From contig DURM01000011.1 of assembly GCA_012837335.1 (NCBI GenBank), forward strand, positions 1 to 48,624: a stretch of 48,624 bases of DNA. Direction: 5' to 3'. Origin of the DNA: Bacillota bacterium. Its GTDB lineage: Bacteria > Bacillota > Limnochordia > Darwinibacteriales > DTU012. Within the stretch, counting starts at the first letter, position 1. Each line of letters opens with the position of its first letter. Both the position numbers and the translations under genes were made by a program. This document shows, piece by piece, positions 1 to 48,624 of this stretch. The notes under the pieces were generated by a model. That model did not search any database. It had not been told where the DNA came from and saw only the letters and a list, made by a program, of their open reading frames with translations.

Positions 1-21
1 CATCCTTTAGATCGTATTAGA

Positions 22-702
22 TTATAGCGGTAAAGCGAGCTGCGGAGCTAACAGAGAAACCTCAGAAACTTGATCCAGTTTGCTGATGGAGCCGACAAGC
101 TGATCCATTAGGTCTTGATTGACTTTCAGCAGCTTTAACTCTAAAACTCGTTCCCAATAATCTGATTTAACTTCATGGGACCGCAGATATGCCTCAATCC
201 CCAACGAAGAAATCACCTGATTGATCTGGTCTGCCGGGAATCCTTCCTCGCCTCTGATAATCAAAACATATTCCGCATCAGTGGGAACGCCATATCGAAC
301 ATAATGCATAATAATATACAATAGCGCTACAAGAACACCAGCTGCCAAAACCAAACCGAGATTATCAGTTCCGGCACCTAATCCGGTAGCGATCGACCAA
401 AACAGAAAAACCATATCTCGAGAGTCTTTAATAGGAGTGCGAAAGCGGATAATAGCCAGGGAACCTACTAGTCCCAATGAAAGAGATAAATTGCCCTGAA
501 TAAAAAACATCACACAGCAGACAATCGGGGCCATACTGACAAGTGTAGGCAAGAAGGTCGCTTCATAGCTCAGTCCGCGGTGAGTAAACTTGTACACCCA
601 ACCAATGCCTAGACTGATTGCAGTAGCTGCCAGCATCGCAATCACGAACTTCCACAAGAGTTCAGGAGCAATTGAGAATAATTGCGTAAATATCTGCCAC
701 AT
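22..702 (-). CDS. DUF4956 family membrane protein
   Basis: A 226-residue membrane protein. The N-terminal two thirds has about four hydrophobic segments (roughly residues 15-35, 50-67, 70-85 and 105-135), and the C-terminal third is soluble. The cytoplasmic-facing motif IRFRTPIKDSRD (about residues 85-96) followed by a MVFLFWSIATGLG segment is the hallmark I recognise for DUF4956. Family members are often next to VTC-type polyphosphate polymerase genes; any such partner would lie beyond the left edge. The ATG is preceded by AGGTGG nine bases upstream. A strong terminator at 775-806 separates it from the solute-binding-protein gene upstream, so it probably has its own promoter, although I see no convincing -35/-10 pair. 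The biochemical function of the family is not known. Confidence 0.8.
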   Translation of the reverse strand: MWQIFTQLFSIAPELLWKFVIAMLAATAISLGIGWVYKFTHRGLSYEATFLPTLVSMAPIVCCVMFFIQGNLSLSLGLVGSLAIIRFRTPIKDSRDMVFLFWSIATGLGAGTDNLGLVLAAGVLVALLYIIMHYVRYGVPTDAEYVLIIRGEEGFPADQINQVISSLGIEAYLRSHEVKSDYWERVLELKLLKVNQDLMDQLVGSISKLDQVSEVSLLAPQLALPL

Positions 703-774
703 ACACTGATACCACCTCTATTTATTTTACATTGATTATACTTCGGTGAATCTTACCAAACTCCTTGTTAACAT

Positions 775-806
775 GAAAAAAGGCCCTGCCCAGGGCAGAG
801 CCTTTC
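775..806 (-). terminator. Rho-independent terminator after the solute-binding protein at 827-2134
   Basis: Read on the minus strand, a GGCTCTGCCC / GGGCAGGGCC stem with a two-base loop is followed by six T residues. It lies 20 bases past the stop codon of the solute-binding-protein gene and closes the polysaccharide locus on its downstream side. Confidence 0.85.
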
Positions 807-826
807 AGCTGAAATGCTTTTAATAA

Positions 827-2134
827 TTATTGTCCGAATAAATCATCGAGGAAAGCTTGTGCCTGCTGCTCAACCTCGTCAGTAGCTTGAGCTGCGCCTT
901 TCTCATTGTTGATAACTAGGGAAACCTGCTCATCGGTGATATCCCACAAGCCTGACCATTGGAAGATATCTCCCTCGCCCTGCCAGTTATCAGCACATGC
1001 CATGTACGCTTCCATGTGCTCTCTCGATCTCATATAGCTGTTAATGTAGAAATCGAGATACTCATCTCCATCCCCTTCTCTGAACAGGAAGTCGGCTAGA
1101 GCGATCAATTTTTCAGGTTCAGCCGCATTAACAGGCAGGAAGTTGGCGGCAAAGTCAAATGTAGGCTGTCTATTGGTTTCAACATGAGGGCCTCTCGGCT
1201 GAGGTACATAACCAATATTCATACCGGCATTGATCGCGTGTCTTGCTCCAGCTATGTGAGTATGGGGAGCGATTGCAACTTTGCCTTGGAGGAAGTCTCC
1301 ACTGCCCATAATCTGCAGTTCATTGCGCCAGCGGTTAACGGTGTTGAGAACATGGATAGCGTCAGCATCATTGAGGCTGTATACCCATTTCCCATCCTTC
1401 TGCTTAGCAACCTCGGCGCCATTAGAAGGCAGGAAGCGATAAACAGCTGCCGGATTACCCAAATCGCCAATACCCCACTGATCAATTACTCCGTCGCCAT
1501 CAGTATCTTGGGTTAATGCAATACCGAGGCGCTCCATTTCGTCATAGGTCCAGCGGCCCTCTTTCCACAGATCATATGGCTCCTCAAGGCCAGCTTCTAT
1601 AAAGAGATCCCTGTTATACATGGTAATCATCATCGAACCATTGAAGGTATCATAAGTAACGCCAAATCCGTAGAGTTCGCCTTGATATCTTAACTTTTCG
1701 ATAGTATAGCGATCTGCGCGCGGCAGAGATTCGAAATACTCATCCGGCAAAATTGTACTTACCGGGAGCAGCATCCCCTGAGTTACCAATGGGAAATAGC
1801 CGCCGCGGTGTTCAAACCGGAAGATATCATATGTGGAATCACCCGCTAAAATCCGAGCGATCATAGCCTCTGCTCCACCGGTATTACCTGTTTGAATCTT
1901 TACATTGAAGAGTTCTTCTGCTTCAGCAATCCGCTCTTGAAGCGGAAGACCGCCGTTAAACACTACGTAGTGGAGGTCACCAACAAGAATGTTTACTGTC
2001 TTCCCGCCAAAGTCCACTTCATCCGGACTCAGTACACCCGGACGCGGTGTATAAGCGGAAACCATTCCGGAAACCGCCAATGCCAAACATACAACCAGCG
2101 ATAACAACACTAGACTTCTCGCTCTTGCTTTCAC
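827..2134 (-). CDS. Carbohydrate ABC transporter solute-binding protein (paralogue 1)
   Basis: An extracytoplasmic sugar-binding protein of the family 1 (MalE-like) type, 435 residues. It has a Sec signal peptide (about residues 1-27, cleaving near SAYTPRP) and no lipobox cysteine. The mature N-terminus has VLSPDEVDFGGKTVNIL, shared with the paralogues at 4812, 6299 and 7676. A central EF-hand-like loop, DTDGDGVIDQWG, probably binds calcium; a similar loop is known in alginate-binding AlgQ proteins. The C-terminus ends in LDDLFGQ, a tail common to all five small paralogues. It starts with GTG behind AGGAGG. It is the last gene of the locus, 156 bases beyond a DUF2512 gene, and is followed by a strong terminator. 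No permease lies next to it, so it probably shares the MalF/MalG pair at 9037-10916. Substrate cannot be read from sequence; the context suggests plant-wall oligosaccharides. Confidence 0.85.
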   Translation of the reverse strand: MKARARSLVLLSLVVCLALAVSGMVSAYTPRPGVLSPDEVDFGGKTVNILVGDLHYVVFNGGLPLQERIAEAEELFNVKIQTGNTGGAEAMIARILAGDSTYDIFRFEHRGGYFPLVTQGMLLPVSTILPDEYFESLPRADRYTIEKLRYQGELYGFGVTYDTFNGSMMITMYNRDLFIEAGLEEPYDLWKEGRWTYDEMERLGIALTQDTDGDGVIDQWGIGDLGNPAAVYRFLPSNGAEVAKQKDGKWVYSLNDADAIHVLNTVNRWRNELQIMGSGDFLQGKVAIAPHTHIAGARHAINAGMNIGYVPQPRGPHVETNRQPTFDFAANFLPVNAAEPEKLIALADFLFREGDGDEYLDFYINSYMRSREHMEAYMACADNWQGEGDIFQWSGLWDITDEQVSLVINNEKGAAQATDEVEQQAQAFLDDLFGQ

Positions 2135-2303
2135 ACTAAACCCTCCTGATTATTTTTTTAGCAGAGCCATCACACCCTCGAGATTTAGAGCTGCACCCCT
2201 CCCCCTCATTTAACATTTATAATGTTTTGTTGACATCTATTAATATTTATTTGCTAATCATTCTCCGTTTCCTGCTTTCTCACTTTAGATTTAACATTGC
2301 GTT

Positions 2304-2648
2304 TTATTTGTCTATTTCCGGTATTAACAAACTATGAAAAAAGTATCCGCTGAGAATTACCGCGCACGCTAGCGCAAACAAGGTTAAAAATGTCGAGCGG
2401 AACCCAGGCACAATCAGCGACATCAGCCAAGCAATCAGCATTGAACTGATTCCTTCGGCCAATGCCGCAGGGCTCCTAACATCGTCGGATTCAAACAGCC
2501 GTGCACTGATCATATAATTAACTCCTGTAGTAATTAAGGCATAGACGAGCACTAATCCAAATGGATTAGAATCAAAAAGAGTCAAGGTTAGCAAACTCAG
2601 CACTAACATTGACACAAACTTAACGAGTAAGTAAGTGACATTAGTCAT
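2304..2648 (-). CDS. DUF2512-like small membrane protein
   Basis: A 114-residue protein with about four transmembrane helices and little soluble sequence. Length, helix pattern and a central charged loop (LFESDDVRSP) resemble the DUF2512 / YndM family of Bacillota, whose function is unknown. I chose the ATG at 2648 because GAGGTG lies six bases upstream; a GTG three codons earlier falls inside that ribosome binding site. It follows the glycosidase gene by 41 bases and precedes a solute-binding protein, so it may be co-transcribed with carbohydrate genes, but nothing in the sequence links it to sugar metabolism. Confidence in the gene is good, in the family moderate. Confidence 0.65.
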   Translation of the reverse strand: MTNVTYLLVKFVSMLVLSLLTLTLFDSNPFGLVLVYALITTGVNYMISARLFESDDVRSPAALAEGISSMLIAWLMSLIVPGFRSTFLTLFALACAVILSGYFFHSLLIPEIDK

Positions 2649-2689
2649 CCTGATCACCTCGACTCTAGCATTCCCAAAATTATTTAATT

Positions 2690-4741
2690 TTACCAGTATT
2701 TATTAATTCCTTCGACAGCTACTTTCCACGATCCATCCTGTGGGAAACCGGGTGCATGCACATCAGGCCCACCGTTCCAACCCGCAGCCATCATACCCAC
2801 AGCTAGCAGCAGTGCGCCATTGCCGGGTAGATATAAAGGCAGATTCGGACGCTGATAATTATGACCGTTTGGCAGCCAGGTATTTTTGACAGAATCTACA
2901 AATAACGCATCTAAAGCCAGCTCTGGCTCACCCACCCGCGCTGCAGCCATCGCAACAACCGGGAAGTCCCAGCCCCAAGCTCTATCCCACTGCCAAGTCT
3001 CAAATACGGTCCTAATGGTATTGCGCACTACTTCATGATCTGCACGGGTACCCGGAAGCACTCCGCAAGCGCACAACATAGATGGATGATCATAGTTGAA
3101 CTTAGAAAAAGTATCAGGACAATGCTCATGGGCTAAGTAAACTCCGTCCTTAACCGGAAGCGGCGCCAGTTTTTCGATAATCTCATCCCACTTAGGATTG
3201 GGCTCTATACCCATTCTAGCCCTCCACTCTTGAGCAATCCGCAGGGCAAACCACCAGTACTCAAGCTCGTAGGTAGGATTGAGAGTTTCAACAGCCCGGT
3301 GACACTCCTGCGCGGGAATAATCGGCGCCCCTAGAATATATTCGCCCCGATTCTCGTCATAGTGAGCAAAACTGGCCATAAATTCGGCACTTTCCATCAC
3401 TATGTCATAATAGCGTTCCAGAGTCTCTTGAGTTGGATAGCTCTGGTACATCAGCTCTGCATAAGCAATCGGATGGGGCTGCTGCCAGATCAGCAGAGGT
3501 GCAACTTTTGAAGGAGAATCCACACCATCCGGCCCTACCATTTTCGGCCATCTAGCTCCAGTATAACCTTGATTTGCTGCATGTTTCTTAGCTTTCGGCA
3601 TGATGTAATCATACCACCATAAACTGTTTTCCAAAAGCTGTGGTCTTCCCCACTGCGGGAAGTGGGCAGCGTGCCACCAGTGCATTTCCAGGTGAGCTTT
3701 GCCAAACCAACTATTGGTAGTCAAGCCAGTCTCCTGAGGCGGCAGGACACCTGAGCATTGAATTGCAGTCACATACTGAGACAGCACCACTCGCCGCTCA
3801 AGTTCGTTAGCCCGCTCATCTTGACTGTGAGCTAACTCAACAGCTCCTCCGCTCTGCCAAAACTGGGGCCAGTGGAGCCTGACCGCTGCTAAAGCATCGT
3901 CATAACTGAGCAGCGGCTGTTTTGACTGCTGTGGAGAAAACAGACAAACAAATTGAAGCGGAGCTCCTGATTCTATTGGGGAGAACGCGTATGTATGGGC
4001 ATCCAGCTTGGATACTGTTGTTTTATGCGCAAACTGCATCGCGCAGTAGTATACCTCATCATCCATGGTCCTAACAAACTGGATCGATTGGGCATCAGAT
4101 TCTAAAACAACAGTCTTGTGTTTATCCGGCTGCTGCCAGTCCGCACCGGACATGTGGTGGGATCCGTAGGGAAAAGCAATCTTGACCTGCAGTCTGCCCT
4201 CATCAATTAAAGGTGATTCTACCGACACCAGAACTAAATCCTGATGAGGATGGCAAGCTGTGACTACAGTGACAGGGCTGTCCTCGACCTTAAACTCGCT
4301 GGTAATTACCCCAGTCCACAGATCCAGCGTTTGATTAATGCTGTGCACATCGCTTGGCTGAACCGGATTACCATCGTTCAGGGCCATTACTAGACCGATC
4401 TGACCTAAATGAAAACGATGAGGGTTAATGCGAAGCCAATCAAACAGCTCCTCCTGCCCTTCCGGACTAGTGTGGTAGCCTACCGGACGGCCAAAGGTAT
4501 CGTAGTCTTTCAGCTTGATTGTCCTGCCGAGCAGATGATCTGGTGTAGTATAGCTGTGCCAGCCCCAGTTGGACATTGTGGCAATCGGCATTCCATCCTG
4601 ATAAAGCTCAGGAAATGTCTGGAGACCTGTGCTGTCTACAGTAAAAGCAAAGTCACCGTTACCTACTGATAAGGGGGCAAAAGGATCAAACTCATGAATC
4701 TTTGGATTATGCCTGCTTACCAGCATTTTTCTATCAATCAT
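2690..4741 (-). CDS. Cytoplasmic (alpha/alpha)6-barrel glycosidase, GH65-like
   Basis: A 683-residue protein with no signal peptide, so it should act on imported oligosaccharides. Residues 1-270 are predicted beta-rich and contain LSVGNGDFAFTVDSTGLQTF; residues 310-660 are helical with many aromatic residues. The region WWHAAHFPQWGRPQLLENS (residues 355-373), followed by QGYTGARWPK (391-400), resembles the conserved core of GH65/GH95-type barrels. By position, Glu479 in PAQECHRAVETLN matches the general acid of GH65 enzymes; this assignment is inference. Substrate and exact CAZy family cannot be fixed from sequence alone. It lies downstream of three solute-binding-protein genes and upstream of the DUF2512 gene. 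The ATG has GGAGG seven bases upstream. A non-catalytic or phosphorylase role is possible. Confidence 0.7.
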   Translation of the reverse strand: MIDRKMLVSRHNPKIHEFDPFAPLSVGNGDFAFTVDSTGLQTFPELYQDGMPIATMSNWGWHSYTTPDHLLGRTIKLKDYDTFGRPVGYHTSPEGQEELFDWLRINPHRFHLGQIGLVMALNDGNPVQPSDVHSINQTLDLWTGVITSEFKVEDSPVTVVTACHPHQDLVLVSVESPLIDEGRLQVKIAFPYGSHHMSGADWQQPDKHKTVVLESDAQSIQFVRTMDDEVYYCAMQFAHKTTVSKLDAHTYAFSPIESGAPLQFVCLFSPQQSKQPLLSYDDALAAVRLHWPQFWQSGGAVELAHSQDERANELERRVVLSQYVTAIQCSGVLPPQETGLTTNSWFGKAHLEMHWWHAAHFPQWGRPQLLENSLWWYDYIMPKAKKHAANQGYTGARWPKMVGPDGVDSPSKVAPLLIWQQPHPIAYAELMYQSYPTQETLERYYDIVMESAEFMASFAHYDENRGEYILGAPIIPAQECHRAVETLNPTYELEYWWFALRIAQEWRARMGIEPNPKWDEIIEKLAPLPVKDGVYLAHEHCPDTFSKFNYDHPSMLCACGVLPGTRADHEVVRNTIRTVFETWQWDRAWGWDFPVVAMAAARVGEPELALDALFVDSVKNTWLPNGHNYQRPNLPLYLPGNGALLLAVGMMAAGWNGGPDVHAPGFPQDGSWKVAVEGINKYW

Positions 4742-4768
4742 CCCGGTACCTCCTTAAGTTAGATATTA

Positions 4769-4796
4769 AACAGCTCTGCTGTTTCAGCAGAGCTGT
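4769..4796 (-). terminator. Hairpin after solute-binding protein paralogue 2
   Basis: Perfect 13-bp inverted repeat AACAGCTCTGCTG / CAGCAGAGCTGTT with a three-base loop, 15 bases past the stop codon at 4812. The following tract is TTTAATAT-like rather than a pure T run, so it may be a leaky terminator or a 3'-end-protecting stem that lets some transcription reach the glycosidase gene. Confidence 0.65.
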
Positions 4797-4811
4797 TAAT
4801 TTTATTATACC

Positions 4812-6113
4812 TTATTGTTTAAATAAGTCATCTAATTCAGCTTGAACTGTTGGAGCAATTTCATCCATAGCAGCTGCTGCACCTTTCTCGCCGTTAATAA
4901 CGGAGATTACAGCTTGCTGGGTTTTAGCCCAAATCAGTTCTTGGAAGGGGTCGCCTTCACCCTGCCAGTTTTCAACTGCGTCCATATAAACCCGGAAATG
5001 CTCTTCGTCTTTCATGTAGGAGTTGATATTAAAGTCTAAGAACTCCTCACCGTCTTCTTCTCTAAAGAGGAAGTCGGTTAAAGCAATTAAACCTTCCGGA
5101 TACTCACTGTTAAGCGGCAGCATGTTCATAGCAAAGTCAAATACCGGATAGCGGTATTCGCCGGGAACTGCGCTTGGGATCGGAACCATACCGAAGTTGA
5201 TAGTTAAGTTGCGTGTTCCGGCTAAGTGATTGTGAGTATTGAACAGCGCTGTACCGCCAGCGAGGCTGCCGCCGGTTATCTCCAGGTCTTTTCTCCAAGC
5301 TGCAACCTGGGTCATGACTTCAAGAGCTTCAGGCTGGTTGTATGTAAACACCCATTTACCTTCGCTGTTCGGCTTAGCAATTTCTGCGCCGTTTGCTGCT
5401 GCAATCCGGTAGATTCTGGAGTCATGGCTGACGCTTTTGTCTTCGATGCCGAACTGATCCGGCTGGCCATCACCATCTAAATCTTTAGTAACAGCTGCAG
5501 CAAGTTCAGTCATGGTTTCAAAGCTCCACTCACCATTGAGATAGAGCTCGTACGGATCCTGCAGACCTTCCTGCTCGATCATATCGCGGTTGTAAATTGT
5601 AAACATCATAGTTGGGTTGAACAATCCGTATACAACACCAAATCCATACAGATTATTTTGGTATTCTAATTTTTCGATTGTGTAGCGATCTACGCTCGGC
5701 AGAGCTTCGTAGTATTCAGCCGGGAGAATTTCGCTGACAGGCAGCAGCATGCCGGTAGATACTAAAGTATAATAACCATAGCGGTGCGGCATGCGAATTA
5801 CATCCAGTTTGGAGTCTCCGGCCATAATTCTTGCTGTTAGTGTGTCTACAACATCTTTAGTACCAAGGCTTTGGGTTTCGATTTTAACATTGAATAATAC
5901 TTCTGCTTCACGGACTCTTTCATCAGTCGGCAAACCGCCATTGTGACCGGTATAACCTAAGTCACCTACTAAAATGGTTACAGTCTTGCCGTTAAAATTA
6001 ACTTCATCCGGACTTAAAACCCCTGGGCGAGGAGTATACGCGGCTGCAGATGCTCCCAGCACAGCAGCAACTAAAACGATAATTGTTAGCACTGATAGTA
6101 GTCTTTTGTTCAT
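4812..6113 (-). CDS. Carbohydrate ABC transporter solute-binding protein (paralogue 2)
   Basis: A 433-residue extracytoplasmic sugar-binding protein with a Sec signal peptide (MNKRLLSVLTIIVL..., cleaving near SAAAYTPRP) and no lipobox. It shares VLSPDEVNFNGKTV near the mature N-terminus, a calcium-type loop DLDGDGQPDQFG and the C-terminal LDDLFKQ with its paralogues. The start is the ATG at 6113: GGGAGGA lies just upstream, whereas an upstream in-frame TTG at 6128 overlaps that ribosome binding site. It is more diverged from paralogues 3 and 4 than they are from each other, and closest by eye to paralogue 1. A hairpin lies on each side (4769-4796 and 6250-6275), so its mRNA may be a discrete unit. 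Probably serves the permease pair at 9037-10916. Confidence 0.85.
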   Translation of the reverse strand: MNKRLLSVLTIIVLVAAVLGASAAAYTPRPGVLSPDEVNFNGKTVTILVGDLGYTGHNGGLPTDERVREAEVLFNVKIETQSLGTKDVVDTLTARIMAGDSKLDVIRMPHRYGYYTLVSTGMLLPVSEILPAEYYEALPSVDRYTIEKLEYQNNLYGFGVVYGLFNPTMMFTIYNRDMIEQEGLQDPYELYLNGEWSFETMTELAAAVTKDLDGDGQPDQFGIEDKSVSHDSRIYRIAAANGAEIAKPNSEGKWVFTYNQPEALEVMTQVAAWRKDLEITGGSLAGGTALFNTHNHLAGTRNLTINFGMVPIPSAVPGEYRYPVFDFAMNMLPLNSEYPEGLIALTDFLFREEDGEEFLDFNINSYMKDEEHFRVYMDAVENWQGEGDPFQELIWAKTQQAVISVINGEKGAAAAMDEIAPTVQAELDDLFKQ

Positions 6114-6249
6114 TACATATCCTCCCAAATCTAAATTACATTAAGGTAAAAAGCAAAAAAATTCAAACCCCCTTTACTTTATATAGTTTATAATAATATA
6201 TTGGCGATAAAATGCAGTATCCCTGCCGCTATTTTAAGAAAAGATGAAA

Positions 6250-6275
6250 ACAGCCCTGCAAAAATGCAGGGCTGT
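6250..6275 (-). terminator. Rho-independent terminator after solute-binding protein paralogue 3
   Basis: On the minus strand ACAGCCCTGCA / TGCAGGGCTGT form an 11-bp stem with a four-base loop, followed by a short TTTTC tract. It lies 23 bases beyond the stop codon at 6299. Confidence 0.75.
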
Positions 6276-6298
6276 GTTTGATTCACATTAATAAAGCA

Positions 6299-7576
6299 CT
6301 ATTGGTTAAACAAGTCATCAAGATAGGCTTGCGCTTGATTAGCAATTTCATCCATCGCAGCTGCAGCGCCTTTTTCACCAGCAAGAACTTCAGTTATGGG
6401 TGTTCTTAAAATTTCCCAAAGATCTGTACCTTGGAAAATGTCCCCTTCGCCCTGCCAGCTTTCGGTTGCAGTGACGTACATTCTGTAGTGCTCCTGGGTT
6501 GTCATCCAGTCGCTGACCATTTGATCCAAGGTTGCAATGGTATCTTCTTCTCTATAGAGGAAGTTAGCCAGTGCAATTAAGCCTTCTGGATACTCAGCGT
6601 TAACAGGCAGAAACATCATTGTAAAGTTGAAAGCTGGATAGTGATAGCGATCTACGTGAGGTCCTTTCGGCATAGGTACCAAACCAAAGTTGATCCCTGC
6701 AGCCTGAGCGTGGCGGTTTCCACCAAGGTGAGTATGAACTACAAAACCGACTTTACCAGCGTTGTAGTCCCCATCACCCATAATGCCCAGCTCACGCCAT
6801 CTTAAAATCGTATTGAATGCCTCAATTGCATTTTCCCGATTATAAGCAAATACCCATCTGCCATCTTCTTGAACTGCGAGTTCGGCTCCGTTAGAAGGAG
6901 CAAACCGAATAAAGCCAGCGTAGTTTGCTACATCGGTAATTCCGCGCTGGTCGATTAAGCCATCGCCATCTGTATCTTGGGTCAGGATGATTGCATATTC
7001 TTCTAAGACGTCATAGGTCCATTCGTCGTTAAGATAAAGTTCATATGGATCCTCAAGACCGTACTGCTCAAGTAGGTCTTTGTTGTACGACATGATCATC
7101 ATGGTATCATTGACCACACCATGATGAACACCAATACCATAGCGCTTACCTTCATATTTCAGCTTTTCAATGACATACCGATCAGTATTGGGCAGACTTT
7201 CAAAGAACTCCTCCGGCAAATAATCATCAGCCGGAAGCAGCATGCCGCTGGATACCAGAGCAAAATATCCTTCGCGATGTGGAGCTCTGATAATATCATA
7301 GGCGGAATCGCCGGCCATGATTCTAGCCATAATCTGATCAGCGCTTTCCAAACGGATTGTATCAAACTTTACATTAAACAACTGCTCAGCCTCAGCTACC
7401 CTTTCTTCGTCTGCAGACAGAGCGCCCCGAATAATGGTAACAGTCTTCCCGCCAAAATCGACTTGATCAGGGGAAAGAACACCCGGTGGCGGCACATAAT
7501 CACCTGCTGCACTAATACCACTGAGAATAACCAGAAGCAGCGCAGTAATTACCCAAGCGACATTTCTAACTTTCAT
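6299..7576 (-). CDS. Carbohydrate ABC transporter solute-binding protein (paralogue 3)
   Basis: A 425-residue sugar-binding protein with a Sec signal peptide (cleaving near SAAGDYVPPP) and no lipobox. It is a close tandem duplicate of the next gene at 7676; by eye about four residues in five are identical, including YGIGVH, DTDGDGLIDQRG (EF-hand-like loop), RFAPSNGAELAVQEDG and MVSDWMTTQEHYRMY. Differences cluster in the region after the calcium-type loop and in the C-terminal helices, which could change ligand preference. The ATG has AAGGAGG seven bases upstream. It is separated from paralogue 4 by a hairpin at 7624-7646 and from paralogue 2 by one at 6250-6275. Confidence 0.87.
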   Translation of the reverse strand: MKVRNVAWVITALLLVILSGISAAGDYVPPPGVLSPDQVDFGGKTVTIIRGALSADEERVAEAEQLFNVKFDTIRLESADQIMARIMAGDSAYDIIRAPHREGYFALVSSGMLLPADDYLPEEFFESLPNTDRYVIEKLKYEGKRYGIGVHHGVVNDTMMIMSYNKDLLEQYGLEDPYELYLNDEWTYDVLEEYAIILTQDTDGDGLIDQRGITDVANYAGFIRFAPSNGAELAVQEDGRWVFAYNRENAIEAFNTILRWRELGIMGDGDYNAGKVGFVVHTHLGGNRHAQAAGINFGLVPMPKGPHVDRYHYPAFNFTMMFLPVNAEYPEGLIALANFLYREEDTIATLDQMVSDWMTTQEHYRMYVTATESWQGEGDIFQGTDLWEILRTPITEVLAGEKGAAAAMDEIANQAQAYLDDLFNQ

Positions 7577-7623
7577 TATACTCCTCCTTAAACTGGCATC
7601 ATAGTCAAATATTGATTGAGAAA

Positions 7624-7646
7624 GCCAGTCCCATTAAGGGACTGGC
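7624..7646 (-). terminator. Hairpin after solute-binding protein paralogue 4
   Basis: GCCAGTCCC / GGGACTGGC, a 9-10 bp stem with a short loop, followed on the minus strand by TTTCTC. It sits between two near-identical solute-binding-protein genes. A weak terminator or an mRNA-stabilising stem are both possible. Confidence 0.65.
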
Positions 7647-7675
7647 CTATCCCCGTATATCCTAAACTGCTGAGA

Positions 7676-8950
7676 TTATTGCTTGAACAGGTCATCAAGG
7701 AAGGCTTGAGCTTCAGCAGCGATTTCGTCCATGGCTGCTGCTGCACCTTTTTCTCCAGCAAGTACTTGGTTAATTGGTGTACCAGCAATACCCCAGAGAT
7801 CAGTGTTTTGGAACACGTCGCCTTCACCGCGCCATTCTTCTGTTGCAGTGATATACATTCTGTAGTGCTCTTGAGTTGTCATCCAGTCGCTGACCATTTG
7901 ATCCAGAGTTTCCATTCTGTCGCCAGGACGGTACAGATAGTTAGCCAAAGCAACCAAAGCTTCCGGATTTTCAGCGTTAACCGGCAGATACATCATGAAG
8001 AAGTCAAATGCCGGATAGTAATGGCGCTCTGCGTGAGGTCCTCTCGGCATCGGTACTAAGCCGAAGTTAACACCAGCTGCTTGAGCATGGCGGTTGCCAC
8101 CTAAGTGAGTGTGCATAACAAAACCGACTTTACCAGCATTGTAGTCACCATCACCCATAATGCCAAGTTCTCTCCAGCGTAAAATGGTGTTGAACGCTTC
8201 AATCGCATTCTCGCGGTTGTAAGCAAATACCCATTTGCCATCTTCTTGAACAGCCAGCTCTGCGCCGTTTGAAGGAGCAAAACGGATAAAGCCGTAGTAG
8301 TTATTAATGTCAGTAATACCGCGCTGATCGATTAAACCGTCACCGTCAGTGTCCTGGGTAATAATGGTTGCCATTTCTTCGAGCTTGTCATAAGTCCATT
8401 GACCATCAAGCCACAGCTCGTATGGATCTTCCAAGCCATAAAGCTCGATTAAGTCCTTGTTGTAGGACATGATCATCATAGTATCGTTAACAACGTCTTG
8501 GTGAACACCGATACCGTAGCGCTTACCTTCATACTTTAATTTTTCGATAATGTAACGGTCAGTATTCGGCAGGCTCTCATAAAACTCATCCGGCAGATAA
8601 TCGCCTGCTGGCCAAAGCATGCCTGAAGATACTAACGCAAAGTAACCTTCACGATGAGGAGATCTGATAATATCATATTTTGAGTCTCCAGCCATGATTC
8701 TAGCCATGATTTGATCTGCACTTTCCAGACGCAGAGTGTCAAATTTTACATTAAACAGTTCTTCAGCTCTGGCAACACGATCTTCATCTGTTGGGAGCGC
8801 ACCACGAATGATGGTAACAGTTGCGCCGCCAAAATCAACCTCTTCAGGAGAAAGAACTCCAGGTGGTGCAACATAATCTTCAGCACCAGCAATACCAGCT
8901 AATAACAGCATGCAGAGAACAGTAATTAGTGTTAACTTAATCTTTCTCAT
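7676..8950 (-). CDS. Carbohydrate ABC transporter solute-binding protein (paralogue 4, module A)
   Basis: A 424-residue periplasmic-type sugar-binding protein, the first solute-binding protein after the module A permeases and so their most likely direct partner. Sec signal peptide (MRKIKLTLITVLCMLLLAG), mature start near AEDYVAPP, no lipobox. It has the calcium-type loop DTDGDGLIDQRG and ends LDDLFKQ. Two adjacent ATG codons follow GGAGGAAT; I prefer the second (8950) because spacing from GGAGG is six rather than three bases. No terminator is visible between the permease gene at 9037 and this gene, so they are probably co-transcribed. Nearly identical to paralogue 3 at 6299, which suggests a recent duplication. 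Confidence 0.87.
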   Translation of the reverse strand: MRKIKLTLITVLCMLLLAGIAGAEDYVAPPGVLSPEEVDFGGATVTIIRGALPTDEDRVARAEELFNVKFDTLRLESADQIMARIMAGDSKYDIIRSPHREGYFALVSSGMLWPAGDYLPDEFYESLPNTDRYIIEKLKYEGKRYGIGVHQDVVNDTMMIMSYNKDLIELYGLEDPYELWLDGQWTYDKLEEMATIITQDTDGDGLIDQRGITDINNYYGFIRFAPSNGAELAVQEDGKWVFAYNRENAIEAFNTILRWRELGIMGDGDYNAGKVGFVMHTHLGGNRHAQAAGVNFGLVPMPRGPHAERHYYPAFDFFMMYLPVNAENPEALVALANYLYRPGDRMETLDQMVSDWMTTQEHYRMYITATEEWRGEGDVFQNTDLWGIAGTPINQVLAGEKGAAAAMDEIAAEAQAFLDDLFKQ

Positions 8951-9036
8951 CATATTCCTCCTCTAAAAAGTATTTTTTATGATCATTAGAGCTTAACCTA
9001 CCATCCTAAATCCAAAACCACCCCCCTTAAATCCGT

Positions 9037-10002
9037 TTATCCGGTCAGACCAGTGCGCTCGATACTTTCAACAAAGTATCGCTGCAAGAACGCATACAGT
9101 ATTAACAGCGGCAGGATAATAAGAAAACTACCCGCATTGTTGACTAGCGATGCTTCCACCGGTGCGTGGAGATACTGGTCTCCTAGTACATTTCGTGCTA
9201 AATCGTTAAGCATAATCGGCAGAATTTTTGCCTTTGGCCAGTAGAAACTGGTTAAGTTGAAGTCGTTCCACATCCACACAAAAGAAAACAGGAACACAAT
9301 TACCAATCCGTGTCTGGCACCGGGCAGTACGACTCTCAAGAAAGTGGTGAATGGTCCGGCACCGTCCACGTACGCTGCTTCTTCCAGCTCTTTCGGAGCA
9401 CCTCTAAAGATTTGACGCATGATATAAATGTAAAGACCATTTTTAAAACCAGATGCTGTCATAGCCGGCAGCAAAAATGGCCAGTGAGTTCCAAGCAGAT
9501 TGAGTCCGCCGCCGGCAAGGATGCCGAAAAAGTCGAAGAAGCGGAAATTCAAATACAGTGGAATCAAAATCAGCTCAGGTGGAATTACCAGCGAGAATAT
9601 TACCAAGGCAAACCACAAGCCGTTACCAACAAAGTTGTAGCGAGCAAAACCATATCCTGCTAAAGTACAGGAAATCAACTGGAATAAACTCACCAGAATT
9701 GCCAGTTTAAACGAGTTCCAAAAGGCGATCGGGAATTCCATGAACCGATACGCAAGCTTATAGTTATTTAAGCTTGGGTATTTTGGAATGATCAGAACCG
9801 AAGGATCCCAGATATCTGTCCTGGTCATGATCGATGAACTAAACTTGACGATCAAAGGATACAGAATCACATATGATATTCCGATCAAGATTAAATAGCG
9901 CAGTATGGACGTGACCACTTTGCCCAGCGTACGGAAGTTGACTACACTCCTGCCCCTAATTATCAGCTTGCCATAACTGATTTGTGCACCCGTTTTAGCC
10001 AT
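9037..10002 (-). CDS. Carbohydrate ABC transporter permease, MalG-like (module A)
   Basis: Inner-membrane permease of 321 residues with six predicted transmembrane helices (first about residues 33-50). The cytoplasmic EAA loop is EEAAYVDGAG (residues 207-216), the docking site for the ATPase. It pairs with the MalF-like protein encoded immediately upstream (17-base gap). An extended periplasmic segment near residues 150-185 (LYLNFRFFDFFGILAGGG) is shared with the module B permease at 26466 and is longer than in typical MalG. No ATP-binding subunit is encoded nearby. The ATG has GGGAGG seven bases upstream. Confidence 0.9.
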   Translation of the reverse strand: MAKTGAQISYGKLIIRGRSVVNFRTLGKVVTSILRYLILIGISYVILYPLIVKFSSSIMTRTDIWDPSVLIIPKYPSLNNYKLAYRFMEFPIAFWNSFKLAILVSLFQLISCTLAGYGFARYNFVGNGLWFALVIFSLVIPPELILIPLYLNFRFFDFFGILAGGGLNLLGTHWPFLLPAMTASGFKNGLYIYIMRQIFRGAPKELEEAAYVDGAGPFTTFLRVVLPGARHGLVIVFLFSFVWMWNDFNLTSFYWPKAKILPIMLNDLARNVLGDQYLHAPVEASLVNNAGSFLIILPLLILYAFLQRYFVESIERTGLTG

Positions 10003-10019
10003 TTTATAACCTCCCAGCC

Positions 10020-10916
10020 CTAATCATGATAGAATACCAGTCTGTTAAAGATCAGGTAGACAATGCCCAAGATCACGCAGATCGCGCCGAAATAGATCCA
10101 AGACATGGCTGCGCTCACACCAAATCCGGCTCCCTGGAAGGTTGTATTGCGAATTAACTGTATTAATGAGTTGGATGTCGATGTAAAGAAATCAATAATT
10201 GTATAGATGATGTTTGTCAGAATCAAGGGACTGACCATTGGCAGAGTAATCAGCCAGAAGTTTTCCCACGCTGTTGCGCCTTCTACCTCTGAGGCTTCGT
10301 ACAGTGAAGGAGAAATTGACTGCAGTCCCGCCAAAAAGATCAGAATCTGAATTCCGGATGCGTTGATAATACTCGAAATACCATCAACGGCTAGGGCAAT
10401 GTACTCCATAAACTTTTCAGGTACCTGGAGGTATGTCAGGAAATTACTCAACGCTTGGAAATCGATAAACGAGTAGGTCTCCTGAACTTCTCCTCCAATA
10501 ACTCCCATCATGTAGTCCTGAATCTCGAGCTGAAGAATTACTCCCGATGCTAAAACTACAGGAAGGAAGAAAATTACCCTGAAAACCAGTCTGCCTCGGA
10601 ATTCTTGATTCAACAGCAGCGCTGCAAAGAAACTAAATACCAAGATCCAAAAAACATTGAGAAGCATAATGCCCATTACTTCAACGAGCTGACGCAGAAA
10701 ATCCGCGTGAACCCGCAAAGCGAAGTAATAGTTTTCAAAACCGATATAGGTCGTATCAAAACCGGTCTGCGTAATGGTAACTTCGTTGATGCTCAAAACA
10801 ACTGACTGGATTACCGGCGCCAAAACAAACAGCAGAAACCCAATCACGAAGGGGAGAATAAAGATGTACCCGTACACATTCTCCCGCTGCCGCATGGTCA
10901 ACCTAAAACGCTTCAT
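10020..10916 (-). CDS. Carbohydrate ABC transporter permease, MalF-like (module A)
   Basis: Inner-membrane permease of 298 residues, six predicted transmembrane helices, with an EAA-type loop YEASEVEGATAWENF near residue 215. Between helices 3 and 4 there is an insert of about 60 residues (VIGGEVQETYSF... through the predicted helix after LTYLQVPEKF), also present in the module B paralogue at 27393. I place the start at the ATG at 10916 because the upstream GTG at 10925 abuts the GGGAGG ribosome binding site. The coding region overlaps the end of the DUF5696-like gene by 14 bases, which implies translational coupling. It forms a heterodimer with the MalG-like protein downstream. Confidence 0.9.
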   Translation of the reverse strand: MKRFRLTMRQRENVYGYIFILPFVIGFLLFVLAPVIQSVVLSINEVTITQTGFDTTYIGFENYYFALRVHADFLRQLVEVMGIMLLNVFWILVFSFFAALLLNQEFRGRLVFRVIFFLPVVLASGVILQLEIQDYMMGVIGGEVQETYSFIDFQALSNFLTYLQVPEKFMEYIALAVDGISSIINASGIQILIFLAGLQSISPSLYEASEVEGATAWENFWLITLPMVSPLILTNIIYTIIDFFTSTSNSLIQLIRNTTFQGAGFGVSAAMSWIYFGAICVILGIVYLIFNRLVFYHD

Positions 10917-13695
10917 TCGGTTCACCCTCCCTAATCAGCTTAAAACCGGTACCTTCTATTTCAACTCCCTGAAACTCGACTGCCTCCGCATTATAATTAA
11001 CAATAATGCTCAACCCATTTTCATAACTGGTCTTATATACGTTTTCAGTCAGCATTTCATGACCGATAATACGCTGACCTTGAACTTGTCTCAGCACAGC
11101 ATTCATTTTATCATAAATTTCAACAGCGAGTTCAAACCAATCACCGTAATAATTAGGGAAGAGATGATCAAATTCTGTGCCTTTGACCTCAGTTCCTTCT
11201 TTGTACATCCAGCTGAAATAAGGGGCCGCTCCCGTTTCTAATGACTTAAGCACTGCGAAATCAAGGTCAGATGCGTGATTCAGCGGAGTTCCGGTATAAT
11301 TCACATAACCGTGGAGCGCCATCTGGTAAAATGGAATACTGCGCCCGACGATATTGTAATTATTGGCAGTCAGTGGAATGTTTACCACATGGCTGGCGTA
11401 AGGTACGGCGTAGACATTTGCCCTGTTGATCATCAGCTCTAGACCATATTCCTTATTCAAACGCTTCATTGCGTCTTGATTGATCACCAAGCTGTCAGCT
11501 CGTGAAACCGTACTATTTACATTATGGTCTGAATTAATCTGCGTACCTAGGTCCCCTAATGCCAAACCGCTAATTCCCAAATTTTGATAGTCTTTCATAA
11601 AACTATCAATAAAATTATTGAGCTGACCTGGTGCTGTAGCAAACGCTTGGAAAAGGTTATCCCGAATCAGCCAAACAGGCTGGCGGTTCAAGCTCTGCGC
11701 CACATGACGTTTCAGATTGACTCTAGCATACTTAGTGTCGTAAATATTGAGGAAATCAACATCTGGATAGAAGCCAACATCCCTGTCTTGTAAAAACTTA
11801 ACTAGATCTTGAAACTCTTCTCTGCTGCCCAGTTTTTCTTCAATTCGAACACGATTAGGAATACCTGGAATTAATCCGCCTTCTCGCCATCCCAGGTAGC
11901 GGAGCTGGATATTCTTAACCCCGCTGTCATCCAGCTGACCAACAATTTCCTGAACCTCACCAAACGATGTCAGTGATGTGATTACGTTCCTGGGAATGCC
12001 CATGATCGATTTCCGCACAGGTGCTGCACCAACAAGTTCCAGGTAGAATGGTATGTCGGTTCTTGGCTCCAGTTTTTCAAGACCGTATTTTCTCACCAAA
12101 TGCTCCTGAAACCGATTCGCCATACCCACATAGGTAGACTCTTCCTCAACTAAAAATGAGTAGCGAATTACAATATCCTCTTCGGGCAGTGCCTTAGCAT
12201 AGGCTTTTATCTGTCCCCTAGCGCGGCGCGCTAATTCCTCTGTTCTGTCCGTTTCAGTTAAGCTGATGTTTCCAAATGGGATCAGCACATATTCGCTGGA
12301 AACCTTGGCATGAGGAATAATGTTGCTGGCAGTATTGGCCTTAATTCTTGCTATACCGCCCCCCTCTTCAATAATAGCGAAGAAGGCTTTATTGTCTTCT
12401 CTTAAACCGAAGACCGGCATATATAATCTCTCTTTTATATAGCGATCAAATCGCTCAACAAATTCATGTTCAGCCAGACCATAAGCAATAGTATGATCCG
12501 TGCCATAGACATCCCTCGCGTACTGCACGCCAGTAGCAACACCGGTATGGATTAAAGCCCCTGAGCCATCGGGAATTAAGATGTAACCATCCTTACCGGT
12601 GGGGGATGCTCCGAAATGCGGCAGCACGTTGATTGAATACAGTGGAAAATCCACCAAAGTGCCGCCGATTTGACCAAAGTGATCAAAAACTTCAGAACGA
12701 TTGGTGGGTCGAAAATAGCTGGAGACACCTGTAATATAACGATCATTTGGCTCAACCTGAACAGGATAGTACACCAGATCCATTGGAATCCTGACAATCA
12801 AAGAATCGCCTTCAACAACATACTCTACACTGATGCGAAAGATTTCAACATTGAGCTTTGGTGGTATGATTTTGTTTGCCTCATGGTCCTTAGCAATTTC
12901 AAAAGGAGTATAGTCAATGGACTTCATTAAGTTTTGAATGTCTGTGCGATCCCACGGTCTGATAGTATTATCAATAACATAGGCAGGCATATCGATCAGC
13001 TGTTCAATATGCTCTAACCGCAGATCTGCTCTTTCAGTCAAATCGTTGTTAGCGGCAACTACTGTATCAACAAGCAGAAGGGTTAAAGTGCTTTTGTCTT
13101 TATCGCTTAGTTTTGTGCCGGGAGAAACAACCACATAATCTCCAAACTGCTGGTCCTGATTAGGAAGTTGAGTAATCGAAACCCTTTGGTTGTCTTCACT
13201 CACCTTCTCAAGGCCTATTAACTTGTATTTGCTCTTAAGCCAATCGGCATCCTTGTCCGACAGCTTCGGCAGGATCTCGTTTTCAAAGCGATCCTGGGGC
13301 ACCATCAATGGGAGCCAATCATCATCCCACCACTCCTGACCAAATAGATAGTTAACACGGATACCATTGTCAATAGATTCGATCTCGTATTGGCCATACT
13401 CAATACTATCCTTCCAGTTATTCATCTGCTTCATTTCATCAGAAGGATTGTAGTAAACTATTGCCAGCGTATCCCTTTCTGTTCGGCTGTTGATGGGATT
13501 GGAGTACCAGATGTCACCTGTTTGGTTGTGCTGCACAGCGATATATGTTGTTGCATCATCGACATACAAGGAAATCTCCGCAGACTGTGCAGCCAACCGG
13601 TAATTGTCCGGCACCTCCTGAGCTGCCCCGGCGATACTTGCCGTTATCAGCATTATTAGAACAAGTATACCTAGACCAGTTTGTTTAAATCTCAT
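10903..13695 (-). CDS. Exported DUF5696-like protein (module A)
   Basis: A 930-residue exported protein: Sec signal peptide (about residues 1-24, cleaving near IAGAAQE), no lipobox and no later membrane helix. Residues 30-400 are beta-rich (ISLYVDDATTYIAVQHNQTG near the mature start). Residues from about 545 to 820 alternate strand and helix like a TIM barrel, with LELVGAAPVRKS, IQLRYLGWREGG and LALGDLGTQINSD (Asp715). It ends in a beta domain (IIVNYNAEAVEFQGVEIEG). I recognise the overall form as DUF5696, which in Paenibacillus-type genomes is found beside sugar permeases. A glycosidase-like fold is plausible, but no catalytic pair is proven. It is a full-length paralogue of 28323-31037; Asp715 is kept in both (LADLASRLYGDY there). 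It is translationally coupled to the MalF gene. Confidence 0.7.
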   Translation of the reverse strand: MRFKQTGLGILVLIMLITASIAGAAQEVPDNYRLAAQSAEISLYVDDATTYIAVQHNQTGDIWYSNPINSRTERDTLAIVYYNPSDEMKQMNNWKDSIEYGQYEIESIDNGIRVNYLFGQEWWDDDWLPLMVPQDRFENEILPKLSDKDADWLKSKYKLIGLEKVSEDNQRVSITQLPNQDQQFGDYVVVSPGTKLSDKDKSTLTLLLVDTVVAANNDLTERADLRLEHIEQLIDMPAYVIDNTIRPWDRTDIQNLMKSIDYTPFEIAKDHEANKIIPPKLNVEIFRISVEYVVEGDSLIVRIPMDLVYYPVQVEPNDRYITGVSSYFRPTNRSEVFDHFGQIGGTLVDFPLYSINVLPHFGASPTGKDGYILIPDGSGALIHTGVATGVQYARDVYGTDHTIAYGLAEHEFVERFDRYIKERLYMPVFGLREDNKAFFAIIEEGGGIARIKANTASNIIPHAKVSSEYVLIPFGNISLTETDRTEELARRARGQIKAYAKALPEEDIVIRYSFLVEEESTYVGMANRFQEHLVRKYGLEKLEPRTDIPFYLELVGAAPVRKSIMGIPRNVITSLTSFGEVQEIVGQLDDSGVKNIQLRYLGWREGGLIPGIPNRVRIEEKLGSREEFQDLVKFLQDRDVGFYPDVDFLNIYDTKYARVNLKRHVAQSLNRQPVWLIRDNLFQAFATAPGQLNNFIDSFMKDYQNLGISGLALGDLGTQINSDHNVNSTVSRADSLVINQDAMKRLNKEYGLELMINRANVYAVPYASHVVNIPLTANNYNIVGRSIPFYQMALHGYVNYTGTPLNHASDLDFAVLKSLETGAAPYFSWMYKEGTEVKGTEFDHLFPNYYGDWFELAVEIYDKMNAVLRQVQGQRIIGHEMLTENVYKTSYENGLSIIVNYNAEAVEFQGVEIEGTGFKLIREGEPNEAF

Positions 13696-13729
13696 GGGTT
13701 TCAGCTCCCTTCCACTCAGGCTAACTACA

Positions 13730-15931
13730 TCATCTAAAGACTAGTTCCAGATAGATTTTGTAGATAAAACCTATCACCTGATTCACTAAGCTGGTAAACA
13801 ACAAGAGAATAAACAATACGACAGCAATTCCGGCAACAGTAGAAACTGAAGTAATCAGAGTTTTGGGGCCGGAATACTCATGAGTTATCATGGTGCCGAC
13901 ATAAATCAGACCAACCATCCAAACCACTGCAATCCAAACCGCTAATTGGATGAATGCTCCCTCTGGTTGAGTGAGGAAATGGCTGATTAATGTTACTGGT
14001 ACAAACACCAACGGAAGTGGTGTAAGTGCATAAGCTGTTGCTATATAAATGTCTCTAAATGTACCTTTACCCTCCATTAAAGTAGTCAGTGCCCAGTTGC
14101 AGATGCACCAAAGCAGTACCGGAATGAGGATACTTGATGCTTCTGTCAGGATATTTAACGTTTCAACTCTGAGGGTGTTAAAAGTAAATGCTGTGTACTG
14201 GCGGTAAAACACCCAAGATAAAACAGTAACTAACAGGATGATATTGGCAGCTCCTACTGTTCCCCGCTCTTCATGTTTCAAATCCCAGTAACCATCAAAG
14301 GGATGGAAGATTACATGCAGAGCATAGCGAAGACTGTCTAAAGTCTTTAAGAAAATTGCTTTAAAAGATTGAGTGTTGTTGATGGGAACACCAAGGTACA
14401 CAACGGTAGCTGCGGTTTCTCCCCATCTGTCCACTAACGCTCCACCAACTGCTTGCTTTAGGCGCTGCCAGAGACGGAATTTGGAAATAAGATAAATAGC
14501 TAAAGCTATGACAATAATAATCCACGCAACAAGTCCAAAATGCTCATTTACCCAGTTCTGACGGTATTTAGTAAATGCCTGGGAATAACCGGAGCGATTT
14601 TGGCCGTGCCGGAATGATTGCATGGCTTCTTCGTAATGACCATCATAGAAGAGCGCCCGACCGATGCCGGTATGGGCCACGTCGAGATTAGGATTGATTC
14701 GGGTCAGCTGCTGCCAGGTCTCTGTAGAGCGCTGGTAATCACCTGCGTCATAATACTCAAGGGCAGCGTGGATCATTTTTGCATAATTGGTCGGCTCGAA
14801 AATCGTAACTCTTCCATCCGCGTCGAGAACAATCACCTGCTCTCCTTTGGTAGTGATTGCCTGCGGCCGCGTAAACAGGCCTACAGCATCACCAATGCCG
14901 CCAAAGACATACAGCAGGTTACCTTGATTATCATAGGTGAAGATTCTTCCACGCTGGCGGTCCAACGCGCTGAACATGCCAAATTCACGGTTAACGATAT
15001 CAACGAAGCGGCTTCTCGTATCGTTATTTTCACTGCTGTCAAAAGCAGACGCAGAGTCGCCCCGCATTGGAACGAAACCGTTGCGAACAATAATATCTAC
15101 TCCACCCGGATTTAAGCGTTTAATTGCCGTATCATTAGCGGGACCTGCCTCAACAGCATATATAAAGCCTTCGGGATCAATATCAATGCTGGCATACTCA
15201 ATCGGCAGGTACAGCTGGCTTCTTTCTCTCTGTTCATCTGATTGGATATAAGCCCAAAATAACTCTACTGCAGATACTGAAACGCGCGGCGCACCGACAA
15301 AGCCGGTAAAATCGCCCTCATTGTTTAAAACCACAATACCATCGTAGAGGTCTTGAGCAATTGCGTAAATACGTCCAATGTGATCTACGCCGACTTTGCG
15401 CGGCCTAAACACAAATCGATCAGGGAACATATCAGGGTAATCGACATGGGGCGAGGTAATGATATCAAGCAGATTTCCTTCATAATCGAGGATGACTATC
15501 CGCTCTTTCCCGGTATCCGCTACATAAAACTTCCCATCAGGAGTTACGAAAAATCCCTCAGGTGAACTGAAGCGATCGACTTGATCGCCGTTCATAAATT
15601 CACTGATACTACGGATAAACTGCCAGTTTTCATCAAGTTCGATGATCCGGTGTTTACCTGTATCTAGGATATAGGCTCTGTCACCTACAACTGTGATATC
15701 CTGAGGATTTGACAGAGTTTCTGCTCCCATATCCAGCCCGGTCATCATTTTTACGGGCAGATACGCTTGAGGAGCCGGTACCGGAGCACCCCAAAAATCA
15801 TAAATGTAGCTTTCATACGGAACTACGAGTGATTCTACTGCTGATACCTTCGTCGAGATGAGCATTAAAAGAATAACTATGAGTCCTACTGCGGCTGAGG
15901 TTGACTTACTTCTCTTAATGCTGAGTTTCAC
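13730..15931 (-). CDS. NHL-repeat / TPR / Yip1-domain membrane protein (module A)
   Basis: A 733-residue membrane protein. An N-terminal signal sequence precedes a beta-propeller of NHL repeats (about residues 65-390; for example SNPQDITVVGDRAYILDTGK and SSPEGFFVTPDGKFYVADTG). Two TPR-like hairpins follow (about 395-465; ALEYYDAGDYQRS, GRALFYDGHYEEAM), then one transmembrane helix (WIIIVIALAIYLI) and a C-terminal Yip1-type bundle of about five helices (550-733; HPFDGYWDLKHEERG precedes the first). The propeller and TPR should face outward. The GTG at 15931 has AAGGAG nine bases upstream and gives a good signal peptide; the earlier ATG at 15955 directly abuts AAGG. A gene of the same architecture and position heads module B (31054-33195). 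Function unknown; a sensing or scaffolding role for the adjacent transporter is inference. Confidence 0.75.
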   Translation of the reverse strand: MKLSIKRSKSTSAAVGLIVILLMLISTKVSAVESLVVPYESYIYDFWGAPVPAPQAYLPVKMMTGLDMGAETLSNPQDITVVGDRAYILDTGKHRIIELDENWQFIRSISEFMNGDQVDRFSSPEGFFVTPDGKFYVADTGKERIVILDYEGNLLDIITSPHVDYPDMFPDRFVFRPRKVGVDHIGRIYAIAQDLYDGIVVLNNEGDFTGFVGAPRVSVSAVELFWAYIQSDEQRERSQLYLPIEYASIDIDPEGFIYAVEAGPANDTAIKRLNPGGVDIIVRNGFVPMRGDSASAFDSSENNDTRSRFVDIVNREFGMFSALDRQRGRIFTYDNQGNLLYVFGGIGDAVGLFTRPQAITTKGEQVIVLDADGRVTIFEPTNYAKMIHAALEYYDAGDYQRSTETWQQLTRINPNLDVAHTGIGRALFYDGHYEEAMQSFRHGQNRSGYSQAFTKYRQNWVNEHFGLVAWIIIVIALAIYLISKFRLWQRLKQAVGGALVDRWGETAATVVYLGVPINNTQSFKAIFLKTLDSLRYALHVIFHPFDGYWDLKHEERGTVGAANIILLVTVLSWVFYRQYTAFTFNTLRVETLNILTEASSILIPVLLWCICNWALTTLMEGKGTFRDIYIATAYALTPLPLVFVPVTLISHFLTQPEGAFIQLAVWIAVVWMVGLIYVGTMITHEYSGPKTLITSVSTVAGIAVVLFILLLFTSLVNQVIGFIYKIYLELVFR

Positions 15932-16225
15932 TGCAGGTCTCTCCTTCCAATTCATCCTTGTGATTTATAATGAATTAAGAACGCCCGCTCGATAAACCCT
16001 AACCTAGATTAATTGTTCGCCTCCGATTAACTAAATCCTCTTTTATTTAACATGGCATCGCCGCACACAAGCGTGCAGATTTTACCATACTCTCAATTCT
16101 ATATTTAATTATATATTAACATTAGGTAAATTTCCTTATTTTTCTGCCGCAAATACAGTGGATTTTATACATATTCGCCAATTTTATTCCCAAGTTTATC
16201 CAGTAAAACTTCCTAAAACCCATGT
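15932..16225. other. Intergenic region upstream of module A
   Basis: About 290 bases with no gene. It is AT-rich around 16100-16140 and holds TATAAT-like sequences, but I find no -35 element at good spacing. A short inverted repeat, GCACAC-AA-GCGTGC (16063-16076, one mismatch), could be a protein-binding site. With the terminator at 16226-16259 upstream, this is the natural place for a module A promoter on the minus strand. Confidence 0.4.
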
Positions 16226-16259
16226 AAAAGAAGCCCGGATCACCATGATCTCGGGCTTC
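16226..16259 (-). terminator. Rho-independent terminator after the exported protein at 16272-17198
   Basis: On the minus strand GAAGCCCGAGATCA / TGATCCGGGCTTC form a long stem (one bulge) followed by TTTTAC. It lies 12 bases beyond the stop codon and divides the pectinase gene group from module A. Confidence 0.85.
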
Positions 16260-16271
16260 ACATCCTATCTT

Positions 16272-17198
16272 TTAGTCCCACATACCTTCTGTTCTTTCCA
16301 CTCCAATTGCTTTTTCAATTCTCAGTAAGAAACTGTCATCAATTGGAAATTCTGCCGGAGAAACCAGAGCCAGATAGGCTAAATTTGTGCCTTTCCTCTC
16401 ACCTGGTGTCCCTGCGTGGGTAAGTATCAGCTCGACCTTGCCATCCTGCTCAATCTTAATCCCGGGTACAACCTGATAGCTCCAATCCCCAACTGCTCCA
16501 CCGCCGGCAAAACCACCGGTTGTCGGCAGTTCGATCGGATTATCCGCACCACGAACCTCTTCTCCATTTACCTTCAAGGTGCGTTTGGTAAATTCTTCGG
16601 CGGATGAGGTTGCATAGCGCAGTACCAATGCGTACTCTCCAGCTTTAACATCTTCGATTTCCCACTTGATCCAGTGTCCCGGCCAGTTCCAGTGGGTAAA
16701 GACGGTTCCCGGAGCATAACCCCGCTGGTCATCCTCAACAATTCTCACACCATTATGATCATCTTTGTTCGGCGAGTCTTGATAGCCATCCTGCTCCTTC
16801 AAATCTCCAGCTTTAACCCCTTTGACTTCAGTGACAACAACCTTAAATGTAACGTCCGCGTTCAGATCATTCAACTTGACTTCAACTTTAACGTCACCAG
16901 TAAAGTCTTCGGCAGCTGTAAATACTGCTTGATTTGGATTATCCGCTTTAGCTTCGAGTTTTCCTGCTCCTTCAGTAACAAGCTTCCATGCGTCAGCCGT
17001 CAGTTCAACAGCCACCGTGCTGTCATCTTCAGCTTTGCCATCTACTGTCAATGTATTGGCATCACCTGGTTCAATCATGTTTTTGGCAGCGTTAAGTTCC
17101 AGCTTAGCCAGTTCTTTATCTGGCTTTAAGAAACCAAAGCATCCGCTCAGCACCAGTGACAGCACCATAACCAATGCTAATCCAACACGATAGCGCAC
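16272..17198 (-). CDS. Putative lipoprotein with Ig-like and CBM35-like domains
   Basis: A 308-residue exported protein with a lipoprotein signal (lipobox LVLSGC, Cys20), so it should be membrane-anchored. Residues 30-130 look like a bacterial Ig-like beta domain; residues 140-290 form a beta-sandwich with FTHWNWPGHWIKWEIEDVKA, VNGEEVRG and YLALVSP. The pattern HW-x4-HW-x2-W followed by G-x-Y is shared with the two proteins encoded next upstream (17234 and 18057) and resembles CBM35/CBM6-type jelly rolls. The C-terminal helix (FLLRIEKAIGV) matches their short tails. It starts with GTG behind AAAGGAG. A cell-surface pectin- or uronate-binding role is inferred from context; no enzymatic motif is visible. 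Confidence 0.65.
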   Translation of the reverse strand: MRYRVGLALVMVLSLVLSGCFGFLKPDKELAKLELNAAKNMIEPGDANTLTVDGKAEDDSTVAVELTADAWKLVTEGAGKLEAKADNPNQAVFTAAEDFTGDVKVEVKLNDLNADVTFKVVVTEVKGVKAGDLKEQDGYQDSPNKDDHNGVRIVEDDQRGYAPGTVFTHWNWPGHWIKWEIEDVKAGEYALVLRYATSSAEEFTKRTLKVNGEEVRGADNPIELPTTGGFAGGGAVGDWSYQVVPGIKIEQDGKVELILTHAGTPGERKGTNLAYLALVSPAEFPIDDSFLLRIEKAIGVERTEGMWD

Positions 17199-17233
17199 AT
17201 CAACCAGCTCCTTTGACTGAGGATTATTTAAGT

Positions 17234-17776
17234 TTACAGTCCCAACATAGCCTCTACGGTTGAAATTATTTCATCGTCATCCATGCCTAAAATTACATCT
17301 ACCGGCAGAAAAGCAAACCAGGCTGGATTTACCCCTACATGCACACCCGGATCTGCTGATACGGTCATGCGGACAGTGTACTCACCAGCCGCCAGCGTTA
17401 TCGGATCAAAAAAGCCGAGCTGATATGTGAGGAAATCTCCGGTTGAGAAGAAGACCATGTCTAAAACAACCTCGCCATTAAGACTCAGTTGCCGCGGAGC
17501 TTGATCTCTACCGGTAGCGTACATAGCTGCAGGCACATAGAGACCGTCTTCCTTCACTACAACTTTCCACTCGACCCAGTGATCAGCATAGTCCCAATGG
17601 GAAAATGTAGGATACGCCCGATCACTCCGAATCTGCACAGTTCCTCCGTCCTGATTAATAAAATCTACTGCTTTCCAAGCAACAATATTGTCGACAACAG
17701 ACTCAGCTGCCGCAATTTGACTTAAGCCAACTAACAGCACAACTAACAATACACAAGATAATACCCTTTTTTGCAT
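17234..17776 (-). CDS. Secreted single-domain CBM35-like protein
   Basis: A 180-residue secreted protein: Sec signal peptide (cleaving near IAAAES) and one beta-sandwich domain. The motifs FSHWDYADHWVEWKVVVKEDG and VPAAMYATGRD match those in the lipoprotein encoded just upstream at 18057, which adds a lipobox and an Ig-like domain to the same module. It ends with a short predicted helix, EIISTVEAMLGL, similar to the VARVDSLLGL tail of its neighbour. There is no lipobox, so it should be released or periplasmic. A carbohydrate-binding role is inferred; no catalytic motif is seen. The ATG has GGAGG eight bases upstream. Confidence 0.65.
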   Translation of the reverse strand: MQKRVLSCVLLVVLLVGLSQIAAAESVVDNIVAWKAVDFINQDGGTVQIRSDRAYPTFSHWDYADHWVEWKVVVKEDGLYVPAAMYATGRDQAPRQLSLNGEVVLDMVFFSTGDFLTYQLGFFDPITLAAGEYTVRMTVSADPGVHVGVNPAWFAFLPVDVILGMDDDEIISTVEAMLGL

Positions 17777-17856
17777 TTTTGCTTCCTCCTTTTACTAGCG
17801 CTAAGCGCGGATTTTTCTCACGCCTATCACGCTCTCAGTTTTATTTAGAATCAGCT

Positions 17857-17892
17857 GGTAAAAGTTTTTACCTAATCAGTCAGACTAGTCTG
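17857..17892. promoter_or_regulatory. Two adjacent palindromes, possible operator region
   Basis: GGTAAAA-GT-TTTTACC (17857-17872, perfect seven-base arms around a two-base centre) and CAGACTAGTCTG (17881-17892, perfect) lie nine bases apart in the 280-base gap between 17777 and 18056. They are 80-115 bases upstream of the start at 17776, a suitable distance for a regulator site. I do not recognise the cognate protein, and chance palindromes of this size are not rare. Confidence 0.35.
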
Positions 17893-18017
17893 CTCTACTA
17901 TCTTCGGACTGTCCCAAAACATAGTATTAGTGCGCTCTGCTATTCCAACGGTATCTCTACGACAATAATGGAGCAGAATCAATGCTGCCCAGTTATTTTC
18001 TCCCAGGGCGAAGTTAA

Positions 18018-18047
18018 GCAGCCGACAGACCGATGCCTGGCGGCTGC
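18018..18047 (-). terminator. Hairpin after the lipoprotein at 18057-18842
   Basis: On the minus strand GCAGCCGcCAG / CTGtCGGCTGC make an 11-bp stem with one mismatch and an eight-base loop, followed by TTAACTT. The T tract is weak, so termination may be partial. Confidence 0.55.
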
Positions 18048-18056
18048 ATGATTCTT

Positions 18057-18842
18057 TTATAATCCCAGCAGTGAATCAACCCGTGCCACGATGTCCGGGC
18101 TGTCTGCCAATTCAACTGGATGAACCAGAGCAATCCACGCTGGATTGAGGCCTGTTTCAACATCCGGAACGATATTCTCGATATGGAGAATGCGTTTACC
18201 GGCTTCCAAATAAATCGGTTCCAGCTTGATGCTCCGCCACTCTTCCGGATTGCGGCCGAATCCACCCGTATTGGGAAATTCTACGGACTCAATGACCAGC
18301 TCTCCATCTACGCTTACACTGCGGAAGACATCATAGCGTGCTCCGGTTGAATACATCATGACAGGAACATAGACTCCTGATTTCGGCACATCAAACTCCC
18401 ACTCCAACCAGTGACCGAGATCGTTCCAGTGAGAGAAACAGGGGTAAGTGCGATCGGTTTGAACCTGGACTGAACCGCCCCCTTGAGCAATAAAATCGAG
18501 AGAGCGAACTGCGATAATCTTTTCACCTACATTGAAACTTATTTCATCAGTAAACTCTCCTACTGTAACTCTGACAGTGACTCTTCCTTCCTCTGAAGGA
18601 ACAAATACAGCTTGATTGTCATCGCCCGGAGTTATTGTACCGCCAACCGCTTCCCAAACTGGGGTTTCGGTTATTTCAGTCAGCACCCCTACAGCAGTTC
18701 GTCCTACTAGTGAAAGCTTGACTTCATCCCCAACATCGACTGACGCTGCATCCATTTCGATCCTAACCTGCGCTAGATCAGAACTGCAGCCCACAAGTAA
18801 TATCAGGGCCAAAGCTAGAACCAAAAGATGCTTTTTCCTCAT
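18057..18842 (-). CDS. Putative lipoprotein with Ig-like and CBM35-like domains (anchored partner of 17234-17776)
   Basis: A 261-residue lipoprotein: MRKKHLLVLALALILLVGC gives a clear lipobox. Residues about 25-110 form a bacterial Ig-like domain (EMDAASVDVGDEVKLSLVG; GRVTVRVTVGEFTDEISFNV). Residues 115-250 carry the same beta-sandwich as the protein at 17234 (FSHWNDLGHWLEWEFDV, VPVMMYSTGA, NPAWIALVHPVE). I chose the ATG at 18842: AAGGA is seven bases upstream and the signal peptide is well formed; an ATG at 18863 adds seven residues and is less likely. Probable surface binding protein for plant polysaccharide; the ligand is unknown. Confidence 0.65.
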   Translation of the reverse strand: MRKKHLLVLALALILLVGCSSDLAQVRIEMDAASVDVGDEVKLSLVGRTAVGVLTEITETPVWEAVGGTITPGDDNQAVFVPSEEGRVTVRVTVGEFTDEISFNVGEKIIAVRSLDFIAQGGGSVQVQTDRTYPCFSHWNDLGHWLEWEFDVPKSGVYVPVMMYSTGARYDVFRSVSVDGELVIESVEFPNTGGFGRNPEEWRSIKLEPIYLEAGKRILHIENIVPDVETGLNPAWIALVHPVELADSPDIVARVDSLLGL

Positions 18843-18879
18843 AGTGAAGTCCTTCCCATTCATTTTAATCTACACTTTA

Positions 18880-19539
18880 TTATTTTGCTAAATCATAAAC
18901 GCGGACATTATCGAAATATGCTTGTTTGAGATCTTCCCGACGGGAAACATTTAAGAGAATCTTGCTTGCCGCTCCACCTTCAACACCTGCAGGATCAAAC
19001 TCAGCATTTTCTAAAATTACAATTTGATTGCCTACAGCATCCAGGTAGTAAACGTTAAATCCTTCTGCATTCCAAGTTAGAACTAAGGTATGCCATCTGT
19101 CGTTTGGCAGATTGACAAGATTTTCAGTCTGCTGGCCAGCAGGGCGGGGGCGTACGTTTCCACTGCCAGTAACAAAGACACCGATCAGTCTGCCGCTTGC
19201 ACTGTGAACTTCAATATTGATGTTGTCCCTGATGGCGCTTGGCTGATAGAAGTCAACCATCATTTTGCCTTCAACAACCTCAGGAATCTCCTGGACGATT
19301 TCGCCGTAAAGATCAGGAGTGTTATTCAGCACTACTGCTAGGTTACCATCAGATACTCTGCCAGAAGCAGCGTCTACAACTTGAGCCGCCAAATCATGAG
19401 TCAGTTCCCAACCAGCAGGTTTCTCACCAATAGTGTTGTCCTCGAAGGAATCGAAAAACACGAGTTCTTCAGCGGATACAGCTAAGCTCAGCACTGATAC
19501 TAACAAAAATACAGTAACAGCAATTAATGTTTTTCTCAT
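18880..19539 (-). CDS. Secreted LamG/concanavalin-like protein
   Basis: A 219-residue protein with a Sec signal peptide (cleaving near AVSAEE) and one beta-sandwich domain starting LVFFDSFEDNTIGEKPAGWE. Other landmarks are HSASGRLIGVFVTGSGNV, NDRWHTLVLTW and the closing AYFDNVRVYDLAK, a pattern seen in LamG/concanavalin-type jelly rolls. There is no lipobox and no catalytic glutamate pair that I can recognise, so binding is more likely than hydrolysis. The lipoprotein encoded upstream at 19713 carries the same domain behind an Ig-like module. The ATG has GGAGGG seven bases upstream. Confidence 0.65.
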   Translation of the reverse strand: MRKTLIAVTVFLLVSVLSLAVSAEELVFFDSFEDNTIGEKPAGWELTHDLAAQVVDAASGRVSDGNLAVVLNNTPDLYGEIVQEIPEVVEGKMMVDFYQPSAIRDNINIEVHSASGRLIGVFVTGSGNVRPRPAGQQTENLVNLPNDRWHTLVLTWNAEGFNVYYLDAVGNQIVILENAEFDPAGVEGGAASKILLNVSRREDLKQAYFDNVRVYDLAK

Positions 19540-19684
19540 CTACATGCCCTCCATTTGGTTATTTTTCAAAGTAAGTAAAACAACAACCTGCCAGTTTGCT
19601 GCTATTATCCACCTCCCAATTTTTGCTTACAGTTAATATTTTGCCGTTTCGATTAAAATTCCTGTTAAAAATATCATTTTGTTT

Positions 19685-19706
19685 GGGAGTACTGCAGAGT
19701 ACCCCC
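19685..19706. repeat. Hairpin without T tract between two exported-protein genes
   Basis: GGGAGTACT / AGTACCCCC form a nine-base stem (one mismatch) with a four-base loop. On the minus strand it is preceded by a T run and followed by AAACAAAATG, so it does not fit a classical terminator for the gene ending at 19713. It may be an mRNA processing or stabilising stem. Confidence 0.45.
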
Positions 19707-19712
19707 AAAAAA

Positions 19713-20684
19713 TTACTGTTCTAACAGCTCCTGGACTGCCAGGTCCACAACGCGAATGTTATCGATATAGATCGTTTTATCCATGTCGCGCTTGGTTACT
19801 GCAGCGCTAAACCTGATTACTTGTCCATCTCTTGCTGCTTCTTCGAAGTCCTCTCCGCCTGCTGGTGTTACCTCTTCCCTCACGCCATCAACAATAATAA
19901 ACACCTTATACTTCTTAGTCGCATCGTTCCACTGGAATTCCACAGTGTTCCACTGGCCATTTGGCATACTGTGAGTGTATGGTTTGTTAGAACCGTCTGG
20001 TCTGCGGTGGCCAACATTGCCGCTTTGAGTCATAAAGAGTCCAAACAAACGGCCTGACTCAGAGAAAAATTCAAGATTTGCATTTTCGGTAACATCAGGG
20101 TCTTTGTAAATATCTACTGTGAGCGAGTGATAGAGAAGTGGTTCATCAAATTCAATATCAACTCTTCCTTCTGCATCGGGCACACTCACGATTTTGACGG
20201 ATTTACTGCCGTCTGAAGCCCGCTCAGTGCTGATTCTGCCGCCTGAATATCCGGTGCCATCGTGAACTTCTCGATCAGTCACAATCCATCCATCCGGATA
20301 TTGGCCAACTTCAAAGTCCTCAAAAGATTCTTCGTAGACAACAGGATTGGGTAGTTCTGAGGAAACATTAAATGTGATGCTGCCGGAAACACCGTCAGCT
20401 TCCGCGGTTACCACAACTTCGCCAGGTCTCAGGGCTGTTAAAACCGCAGTAAGTCCATCTCCGGTTACTGATGCCAGAGATTCATCATTTACCGTCCAGG
20501 TCACCTCAGTCAGCCGAACTGCCGTATCCATACCGGATTTACCTTCTGCGGTTAGATTGACAGTCTCGCCAACCTCCAAATTAGAGCGGTAATCGTGGGT
20601 GATTTCAATCACTGCTAAATCAGAACACCCTGCTAACAGCACAGCACCAACGATCAACAAAACCAATGACACTCTTTTGACCAC
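19713..20684 (-). CDS. Putative lipoprotein with BIG2-like and LamG-like domains (anchored partner of 18880-19539)
   Basis: A 323-residue lipoprotein; the lipobox VLLAGC gives Cys19. Residues 28-108 form a BIG2-type Ig-like domain (LTEVTWTVNDESLASVTGDG; GEVVVTAEADGVSGSITFNV). Residues 115-313 repeat the beta-sandwich of its downstream neighbour (YEESFEDFEVGQYPDGW, SESGRLFGLFMTQSGNVG, GQWNTVEFQW, YIDNIRVVDLA). It starts with a GTG that overlaps the TAG of the pectate lyase gene by one base, so its translation is probably coupled to the lyase. A likely surface carbohydrate-binding protein acting with that enzyme; the ligand is not known. Confidence 0.65.
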   Translation of the reverse strand: MVKRVSLVLLIVGAVLLAGCSDLAVIEITHDYRSNLEVGETVNLTAEGKSGMDTAVRLTEVTWTVNDESLASVTGDGLTAVLTALRPGEVVVTAEADGVSGSITFNVSSELPNPVVYEESFEDFEVGQYPDGWIVTDREVHDGTGYSGGRISTERASDGSKSVKIVSVPDAEGRVDIEFDEPLLYHSLTVDIYKDPDVTENANLEFFSESGRLFGLFMTQSGNVGHRRPDGSNKPYTHSMPNGQWNTVEFQWNDATKKYKVFIIVDGVREEVTPAGGEDFEEAARDGQVIRFSAAVTKRDMDKTIYIDNIRVVDLAVQELLEQ

Positions 20685-23566
20685 TACTGATACCCCTTTC
20701 CTTTAGTGTAATCTACATAAACCTCGGGATCCGTACCGTGCAAGTATTCTTCAATATTGGTGTAGCCATCCCCATCAAAATCCTCATTGAGTGGCAAATC
20801 CCAGCTGGGATCAAAACCATATCTGATGCACCACCAATCAGGAATCCCATCATAATTGCTGTCTTTGGCTGCCGGGTGGGAAAACACCCGCTGCAGTCCT
20901 CCGACATCCTGGGGTGAATCAATATGCCTGCCGGTACGTTCAATCACTGATTGGACCACACGCTGGTCAATCAGGTCTCGAGGTAATGCCCCGCCATCTG
21001 CCATAACGCGCTCATAAGCTTCCAGAGCAGAAACAGTGGTTACTAAACCGGTATCAAAAGGCTGCGACTGCCTATACGAAGTTTCGAAAACATCGCGGCT
21101 GATCCGCACATCAACCAGGCTCCAAGGATCGGTCGGTACATCGCCGTTCATGTAGTTGCCGGCAAAATATGCTTGTGCATAGGGACTATATTCCCGAAAT
21201 GCTAAACTGCCGCCTGAGTTGAATCCACTGATGTAGTAATTATTGATAAAATTATACTTTGTAACAGAGTTATTGTCATTGTTTGCCCCTGATGTTGTGC
21301 CGCCCCAGTTGTAAAACACATTGTTGCGAAAATCAATTAATGCACCTTCCGGATCGCGGCGATAATCAGTATAGTTGCCCGGGCGCGGCATTCTGCCCAT
21401 ATGATGGGCCCAAAGGTTGTTTAAGAAAGAGTACTTGCTGCCGAACTCGCCGCGAATTAGTGAGCCATAGCCATGGGCTCCTTTTGAATGAAACGTATTT
21501 TTAAGACTTTCAGTGATCAGAGACCACTGCACAGTAATATTATCGCTTGCAGATACGGAAAGTGTTTCATCCACACCCCAGCTAGTCGAGACGTGGTCAA
21601 GAATTATGTTTTTCGATTCATTGATCCACAATGTGTCAGCTTCTTGCTGATGCAGATCCCCAAGTCTGAACCGGAGATGCTGAATAATCACATCATGGGT
21701 CTGAATTCTGGTATCATAATCGGCTATGGTAATTCCTTGACCGGGAGCAGTTTGACCGGCAATCGTTAAGTAAGGATTTGTGATCAGCAGTGGCGACTGC
21801 AGTCTGATTACACCGCTAACTGCAAAAACAACAATTCGTGGACCACTGGCATCAATCGCTTCCCTTAAAGAACCGGGACCCCGATCATTTAAATTAGTTA
21901 CAATGAAAACCCTGCCTCCACGTCCACCTTGGGTCCATGCTCCAAAACCCTCAGCGGTTGGGAAAGCCGGCACAATAGGCGGTTCCGAAAGCTGAGATAC
22001 ACCTAAGTACTGCTTGGCAATACGACTTACATTTGGATTTGAATCGGCTGTAAGCAGAGTAAAGATATCATTTAAATCTGATCTTCCAGCACCTATTTCA
22101 CTTAGAGCTCTAGCTGCTGCAATCCTTAAACTGGACTCATGGGCATTCAGTACCATATCCATCAGGATTGGGATAGCCTGATCAGCACCGGGACCAACAG
22201 CACTTAAAATTCTTACCGCATAAAGCTTAATTTCCGAGTCACTATGATCAATCGCGGTATTAATCAAAGCCTTGAGCACCTCAGAATCCTGCTTGGCTGC
22301 CGCAAATAGATAAGGAGAAACTGCCCAGCGGCAGTCGCTGTCGATCTGGTCAAGAGCAGCCAGCAGCTTAAGCGCCAACTGAGAGCTGACCTTGTCCATC
22401 AGCCCGATCATTCTGTACGCCGATTCGCGAATCTGCCTGTCTTCGCTGCTGTCCAGCGCATGAGCAATAATTTGCTCTTCCAGCTGGTAGTCATTTTTAA
22501 CCAACCATTCCCACGCATTAACTGCTGCTCGACGCAGTTCGATGCTCTCCTCGTGATCTTCTGCTAACTCCGCTAAACGGGGAACTATTCCTGCATAAGC
22601 AGAATCCAGAGCAGTCACACCAAGGCAGGCAGATAAACGCACCTGGGCATTCTCATCATTAAGGGCAAGCAGGAAGAGTTCAAGCATTTCTGATTGACTT
22701 GCTTCATCTACTCCAACTGCAAAGGCACCTAAATGCACTGCCAAAAGCTGCTTGACATCGGTATCTGCCGACAGAAAGATGTTTTTAACAACAGAAATAC
22801 CATCTTTACTCGTATTGATGATATGAATCAGAGCATCATTGGCCAAAAAGCCCAATTTAGCATCGTCAAGAAGCCGCAGAAGCGCGGTTACCATAACCTC
22901 TGTATCGATTTGGAGATTATTCAACGCTCCCTGCGCCGCCCACACCAGCTGGAAGGCAGATTCAACCCGAGCTACTGCCAGAGCCAAAACAGCCAGATCA
23001 TTATCGTATCCGATCTTGCCAATTGCCTGCGCAGCTGCTGCCCGTACCTGCGCATCTTCGTTGCGGTCTAAAATCAGCTCACCCAGCTTTCTCGATGTGT
23101 GCCTAGCAGCAGGTCCAATTGCTTCCAATCCCTGCGCTGCGGCGCGACGTATCTGGGGAGCAGGGTCATTCAACATCTGCATCAACACAGTCACACTTTC
23201 TGCTGTGTCAATCTGACCGAGGATGCGGGCAATTGCCTGCCTTACCGGCAGCATGGAAGCATGGGAATACTTGGTTAAACCTGATTCCAAGCTCGGCACC
23301 GCCGCGCTGCCCACTTTAACTAAAGCGGCGCTGGCCACCTGCTGAACACTATAATCGGAATCAGCTAATAGCTCGACCAGGCGGTCTATTACCTGCTGTT
23401 CGCTGACTTTTTCTGCTTCCAAGAGAGCTACAGCCTCTGCTCTTATCTGTGGGTTCTGGTCCACTGTCATCGCCATAAACTGCTCATACTCTAACTGCGC
23501 TTGTCCTAATCCTGCGAAAACAATTAGGAGCAGAGCAGTTAAAAGCACCTTGTTTGTAAGCTGCAA
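20684..23566 (-). CDS. Secreted HEAT-repeat / pectate lyase (PL1-type) fusion
   Basis: A 960-residue exported enzyme. Sec signal peptide (residues 1-23). Residues about 30-522 are HEAT/PBS-type alpha repeats (for example DPAPQIRRAAAQGLEAIG at 134-151). Residues 534-880 form a right-handed beta-helix of PL1 type: FPTAEGFGAWTQGGRGG (535-551), LNDRGPGSLREAI (559-571), LDHVSTSWGVDET (656-668, candidate calcium ligands Asp657 and Asp666) and GRMPRPGNY (724-732, candidate catalytic Arg725/Arg728). A calcium-type tail contains DSNYDGIPDWW and DFDGDGYTNIEEY (thrombospondin-3-like). It should cleave pectate by beta-elimination outside the cytoplasm. It starts with TTG behind GGAGGGG. It lies between GH28 and the binding lipoproteins. 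The HEAT fusion is uncommon to my knowledge and may bind glycan or a protein partner. Confidence 0.83.
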   Translation of the reverse strand: MQLTNKVLLTALLLIVFAGLGQAQLEYEQFMAMTVDQNPQIRAEAVALLEAEKVSEQQVIDRLVELLADSDYSVQQVASAALVKVGSAAVPSLESGLTKYSHASMLPVRQAIARILGQIDTAESVTVLMQMLNDPAPQIRRAAAQGLEAIGPAARHTSRKLGELILDRNEDAQVRAAAAQAIGKIGYDNDLAVLALAVARVESAFQLVWAAQGALNNLQIDTEVMVTALLRLLDDAKLGFLANDALIHIINTSKDGISVVKNIFLSADTDVKQLLAVHLGAFAVGVDEASQSEMLELFLLALNDENAQVRLSACLGVTALDSAYAGIVPRLAELAEDHEESIELRRAAVNAWEWLVKNDYQLEEQIIAHALDSSEDRQIRESAYRMIGLMDKVSSQLALKLLAALDQIDSDCRWAVSPYLFAAAKQDSEVLKALINTAIDHSDSEIKLYAVRILSAVGPGADQAIPILMDMVLNAHESSLRIAAARALSEIGAGRSDLNDIFTLLTADSNPNVSRIAKQYLGVSQLSEPPIVPAFPTAEGFGAWTQGGRGGRVFIVTNLNDRGPGSLREAIDASGPRIVVFAVSGVIRLQSPLLITNPYLTIAGQTAPGQGITIADYDTRIQTHDVIIQHLRFRLGDLHQQEADTLWINESKNIILDHVSTSWGVDETLSVSASDNITVQWSLITESLKNTFHSKGAHGYGSLIRGEFGSKYSFLNNLWAHHMGRMPRPGNYTDYRRDPEGALIDFRNNVFYNWGGTTSGANNDNNSVTKYNFINNYYISGFNSGGSLAFREYSPYAQAYFAGNYMNGDVPTDPWSLVDVRISRDVFETSYRQSQPFDTGLVTTVSALEAYERVMADGGALPRDLIDQRVVQSVIERTGRHIDSPQDVGGLQRVFSHPAAKDSNYDGIPDWWCIRYGFDPSWDLPLNEDFDGDGYTNIEEYLHGTDPEVYVDYTKGKGYQ

Positions 23567-23587
23567 TTCAATGACCCCTCCCGACCT

Positions 23588-24961
23588 TTAAGCTTCACTG
23601 TCAAAGAGAACTTTACCATTGGGATCTTCCACTAATACCTGCTTAAACTCGATCGCTTCCGCATATATGGTTTGGATACCTTGATCCGAGGTAATACTTA
23701 CGTTTTCAAATGTCAAATTCCTAACTGGCATTTCAGGAAGTCCCCGCACAAAGATGCCAATATCTGCGCCGCGGCAGATCACATTCTTCATTGAAACATT
23801 CCGGAACTTTGGAGTCTCCTCAGTTACCGGCATTACCTTTTTCTCATCCGGTTTGACCTCATAGTACATATCGAAGAGAATCGCGGGTCCGTCGATATTG
23901 ACCATGTCAATACTATCGATCCAAACATTCTCGACTACACCGCCCCGTCCCCGAGTGCTTTTAAACCTCAGACCTACGTCGGTACCAATAAACTGACATC
24001 CGGTCACCCAGATATTGCGAACTCCTCCCGACATCTCGCTGCCGATTACAAATCCACCGTGACCGTGATAAACACGGCAGTCGCGGATCACAACATTTTC
24101 TGTTGGCACACCGATTTTGCGCCCAATCTCATCCTTGCCTGATTTAAGACAGATGGCATCATCACCAACATCAAAGACAGAGTTTTCCACAACTGCATTG
24201 CGGCACGACTCCAAATCTAAACCGTCTCCGTTTTGGGAATACCACGGATTTCTCACCGTGATATTGCGTAAAGTAATGTCTTCACATAAAATCGGATGGA
24301 GATTCCACATCGGTGAGTTTTGAAATGTAGGACCATCAATTAATACTACCCGACAGTTAATTAGATTCATTAACCGCGGACGAAGATAAACCCTAACAGC
24401 ATCATATTCTGTTAAGGGAGCCTTTTTGACCATCAGCTGCCGCAGTTTCTCCGCGCCTTCCATAGCTTCCACATTCGGCCACCAAATCTCGCCATCGGAA
24501 TCAACAACACCACCTGATGCGGTCAACTCACGCCACTGCTTATCTGTCATTTTAAAGCGTTTTACAGGCCGCCAGCAGTGTCCCGATCCATCAAACACAC
24601 CGCTGCCGGTAATGGCTATATTCTCTAAATCCTCACCATAGATAGGTGATGTCACCATAACATGTTCCACTCCATTTAAACTTACTTTCCTAAGCGGATA
24701 CTGCTCATAATTAGGAGTGAACAGAACAACAGCACCAGCTTCTACGTGAAGATTGATGCCGCTTTTAAGAATAATCGGTCCTGTTAGCCATAATCCTTTT
24801 GGAATAATAACCTGACCTCCACCTGCTGCAGCGCAGGCTTCTACTGCTGCATTGATCGCCTCGGTGTTCAAGGTTTTACCGTCAGAAACCGCTCCAAAAT
24901 CCCGAATATTCACTTTGTTGTCGACAAATGTTGGTACTTTAACTTGGATTGATTCAAGCAC
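23588..24961 (-). CDS. GH28 polygalacturonase, probably cytoplasmic exo-acting
   Basis: A beta-helix glycosidase of 457 residues. It starts with VNIRDFGAVSDGKTLNTEAI, typical of GH28. The catalytic set is present; numbered from the ATG at 24976-24979 region used by a longer 463-residue reading, it is NGDGLD (Asp255), GDDAICLKSG (Asp273, Asp274), GHGGFVIGSEMSGG (His307) and LRFKSTRGRGG (Arg338, Lys340); subtract six for the start chosen here. There is no signal peptide, so it should digest imported oligogalacturonides, like other intracellular exopolygalacturonases. I prefer the GTG at 24961, six bases after GAGGAGA. It lies 21 bases before the pectate lyase gene and after the module B solute-binding protein, consistent with one uptake-and-digest pathway. 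Confidence 0.88.
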   Translation of the reverse strand: MLESIQVKVPTFVDNKVNIRDFGAVSDGKTLNTEAINAAVEACAAAGGGQVIIPKGLWLTGPIILKSGINLHVEAGAVVLFTPNYEQYPLRKVSLNGVEHVMVTSPIYGEDLENIAITGSGVFDGSGHCWRPVKRFKMTDKQWRELTASGGVVDSDGEIWWPNVEAMEGAEKLRQLMVKKAPLTEYDAVRVYLRPRLMNLINCRVVLIDGPTFQNSPMWNLHPILCEDITLRNITVRNPWYSQNGDGLDLESCRNAVVENSVFDVGDDAICLKSGKDEIGRKIGVPTENVVIRDCRVYHGHGGFVIGSEMSGGVRNIWVTGCQFIGTDVGLRFKSTRGRGGVVENVWIDSIDMVNIDGPAILFDMYYEVKPDEKKVMPVTEETPKFRNVSMKNVICRGADIGIFVRGLPEMPVRNLTFENVSITSDQGIQTIYAEAIEFKQVLVEDPNGKVLFDSEA

Positions 24962-25013
24962 AACGATTCTCCTCATCAATTGAATTTAAAGATATAAATA
25001 AAATTAGTCCAAA

Positions 25014-25033
25014 GAGGGGAGTTTCCTCCCCTC
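25014..25033 (-). terminator. Hairpin after the module B solute-binding protein
   Basis: GAGGGGAG / CTCCCCTC with a four-base loop, followed on the minus strand by TTTGG. Short T tract; it probably attenuates rather than stops transcription into the GH28 gene. Confidence 0.6.
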
Positions 25034-25042
25034 ATGAATGAA

Positions 25043-26374
25043 TTATTGGTTAAAGAGATCGTCCAGGTTAGCTTGAATAACCGGTTTTAATGCGGCCATG
25101 CATGCTGCCGGGCTGAGTTCACCTTGACCGACTAAACGTACATCGTCCACATATGTTCCCAAGAAGGTCTCAAACAATCTGGAAGCGGTACCAGACCAGT
25201 TCATATTGCCTTCTAAGAAAACTTGAGCAGATTGTTGATTGCGGACGTGTCTTGCAAGGAGATCACTTTGGGTTACGTCTTCTTCACGCCACATATAAGT
25301 CTTGAGTGCGATTAATGCTTCGGGTTGAGCAGCGTTTGCCGGAATGAGGGTAGTATTCAGAGCCTGTACTGTCCATTGGTAATCGTCAACTCTTGGTCCC
25401 TTTGGATATGGTACGATTACCCATTCGTCTTCCATCGGCATCAGGTAGTCTGGAAGCTGCCAGGAACCTGCGTAGAACCACATTGCAGCTCTGCCGTTAA
25501 CAAATGCGTTTCTCAGATCACCAGAGCTGTTAGTTGGCATCTGAACTTTCAGTTCACTCCACCACAGACGATACTGCTCTAAAGCTTCCAGGTAAGCTGG
25601 CTCATCTCCGGTAAAGATAACTCTGCCGTTCTCGTCAACGCGAGTTAAGCTCGCACCGTTGGATACCGCCAAGTCCCAAGGACGTGCGTCTACAATACCC
25701 CATTGGTCGATTTCGCCGTCGCCATCGAGGTCTTGAGTAGCAGCAATTGCGATTTCAGTAGCTGCGTCCCAATCCCATTCGCCGGCTAGGTAGAGCTCAA
25801 AAGGATCAGCTAAACCTTCGCGGTCAATCAGGGTCTTGTTATAAGCTACAAATATCAAGTCGTTTTGGTAACCAAAGAGCGGACGCCACTCAACTGGTCC
25901 AATACCCCAGTACTCGCCTTTGTACTTGAAGGCTTCCTCAACTTGTCTTAAGCTCGGGGGCATATTATCCCAGTATTGGTCGCCAATGATTTCATAAACT
26001 GGATAAGCAGCGTCATTAGATACTAATTCCCAGTAACCGATCTTGTTCTGCACATGCCAGAGGTCGTTTACAGATTCACCGGATAACAGGCGGTTAAAGT
26101 TAATCTCGGGAATTTCCCGCTCCTGCATCCAATTAATCTTAACATTGAACAGTTCTTCTACTTCTTCTACCCGTCCCATAACCATCAGGTCATCCTGGAA
26201 ATAGTTGGCCATTCTTTCGCTGGTCCAGGAGATAATGGTTACAGTTTCGCCACCAAAATCATAGTTTTCAGCTGGCTGCAGACCAAACTGGGTCAAATCA
26301 AAAGCCGCAGCAGATGAACCGAAAACGATAAGACTCACCAACATAGCAGTGATCAACAGTCTTGCTCTTTTCAC
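25043..26374 (-). CDS. Carbohydrate ABC transporter solute-binding protein (paralogue 5, module B)
   Basis: A 443-residue extracytoplasmic sugar-binding protein with a Sec signal peptide (cleaving near SSAAAFDL) and no lipobox. It has an EF-hand-like DLDGDGEIDQWG loop and the C-terminal LDDLFNQ tail, but is more diverged than paralogues 1-4 and lacks their VLSPDEVDF start; its mature N-terminus is GLQPAENYDFGGETVTIIS. Trp- and Tyr-rich stretches (GEWDWDAATEIA, AMWFYAGSWQLPDYL) could line a sugar site. It directly follows the module B permeases, which it most likely serves, and precedes GH28, which points to oligogalacturonide-type ligands (inference). It starts with GTG behind AAAGGAGG. Confidence 0.87.
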   Translation of the reverse strand: MKRARLLITAMLVSLIVFGSSAAAFDLTQFGLQPAENYDFGGETVTIISWTSERMANYFQDDLMVMGRVEEVEELFNVKINWMQEREIPEINFNRLLSGESVNDLWHVQNKIGYWELVSNDAAYPVYEIIGDQYWDNMPPSLRQVEEAFKYKGEYWGIGPVEWRPLFGYQNDLIFVAYNKTLIDREGLADPFELYLAGEWDWDAATEIAIAATQDLDGDGEIDQWGIVDARPWDLAVSNGASLTRVDENGRVIFTGDEPAYLEALEQYRLWWSELKVQMPTNSSGDLRNAFVNGRAAMWFYAGSWQLPDYLMPMEDEWVIVPYPKGPRVDDYQWTVQALNTTLIPANAAQPEALIALKTYMWREEDVTQSDLLARHVRNQQSAQVFLEGNMNWSGTASRLFETFLGTYVDDVRLVGQGELSPAACMAALKPVIQANLDDLFNQ

Positions 26375-26465
26375 TAATATACCTCCTTTGTTTTAACTAG
26401 TCAGCTGATAAACTAAGACCAACTTCCCCCCCGCGCATCACCTCCGCTATTCTAATTAGTAAAGC

Positions 26466-27380
26466 TTAACCAACCAAACCTGTGCGTTCTACGCTCTCGA
26501 TAAAGTAGCGCTGAGTGAACGCAAATAGGGTTAACAGCGGCAGAATAAACAGAATCATACCTGTGTTATTTAGGAGTGAAATATACTGCCCGGTAAAGTG
26601 TGCCCCCTGCGAATATGCATAGTTCTCAGCAGCAACGTCTAGTGTGTGGGAAAGTAGTGTTGCCTGCCGCCAGTACATGCCTGTAAAGAAGTAATCATTG
26701 TACTGCCAGACAAAAGAAAACAAGAAGACGATCACCAGTGCCGGCATTGCTCCTGGGAGCATTACCCGGATAAATGTCTGCATAGCGTTGGCTCCGTCGA
26801 TATAGGCTGCTTCTTCCAGCGACTTTGGCGAGTTCTTAAAGAATTGGCGCATAATATAGATGAACAGACCATTGTTAAACCCTGTGCCGCTGGCAGCCAT
26901 CAAAATGAACGGCCAGATGCTGTTTAAAAGATCGATGCCGGGTTTTGGCAGCACAAATGGAATAGAGAAGAAACGGAAATTTAGGTACAGAGGCAGAATA
27001 ATGATCTGCGGCGGCACAATCAATGTGAATATGGCCAAACCAAAGATGATCTTTGCGCCCCTGAATTTGAATCTTGCCAATCCATAACCCACAAGAGTAC
27101 AGGATGCCAGCTGCAAAACGGCAATCAGGAATGAAAAGGCTAGGGAATTACGAAGCGCAGTGAAATATTTCATATGAACATACATCGCTCGATAATTATT
27201 AAAGGTAAAGTTGCGTGGAATCCATTTTACGGTCTGGTCATACAGATCCTGTTCGGTCATGAATGACGACACGATCTTAGCAAGCAGCGGCCGCAAAATT
27301 ACATAGCAGACGCTGATAATAATCAAATACCTGAGAACGCCTAAGATAAAGCCAATGACTTGTTTTCGTTTCACTTCCAT
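26466..27380 (-). CDS. Carbohydrate ABC transporter permease, MalG-like (module B)
   Basis: A 304-residue inner-membrane permease, six predicted helices, with the EAA loop EEAAYIDGANAMQTF near residue 200. It is close to the module A protein at 9037, sharing LPLYLNFRFF, GFNNGLFIYIMRQFF and the C-terminal RYFIESVERTGLVG. It follows the MalF-like gene by 12 bases. The start is uncertain: the ATG at 27380 is two bases after GGGGGG, and a GTG two codons later has better spacing. It forms the translocation channel with 27393-28319; the ATPase must come from elsewhere. Confidence 0.9.
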   Translation of the reverse strand: MEVKRKQVIGFILGVLRYLIIISVCYVILRPLLAKIVSSFMTEQDLYDQTVKWIPRNFTFNNYRAMYVHMKYFTALRNSLAFSFLIAVLQLASCTLVGYGLARFKFRGAKIIFGLAIFTLIVPPQIIILPLYLNFRFFSIPFVLPKPGIDLLNSIWPFILMAASGTGFNNGLFIYIMRQFFKNSPKSLEEAAYIDGANAMQTFIRVMLPGAMPALVIVFLFSFVWQYNDYFFTGMYWRQATLLSHTLDVAAENYAYSQGAHFTGQYISLLNNTGMILFILPLLTLFAFTQRYFIESVERTGLVG

Positions 27381-27392
27381 ATCCCCCCTGCC

Positions 27393-28319
27393 CTATTCCA
27401 TATAAACTACCCAGCGTGATATCAGACCTGCGGTTAAAAGCAGGAACAGAGCTATGAATATAAAGTAAATCCAGCTCATAGCCATGGCTACTCCATAACC
27501 AGCCCCTCCGAACATATTTGATTGAATAAAGTCAACAAGCGGGTTCGAAGGCATCGTAAAGAAATCAATTACGCTGTAAACTATATTGGTAACAATCAGC
27601 GGACTTAACAGCGGAAAAGTTATCATCCAAAAGCATTCCCAGCCGGTTGCACCCTCGATTTTTGCAACTTCAAATAAAGACGGTGAAATTGACTGCAGCC
27701 CAGCAAGGAAGATCAAGATTTGGACACCTGATGAGCGAATAATTGTCGCAATCTGCTCAGAGCCGGCGACAATGTAATCTACCAGCTGCGCTGGAAGTTT
27801 CAGATACATCAGCATGCTGACCAGCTGACCGCGGCTGAAAATTGTACCGAGCGTCCCCTGCGCTGCTGCTTCTTCAGCCAGCGAGGCATCGAGAAAAGCA
27901 GTAATATAGTCAGCGCTTTCCATCCTCAAGATGATATCAGCCGAAAGTATCACGGGAAGAAAGAAGACAACGCGGGCAAATAAACGGCCTTTAAATCTTT
28001 GATTCAGCAATATCGCCGCAAAAAAGCTGAAGATGAGAATTAATGGAACATCTCGAACCATCTGCAGGGCGGTTTCTGCCAGCAGTCGCGGAAACTCTGC
28101 ATTAACGAGCATCGCAGTATAATAGTTTTCAAATCCGATCCAAGTCAGCTTGTATCCTTGTGTACTGATCTCCAAACTGCTCAAGCTGAACATGATCGAC
28201 TGAATGAATGGATACAGGAACATTAGGATAAACCCGATCACGAAAGGCAAGGTGAAAAGATAACCGTTTATCGCTTCTCGTGTTCGTAAGCTAAACCGCG
28301 ACCCACGCTTTTTAATCAT
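27393..28319 (-). CDS. Carbohydrate ABC transporter permease, MalF-like (module B)
   Basis: A 308-residue permease with six predicted helices and the loop FEVAKIEGATGWECF near residue 220. It has the same long insert between helices 3 and 4 as the module A paralogue (residues about 125-190, here with LDASLAEEAAAQG). The ATG follows GGGGGAG by six bases and lies three bases after the DUF5696-like gene, so translation is probably coupled. It pairs with the MalG-like protein downstream. Confidence 0.9.
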   Translation of the reverse strand: MIKKRGSRFSLRTREAINGYLFTLPFVIGFILMFLYPFIQSIMFSLSSLEISTQGYKLTWIGFENYYTAMLVNAEFPRLLAETALQMVRDVPLILIFSFFAAILLNQRFKGRLFARVVFFLPVILSADIILRMESADYITAFLDASLAEEAAAQGTLGTIFSRGQLVSMLMYLKLPAQLVDYIVAGSEQIATIIRSSGVQILIFLAGLQSISPSLFEVAKIEGATGWECFWMITFPLLSPLIVTNIVYSVIDFFTMPSNPLVDFIQSNMFGGAGYGVAMAMSWIYFIFIALFLLLTAGLISRWVVYME

Positions 28320-28322
28320 CTG

Positions 28323-31037
28323 TTACTCCCCCTCGAAAACTCGATAGCTCTTTGGCTCGATCCTGTAACCATCGATGGTAACCGGTTCAAGATCGTAATT
28401 CACTACTATCCGAACTCCATTCTCATATACTGTGGCATACACTCTGTCCTGCAGTTTTTGATGATCGATAATCCTTTCATTCTGCAGATTTATAAATACA
28501 CCATTCAATTCATTGTAAACATCGACAATATAGTCAGTGATTGTTTTAAACTCGCCTGTGTAATAATCGGCATACAAGCTGCCTTTAAGGATGCTTGGAT
28601 TGGCATTAAACGCCTGGAAGAACGGATAGGCGCCTACTTCAACCATCTTCAGCAGATAATCTCCATAATCACCGATGCGGTTTAATGGTTCACCGGCATA
28701 GTGCACAAATCCATGCAGCACAATTGGAACAAAGGGTACTGTTTCATCAGTTATATCAATTCCTGTATGGTGCAGTGGCAGATTAATCACACTTGAAACA
28801 TAAGGAATTGCATAACTGTTGATCCCGTAAGATTGAATTTCCAACCCGTATTCGCCCTTAATTTTGGCCAACTGCTGTTCAATAATCCGAATAGCTTCTT
28901 CGCGAATTACCACATGTCCCCGGCGGTAGTCGCCATAGAGCCTGCTCGCTAAATCAGCGAGGTGAATTCCTGAAAACTCATACTGCTGTTGAGAAACCAA
29001 ATAGCGGCTTACTAATGAATCCAGTTTTGCTGGAGAAAGAATGTAATAGGGCATGCCCGTTATCCGGTCTATGCCTGTTGCAACAGTCCTCGTCAGTGCC
29101 CGGGTACCGTCCCGCATAGATATAAATCCATCGAGCATAGTGTCATACTTAATATGCTGGAAATTTACAGCCGGATATAAACGGCCTCCACTGTCTGCAA
29201 GCATTCTGTTAAGCTCAGTTAACTCAGCCTTGGTTCCCAGCTTGGATTCTAACTTGGCTTTGCTGGGATAGCGGTGACTTACACCATTACTCATCCATCC
29301 CGTATAAGTAACACTCAGGTTTTTAATCCCTTTATCAAAGAGTTGCGATACAAATGCCTGTGCTTCAGCAAATGTTGTCAGCGGGACAATCACATCGCGA
29401 GGGACACCCAAAATTGGCCGTCGGTCTTGGATCGCACCAATTAACTCCAGCATCAATGGTACTTGAGGCTGAGGGTCGATTCTAGTTAGGAATCCCTTTG
29501 CAAGCAGATAATTTTGGTAATAATGGGCCATTCCAACATAGTCTGCCTGATCATCAACTAAAAAAGCATAGCGGATTTGAATGTCTTGATCATACATTTT
29601 CGGCTGATAAACATTAACCGAACTCTGTCCGCTCTGCACCCACTGCGCCGAAGCACGGTGAATATCGGGCATGTCTCCCTGCAGCGAAGAAGTTGTTCTT
29701 TCAAAAATAATAAATGATGGAAAGATCGTATTGTACGATATCCGCCTCCCGGATATGTCGGCATTAAGGCGGGCAATGCTTGCTCCCGCTTCGATAATGG
29801 CGAATAATGCGCGACTATCCTTCTTCACGCCAAAAACAGGAAGACTGTTTGTGTGAGTTATGACATTAGCGCTGGGAGCGCTTACAGCATGATCCTGATC
29901 GAAGATTCTTCGAGTGTAAGGATTAAGATGAGTCTTGCCGTTGTCAAAATAGATGAGAGAACCAGGGCCATCCGGTACAAATAAGTACCCATCACTTCCC
30001 TGTTCTGCAGCTCCAAAGTAAGGGAGCAGATCGATTTGAGTCAAAATATAGGTCACGCGATTACCTTCGCGGTTAATCACATTGAGGGGATACTCAATGC
30101 CAGAAGTATCAAGATTAACTACCAAATTTTCTCCATCGATGCGGTACTCTATTGGCACTTTAAACACAACGATATTTGGCTCGCCCGCTTCGAGGTTAAA
30201 CTGTTGGTAACCTTCACCGATAATATGAGGATCAAATCCTACATCTCTAGTAATCTCAATTACCGCATCTTTATCCCACGGAAGCATATCCCTCTCAAGG
30301 GATTTCAGCATATAAAATGGTTTGCCAAGAAAAGCCTCTAAATCCTCGGGTTTTACCTGACTGCCTTGAGTATAGTCGGAACGACAGGCAACCACATGGC
30401 CAAGAAATACATTGTGAATGATCCGCTGATCCCGCGCGTTGAGATTGCCCCCAAGATCATGGATTACATATTTACCAGCTATGTTTGCAGTCTGACCTTC
30501 TTCTGGCTCCCTCAGTTCTACTAAAGCATACAGATTGGAGATGGTGCGGCCTTGAGCAGCATCAAGTTTGGCAAAAAACTCAGTTTCGTATAAATTCTGC
30601 TCTACAATCAGCGGCAGATAGTACTTGTCATCCCATTCCTTGCCGAATACATACTCAACGCGGATGCCATTAGCAATTGGTTCCGCCTCAAATTGACCGT
30701 ATGCGACGCTGTCGTTGTAACTATCCATTGTCCGCATCACGTCGCCCGGTTCGTAATAGGTGATTCTAAGCTGGGCGCCTAAAGCATCCTTGGCTGCACC
30801 GCGAGCTGTCTTTTCAAAACTAGCCCTGTTAGGCGGGTTGCTGTACCAAATCAAATCGGTGCGGAGATCATGGACAGCTACTTCAGCGGTCTCTGAGTTA
30901 AAATAGAGGCTTAAGTATTCATTTGCCGCAACAAACTCATAACCAGCGAGATCATCAGCTGCAGCAATCCCGACAGCAGCTGTTAAGGACAGCACTAGTA
31001 CTAAAAGTAAAACCCCTGATTGCCTTGTAATTTTCAT
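28323..31037 (-). CDS. Exported DUF5696-like protein (module B)
   Basis: A 904-residue exported protein, full-length paralogue of 10903-13695. Signal peptide MKITRQSGVLLLVLVLSLTA, cleaving near GIAAADD, no lipobox. Domain order is the same: N-terminal beta domain (EYLSLYFNSETAEVAVHDLR), a strand/helix barrel-like region in the second half (MLELIGAIQDRRPILG, LSVTYTGWMSNG, IHLADLASRLYGDY) and a terminal beta domain (VRIVVNYDLEPVTIDGYRIE). The start at 31037 is supported by AGGAGG eight bases upstream; an in-frame reading from 31160 would overlap the Yip1 gene and spoil the signal peptide. Only scattered identity with the module A copy suggests an old duplication. Function unknown; a glycosidase-like fold is inferred. 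Confidence 0.7.
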   Translation of the reverse strand: MKITRQSGVLLLVLVLSLTAAVGIAAADDLAGYEFVAANEYLSLYFNSETAEVAVHDLRTDLIWYSNPPNRASFEKTARGAAKDALGAQLRITYYEPGDVMRTMDSYNDSVAYGQFEAEPIANGIRVEYVFGKEWDDKYYLPLIVEQNLYETEFFAKLDAAQGRTISNLYALVELREPEEGQTANIAGKYVIHDLGGNLNARDQRIIHNVFLGHVVACRSDYTQGSQVKPEDLEAFLGKPFYMLKSLERDMLPWDKDAVIEITRDVGFDPHIIGEGYQQFNLEAGEPNIVVFKVPIEYRIDGENLVVNLDTSGIEYPLNVINREGNRVTYILTQIDLLPYFGAAEQGSDGYLFVPDGPGSLIYFDNGKTHLNPYTRRIFDQDHAVSAPSANVITHTNSLPVFGVKKDSRALFAIIEAGASIARLNADISGRRISYNTIFPSFIIFERTTSSLQGDMPDIHRASAQWVQSGQSSVNVYQPKMYDQDIQIRYAFLVDDQADYVGMAHYYQNYLLAKGFLTRIDPQPQVPLMLELIGAIQDRRPILGVPRDVIVPLTTFAEAQAFVSQLFDKGIKNLSVTYTGWMSNGVSHRYPSKAKLESKLGTKAELTELNRMLADSGGRLYPAVNFQHIKYDTMLDGFISMRDGTRALTRTVATGIDRITGMPYYILSPAKLDSLVSRYLVSQQQYEFSGIHLADLASRLYGDYRRGHVVIREEAIRIIEQQLAKIKGEYGLEIQSYGINSYAIPYVSSVINLPLHHTGIDITDETVPFVPIVLHGFVHYAGEPLNRIGDYGDYLLKMVEVGAYPFFQAFNANPSILKGSLYADYYTGEFKTITDYIVDVYNELNGVFINLQNERIIDHQKLQDRVYATVYENGVRIVVNYDLEPVTIDGYRIEPKSYRVFEGE

Positions 31038-31053
31038 TGAGGCTTCCTCCTTG

Positions 31054-33195
31054 CTACAACCTGAAGACAAACTCACGATAAACTTCTCCAAAGAAGGCGA
31101 ATAACTGCAGCACAATATCCACAAATAACAGCAGAATAAACAAGGTAATCCCGACTCCAACTAAAATCAGGATAGTAACCCCGATTGTTGCTGGTAGACT
31201 GTATTCATGGGTAACCATCGTGCCGAAAAACATCAGCATCAGCGACCAAACCAGCGCAATGGAAAGCACTAAGTAATAAAATGTGCCCTCATCCATGGTT
31301 AGATAATTGCTGATAATTGTTAAAGGTACAAGAACCAAAATCAGCGGAGTGAACGAATAAGATGTTGCGATTAAAATTTCCTTAAAGCTGCCCTTACCAT
31401 TCATCAAAGTTGTCAGCGACCAGTTGATGGCTGCCCACATTATGATCGGAACTAGTATACTGATCGATTCCGAAACAATGTTCAATGTTCTTGGATCCCG
31501 GGTATTGAAAATAAATCCGCTGTACTGATAGTTAACTAAGTACGAAATAATCAGGAGCGCTAAAAGCACCATTGCTGTCGGCAGATTACCCCGCTTCTCA
31601 TATTTCAAATCCCAGAAACCTTGGATTGGACTAACAATCAGTTTTAAGGCGAAATGGAGGCCATGTTTAATCCGCAGCAGCTGGACTTTCAGCGGCCGCT
31701 TTTTCATCGACTCCCACTGCAGCACTTTTTCATATGCCGCAGCTTGTTCTGCTTTAGCTTCGGCAACACTCTGCTCACTCTTTTTCGAGGTTGCAAAGAA
31801 CAGAATATAGATAATCAAAGCTGCAGCAATAAACATATACACTCCAAAATACTTCTCTGTCACCTGCTTGCGGTAATACCGGAATGCTTCAGAATAATTT
31901 TCGCGATCGTTTGCCAATTTGTAATTAGCCATAGCACCGGCATAATCTCCCTGCATCAGCAGAGCATTACCGATACCTGTATAAGCAAGATCGTAGTTAG
32001 CATTCAGCTCTAGAACTTGATGCCAGCATGCGGTCGCTTGATCATAATTACCGGAAGCATAGAAGTCGATCGCTTGATGAATCAACTGTTGGTACTCTGT
32101 AGGAGCAAATACCGTTATTGTATTCTTGATCGCATCAACCACCAGCAGGTGATTGTCTAACTCGGTCATGGCTGCCGGATTAGAGAACGCTCCTTGAACT
32201 TCTCCGATTGCACCAAAAGCGTAAAGCAGATGACCAGCCGGACTATAGGTAAAGATTCTACCGTTAGTGCGGTCTAAAACAGAAAAGATGTCGTTTTCGC
32301 GGCTGATTACATCAACAAACACCGATGTGGTGACATCGGGGAAGTCACCAATCGGAGGCGAAGTAGGAATCCGCATCAACCGATCTAAACCAGCAGTATT
32401 AATTCTTCTGACTTTTTCTGCTTCACCAATCTCACCGCCAGTAGCAGTTGCATAGATAAAACCGCGGTGATCGATGTCTAAGTTACTGTGCTCTACCGGC
32501 AAGAACAGCCGCATTCTATCACGCTGAGCTTTTGTACCAATGAGGCGCCAAATATAATCCGCCAAAGTTGGATAAACCTTAGGTGCTCCCACAAATCCCT
32601 GAAAATTACCATATAAATCAAATTCCATGATTCCATCGTATACACCCGCTGAAATCACATAAATCGTTCCGTACTGGTCAACACCAATTTTATCAGGTCG
32701 AAAGCGGAAATCACTAGTAAACAACTCAGGGTCTATTTCAGCTGGAGAAGTGATAATCTGCTTTAACTGAAGATCCCCATCGAGAATTACAATTCGGTTA
32801 TTATCCCGATCTGCAACGTAAATGTCACCAGTTTCGGTAACATGAATGCCTCGCGGGTTCTTAAAGCGGTCAGTCGTTCCAGCGTTTTCGAAACCATCAA
32901 TAATCCTGATAACTTCCCAATCGCGATTAACGTGGACAATGCGGTTGTTCCCAGAATCTGCAATATAAATTTGATCATCAAGCGCAAAAATGTCCTGCGG
33001 TGATCTAAAATTGCTTATTCCTAACTCCTGTCCATACACCACCCGAGCCGGTACATATGCGTGAGGAGAAGGTACGGGATTATTCCAATAGTCATAGGTA
33101 TAAGTCTCATATGGTACTGCGGCTGCCGGCATTGATATGATCAGCATCAGTGCACAGACAAACAAATATGCCTTAGTTAACTTCAAGTTCCTCAC
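31054..33195 (-). CDS. NHL-repeat / TPR / Yip1-domain membrane protein (module B)
   Basis: A 713-residue protein with the same architecture as 13730-15931. Signal sequence (cleaving near PAAAVPYETYTYDYW), NHL propeller (about residues 55-385; RSPQDIFALDDQIYIADSGN, KNPRGIHVTETGDIYVADRD), TPR-like hairpins (390-460; AIDFYASGNYDQATACW, GNALLMQGDYAGAMANY), one transmembrane helix (FIAAALIIYILFFA), a charged Ala/Glu/Lys helix (SKKSEQSVAEAKAEQAAAY) and a C-terminal Yip1-type helix bundle from about 530. The charged helix is absent from the module A copy. It starts with GTG behind GAGG. It precedes the DUF5696-like gene by 16 bases. Function unknown; its position suggests a role in sensing or organising sugar uptake. 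Confidence 0.75.
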   Translation of the reverse strand: MRNLKLTKAYLFVCALMLIISMPAAAVPYETYTYDYWNNPVPSPHAYVPARVVYGQELGISNFRSPQDIFALDDQIYIADSGNNRIVHVNRDWEVIRIIDGFENAGTTDRFKNPRGIHVTETGDIYVADRDNNRIVILDGDLQLKQIITSPAEIDPELFTSDFRFRPDKIGVDQYGTIYVISAGVYDGIMEFDLYGNFQGFVGAPKVYPTLADYIWRLIGTKAQRDRMRLFLPVEHSNLDIDHRGFIYATATGGEIGEAEKVRRINTAGLDRLMRIPTSPPIGDFPDVTTSVFVDVISRENDIFSVLDRTNGRIFTYSPAGHLLYAFGAIGEVQGAFSNPAAMTELDNHLLVVDAIKNTITVFAPTEYQQLIHQAIDFYASGNYDQATACWHQVLELNANYDLAYTGIGNALLMQGDYAGAMANYKLANDRENYSEAFRYYRKQVTEKYFGVYMFIAAALIIYILFFATSKKSEQSVAEAKAEQAAAYEKVLQWESMKKRPLKVQLLRIKHGLHFALKLIVSPIQGFWDLKYEKRGNLPTAMVLLALLIISYLVNYQYSGFIFNTRDPRTLNIVSESISILVPIIMWAAINWSLTTLMNGKGSFKEILIATSYSFTPLILVLVPLTIISNYLTMDEGTFYYLVLSIALVWSLMLMFFGTMVTHEYSLPATIGVTILILVGVGITLFILLLFVDIVLQLFAFFGEVYREFVFRL

Positions 33196-33210
33196 TCCGT
33201 CCTCGCGTAA

Positions 33211-34074
33211 TTAATTCGCCATTCCCGATGTGCCCATGGTGTCTACTACTTTACTCTGGTTGATTACAAATACAATGATAGGAATAATCATCATCAGAAC
33301 AGTTACAGCCGCTTGAACACCCTGGCGCGCTACTCCACCCTGAGCGATCTGATTCAAGGCGTATGGCAGTGTTTTCAGCTGCTCCGAGTAGATGTAGTAT
33401 CCACCCTGGGTGCGCCATAACTGTTGGAACGAAAGAATGATCATAGTCAACCACGCTGGTTTGACGTTTGGCATTACAATCTGCCAATAAATCCGAAAAT
33501 CTCCAGCTCCATCAATCTCTGCCGCTTCAACTAGCGAATCCGGGATCATGCTGTCGATAAAATTCTTCATCAGATACAATCCTAAAGATGATGCCCACGC
33601 CGGAATAATCACCGCTTTTAGTGAATCCACCCAGCCCAAAAACGCAATCGTGACATAGTTTGGGATCTGGGTTACTTCTGATGAAAACATCAGCGACAGT
33701 ACTACCATAGTCATGAACAGCTTCGCTCCGGGGAATTTCCGGACTGAGATAACATAGGCTGCCATTGATCCAAACAAAACGTTTCCGAATGTACCGAGAA
33801 TAACAATAAATAGTGAGTTAAGCAAATATCTGCCAAATGGTACCCATGACTGAGCCATCATGATCATTAAGTCATGGAAATTTTTCATAGTAGGATTGCG
33901 CACAAACAACCGCGGCGGAAACAGAAACAGCTCGCTCAATGGTTTGAACGCATTACTGATAATCAGAATCATCGGCAGTACCATAAAGGAGGCTGCTGCC
34001 AATAAAAACAGCAGAATCACCACATCGCCGCCGGCTGAACGCGACAACCGTTTTTTTCTAATGCTTAATGCCAT
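33211..34074 (-). CDS. Carbohydrate ABC transporter permease, MalG-like (transporter C)
   Basis: A 287-residue permease with six predicted helices and a cytoplasmic loop with VEAAEIDGAGDFRIYW near residue 185. It is a more typical MalG length and lacks the periplasmic extension of the module A and B permeases. I chose the ATG at 34074 behind GGGGGG; an in-frame TTG at 34098 lies inside the upstream gene and has no ribosome binding site. It pairs with 34088-35041 and follows it by 13 bases. It lies 15 bases before the module B Yip1 gene, so transporter C and module B are likely one operon. Confidence 0.9.
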   Translation of the reverse strand: MALSIRKKRLSRSAGGDVVILLFLLAAASFMVLPMILIISNAFKPLSELFLFPPRLFVRNPTMKNFHDLMIMMAQSWVPFGRYLLNSLFIVILGTFGNVLFGSMAAYVISVRKFPGAKLFMTMVVLSLMFSSEVTQIPNYVTIAFLGWVDSLKAVIIPAWASSLGLYLMKNFIDSMIPDSLVEAAEIDGAGDFRIYWQIVMPNVKPAWLTMIILSFQQLWRTQGGYYIYSEQLKTLPYALNQIAQGGVARQGVQAAVTVLMMIIPIIVFVINQSKVVDTMGTSGMAN

Positions 34075-34087
34075 CGTCCGATCCCCC

Positions 34088-35041
34088 CTACTCCCCAACT
34101 TTATCTAGCAACTTCTGAACTACTCTTTGAGCAACAACCATCATGAAGAACAATATTACAGCGATAGAAGAGGCGTACCCCATATCAAATCTGATTGTTC
34201 CGTAGTCCTGTAAATGCTGGACGATGGTATGAGCTGCATAATCGGTGCTGGGAAAGCCTACTAAAGTGGTGATCTCACCAGCGACCGTAAATGACGAGGT
34301 AATTGACATGATCGCACCAAACATCAGATACCCTCGCATCTGCGGCAGCGTCAGGTACCACAGCTCCTGCCATCTATTTCTAACTCCATCGATTGCACCT
34401 GCCTCGTATAGAGCTGGGTCGATTCCCTGCAGTCCAGCGATAAACACAAGGAACGAAGTGCCTAAACTCATCCATAATACAACCAAGATTACAATCGGCA
34501 TGATGTACTTCGGGTCAATCAGCCATTGGATTGGCGAATCGATAAAGCCCCAGTACATTAGGAAACCATTGACAATGCCATAAGTGTCACCGCTGAAAAT
34601 AACCCGCCATACCACATACGCATTACCGGAAATAGACGGAGCATAGAACAACAACGTTAGGAACGCTCTTACTTTTGGCTTGAGATCATTAATCAGCCAG
34701 GCTATCACAAAGCAGAGTAGATAGCTGACAGGTCCGGTAATTGCAGCGTAGACGAGCGTGTTTTTAACGGCAATTAGGAAGATCTCATCCTCCAGAAATA
34801 GCCGGACGTAGTTGTGCAGACCTACCCACTGCGGCGGCTGCAGCATGTTGAAATAGGTGAAGCTGAGCAGAATTGCCATGATAACCGGAACAACAGTAAA
34901 CAGTGTGAACAGGATGGCATATGGTGCTAAGAACAGATAGCATGTCTTGGAAGCTCTGATCTCCTTAAGCAGTGCCGCAAATCTCCCGGGTCTTGTCTTC
35001 ATTCCCAGTTGGGTTTTATCGCGTTGAACAGATGAACTCAT
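34088..35041 (-). CDS. Carbohydrate ABC transporter permease, MalF-like (transporter C)
   Basis: A 317-residue permease, six predicted helices, with a soluble N-terminal tail of about 35 residues and an EAA-type loop YEAGAIDGVRNRWQELW near residue 215. It lies 25 bases after the large solute-binding-protein gene at 35067. It has no long insert, unlike the MalF paralogues of modules A and B, which suggests a different origin. The ATG has GGGGGAAG six bases upstream. Confidence 0.9.
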   Translation of the reverse strand: MSSSVQRDKTQLGMKTRPGRFAALLKEIRASKTCYLFLAPYAILFTLFTVVPVIMAILLSFTYFNMLQPPQWVGLHNYVRLFLEDEIFLIAVKNTLVYAAITGPVSYLLCFVIAWLINDLKPKVRAFLTLLFYAPSISGNAYVVWRVIFSGDTYGIVNGFLMYWGFIDSPIQWLIDPKYIMPIVILVVLWMSLGTSFLVFIAGLQGIDPALYEAGAIDGVRNRWQELWYLTLPQMRGYLMFGAIMSITSSFTVAGEITTLVGFPSTDYAAHTIVQHLQDYGTIRFDMGYASSIAVILFFMMVVAQRVVQKLLDKVGE

Positions 35042-35066
35042 TTTGCTTCCCCCGTTATTTTAATAA

Positions 35067-38051
35067 TCAATACTGATCACGTGGTTGAATGTGAGTAAAG
35101 CGTGACCAAAAGAGATCGATATACTCCTGCGGGATCTCATCAAGCGTCAGTTCCAAACCAAACTCATCTCTCTTCAGGCGCAGTTCGTAGTTAATATCCA
35201 TATTGTATTTTGTCAAGGTCTCCCGCGCAGAAGTGAAGTCGTCATCAACCACAACTGCCCTAAACGCCCAATCAAACATCCGATTCATATAGTATCCACC
35301 CGGAACTTCTAACGAACCTTCAACCCAATGCCACTGCTCTAATAGTTTTTCTCGCTGCTCTGAAGTCCAAGGCAGCTGTAAAAATGCCTCGAGATTTGCT
35401 GTTGGATAGCGAGCTGCTGTCCCCATCAAGTTTTCTAGTTCACGGCCAAACTGAAGCTGAGTATCAGCACTGATCCACCACTTAACAAACTCCCAGGCAG
35501 CATCATGGTCTGATGCTGTTTGTAGAATACCGGTTGCTGGTCCTTGAATGCCGGCTAATGAAACCGACATGGGATTGGCGGTGGTAATCCCGACAACGGT
35601 GTGGTTAACAGTTCCATCCGGCTGCACCGTGCCGGGCACCAAATCAAAGCCCCATTCGCCCCTCAGTTCAGGTGCAAACACTGCCAGGCGATTGTAAAAG
35701 CCGTAGTCCTCAATTACAATCGGCATTTCACCAAAACGGAACCGGTTTTCAGTATTAAACTCAATCAGCAGACTGTGCAGACTCCATAAATCAGTCAGCT
35801 CTGCAAATGCTTGAATTGCTGTTTCTGAGTCGAGATTAGTTTCAACCCCGTCAGGCTTATACACCAACTCACCGCGCTGGTAGAGCCAGGTATAGTATAT
35901 CGACGGCCTGATACCAATGGACATGCCGTTTTTCTGGAGAATTGGCAAAATCCGATAAACATCGTCCCAGGTTTTGGGAATGTCGATGCCCAATTCAGCC
36001 AAGATGTCTTTCCGGTAGAACATTACCGGAAACGACTGCTGAGCAGCCAATGCAAAGACATTATCCCTAAATGTAAATGGAACGTAAGAACTGACCATGA
36101 AGTCCTGCATTACTTCATCGAAGTCAGCGAAATTGGCGAGATTATACAGGGCTCCCCGCATTCCAAAGTTAACTGGATCCTGCAGTTGCATGCCGATGGC
36201 AACATCAGGTGCGGTTCCTGCAATAGCTGCTCTTAATAGAAGTTGAGTCAGATCTGGCACCAGCTGCATTTTTACAGGTATACCTGTCTTAGGACTGAAT
36301 TCGTTATCGATCAGCTGTTTTAAAATCTGGGCTTGGTCTCTTCCTGAGCCAATCCAAACAGTGATCGGTTCTCTCTCTTCCGCGATATCGTCGCCTGAGA
36401 TATTGCCCATTAAGTCATATTCACGGTAAAACGAAGCTGCAATTGCTTTTATCTCGTGAACAAGCGACTGCCACCAGGTCGGCTCAGCTCTCGGCATAGT
36501 CTGATCGGGAGAGGCAACTATTAAGTAATCAATCTGCAGCGGCTGCTCCCTGGTTTGATAAATCCAGTTACCGATAGAGCCGAGGCTGTCGCGAAACTCA
36601 GAGAGCATTCTTGTTATGCGATCAGTATCGCTGTACATTCTCCGAAGCAGGAACGCGACCTGAGTGAGTGCCTGAGTATGCTCCCCTTCCATTCCGGTTT
36701 CGGCGATCAGCTGATCCACCAGGTCTTGGTAAATATCAGCTTGATAACCGATCCGACTGATTACCTCAGGAATCCGTTTATCTAACTCATAAGTCCTCAT
36801 CGGGTCCGGATTTCCACCGGTGATCATGATAATCCGGCGGTAAATAGTGTTGAGCTCATAGAGGTGCTCCTCTGTACCTCTGAGCACATCGGCAACATCG
36901 CCTAAAACAACCTCTAAGGTTATTTCGTTTTTCCCTTTGGGAAGATAGAAGTAGTATGGTTGACCTGTATCAGGATCGCCTAATACATTCATCTGATAAT
37001 AAGTAGAGTAATAAAACGGAACGGCAGAAACCTCAGCAAAAGGCACCTTACCATTTATGTACAGCCGGCGAGTGCTGACAGCGCCTGCTTTTTGATCCTG
37101 CTTTGCCTTAAAAGCAAGAATATATAATCCGTCTTCAGGCACATCAACTTCCCAGCGGATCCACTGACCCGGCTGTGCCCAGCGGTATCCCCCGATCGTG
37201 TTTAGGCGAATTTCTGCGTGGTGGTAAGGTTCTACTGATGGATCGCCATGATCGGAGATAGGAAATAAAGTCGGTGATGAGCGAACAGTGCTTTCCTCAC
37301 CCTGCTTTTTAATAAAAACGTTTGCTGTAGGACGAATTCCTTGAGACTCGTACGCAGCGTATACCTCCGCATAGCTCGGCGGGCTGACATATTGATAGAG
37401 TTTCAGCTCTGCCAGCGCAACCGGTTCCATGCGAGAAACTAATCTAATCGTGTTAATGCCTTGATTAAGATAGAAGCTGTATGGCTCTTGAAAATAACCA
37501 AGCGGATCCTTTACATCTGCGTAGATCCACTCCGGCTTTTCAATTTGCTTGGAGCGGATTTCATTGCCCAAAGAGTCAACGATAAAGTCGCCTTCGTCGC
37601 CCCAAACACGATAGAACTTCAGATATTGGGCATTATCAAAGGGACGCTCGCCATTGATCCACAGCTCTCGTTCAATGTCTACCCCGCGTCCTTCAAGTGG
37701 ATAGTATTTTATGGCGAGATTATACAATCCAGCTTGCTCCACCTCAAAAGTCCACTCGACATATCCTGTCTCTTCAGTCATCAAGACCTCTTGATCAGAG
37801 CCAGCAAAATCTGAGATAATTTCTAACTGCATATCTGAAGCAGAGTAGTCAGAAGCAGGAATGATAATCTCTGCGTCAGGACGCACAGCATCAGGATACT
37901 GTTCCAGATAATCCAGATATCCTCGTTCGCGTACATATGCAGTAATATCCCCTAGAGTGTATTCCGGCTCGCTCTCAGCATAGATTCCTGCTGATAAAGC
38001 CAACCAGCTGATAGTAATGATAATTAACAGTGCAGCTAATCTTTTTTTCAT
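35067..38051 (-). CDS. Large solute-binding protein with two N-terminal carbohydrate-binding-like domains
   Basis: A 994-residue exported protein. Signal peptide (residues 1-26, cleaving near GIYAESE), no lipobox. Two tandem beta-sandwich domains follow, about residues 30-220 (YVEWTFEVEQAGLYNLAIKY; ELWINGERPF) and 225-400 (WIRWEVDVPEDGLYILAFKA; RLYINGKVPF), each CBM35-like. A helical linker (about 410-545) leads to a family 1 sugar-binding domain (about 570-994; TVWIGSGRDQAQILKQLID, GTAPDVAIGMQLQDP, FPVMFYRKDILAELGI). Ordinary sugar-binding proteins are about 430 residues, so more than half of this one is extra. It is the first gene of the minus-strand locus and directly precedes its permeases. 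It may capture polymer at the surface and hand oligosaccharides to transporter C; that is inference. Confidence 0.83.
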   Translation of the reverse strand: MKKRLAALLIIITISWLALSAGIYAESEPEYTLGDITAYVRERGYLDYLEQYPDAVRPDAEIIIPASDYSASDMQLEIISDFAGSDQEVLMTEETGYVEWTFEVEQAGLYNLAIKYYPLEGRGVDIERELWINGERPFDNAQYLKFYRVWGDEGDFIVDSLGNEIRSKQIEKPEWIYADVKDPLGYFQEPYSFYLNQGINTIRLVSRMEPVALAELKLYQYVSPPSYAEVYAAYESQGIRPTANVFIKKQGEESTVRSSPTLFPISDHGDPSVEPYHHAEIRLNTIGGYRWAQPGQWIRWEVDVPEDGLYILAFKAKQDQKAGAVSTRRLYINGKVPFAEVSAVPFYYSTYYQMNVLGDPDTGQPYYFYLPKGKNEITLEVVLGDVADVLRGTEEHLYELNTIYRRIIMITGGNPDPMRTYELDKRIPEVISRIGYQADIYQDLVDQLIAETGMEGEHTQALTQVAFLLRRMYSDTDRITRMLSEFRDSLGSIGNWIYQTREQPLQIDYLIVASPDQTMPRAEPTWWQSLVHEIKAIAASFYREYDLMGNISGDDIAEEREPITVWIGSGRDQAQILKQLIDNEFSPKTGIPVKMQLVPDLTQLLLRAAIAGTAPDVAIGMQLQDPVNFGMRGALYNLANFADFDEVMQDFMVSSYVPFTFRDNVFALAAQQSFPVMFYRKDILAELGIDIPKTWDDVYRILPILQKNGMSIGIRPSIYYTWLYQRGELVYKPDGVETNLDSETAIQAFAELTDLWSLHSLLIEFNTENRFRFGEMPIVIEDYGFYNRLAVFAPELRGEWGFDLVPGTVQPDGTVNHTVVGITTANPMSVSLAGIQGPATGILQTASDHDAAWEFVKWWISADTQLQFGRELENLMGTAARYPTANLEAFLQLPWTSEQREKLLEQWHWVEGSLEVPGGYYMNRMFDWAFRAVVVDDDFTSARETLTKYNMDINYELRLKRDEFGLELTLDEIPQEYIDLFWSRFTHIQPRDQY

Positions 38052-38094
38052 CCTAACCTACCCCTTCTCTGCCTGCGTTAAACAGCGGATCAAA

Positions 38095-38121
38095 AGTATA
38101 TCATGTAGAAACATTCGACAA
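38095..38121 (-). promoter_or_regulatory. Candidate promoter of the polysaccharide locus
   Basis: On the minus strand, TTGTCG (38116-38121) and TATACT (38095-38100) are 15 bases apart, and the -10 carries an extended TGA directly before TATACT. It lies 44 bases upstream of the ATG at 38051, which fits a short leader. Spacing is below the optimum, so activator dependence is plausible. Confidence 0.5.
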
Positions 38122-38148
38122 CTTATTTTAAATTCCTGTTAATCAGTG

Positions 38149-38177
38149 TTGATTTTTGTGCCATCTTTAATTATTAT
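38149..38177 (+). promoter_or_regulatory. Candidate promoter of the AraC-type regulator gene
   Basis: TTGATT (38149-38154) and TATTAT (38172-38177) are separated by exactly 17 bases on the plus strand. It would give a leader of about 105 bases before the TTG start at 38291. It lies back-to-back with the minus-strand promoter at 38095-38121, leaving 27 bases between the two -35 boxes. Confidence 0.55.
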
Positions 38178-38238
38178 ACAGCAAGGAAGGCTAAGTTTCT
38201 TTACCTCTTTTGCTTTTACATAACTTTTTCGACATTTT

Positions 38239-38268
38239 TTGCGCTGCATCCAGAATCTATGCTAGAAT
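38239..38268 (+). promoter_or_regulatory. Second candidate promoter of the AraC-type regulator gene
   Basis: TTGCGC (38239-38244) and TAGAAT (38263-38268) with an 18-base spacer, closer to the start codon than the promoter at 38149. Weaker match; an alternative rather than an additional certainty. Confidence 0.35.
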
Positions 38269-38290
38269 TGAATCCATAGGGGTGAGATGT

Positions 38291-39148
38291 TTGAATACAG
38301 TAGATTTTTCGATTCATTATAATAAACTGGACACTTCGTATACAATGCCCCAGAAGCATGAGCATAATCATTATGAAATATATTATCTGGTTTCAGGAGA
38401 GCGTTTTTATTTCATTGAGGATCAAATTTTTCATGTTCATCCGGGGGATTTGGTGTTCATTTCAAAAGGATATATTCACCGGACAACCGAGGCGGACAGC
38501 AGCATGGGAGCGCACGCCCGCTATGTGGTTTACTTCACCGAAACTTTTCTCAGACAGCTGCTCAGCCAAGCTCAAGTTAGTGAACTGCTGTCCTGTTTTT
38601 ACCACGACACAAAGGTAGTCCACTTGACTGTCGCACAGCAGAACTTTATTGAATCACTCCTTACGAAGCTGGCAGACGAGTACAGCAACCACCAACCTGG
38701 CGGTGAGCTGTATCAAAGAGTTCTGTTAACAGAGCTTCTCTTGTTTTCTAATCGCCTAAATTTTGATCTGGTCTATCACCATCTCAACGAGCTTAACCCG
38801 GTTTACTTGACCATCCATAAGATTGTTCAGCATGTCAGAAAGAATTATCGGGAAAAGCTGACTCTCACTGCTATCGCTAATGAATTTTATATCAGTCCTT
38901 ACTATCTCAGTAGAATGTTTAAACAAGTTACTGGGCTGACGCTAACTGAGTACTTAAACAACACCCGCATTAAGGCAGCGCAGCAGCTTCTGCGTACTAC
39001 CGATCTGCCGATCAGCGCCATTTCTGAGCAGGTGGGTTATGAAAGCCACTCGCATTTTGGCAGAGTATTCCGGAAATTTACCAGCTGCTCACCTATGCAG
39101 TACCGAAAAACCCATAGAACAGCTAAAGCAGAAAACCTAAGTCTGTAA
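38291..39148 (+). CDS. AraC-family transcriptional regulator
   Basis: A 285-residue DNA-binding regulator. An N-terminal cupin-type sensing domain (HEHNHYEIYYLVSGERFYF; VHPGDLVFISKGYIH) is followed by two helix-turn-helix motifs (about residues 190-280: LTLTAIANEFYISPYYLSRM and ISAISEQVGYESHSHFGRVF). I place the start at the TTG at 38291, since AGGGGTGAG lies just upstream; a TTG at 38210 has no ribosome binding site and would overlap the candidate promoter at 38239. It is divergent from the 37-kb minus-strand locus and is its only visible regulator, so control of pectin use is likely (inference). Its 3' end overlaps that of the convergent DapB-like gene by 26 bases. Confidence 0.88.
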   Translation: MNTVDFSIHYNKLDTSYTMPQKHEHNHYEIYYLVSGERFYFIEDQIFHVHPGDLVFISKGYIHRTTEADSSMGAHARYVVYFTETFLRQLLSQAQVSELLSCFYHDTKVVHLTVAQQNFIESLLTKLADEYSNHQPGGELYQRVLLTELLLFSNRLNFDLVYHHLNELNPVYLTIHKIVQHVRKNYREKLTLTAIANEFYISPYYLSRMFKQVTGLTLTEYLNNTRIKAAQQLLRTTDLPISAISEQVGYESHSHFGRVFRKFTSCSPMQYRKTHRTAKAENLSL

Positions 39149-39860
39149 CTAGATGCTCATATCGGCCAATGTTGACCACTGCTTTATATACCCCCGGACC
39201 AAAACAGACCCGATCGCTCACATCATGACTAATTGTAATCGTTTCACCCATCCCGCCGAATTTCAGCTGCTGGCTGACGGTCTGACCCGGGATGCGAAAG
39301 CTGTAAACCGGTATGGATTCGTGACTGTAATTCTTGTATTTTTTAAGCTCTGCAGCTAACTGCTTGGAAGTTCCCGAAGGAACTTCCTTTTTTTGATCTG
39401 AATAATAATCAATTACCGCTGCATATGCAAACAGCTCAGCTGCTGCGGCTAGTGCTTTCTTGACAACTATCATACCCAGGGCGAAGTTTGGGATTAATGC
39501 TCCTCCAAGCTTATGCTCACGGCAGAGATCTGCGAACAGCTGCTGGTCTTTACTGCTCAAGCCCGTGGTACCGATAATCGGATGAATGCGTTTTTCTATG
39601 CAGAAGGTAAAATGGTTTACTGCTGCCTCTGGCACTGTAAAATCAACGACATCTGTTGGCAAAACAGCTGCATACGCCTGTTCTAAAGTGCCAAAGATGG
39701 GAATCTCTACATCTAAATCAGGCAGCAAACTGCTTAAATACCGCCCTGCGTTTTGTCTGCTGACAATGCCAACTACCTCCAGGCCAGCACAACCGATTAA
39801 ATACTGAACTACAGCCTTCCCGGTTCGTCCGGTACCACCTGCCACAACTACACGATGCAC
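39123..39860 (-). CDS. DapB-like dihydrodipicolinate reductase homologue with substituted catalytic His
   Basis: A 245-residue protein with the two-domain form of 4-hydroxy-tetrahydrodipicolinate reductase. It has an N-terminal nucleotide-binding motif AGGTGRTG (residues 7-14), VVDFTVPEAA (71-80), GTTGLS (97-102) and PNFALGMIV (124-132). The substrate motif is DYYSDQKKEVPSGT (151-164). In E. coli DapB the same stretch is EAHHRHKVDAPSGT; by alignment Tyr153 replaces catalytic His159, Ser154 replaces His160, and Lys157 keeps Lys163. No other lysine-pathway gene is nearby. It starts with GTG behind AAGGTGG. It could be a divergent DapB or a reductase with another substrate; the second reading seems at least as likely. 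Confidence 0.75.
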   Translation of the reverse strand: MHRVVVAGGTGRTGKAVVQYLIGCAGLEVVGIVSRQNAGRYLSSLLPDLDVEIPIFGTLEQAYAAVLPTDVVDFTVPEAAVNHFTFCIEKRIHPIIGTTGLSSKDQQLFADLCREHKLGGALIPNFALGMIVVKKALAAAAELFAYAAVIDYYSDQKKEVPSGTSKQLAAELKKYKNYSHESIPVYSFRIPGQTVSQQLKFGGMGETITISHDVSDRVCFGPGVYKAVVNIGRYEHLVTDLGFLL

Positions 39861-39920
39861 GGGTTACACCACCTTGGCCGAGATCCTTTGTTTGTCTAAT
39901 TTATATTCTTAAGCAAATAA

Positions 39921-39951
39921 AATAGAACCTGCGGCAGTTCTCCACAGGTTC
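39921..39951 (-). terminator. Terminator after the aminotransferase/acyl reductase fusion gene
   Basis: On the minus strand GAACCTGTGG / CCGCAGGTTC form a 10-bp stem (one wobble pair) with a seven-base loop, followed by TATTTTATTT. It lies 24 bases after the stop codon at 39975 and separates this gene from the DapB-like gene. Confidence 0.75.
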
Positions 39952-39974
39952 ACACGATAACTCAGTCTATGCAG

Positions 39975-42611
39975 CTATGCTCCCTGTCCTCCTACCATTA
40001 ACTCTTGGCGAGCGGCCACAACTTGCTCCCAAACTGATTCCGGCAGGGGCAGATCAAAACTGCGAAATCCGGCAAGCCTAAATCCATGCCGCTCGGCACA
40101 CTCCCGCAGTTCGTTCATATAGGCAATATTTAGATCCGCGCCAATACTGGTGTTTGTATAGTTGCGGTCGAGAGCTAACATGATTGTCTCCGACATGCAC
40201 GCATAAGCCTGACCCTTGTCAAAACCAAAATTCCAGCCCAAATCTACCTCACCCGGTAGTTCAATAACCCCTCCATCTATCACCAGCACGTCCTGACGCT
40301 GTGTAAGCACATCACCGCTTACATTCGCTGGCCGAGACATATCACAAATTAAGGCGCCTGGTTTGATAATATCCGGAGTAATTAAATCATCCGTGCTGCT
40401 GGTTGCTGCCAGAACTAAATCTGCCGCAGGTAAATACGACCGCAGGTCGACAGTGACGGTAACTGGACATCCCGGTTTTTCAAGTTGGCTTTCGCAGTAA
40501 TCCATCCATTCACTCAGTCCTGCGTCCAAGGCAGGCAGATCAGGTAATCTGTTAACCACCGCACCGATACTGTTAGCTGCAAATTCCCGTCCGGCGAAAT
40601 GCTGTTCGCGCAGATAGCGGTACATCTCGGCCATGACTTTAAGCATCCTAAAGCGGCTCTTTTCCGGACGCGCCGGATTGCCGATTAAAATTAGGCGAGC
40701 CACTTGCTCTGCCAAAAGCATAGCAGAAGCCTTACCTATTGCGCCACCAGCACCCACAATAGCAGCCGTTGACCGGTCTAAAGCCAATCCTAGTTTGGTC
40801 CCTCCGATGGTTAGGGCATCAATTCCCGAAAGAACCGTATAGCTGTTGCCGGTTGTAATCGCTACCGGTGCTTTACCTACCAAAGAGCGGCCGCCTCCAG
40901 TAACAACCGAGGTATAGGCACCCAACCCAACAATTTTGGCACCGCGATGTACAGCCAATTCTACAGCTTCCAATATTTTTGCCTCCGCTTCTACTCGGGG
41001 CATTTGCTGCAGCTCATCCGCCGTATACGGAACTACTATAAAATCGCCAAAAGCACTCTGCCCGGTTTGGGATGTGATCCTGGCGCTGGAGATAACATAT
41101 GGTTCCAGCATATCAGTCCAGCGGCCGGCAAGTTCAGCCAGCTGCTCATCGGAGAAGGCCTCCAAGCTGCGATCATAATCTGAGTAGTTTTTCATACTCA
41201 GGGGATGAACTAAAAATGCAAATCGGCCGTCCTCCTGTTCGAGACTTTGCTCTGCTGAAGGACTTAACTCTACCTGCGGCGGCTGACTATCTGTCTTCAG
41301 ATCTATCGACAGCAAATGCGCCGTCAAAGCAGCTGTGTTCCGCTGTGCCAGCACCCTAACTGTTTTCTCAATAGCGGTCAGGGCATGACCGATCTGCTCA
41401 TCGCTGATAATCAACGGCGGTTCAATTCGGATTACGCTGGCACCATTTAAAGTCGGCGCAACTCGCACCTTACCCACATTCAGCAGGTGGCTGGCAATGA
41501 TCGGCGTAAGCACTTTCTGCTCAGCCATTATACCAAGGAGGCTGTTAGGATAAACTTCTCGACTGCTTCCAAAATCCAATCCGAGCATTAAACCACGGCC
41601 CCGAACACCTTTAATAATATCTGGATATTGAGCTTGGATTTTTTCCAAACCAGCCTTTAGAATACTTCCCTTGCGGGCAGCTTCCTTAACTAAGAATTGA
41701 TCGTTGGCTGCGAGCAGTTCAACCACTTTAGCGCCTACTCGACAGGCAATGGTATTGCCGGCAAAAGTTGACGAGTGCTTGGTTGCAAACTCCTCATTAT
41801 AAACATCATCTGTGCACAGCACAGCTCCGATGGGAATCAGTCCGCCACCCAACGCTTTGGCAAGAGTTATAATATCGCACATTACACCTTCGGCCTCGGC
41901 TGCGAACATGGTCCCAGTGCGGCCTAAGCCAGTTTGGATCTCATCGAAAATCAGCAGAACTCCATATTCCGTGCACAGCCGCCGCACCTCAGCCAGGTAT
42001 CCACTTGGAGGTTCGACAATACCCCCTTCTCCCTGAATGGGCTCTAGAATCACCGCGGCAATTTGATCCGCCGCAGCAGCCAGCAGCTGTTCAAGGCTTG
42101 CAGCATCTCCGTACGGAACAAAGTGAAATCCTTCCATCGGGGCTCCGAATGCTTGTTGATAGCTTCTGTTTCCTGTCGCTGACAGCGCACCGAGAGTTTT
42201 GCCGTGAAAACTGTTTTTGGTAGAAACTATGCCTTTTTTACCGGTCTTGGATCGAGCAAGCTTGATTGCTGCTTCAACCGCTTCCGCACCGCTGTTGGCA
42301 AATGTTACTTTAGCCATGCCGGGTGGCGCTATTTCAATCAGTCTTTTAGCCAGTTCCCCTGCTGGTGTCAGCAATGAAGGCTGAACGAAACTGGGCTCGA
42401 GGGAGACTTCCACCTCCCGAATCGCTTCCCAGATTTCCACTGGATTAAAGCCGAAAGGCAGCGCACCATAGGCTGCGATTAAATCCAAATATGTATTTCC
42501 TTCCTGGTCGTAGAGGTAACACCCCTGTCCCTTGACATAGCGTTTGTCTAAACCGATCTTGGTTAACAGATCTCCCAAATTGGGATTGACAAAATCAATA
42601 TACGGATGCAT
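39975..42611 (-). CDS. Fusion of class III aminotransferase and acyl-ACP reductase-like domain
   Basis: An 878-residue cytoplasmic protein with two full domains. Residues 1-430 are a class III PLP aminotransferase: FANSGAEAVEAAIKLAR (104-120), SFHGKTLGA (134-142), FDEIQTGLGRTG (222-233, Asp223 contacting PLP) and TLAKALGGGLIPIG (249-262, PLP lysine Lys252). Residues 463-855 resemble cyanobacterial long-chain acyl-ACP reductase: FAFLVHPLS (464-472), VGLGAYTSVV (561-570), the Rossmann motif VGAGGAIGKA (619-628), VLVIDGGVIELPGEVD (775-790) and QAYACMSETIML (801-812), where Cys805 matches the acyl-accepting cysteine. The pair could turn an acyl thioester into an aldehyde and then a primary amine; that is inference. 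It has its own promoter and operator upstream and a terminator downstream. The acceptor and substrate are unknown. Confidence 0.82.
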   Translation of the reverse strand: MHPYIDFVNPNLGDLLTKIGLDKRYVKGQGCYLYDQEGNTYLDLIAAYGALPFGFNPVEIWEAIREVEVSLEPSFVQPSLLTPAGELAKRLIEIAPPGMAKVTFANSGAEAVEAAIKLARSKTGKKGIVSTKNSFHGKTLGALSATGNRSYQQAFGAPMEGFHFVPYGDAASLEQLLAAAADQIAAVILEPIQGEGGIVEPPSGYLAEVRRLCTEYGVLLIFDEIQTGLGRTGTMFAAEAEGVMCDIITLAKALGGGLIPIGAVLCTDDVYNEEFATKHSSTFAGNTIACRVGAKVVELLAANDQFLVKEAARKGSILKAGLEKIQAQYPDIIKGVRGRGLMLGLDFGSSREVYPNSLLGIMAEQKVLTPIIASHLLNVGKVRVAPTLNGASVIRIEPPLIISDEQIGHALTAIEKTVRVLAQRNTAALTAHLLSIDLKTDSQPPQVELSPSAEQSLEQEDGRFAFLVHPLSMKNYSDYDRSLEAFSDEQLAELAGRWTDMLEPYVISSARITSQTGQSAFGDFIVVPYTADELQQMPRVEAEAKILEAVELAVHRGAKIVGLGAYTSVVTGGGRSLVGKAPVAITTGNSYTVLSGIDALTIGGTKLGLALDRSTAAIVGAGGAIGKASAMLLAEQVARLILIGNPARPEKSRFRMLKVMAEMYRYLREQHFAGREFAANSIGAVVNRLPDLPALDAGLSEWMDYCESQLEKPGCPVTVTVDLRSYLPAADLVLAATSSTDDLITPDIIKPGALICDMSRPANVSGDVLTQRQDVLVIDGGVIELPGEVDLGWNFGFDKGQAYACMSETIMLALDRNYTNTSIGADLNIAYMNELRECAERHGFRLAGFRSFDLPLPESVWEQVVAARQELMVGGQGA

Positions 42612-42630
42612 GATTTACCTCCCTTATTTA

Positions 42631-42650
42631 TGTACACACTTTTGTGCACA
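42631..42650. promoter_or_regulatory. Inverted-repeat operator at the start of the fusion-gene transcript
   Basis: TGTACACACTTTTGTGCACA is an imperfect palindrome with 7 of 9 positions matching in each arm around a two-base centre. It lies five bases downstream of the -10 box at 42656-42661 and covers the expected transcription start, the usual place for a repressor site. The cognate regulator is not recognised. Confidence 0.6.
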
Positions 42651-42655
42651 TGGGT

Positions 42656-42684
42656 ATTATACCAAGAACGCAGGGAAATTACAA
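42656..42684 (-). promoter_or_regulatory. Promoter of the aminotransferase/acyl reductase fusion gene
   Basis: On the minus strand TTGTAA (42679-42684) and a perfect TATAAT (42656-42661) are separated by 17 bases, a clear housekeeping-sigma promoter. Transcription should start near 42649, about 38 bases before the ATG at 42611, whose ribosome binding site is AGGGAGG. Confidence 0.8.
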
Positions 42685-42770
42685 CAAAAATGCCTAACTA
42701 AAACTCCGAAAAAAGAGAGGAATAACGCATGAATCCAAGAAATGTTATAGTTGAATAGGGGGGGTTGTTC

Positions 42771-44234
42771 GTGAAACAAATCAGCTTAATCTCAGTTCTT
42801 ATCGTCATACTTGCCTTTCCTGCCTGTGTTTTTGCAGAACAAGATGTAGTTGAGGTCTTCTTTATCCCGGAGCAGGGTTTTATCCGTGTTAATGCCAGGA
42901 TCTCCGTTCCTGCAGAGCAGGATCAAATTCAGTTTAAACTATTTCCCAAAGCCCATGTAACTGCGCTTTGGATTCCCACTCTGCTTACATATGAAGTAAA
43001 CAACACTACTGCCGCAGCGGTAGTATCTGCTGTGTTTCAGCCTGATAGTGCTGCGCAGACATTAGACCTGAGCTATGAAGGTTTTCTTCCCAATTATGAA
43101 TCAGAGCCAATGCAGGCTCTTGACGAAACTTTAATGTGGTATCCCCTGTTTGAATCACAGCCAAACCGCGATTACCGCATTAAGCTTTCCCTCTCACGAG
43201 ACTATCTGCCTAAGCTGGATGGAAAACTGCTGGATGTACGCGAGTCTGCTTTTGCAACCTATACCTGGTTGGTTGAAAACCAAGGTTACCCAGTGATTTG
43301 GTTTGGGGATCAGGAGGACACTCCGGAAGACGAGCTTGATGCAGTTGATGAAGGGACACCGGCTGACGAATCGGAGCCGGATGAAACACCAGAACCGGAT
43401 GAGGAACCGGAACATCCGGACACACCAGATCCCACTGATGAACCGGACCCAAGCGATGCGACGGAACACACATCAGAACTTGGCGATGAATTAAAGCCAG
43501 ATTCGCCTGACACCAGCGAAGACAAAGAACCAGAGCCACTTGAGCCGGCCGAAGCAGAAGATTTGGAAGATGGTCAAGGCTTAGACTGGATGCAAGACCT
43601 AGTGGAAAGTACAGATGAAGAACTCATAAATGAAGCGGTTACAGAGTTTGTCAGAGCTATTTCCCTCAGCAGCCGGGACGACCTAAACGCCTTGATTCAC
43701 CCTGACTTTACTGATCGCGAGCAGTTCATTGCTTATTTGATTTCGCGGCCTCACGACAGCACCATTACCAATCAAGTTGTAGAAATTAGACCTACTGAGT
43801 CAGGATCTATAGTCTACTGCGATCTGTATGAAAATGATCTGTTAACGTCGAAAGTATACAGTCTCTGGCAGAACTCAGCCACAAACTGGTTTTTGGTTGA
43901 GTGGTCCCAGATTCCCGCTGAGTATGAATTTGACTTGAGAATTGGAAATTCCGAGCTTCAGCGGTGGCTTGATGATTTTCGCACTGCGGTAACAGAGTTT
44001 GACCTGGTTTGGCTCGATTATCACATTACCCATAATAAACTGCAGGCTGTTAAGCTGCTGCAGGCGATCCGGTCTGAAATCGAGTGGATTGCGTCGGCTG
44101 TCAGCACTTCTGATGACCAAGCTGTTTTTATGATCAAAACGCAGTTTAGCGCCAGATTAAAGTTGACACTAAACTTGTACCCAGATAGCGAAACCTGGAA
44201 AATCAGCGCTATCGCTGCTGAGCCTGTATACTAA
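42771..44234 (+). CDS. Secreted protein of unknown function with acidic Pro/Glu/Asp linker
   Basis: A 487-residue exported protein I do not recognise. Signal peptide MKQISLISVLIVILAFPACVFA; the cysteine near its end is not in a convincing lipobox. Residues 20-185 are a beta-rich domain (FFIPEQGFIRVNARISVP; PQPNRDY-like region near 135). Residues about 185-275 are a low-complexity acidic linker rich in Pro, Glu and Asp (DEPDPSDATEHTSELG is a typical stretch). Residues 285-487 look like two small alpha+beta domains (FVRAISLSSRDDLNALIHPD; DFRTAVTEFDLVWLDYHITH), possibly NTF2-like. I chose the GTG at 42771, six bases after a G7 ribosome binding site; a TTG two codons earlier abuts it. A strong shared terminator lies just after the stop codon. 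Confidence 0.75.
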   Translation: MKQISLISVLIVILAFPACVFAEQDVVEVFFIPEQGFIRVNARISVPAEQDQIQFKLFPKAHVTALWIPTLLTYEVNNTTAAAVVSAVFQPDSAAQTLDLSYEGFLPNYESEPMQALDETLMWYPLFESQPNRDYRIKLSLSRDYLPKLDGKLLDVRESAFATYTWLVENQGYPVIWFGDQEDTPEDELDAVDEGTPADESEPDETPEPDEEPEHPDTPDPTDEPDPSDATEHTSELGDELKPDSPDTSEDKEPEPLEPAEAEDLEDGQGLDWMQDLVESTDEELINEAVTEFVRAISLSSRDDLNALIHPDFTDREQFIAYLISRPHDSTITNQVVEIRPTESGSIVYCDLYENDLLTSKVYSLWQNSATNWFLVEWSQIPAEYEFDLRIGNSELQRWLDDFRTAVTEFDLVWLDYHITHNKLQAVKLLQAIRSEIEWIASAVSTSDDQAVFMIKTQFSARLKLTLNLYPDSETWKISAIAAEPVY

Positions 44235-44268
44235 AAAAACCGGAGGGTTTTCCCCTTCCGGTTTTTTT
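44233..44268. terminator. Bidirectional terminator between convergent genes
   Basis: AAAAAACCGGA...TCCGGTTTTTT: a GC-rich stem flanked by A and T runs, so it can work on both strands. It follows the plus-strand gene ending at 44234 and the minus-strand gene ending at 44283. Confidence 0.9.
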
Positions 44269-44282
44269 ACTGGTAACAGGTT

Positions 44283-44972
44283 CTAAAAATGAATTCCTGC
44301 GCCAACATAGAATCCGCTGATGCGGTGTCCTTGAGCTTCTTCAAGTTCAAAGAACTGGGAGCGATAACCTGCTTTCGCAAGAACCAATGGAATTTGATAC
44401 TCGATGCTGATATCGATACCTTCTACTTTGCCCTGGTCTTCCTCGCCAACCAGTGTAATGAGACTGGGTGCGTACTCATAGACGCCGGACAGCCTCAACC
44501 CCGGTGCGATATCGATTCCCAATCCTGCGCTGTACTCAATGCCGCCGTACAGACCGCCATCAATGCCAGTTTCTGCCTTGCTGACGTTTCCTAAAACGCG
44601 ATAGCCAACAGAAGTAATTATATCAAGCTGACCCAGCACCGGCCAATCTACTCTCACCTTGCCATCCAGGCCGCCCAAAATATAAAAATCATCTAAATCA
44701 GCCAGCTTTTCATCGTCCAGATCATCGCGGATTAAATCAATAAAGTCTGTGATATGATTTGGTTTTCCGCCGTAATCTGCGCCGCCCATTAAGCGAACCG
44801 GTCCAATCTGCATTAAAGTCAGCTCTGCTCTGTAGATATTGGTCAGCTGACCTTCAGGAATGAACTCCTGTTCCGATACTGACCACAGCTCTCCTGACAA
44901 TTCAAATGCAGCCGCTGGAACCGCCAAAACCAAAGCTAATACCAATACTGCTGCGTATACTGCCTTTTTCAT
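44283..44972 (-). CDS. Putative outer-membrane beta-barrel protein
   Basis: A 229-residue exported protein of unrecognised family. Signal peptide MKKAVYAAVLVLALVLAVPAAAF. The mature part is a series of short amphipathic strands (YRAELTLMQIG, GKVRVDWPVLGQLDIITSVGYR, GLRLSGVYEYAPSLITL, GIDISIEYQIPLVLAKAGYR) with acidic turns, and it ends GFYVGAGIHF with a terminal phenylalanine, the signature of outer-membrane barrels recognised by BamA. About eight to ten strands can be counted. If right, the cell has an outer membrane. An alternative is an exported beta-sandwich protein. The ATG has AGGAGGGG seven bases upstream. It is a single gene, convergent with 42771-44234. Confidence 0.6.
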   Translation of the reverse strand: MKKAVYAAVLVLALVLAVPAAAFELSGELWSVSEQEFIPEGQLTNIYRAELTLMQIGPVRLMGGADYGGKPNHITDFIDLIRDDLDDEKLADLDDFYILGGLDGKVRVDWPVLGQLDIITSVGYRVLGNVSKAETGIDGGLYGGIEYSAGLGIDIAPGLRLSGVYEYAPSLITLVGEEDQGKVEGIDISIEYQIPLVLAKAGYRSQFFELEEAQGHRISGFYVGAGIHF

Positions 44973-45025
44973 GCTACCCCTCCTAAAATTTTGCCTTTTC
45001 TCTTAAATATTATATTCGCATTGAA

Positions 45026-45060
45026 AATAGTATTTCCTGTTACCTCCAAGAAATACTATT
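45026..45060 (-). terminator. Inverted repeat after the pseudouridine synthase gene
   Basis: AATAGTATTTC / GAAATACTATT are perfect 11-base arms around a 13-base loop, followed on the minus strand by TTTTC. It lies nine bases after the stop codon at 45069. Its AT-rich stem is weaker than the other terminators here. Confidence 0.6.
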
Positions 45061-45068
45061 ATGCATAA

Positions 45069-45974
45069 TTATTGTAATTGCTGTAATTGATGGTTTAAAA
45101 TGGATTTCATATCCCCGGGCAGCGGTATCCTTATCTGCACAGGTTGTTCTGTGCGCGGATGAATAAAGTCTAGCGACCAGGCATGAAGCGCCTGTCTGTT
45201 GATCATACTGCTGGCTTGGCCATACATTTCATCGCCCACGATAGGATTGCCCATCCACGAAAGATGAACACGCAGCTGATGAGTTCGTCCCGTGACCAGC
45301 TCCAGCTCTACCAGGGAGACAGAGGCATACTCTTGAATCACGCGGTAATGACTGCAGGCTGGTCTGCCGGAATCGGTCACAGTTCGCTTTAAGCCGTGGT
45401 CAGCTTGGCTGCTCATACCGATCGGCTGGTCGATGATCCCCTGCTTATCATTCAGTTTGCCCTTAATAACTGCCAAATATTTGCGTTTCAGCCGCCGGCT
45501 GCGCAGCTGCCTCACCAACTGATGATAAGCATACGGTTCTTTGGCAATAAGAATTACCCCTGATGTTTCCCGATCAAGACGATGGAGCAGGCGGATCTTA
45601 CGCTTTAGTCCCCGCTGCTGCCAGAGGTGGGCAATTCCGTTTGCCAAAGTGCCGCTGGGATACCCGCCGGTTGGGTGCACCGGAATATTCGGTGCTTTGT
45701 TAACAGCTAGCAGGCTGTCATCTTCGTAAACAATGTCCAGCTCCATTGGTTCGGGTACAAGATCTGTTGCTGAGTCAGCAAAATAGATTTCTATCTTATC
45801 ACCTGTCTTTACCCTTTGGGTAATATGAGCCCATCGGCCGTTTAAACAGACCTGTCCCCCGTTCCTCATCCGCCGCAGAAGACCCCTGCTTAGGCGCAGT
45901 CGGCCGTAGATGATTTCTTTAATCATTAAGCCTTCTTCATGGGGCAAAACAGTCTCTACTAAATCAGGTTTCAC
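45069..45974 (-). CDS. RluA-family pseudouridine synthase
   Basis: A 301-residue RNA-modifying enzyme that isomerises uridine to pseudouridine, most likely in 23S rRNA. The N-terminal S4-like RNA-binding region covers about residues 17-70 (RLSRGLLRRMRNGGQVCLNG). The catalytic motif HRLDRETSGV (131-140) holds the active-site Asp134. Further family motifs are NIPVHPTGG (96-104) and GRTHQLRVHLSWMGNPIVGD. It starts with GTG behind GGAAGG. The first 11 bases overlap the end of the zinc permease gene, so the two are likely co-transcribed although functionally unrelated. Which uridine is modified cannot be told from sequence. Confidence 0.9.
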   Translation of the reverse strand: MKPDLVETVLPHEEGLMIKEIIYGRLRLSRGLLRRMRNGGQVCLNGRWAHITQRVKTGDKIEIYFADSATDLVPEPMELDIVYEDDSLLAVNKAPNIPVHPTGGYPSGTLANGIAHLWQQRGLKRKIRLLHRLDRETSGVILIAKEPYAYHQLVRQLRSRRLKRKYLAVIKGKLNDKQGIIDQPIGMSSQADHGLKRTVTDSGRPACSHYRVIQEYASVSLVELELVTGRTHQLRVHLSWMGNPIVGDEMYGQASSMINRQALHAWSLDFIHPRTEQPVQIRIPLPGDMKSILNHQLQQLQ

Positions 45975-46839
45975 TGCTAAATCCTTCCTTTAAACTATCT
46001 CCATGCCGCATGCGGCTGAATTTCACTATCAAGCGTTTCATCACCAAAGCGAGTGCAAATTCGCCGGTTGTGATAATTACAATTACAGCCCCGGGCGGCA
46101 GGGAAAAATAAAACGCGATATACAAACCGATCCAGGCGGCAGCTAATCCTAAGACTCCAGCAGCCAGCATCATTTTAACAATATTCTTAGTAAAAATTCC
46201 AGCCGCAGCAGCGGGAGTAATCAGCAGAGCCATAACTAGAATCACTCCGACTGCTTGAATCGATACAACTACCGCGGCGCTCAGCATCAGCATCAACAGT
46301 AAATGCAGCCCGACTACCGGCAGTCCTGCGGCTTCTGCTCCAACCGGATCGAAGACCGCAAATACCAAATGATGAAAAACCAGCCAAACCAGTCCGGCAA
46401 CCACTAAGGCTGTGGCTGCGATTAAATACAGTTCTTGCATACGAACAGCCAAAACCGATCCCAACAGCAGTGATGATAAATCACCGGCGAAATTTGGCAT
46501 CCGAGCCATTATCAGGATTCCCACTGCAAACACGCCGGTGAAGAGAATGGCCAGAGCTGTGTCGTGACGAACCTTGGCTGTTCTGTTGAGAATAGTTATT
46601 CCGACAGCTGTACCAAAAGCCAGCACCAATGCTCCCAAATGCAGCGGCCAGCCAAATAAAAGGGCTGCAGCCAATCCGGTAAACGATGTGTGCGCAATCG
46701 CATCTCCGATGAACGCTAAACCTTTCAGCACAATAAAAACTCCGACTATGGCAGCTAAGATTGCAATCAGCGAAGTACCGATAAAAGCCCTGGTCATAAA
46801 CGAGAATTGAAATGGTTCAGTTATCCACTGAAAAGTCAT
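45964..46839 (-). CDS. znuB: Zinc-type ABC transporter permease
   Basis: A 291-residue inner-membrane permease of the metal (ZnuB/MntB) class with about eight or nine hydrophobic helices. Landmarks are VFIVLKGLAFIGDAIAHTSF near residue 45, the family's most conserved stretch, and ALLITPAAAAGIFTKNI near 220. I chose the ATG at 46839, six bases after GAGGTGG; an earlier start at 46866 lies deeper inside the ATPase gene. The coding region overlaps that gene by 23 bases. It works with the ATPase and binding protein encoded upstream. Zinc is preferred over manganese because of the binding protein's ligands. Confidence 0.88.
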   Translation of the reverse strand: MTFQWITEPFQFSFMTRAFIGTSLIAILAAIVGVFIVLKGLAFIGDAIAHTSFTGLAAALLFGWPLHLGALVLAFGTAVGITILNRTAKVRHDTALAILFTGVFAVGILIMARMPNFAGDLSSLLLGSVLAVRMQELYLIAATALVVAGLVWLVFHHLVFAVFDPVGAEAAGLPVVGLHLLLMLMLSAAVVVSIQAVGVILVMALLITPAAAAGIFTKNIVKMMLAAGVLGLAAAWIGLYIAFYFSLPPGAVIVIITTGEFALALVMKRLIVKFSRMRHGDSLKEGFSSET

Positions 46840-47584
46840 GCATGGCCACCTCGCCTTCCGGTCCAATAACTGGAAAATGTTTGGCGAACAATTTGGTTAA
46901 ACTCTCGCCGTTAAGGACTTCGCCAGGAGTTCCCGCCAAAATTACTTCTTGATTCAGTCCCAGCACACTGTCAAAGCCTGCTGCCAGACAGTTTAAATCA
47001 TGGGTTGCGATCACGACGGTATGTTCCATCTGCTGCAGCTTAAAAAACAAATCCAACAGCTGATGCTGGGCTGCCGCATCAAGGGCTGCCGCCGGTTCAT
47101 CCATGATGATCAAATCTGCCTGCTGGGCAAGGGCGCGGGCAATAAATATGCGCTGTTTTTGTCCACCCGAAAGATTACCAATAGGGCGGTTAGCTAGTTC
47201 CTCCATTCCCACGAGCTTAAGGCTCTGATAAGCTGCATCTCGATCTTGCCTGGATGGACGCTGCCACCAGTTTAAATGAACCAGCCGACCGTGGAGCACC
47301 ACATCAAAACAGCTGATGGGAAACTCCCAATCAACCTCATCAGCCTGGGAAAGGTAGGCAACTCGCGGCCGAGCCTGCTTTGGGTTTTGATTGAAAATCT
47401 TAACGGTACCTGCTGCGGGACTGACCAGGTTCAGCAGACTCTTTAGCAGAGTTGATTTGCCACCCCCATTCGGCCCAATCACTGCCGCCAAAGAGCCTGC
47501 TCTCACCTGCCACGAAACATTACTCAACACGACGCGGTTATCATAAGCAACCGTTAAGTTTTGAACATCGATGGCATAGTTCAC
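46817..47584 (-). CDS. znuC: Zinc-type ABC transporter ATP-binding protein
   Basis: A 255-residue ABC ATPase that powers metal import. It has Walker A GPNGGGKST (residues 37-45), signature LSGGQ (138-142), Walker B LIIMDEP (158-164) and the H-loop His195 in ATHDL. The Q-loop LSQADEVDWEFP (78-89) is typical of the ZnuC/MntA group. The ATG overlaps the stop codon of the binding-protein gene by four bases, so translation is coupled. Confidence 0.92.
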   Translation of the reverse strand: MNYAIDVQNLTVAYDNRVVLSNVSWQVRAGSLAAVIGPNGGGKSTLLKSLLNLVSPAAGTVKIFNQNPKQARPRVAYLSQADEVDWEFPISCFDVVLHGRLVHLNWWQRPSRQDRDAAYQSLKLVGMEELANRPIGNLSGGQKQRIFIARALAQQADLIIMDEPAAALDAAAQHQLLDLFFKLQQMEHTVVIATHDLNCLAAGFDSVLGLNQEVILAGTPGEVLNGESLTKLFAKHFPVIGPEGEVAMHDFSVDN

Positions 47585-48480
47585 TGTAGCGCCTCCAATA
47601 AAGATTTTCCGTTCCAGCGCATCATCTCAATATACGTAGGGATATCTTCTGTTAAAGTATCAGTATAAAGCGTAAAGAGCCTGCCTCCCACTTCCTTCAC
47701 AGCGGCTTCAGCGTAGCGAATACCTATGCCTGCCTGCGGTTCGGTAAACATCGCCCTCCGGGGATGCGCTGAAAGCAGCTTGGTCAGCTCAACCATATCT
47801 TTCACACTCGGTTCTCGATCAGGATTAAGTACCAAGTACGACTCCACCGAAAACCCATAGCGCTTGGCAAAATAAGAAAATGTGTTGTGGTAAGTGATTA
47901 TCCTGCGGTTTGCTTGAGGAATCTCAGCTGCCGTTTCTAAAAGCCAAGCGTCAAGTTCTGCCAACTTCTCAATATAAGCTGCTGCTCTGGATTGATAATA
48001 GGCTCCATTTCCAGGATCAATCTCTCCCAAAATGTCAGCGATGCGGCGTACATACTCCATGGTGAAAGTAACATCCAGCCACATGTGAGGATCATAACTG
48101 CCGTGATCATGATCCTGTTCATGGTGATGGTCGTCTCCATACGGCAGCGCCGGTAAACCGTCGGACAAAGTGATGATCGGCACAGCAGCACTGGCCGCAC
48201 TGTCAATTAACCGCTCCACCCAGGTATCTAACCCTAATCCATTGCAAAAGATCACATCAGCACCAGCAATCATCCGCGCCTCTCTTGGCGTTGGTTCCCA
48301 GCTGTGGGGGTCTCCTCCCATGGGAACAATCGCTCCTACGGAAACCAAATCCCCACCGACCTGAGCTGCTAAATCTGCCAAAATCGAAAAGGTCGCAACC
48401 ACTTTCACTTGAGCAGAGACCGCTGCTGAGTTTACCAATAGTCCCAAAATCACGAGCACATATAGAAGTCTTTGGCGCAT
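47581..48480 (-). CDS. znuA: Zinc-type ABC transporter solute-binding protein
   Basis: A 299-residue periplasmic metal-binding protein (cluster 9 family). Sec signal peptide (cleaving near VSAQVKV), no lipobox. Predicted metal ligands are His59 (DPHSWEP), His132 (DPHMWLD), His198 (TYHNTF) and Asp274 (LYTDTL). A third histidine instead of glutamate favours zinc over manganese. A His/Asp-rich loop DDHHHEQDHDHG (residues 116-127), also typical of zinc-binding members, precedes the second ligand. It is the first gene of a znuA-C-B operon that continues into the pseudouridine synthase gene. The ATG follows AGAGGTGG. A group II intron end lies 19 bases upstream, so its original promoter may be displaced. 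Confidence 0.9.
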   Translation of the reverse strand: MRQRLLYVLVILGLLVNSAAVSAQVKVVATFSILADLAAQVGGDLVSVGAIVPMGGDPHSWEPTPREARMIAGADVIFCNGLGLDTWVERLIDSAASAAVPIITLSDGLPALPYGDDHHHEQDHDHGSYDPHMWLDVTFTMEYVRRIADILGEIDPGNGAYYQSRAAAYIEKLAELDAWLLETAAEIPQANRRIITYHNTFSYFAKRYGFSVESYLVLNPDREPSVKDMVELTKLLSAHPRRAMFTEPQAGIGIRYAEAAVKEVGGRLFTLYTDTLTEDIPTYIEMMRWNGKSLLEALQ

Positions 48481-48499
48481 AACACCACCTCTTCCTCTT

Positions 48500-48624
48500 A
48501 TCGAGTAGGTAACCGCTAGGTGATCAGCCTAGCGGTTTTCCTCTCACAGAACGGTACGTACGGACCGCGTATACCGCTCCTGATAGACCTCAGTCATACT
48601 TCGTAGTATTGATGCAAAAGACCG
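48500..48624 (-). mobile_element. 3' end of a group II intron (domains V and VI), continuing past the window
   Basis: On the minus strand, GAGCGGTA (48572-48579) pairs with TACCGTTC (48549-48556), including the G-U pair of the conserved AGC triad. Between them lie a four-base upper stem TACG/CGTA, a five-base loop and a CG bulge: the layout of domain V. A three-base joint TGT leads to a domain VI-like hairpin: GAGAGG...CCTACTC closes a 10-bp stem, and a single A is bulged seven bases before the 3' end, ACTCGAT, matching the branch-point adenosine. The predicted intron end is 48500. The domain is 31 rather than 34 bases and lacks a GNRA loop, so it may be atypical or decayed. Any reverse transcriptase gene would lie beyond the right edge. 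Confidence 0.65.

Follow-up and report, generated by a model that had tools for sequence, protein, structure and literature searches.

Characterised enzymes of the same build

PtTamH from the tambjamine pathway of Pseudoalteromonas tunicata consists of an N-terminal transaminase and a C-terminal thioester reductase of the acyl-ACP reductase (AAR) type. Together with TamA, it converts C12 acid to C12 amine in vitro with NADH and L-glutamate, and the aldehyde is detected when glutamate is omitted (PMC9594044). The same domain order occurs in KecF, encoded in the koreenceine cluster that is needed for antagonistic activity (PMC6498172). PP_2782 (PpKTFusion) has been purified along with TsFusion and TmFusion from Thermaerobacter and TfFusion from Thermincola ferriacetica, all three of thermophilic origin; the enzymes transaminate aliphatic aldehydes with glutamate, and TfFusion, TmFusion and TsFusion prefer L-glutamate (PMC10829540). 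Cysteines C824, C815 and C909 of TfFusion, TsFusion and TmFusion have been mapped to C294 of the Synechococcus enzyme (SeAAR), and in the accessible text transamination, not reduction, is the activity given for the Bacillota fusions (PMC10829540). In PigE from the prodigiosin pathway, a thioester is first reduced and the product then aminated (PMC8341465).

We compared these enzymes with a fusion encoded in a 48,624-nucleotide stretch of DNA from a Bacillota bacterium (contig DURM01000011.1, hereafter the window). A first-pass annotation of this stretch had stated that no characterised enzyme of exactly this architecture was known, a statement that is refuted by PtTamH (PMC9594044), KecF (PMC6498172) and PpKTFusion, TmFusion, TsFusion and TfFusion (PMC10829540). 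With its transaminase first and its AAR-type thioester reductase second, the window protein resembles PtTamH; the latter, however, is part of a natural-product cluster that also supplies its adenylation-ACP partner, TamA, whereas the window gene is not accompanied by such a partner. The domain order is also that of KecF and of PP_2782, both from koreenceine-type clusters (PMC6498172, PMC10829540), but KecF differs in residing in a type II PKS cluster and in that its product cyclises to a tetrahydropyridine alkaloid. TfFusion, TsFusion and TmFusion share both the domain order and the AAR-like C-terminal domain with the window fusion but stem from thermophilic hosts. In a sampled genus (G048 and G133) the fusion cysteine is found at position 815 when counted from an MHPF start, which is the number given for TsFusion and would be compatible with this genus being Thermaerobacter. 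PigE (4ppm) is the best PDB sequence match for both halves of the window protein; both of its domains are homologous and the chemistry is the same, but they are arranged in reverse order with the reductase first (PMC8341465). In its sequence, the window protein has the TamH/KecF-type build, with the aminotransferase first, the AAR-type reductase second and conserved catalytic residues.

An intact gene for a two-domain protein

The fusion gene (39975..42611, minus strand) is a single open reading frame with an ATG start and encodes 878 amino acids. The open frame, the domain matches and the identical domain order in relatives confirm a real, intact gene for one protein in which a class III aminotransferase is followed by an AAR-like thioester reductase, just as had been proposed. 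An assembly join or annotation artefact is ruled out because most relatives carry full-length open frames with the same domain order. The AlphaFold2 model of the whole protein has a mean pLDDT of 88 and a pTM of 0.84, with both domains predicted confidently. Stretches of low confidence are short (residues 48-50, 445-454 and 875-878), the second of them lying in the linker (residues 426-458; 41238..41336, minus strand). Lys252, the GxGGxIG motif and Cys805, which the first-pass annotation had singled out, are indeed kept: Lys252, G620, G623, I625, G626 and C805 are invariant in an alignment of 23 full-length sequences, comprising the window protein and 22 relatives.

The aminotransferase domain

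Residues 1-425 (41337..42611, minus strand) make up the aminotransferase domain, as indicated by PF00202, by matches to PigE and YgjG and by a VIA-align Z of about 47. The Pfam Aminotran_3 match covers residues 25-417 with an E value of 2.8e-100. Searches with the whole model (Foldseek, VIA-align) listed only aminotransferases. The PLP lysine, Lys252, resides in an AKALGGG motif (41856..41858, minus strand). Arg395 (41427..41429, minus strand) and Glu195 are likewise invariant among the 23 sequences; we take both to lie where proteins of this fold engage glutamate, with Arg395 expected to bind its carboxylate.

In ArgD and ornithine aminotransferase, the arginine of the HGR motif holds the alpha-carboxylate of the substrate. 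This arginine is absent from the fusion, and alignment and motif comparison place Lys138 of an HGKT motif (42198..42200, minus strand) where ArgD has Arg. HGKT is present in 43 of the 46 fusions and HGKS in one, while the motif was not found in two. PigE also has HGKT, putrescine aminotransferase has HGKS, and the ArgD-like protein of the same genome has HGRT. Given the role of the arginine in ArgD and ornithine aminotransferase, its loss would suit a plain aldehyde or amine, and the occurrence of HGKT in place of HGRT points to a substrate that lacks an alpha-carboxylate.

The reductase domain

The C-terminal domain (residues 459-878; 39978..41237, minus strand) was recognised through domain and profile matches as an AAR-like, COG5322-type thioester reductase, and the family profile raises the match of this half to 4e-31 and 6e-49. 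In sequence and profile alignments, homology spans the whole length of AAR and extends beyond the Rossmann core, whose GAGGAIG motif is located at residues 620-626 (40734..40754, minus strand; from the alignment). An insertion at about residues 660-716 (40464..40634, minus strand) is absent from the unfused clostridial reductases with which it was aligned. Cys805 (40197..40199, minus strand), counted through the alignments, falls on C294 of SeAAR and C296 of PigE, the acyl-accepting cysteines of these enzymes (PMC9594044, PMC8341465), and in the AlphaFold2 model it is situated at the start of a helix formed by residues 804-814. The sequence thus bears out the earlier assignment of Cys805 to the acyl-accepting position and also that of the C-terminal half to the AAR family, as an AAR homologue though outside the curated cyanobacterial equivalog. 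TIGR04058, the model for the latter, matches in two pieces, each scoring about 44 bits where 449.7 are required, and because the reductase is so far below this value, a chain length cannot be transferred from AAR. For the PigE family (NF053554), in which the domain order is reversed, the protein scores 549 bits, below the cut-off of 850.

The name carried by COG5322 (PMC10829540), and also weak matches in Pfam to the Rossmann domains of shikimate and THF dehydrogenases, could be read as indicating an amino-acid dehydrogenase, in which case the fusion would deaminate or interconvert amino acids. The conserved acyl-Cys, the match over the full AAR length and the thioester reductase activity of the relatives that have been tested (PMC9594044, PMC8341465) speak against this, and we regard it as highly improbable. 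It is quite possible, if short of probable, that the fusion is a fatty alkylamine enzyme that turns normal fatty acyl-ACP into a long-chain amine for a membrane or surface lipid, as is suggested by its homology to AAR, which acts on long-chain acyl-ACP, and to TamH with its preference for C12. The large distance of the reductase from the AAR equivalog, on the other hand, argues against such a role, and a lipid gene was not recognised beside the fusion. Moreover, we know of no long-chain-amine lipid in these bacteria.

Proposed reaction

We consider it highly probable that the fusion is a bifunctional reductive-amination enzyme resembling TamH and KecF, which would convert a carrier-bound acyl group via the aldehyde to the primary amine. 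In the C-terminal domain, Cys805 would accept the acyl group from its carrier (phosphopantetheine-bound acyl-ACP being most likely), and the enzyme-bound thioester would be reduced to the aldehyde by NAD(P)H. The N-terminal domain, with PLP on Lys252 and glutamate as the likely donor, would then convert the aldehyde to the primary amine. Both reactions and their coupling are proposed by analogy with tested relatives; the conserved residues and the biochemistry of TamH and PigE lend support to this sequence of thioester, aldehyde and primary amine, which had also been the suggestion of the first-pass annotation.

Relatives with additional domains indicate what may feed the enzyme. A protein of 1,581 amino acids from a member of the Anaerolineae (L132, 631-5373) comprises AMP-binding, carrier, aminotransferase and reductase domains, its reductase being 47% identical to that of the window. 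On paper, this chain looks like TamA and TamH in one and would constitute a complete acid-to-amine enzyme. A Leisingera plasmid encodes a 1,403-aa protein with aminotransferase, reductase and AMP-binding domains (L184, 8579-12787), and a Planctomycetota relative of the fusion starts with a TubC docking domain. Acyl-activating, carrier or docking domains in these three relatives with the same core suggest that carrier-bound acyl groups are what the core receives. The Leisingera gene adjoins an MMPL transporter gene, and a separate adenylate-forming enzyme is encoded nearby.

Gene neighbourhood and a DapB-like paralog

Near the fusion gene, the window encodes a ZnuABC-like metal transporter, an RluA-type pseudouridine synthase, a 229-aa unknown protein, an AraC regulator and a sugar transporter. 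In the window, we recognised no gene for a carrier protein, an adenylation enzyme or a PKS next to the fusion, and none of the scanned neighbours is an acyl-activating or carrier gene. A 489-aa protein without a Pfam match and with a middle part rich in Glu, Asp and Pro is encoded divergently from the fusion (42765-44234) and is conserved as its neighbour in nine loci from the window's order. At a greater distance, the window contains two similar blocks (10903-15955 and 28323-33195), in each of which a DUF5696 protein lies beside an NHL/Yip1 protein; the second block extends further, to permeases of sugar-type ABC transporters and a solute-binding protein.

Directly downstream of the fusion, separated by a gap of 114 bp, resides a gene for a DapB-like paralog (39123..39860, minus strand), identified by profile matches (NCBIfam dapB, 129.5 bits; cut-off 122). 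In the window's order, nine genomes have a DapB-like gene immediately behind the fusion, and every one of them contains another DapB homologue elsewhere. The fusion-linked copies lack the usual active-site HH (YYSDQKKEVPSGT vs YHHNQKKDAPSGT) while the lysine and the PSGT motif are kept. We set ordinary lysine synthesis aside as the role of the linked copy because each of the nine genomes has a second DapB homologue and because the catalytic histidines are missing from the linked copy. With Lys and PSGT retained and the His pair lost, its substrate has probably changed. The protein is a possible accessory reductase and may act on a different cyclic imine.

This linkage bears on the nature of the substrate. 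The two steps proposed above might be carried out on an acyl thioester that is small or bears a keto group; the amine would then close to a cyclic imine, be reduced by the linked DapB-like protein and give a small or cyclic amine instead of a lipid. The position directly behind the fusion in nine genomes, the probable change of substrate and the cyclisation of the products of KecF and PigE (PMC6498172, PMC8341465) fit such a scheme. We nevertheless consider it rather doubtful, as the majority of fusions lack an adjoining DapB-like gene, even within the order itself, and a supply pathway was not identified.

Distribution and phylogeny

The first-pass annotation had regarded the lipid-like amine that it proposed for the fusion as surprising in such an organism. 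In fact, the family is widespread in Bacillota. Among the 41 nearest genomes, 38 contain the reductase domain, nearly always visibly fused in a frame of about 850-940 amino acids; across the phylum, the reductase occurs in fused or unfused form in 244 of 398 sampled genomes, and fusions from Thermaerobacter and Thermincola have been purified (PMC10829540). Roughly 48 genomes of this sample possess a frame long enough for a fusion, and most of the other carriers have an unfused protein of about 360-400 amino acids. Fusions are present in Syntrophomonas, Sporotomaculum, Desulfovirgula, Dethiobacter and Halanaerobiales within the Bacillota and, outside the phylum, in Pseudomonas, Planctomycetota, Chloroflexota and Solirubrobacter.

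In a tree of the reductase domain, 46 aminotransferase-first fusions, those from Pseudomonas included, are found on one side of a branch, with 21 unfused proteins elsewhere and the PigE type apart. The fusion group has a support of 71 in this tree and of 88 in the aminotransferase tree, some branches being very long and AAR and TamH themselves being absent from both. With these values, a single origin of the aminotransferase-first fusions appears likely.

A conserved reductase locus in Clostridia

A recurrent gene order in Clostridia consists of coaX, dusB, a gene for an HTH protein (c1), a gene for a 300-aa protein (c3), the unfused reductase gene, greA and lysS (loci L077-L094; e.g. L088, 4918-10750). 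This dusB-regulator-c3-reductase-greA-lysS locus, which we did not find in the literature searched, and its empty slot in the window's order are new in this analysis. In that order, dusB, c1, c3, greA and lysS occur with no reductase in between (G010 and G032; the G000 contig breaks off shortly behind c3), and the fusion, which is the sole reductase detected in the genome, is encoded at another site. In other genomes, the fusion is connected with the same genes: it directly follows c3 in G226, with lysS beyond, and in G039, c3 is located just upstream of it in G382, and a c1-like gene adjoins it in G133. The unfused COG5322-type reductase is homologous to the corresponding part of the fusion and has the same Cys motif, but it lacks an aminotransferase as well as the 660-716 insertion and is about 34-37% identical.

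The c3 protein (about 300 amino acids) is present in 39 of 41 relatives and has no Pfam or NCBIfam match; examples are encoded in L185 (G000 contig 16; 685-1593), L071 (6374-7300) and L187 (2497-3414). It was detected in all 20 tested genomes with the reductase vs six of 20 without, a co-occurrence with a one-sided hypergeometric probability of about 2e-6 among genomes that are related. The best match of its predicted model (pLDDT 89.5) is AAR 6jzu (Z 14.2, rmsd 4.1, 247 aligned), followed by a carmabin TAD domain (Z 13.5) and by glutamate dehydrogenases (10.5 and below), and the relation to AAR goes undetected by profile-profile comparison (hhalign probability 0.2%). A TNVMEAVLVAL segment of c3 resembles YACMSETIMLAL with Asn for Cys, and it stands at a helix start as in the fusion. 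The AAR-like fold of the single predicted model, together with this exchange, suggests that c3 has the fold of AAR but lacks its catalytic cysteine; it may serve as a partner subunit. The family is presumably the one named 'quinate 5-dehydrogenase' in annotations; a literature search under this name yielded nothing useful.

We tentatively propose, as a possibility we would not yet call probable, that a conserved clostridial reductase system, which comprises the c1 regulator, c3 and an AAR-like reductase and normally resides between dusB and greA-lysS, has the Bacillota fusion as its amine-forming variant. Lineages would then possess either the reductase alone, forming an aldehyde, or the aminotransferase-fused protein, forming an amine.

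Implications

No paper giving the purpose of the reductase in this phylum was found in our literature search. The fusion moves from an 'unknown architecture' to a known biocatalyst family, and the Bacillota proteins are candidate acid-to-amine biocatalysts. Comparison of the c1-c3-reductase locus provides a testable handle on function. If the proposal is true, the split between unfused and fused forms would point to an aldehyde- or amine-bearing metabolite that is common in anaerobic Bacillota.
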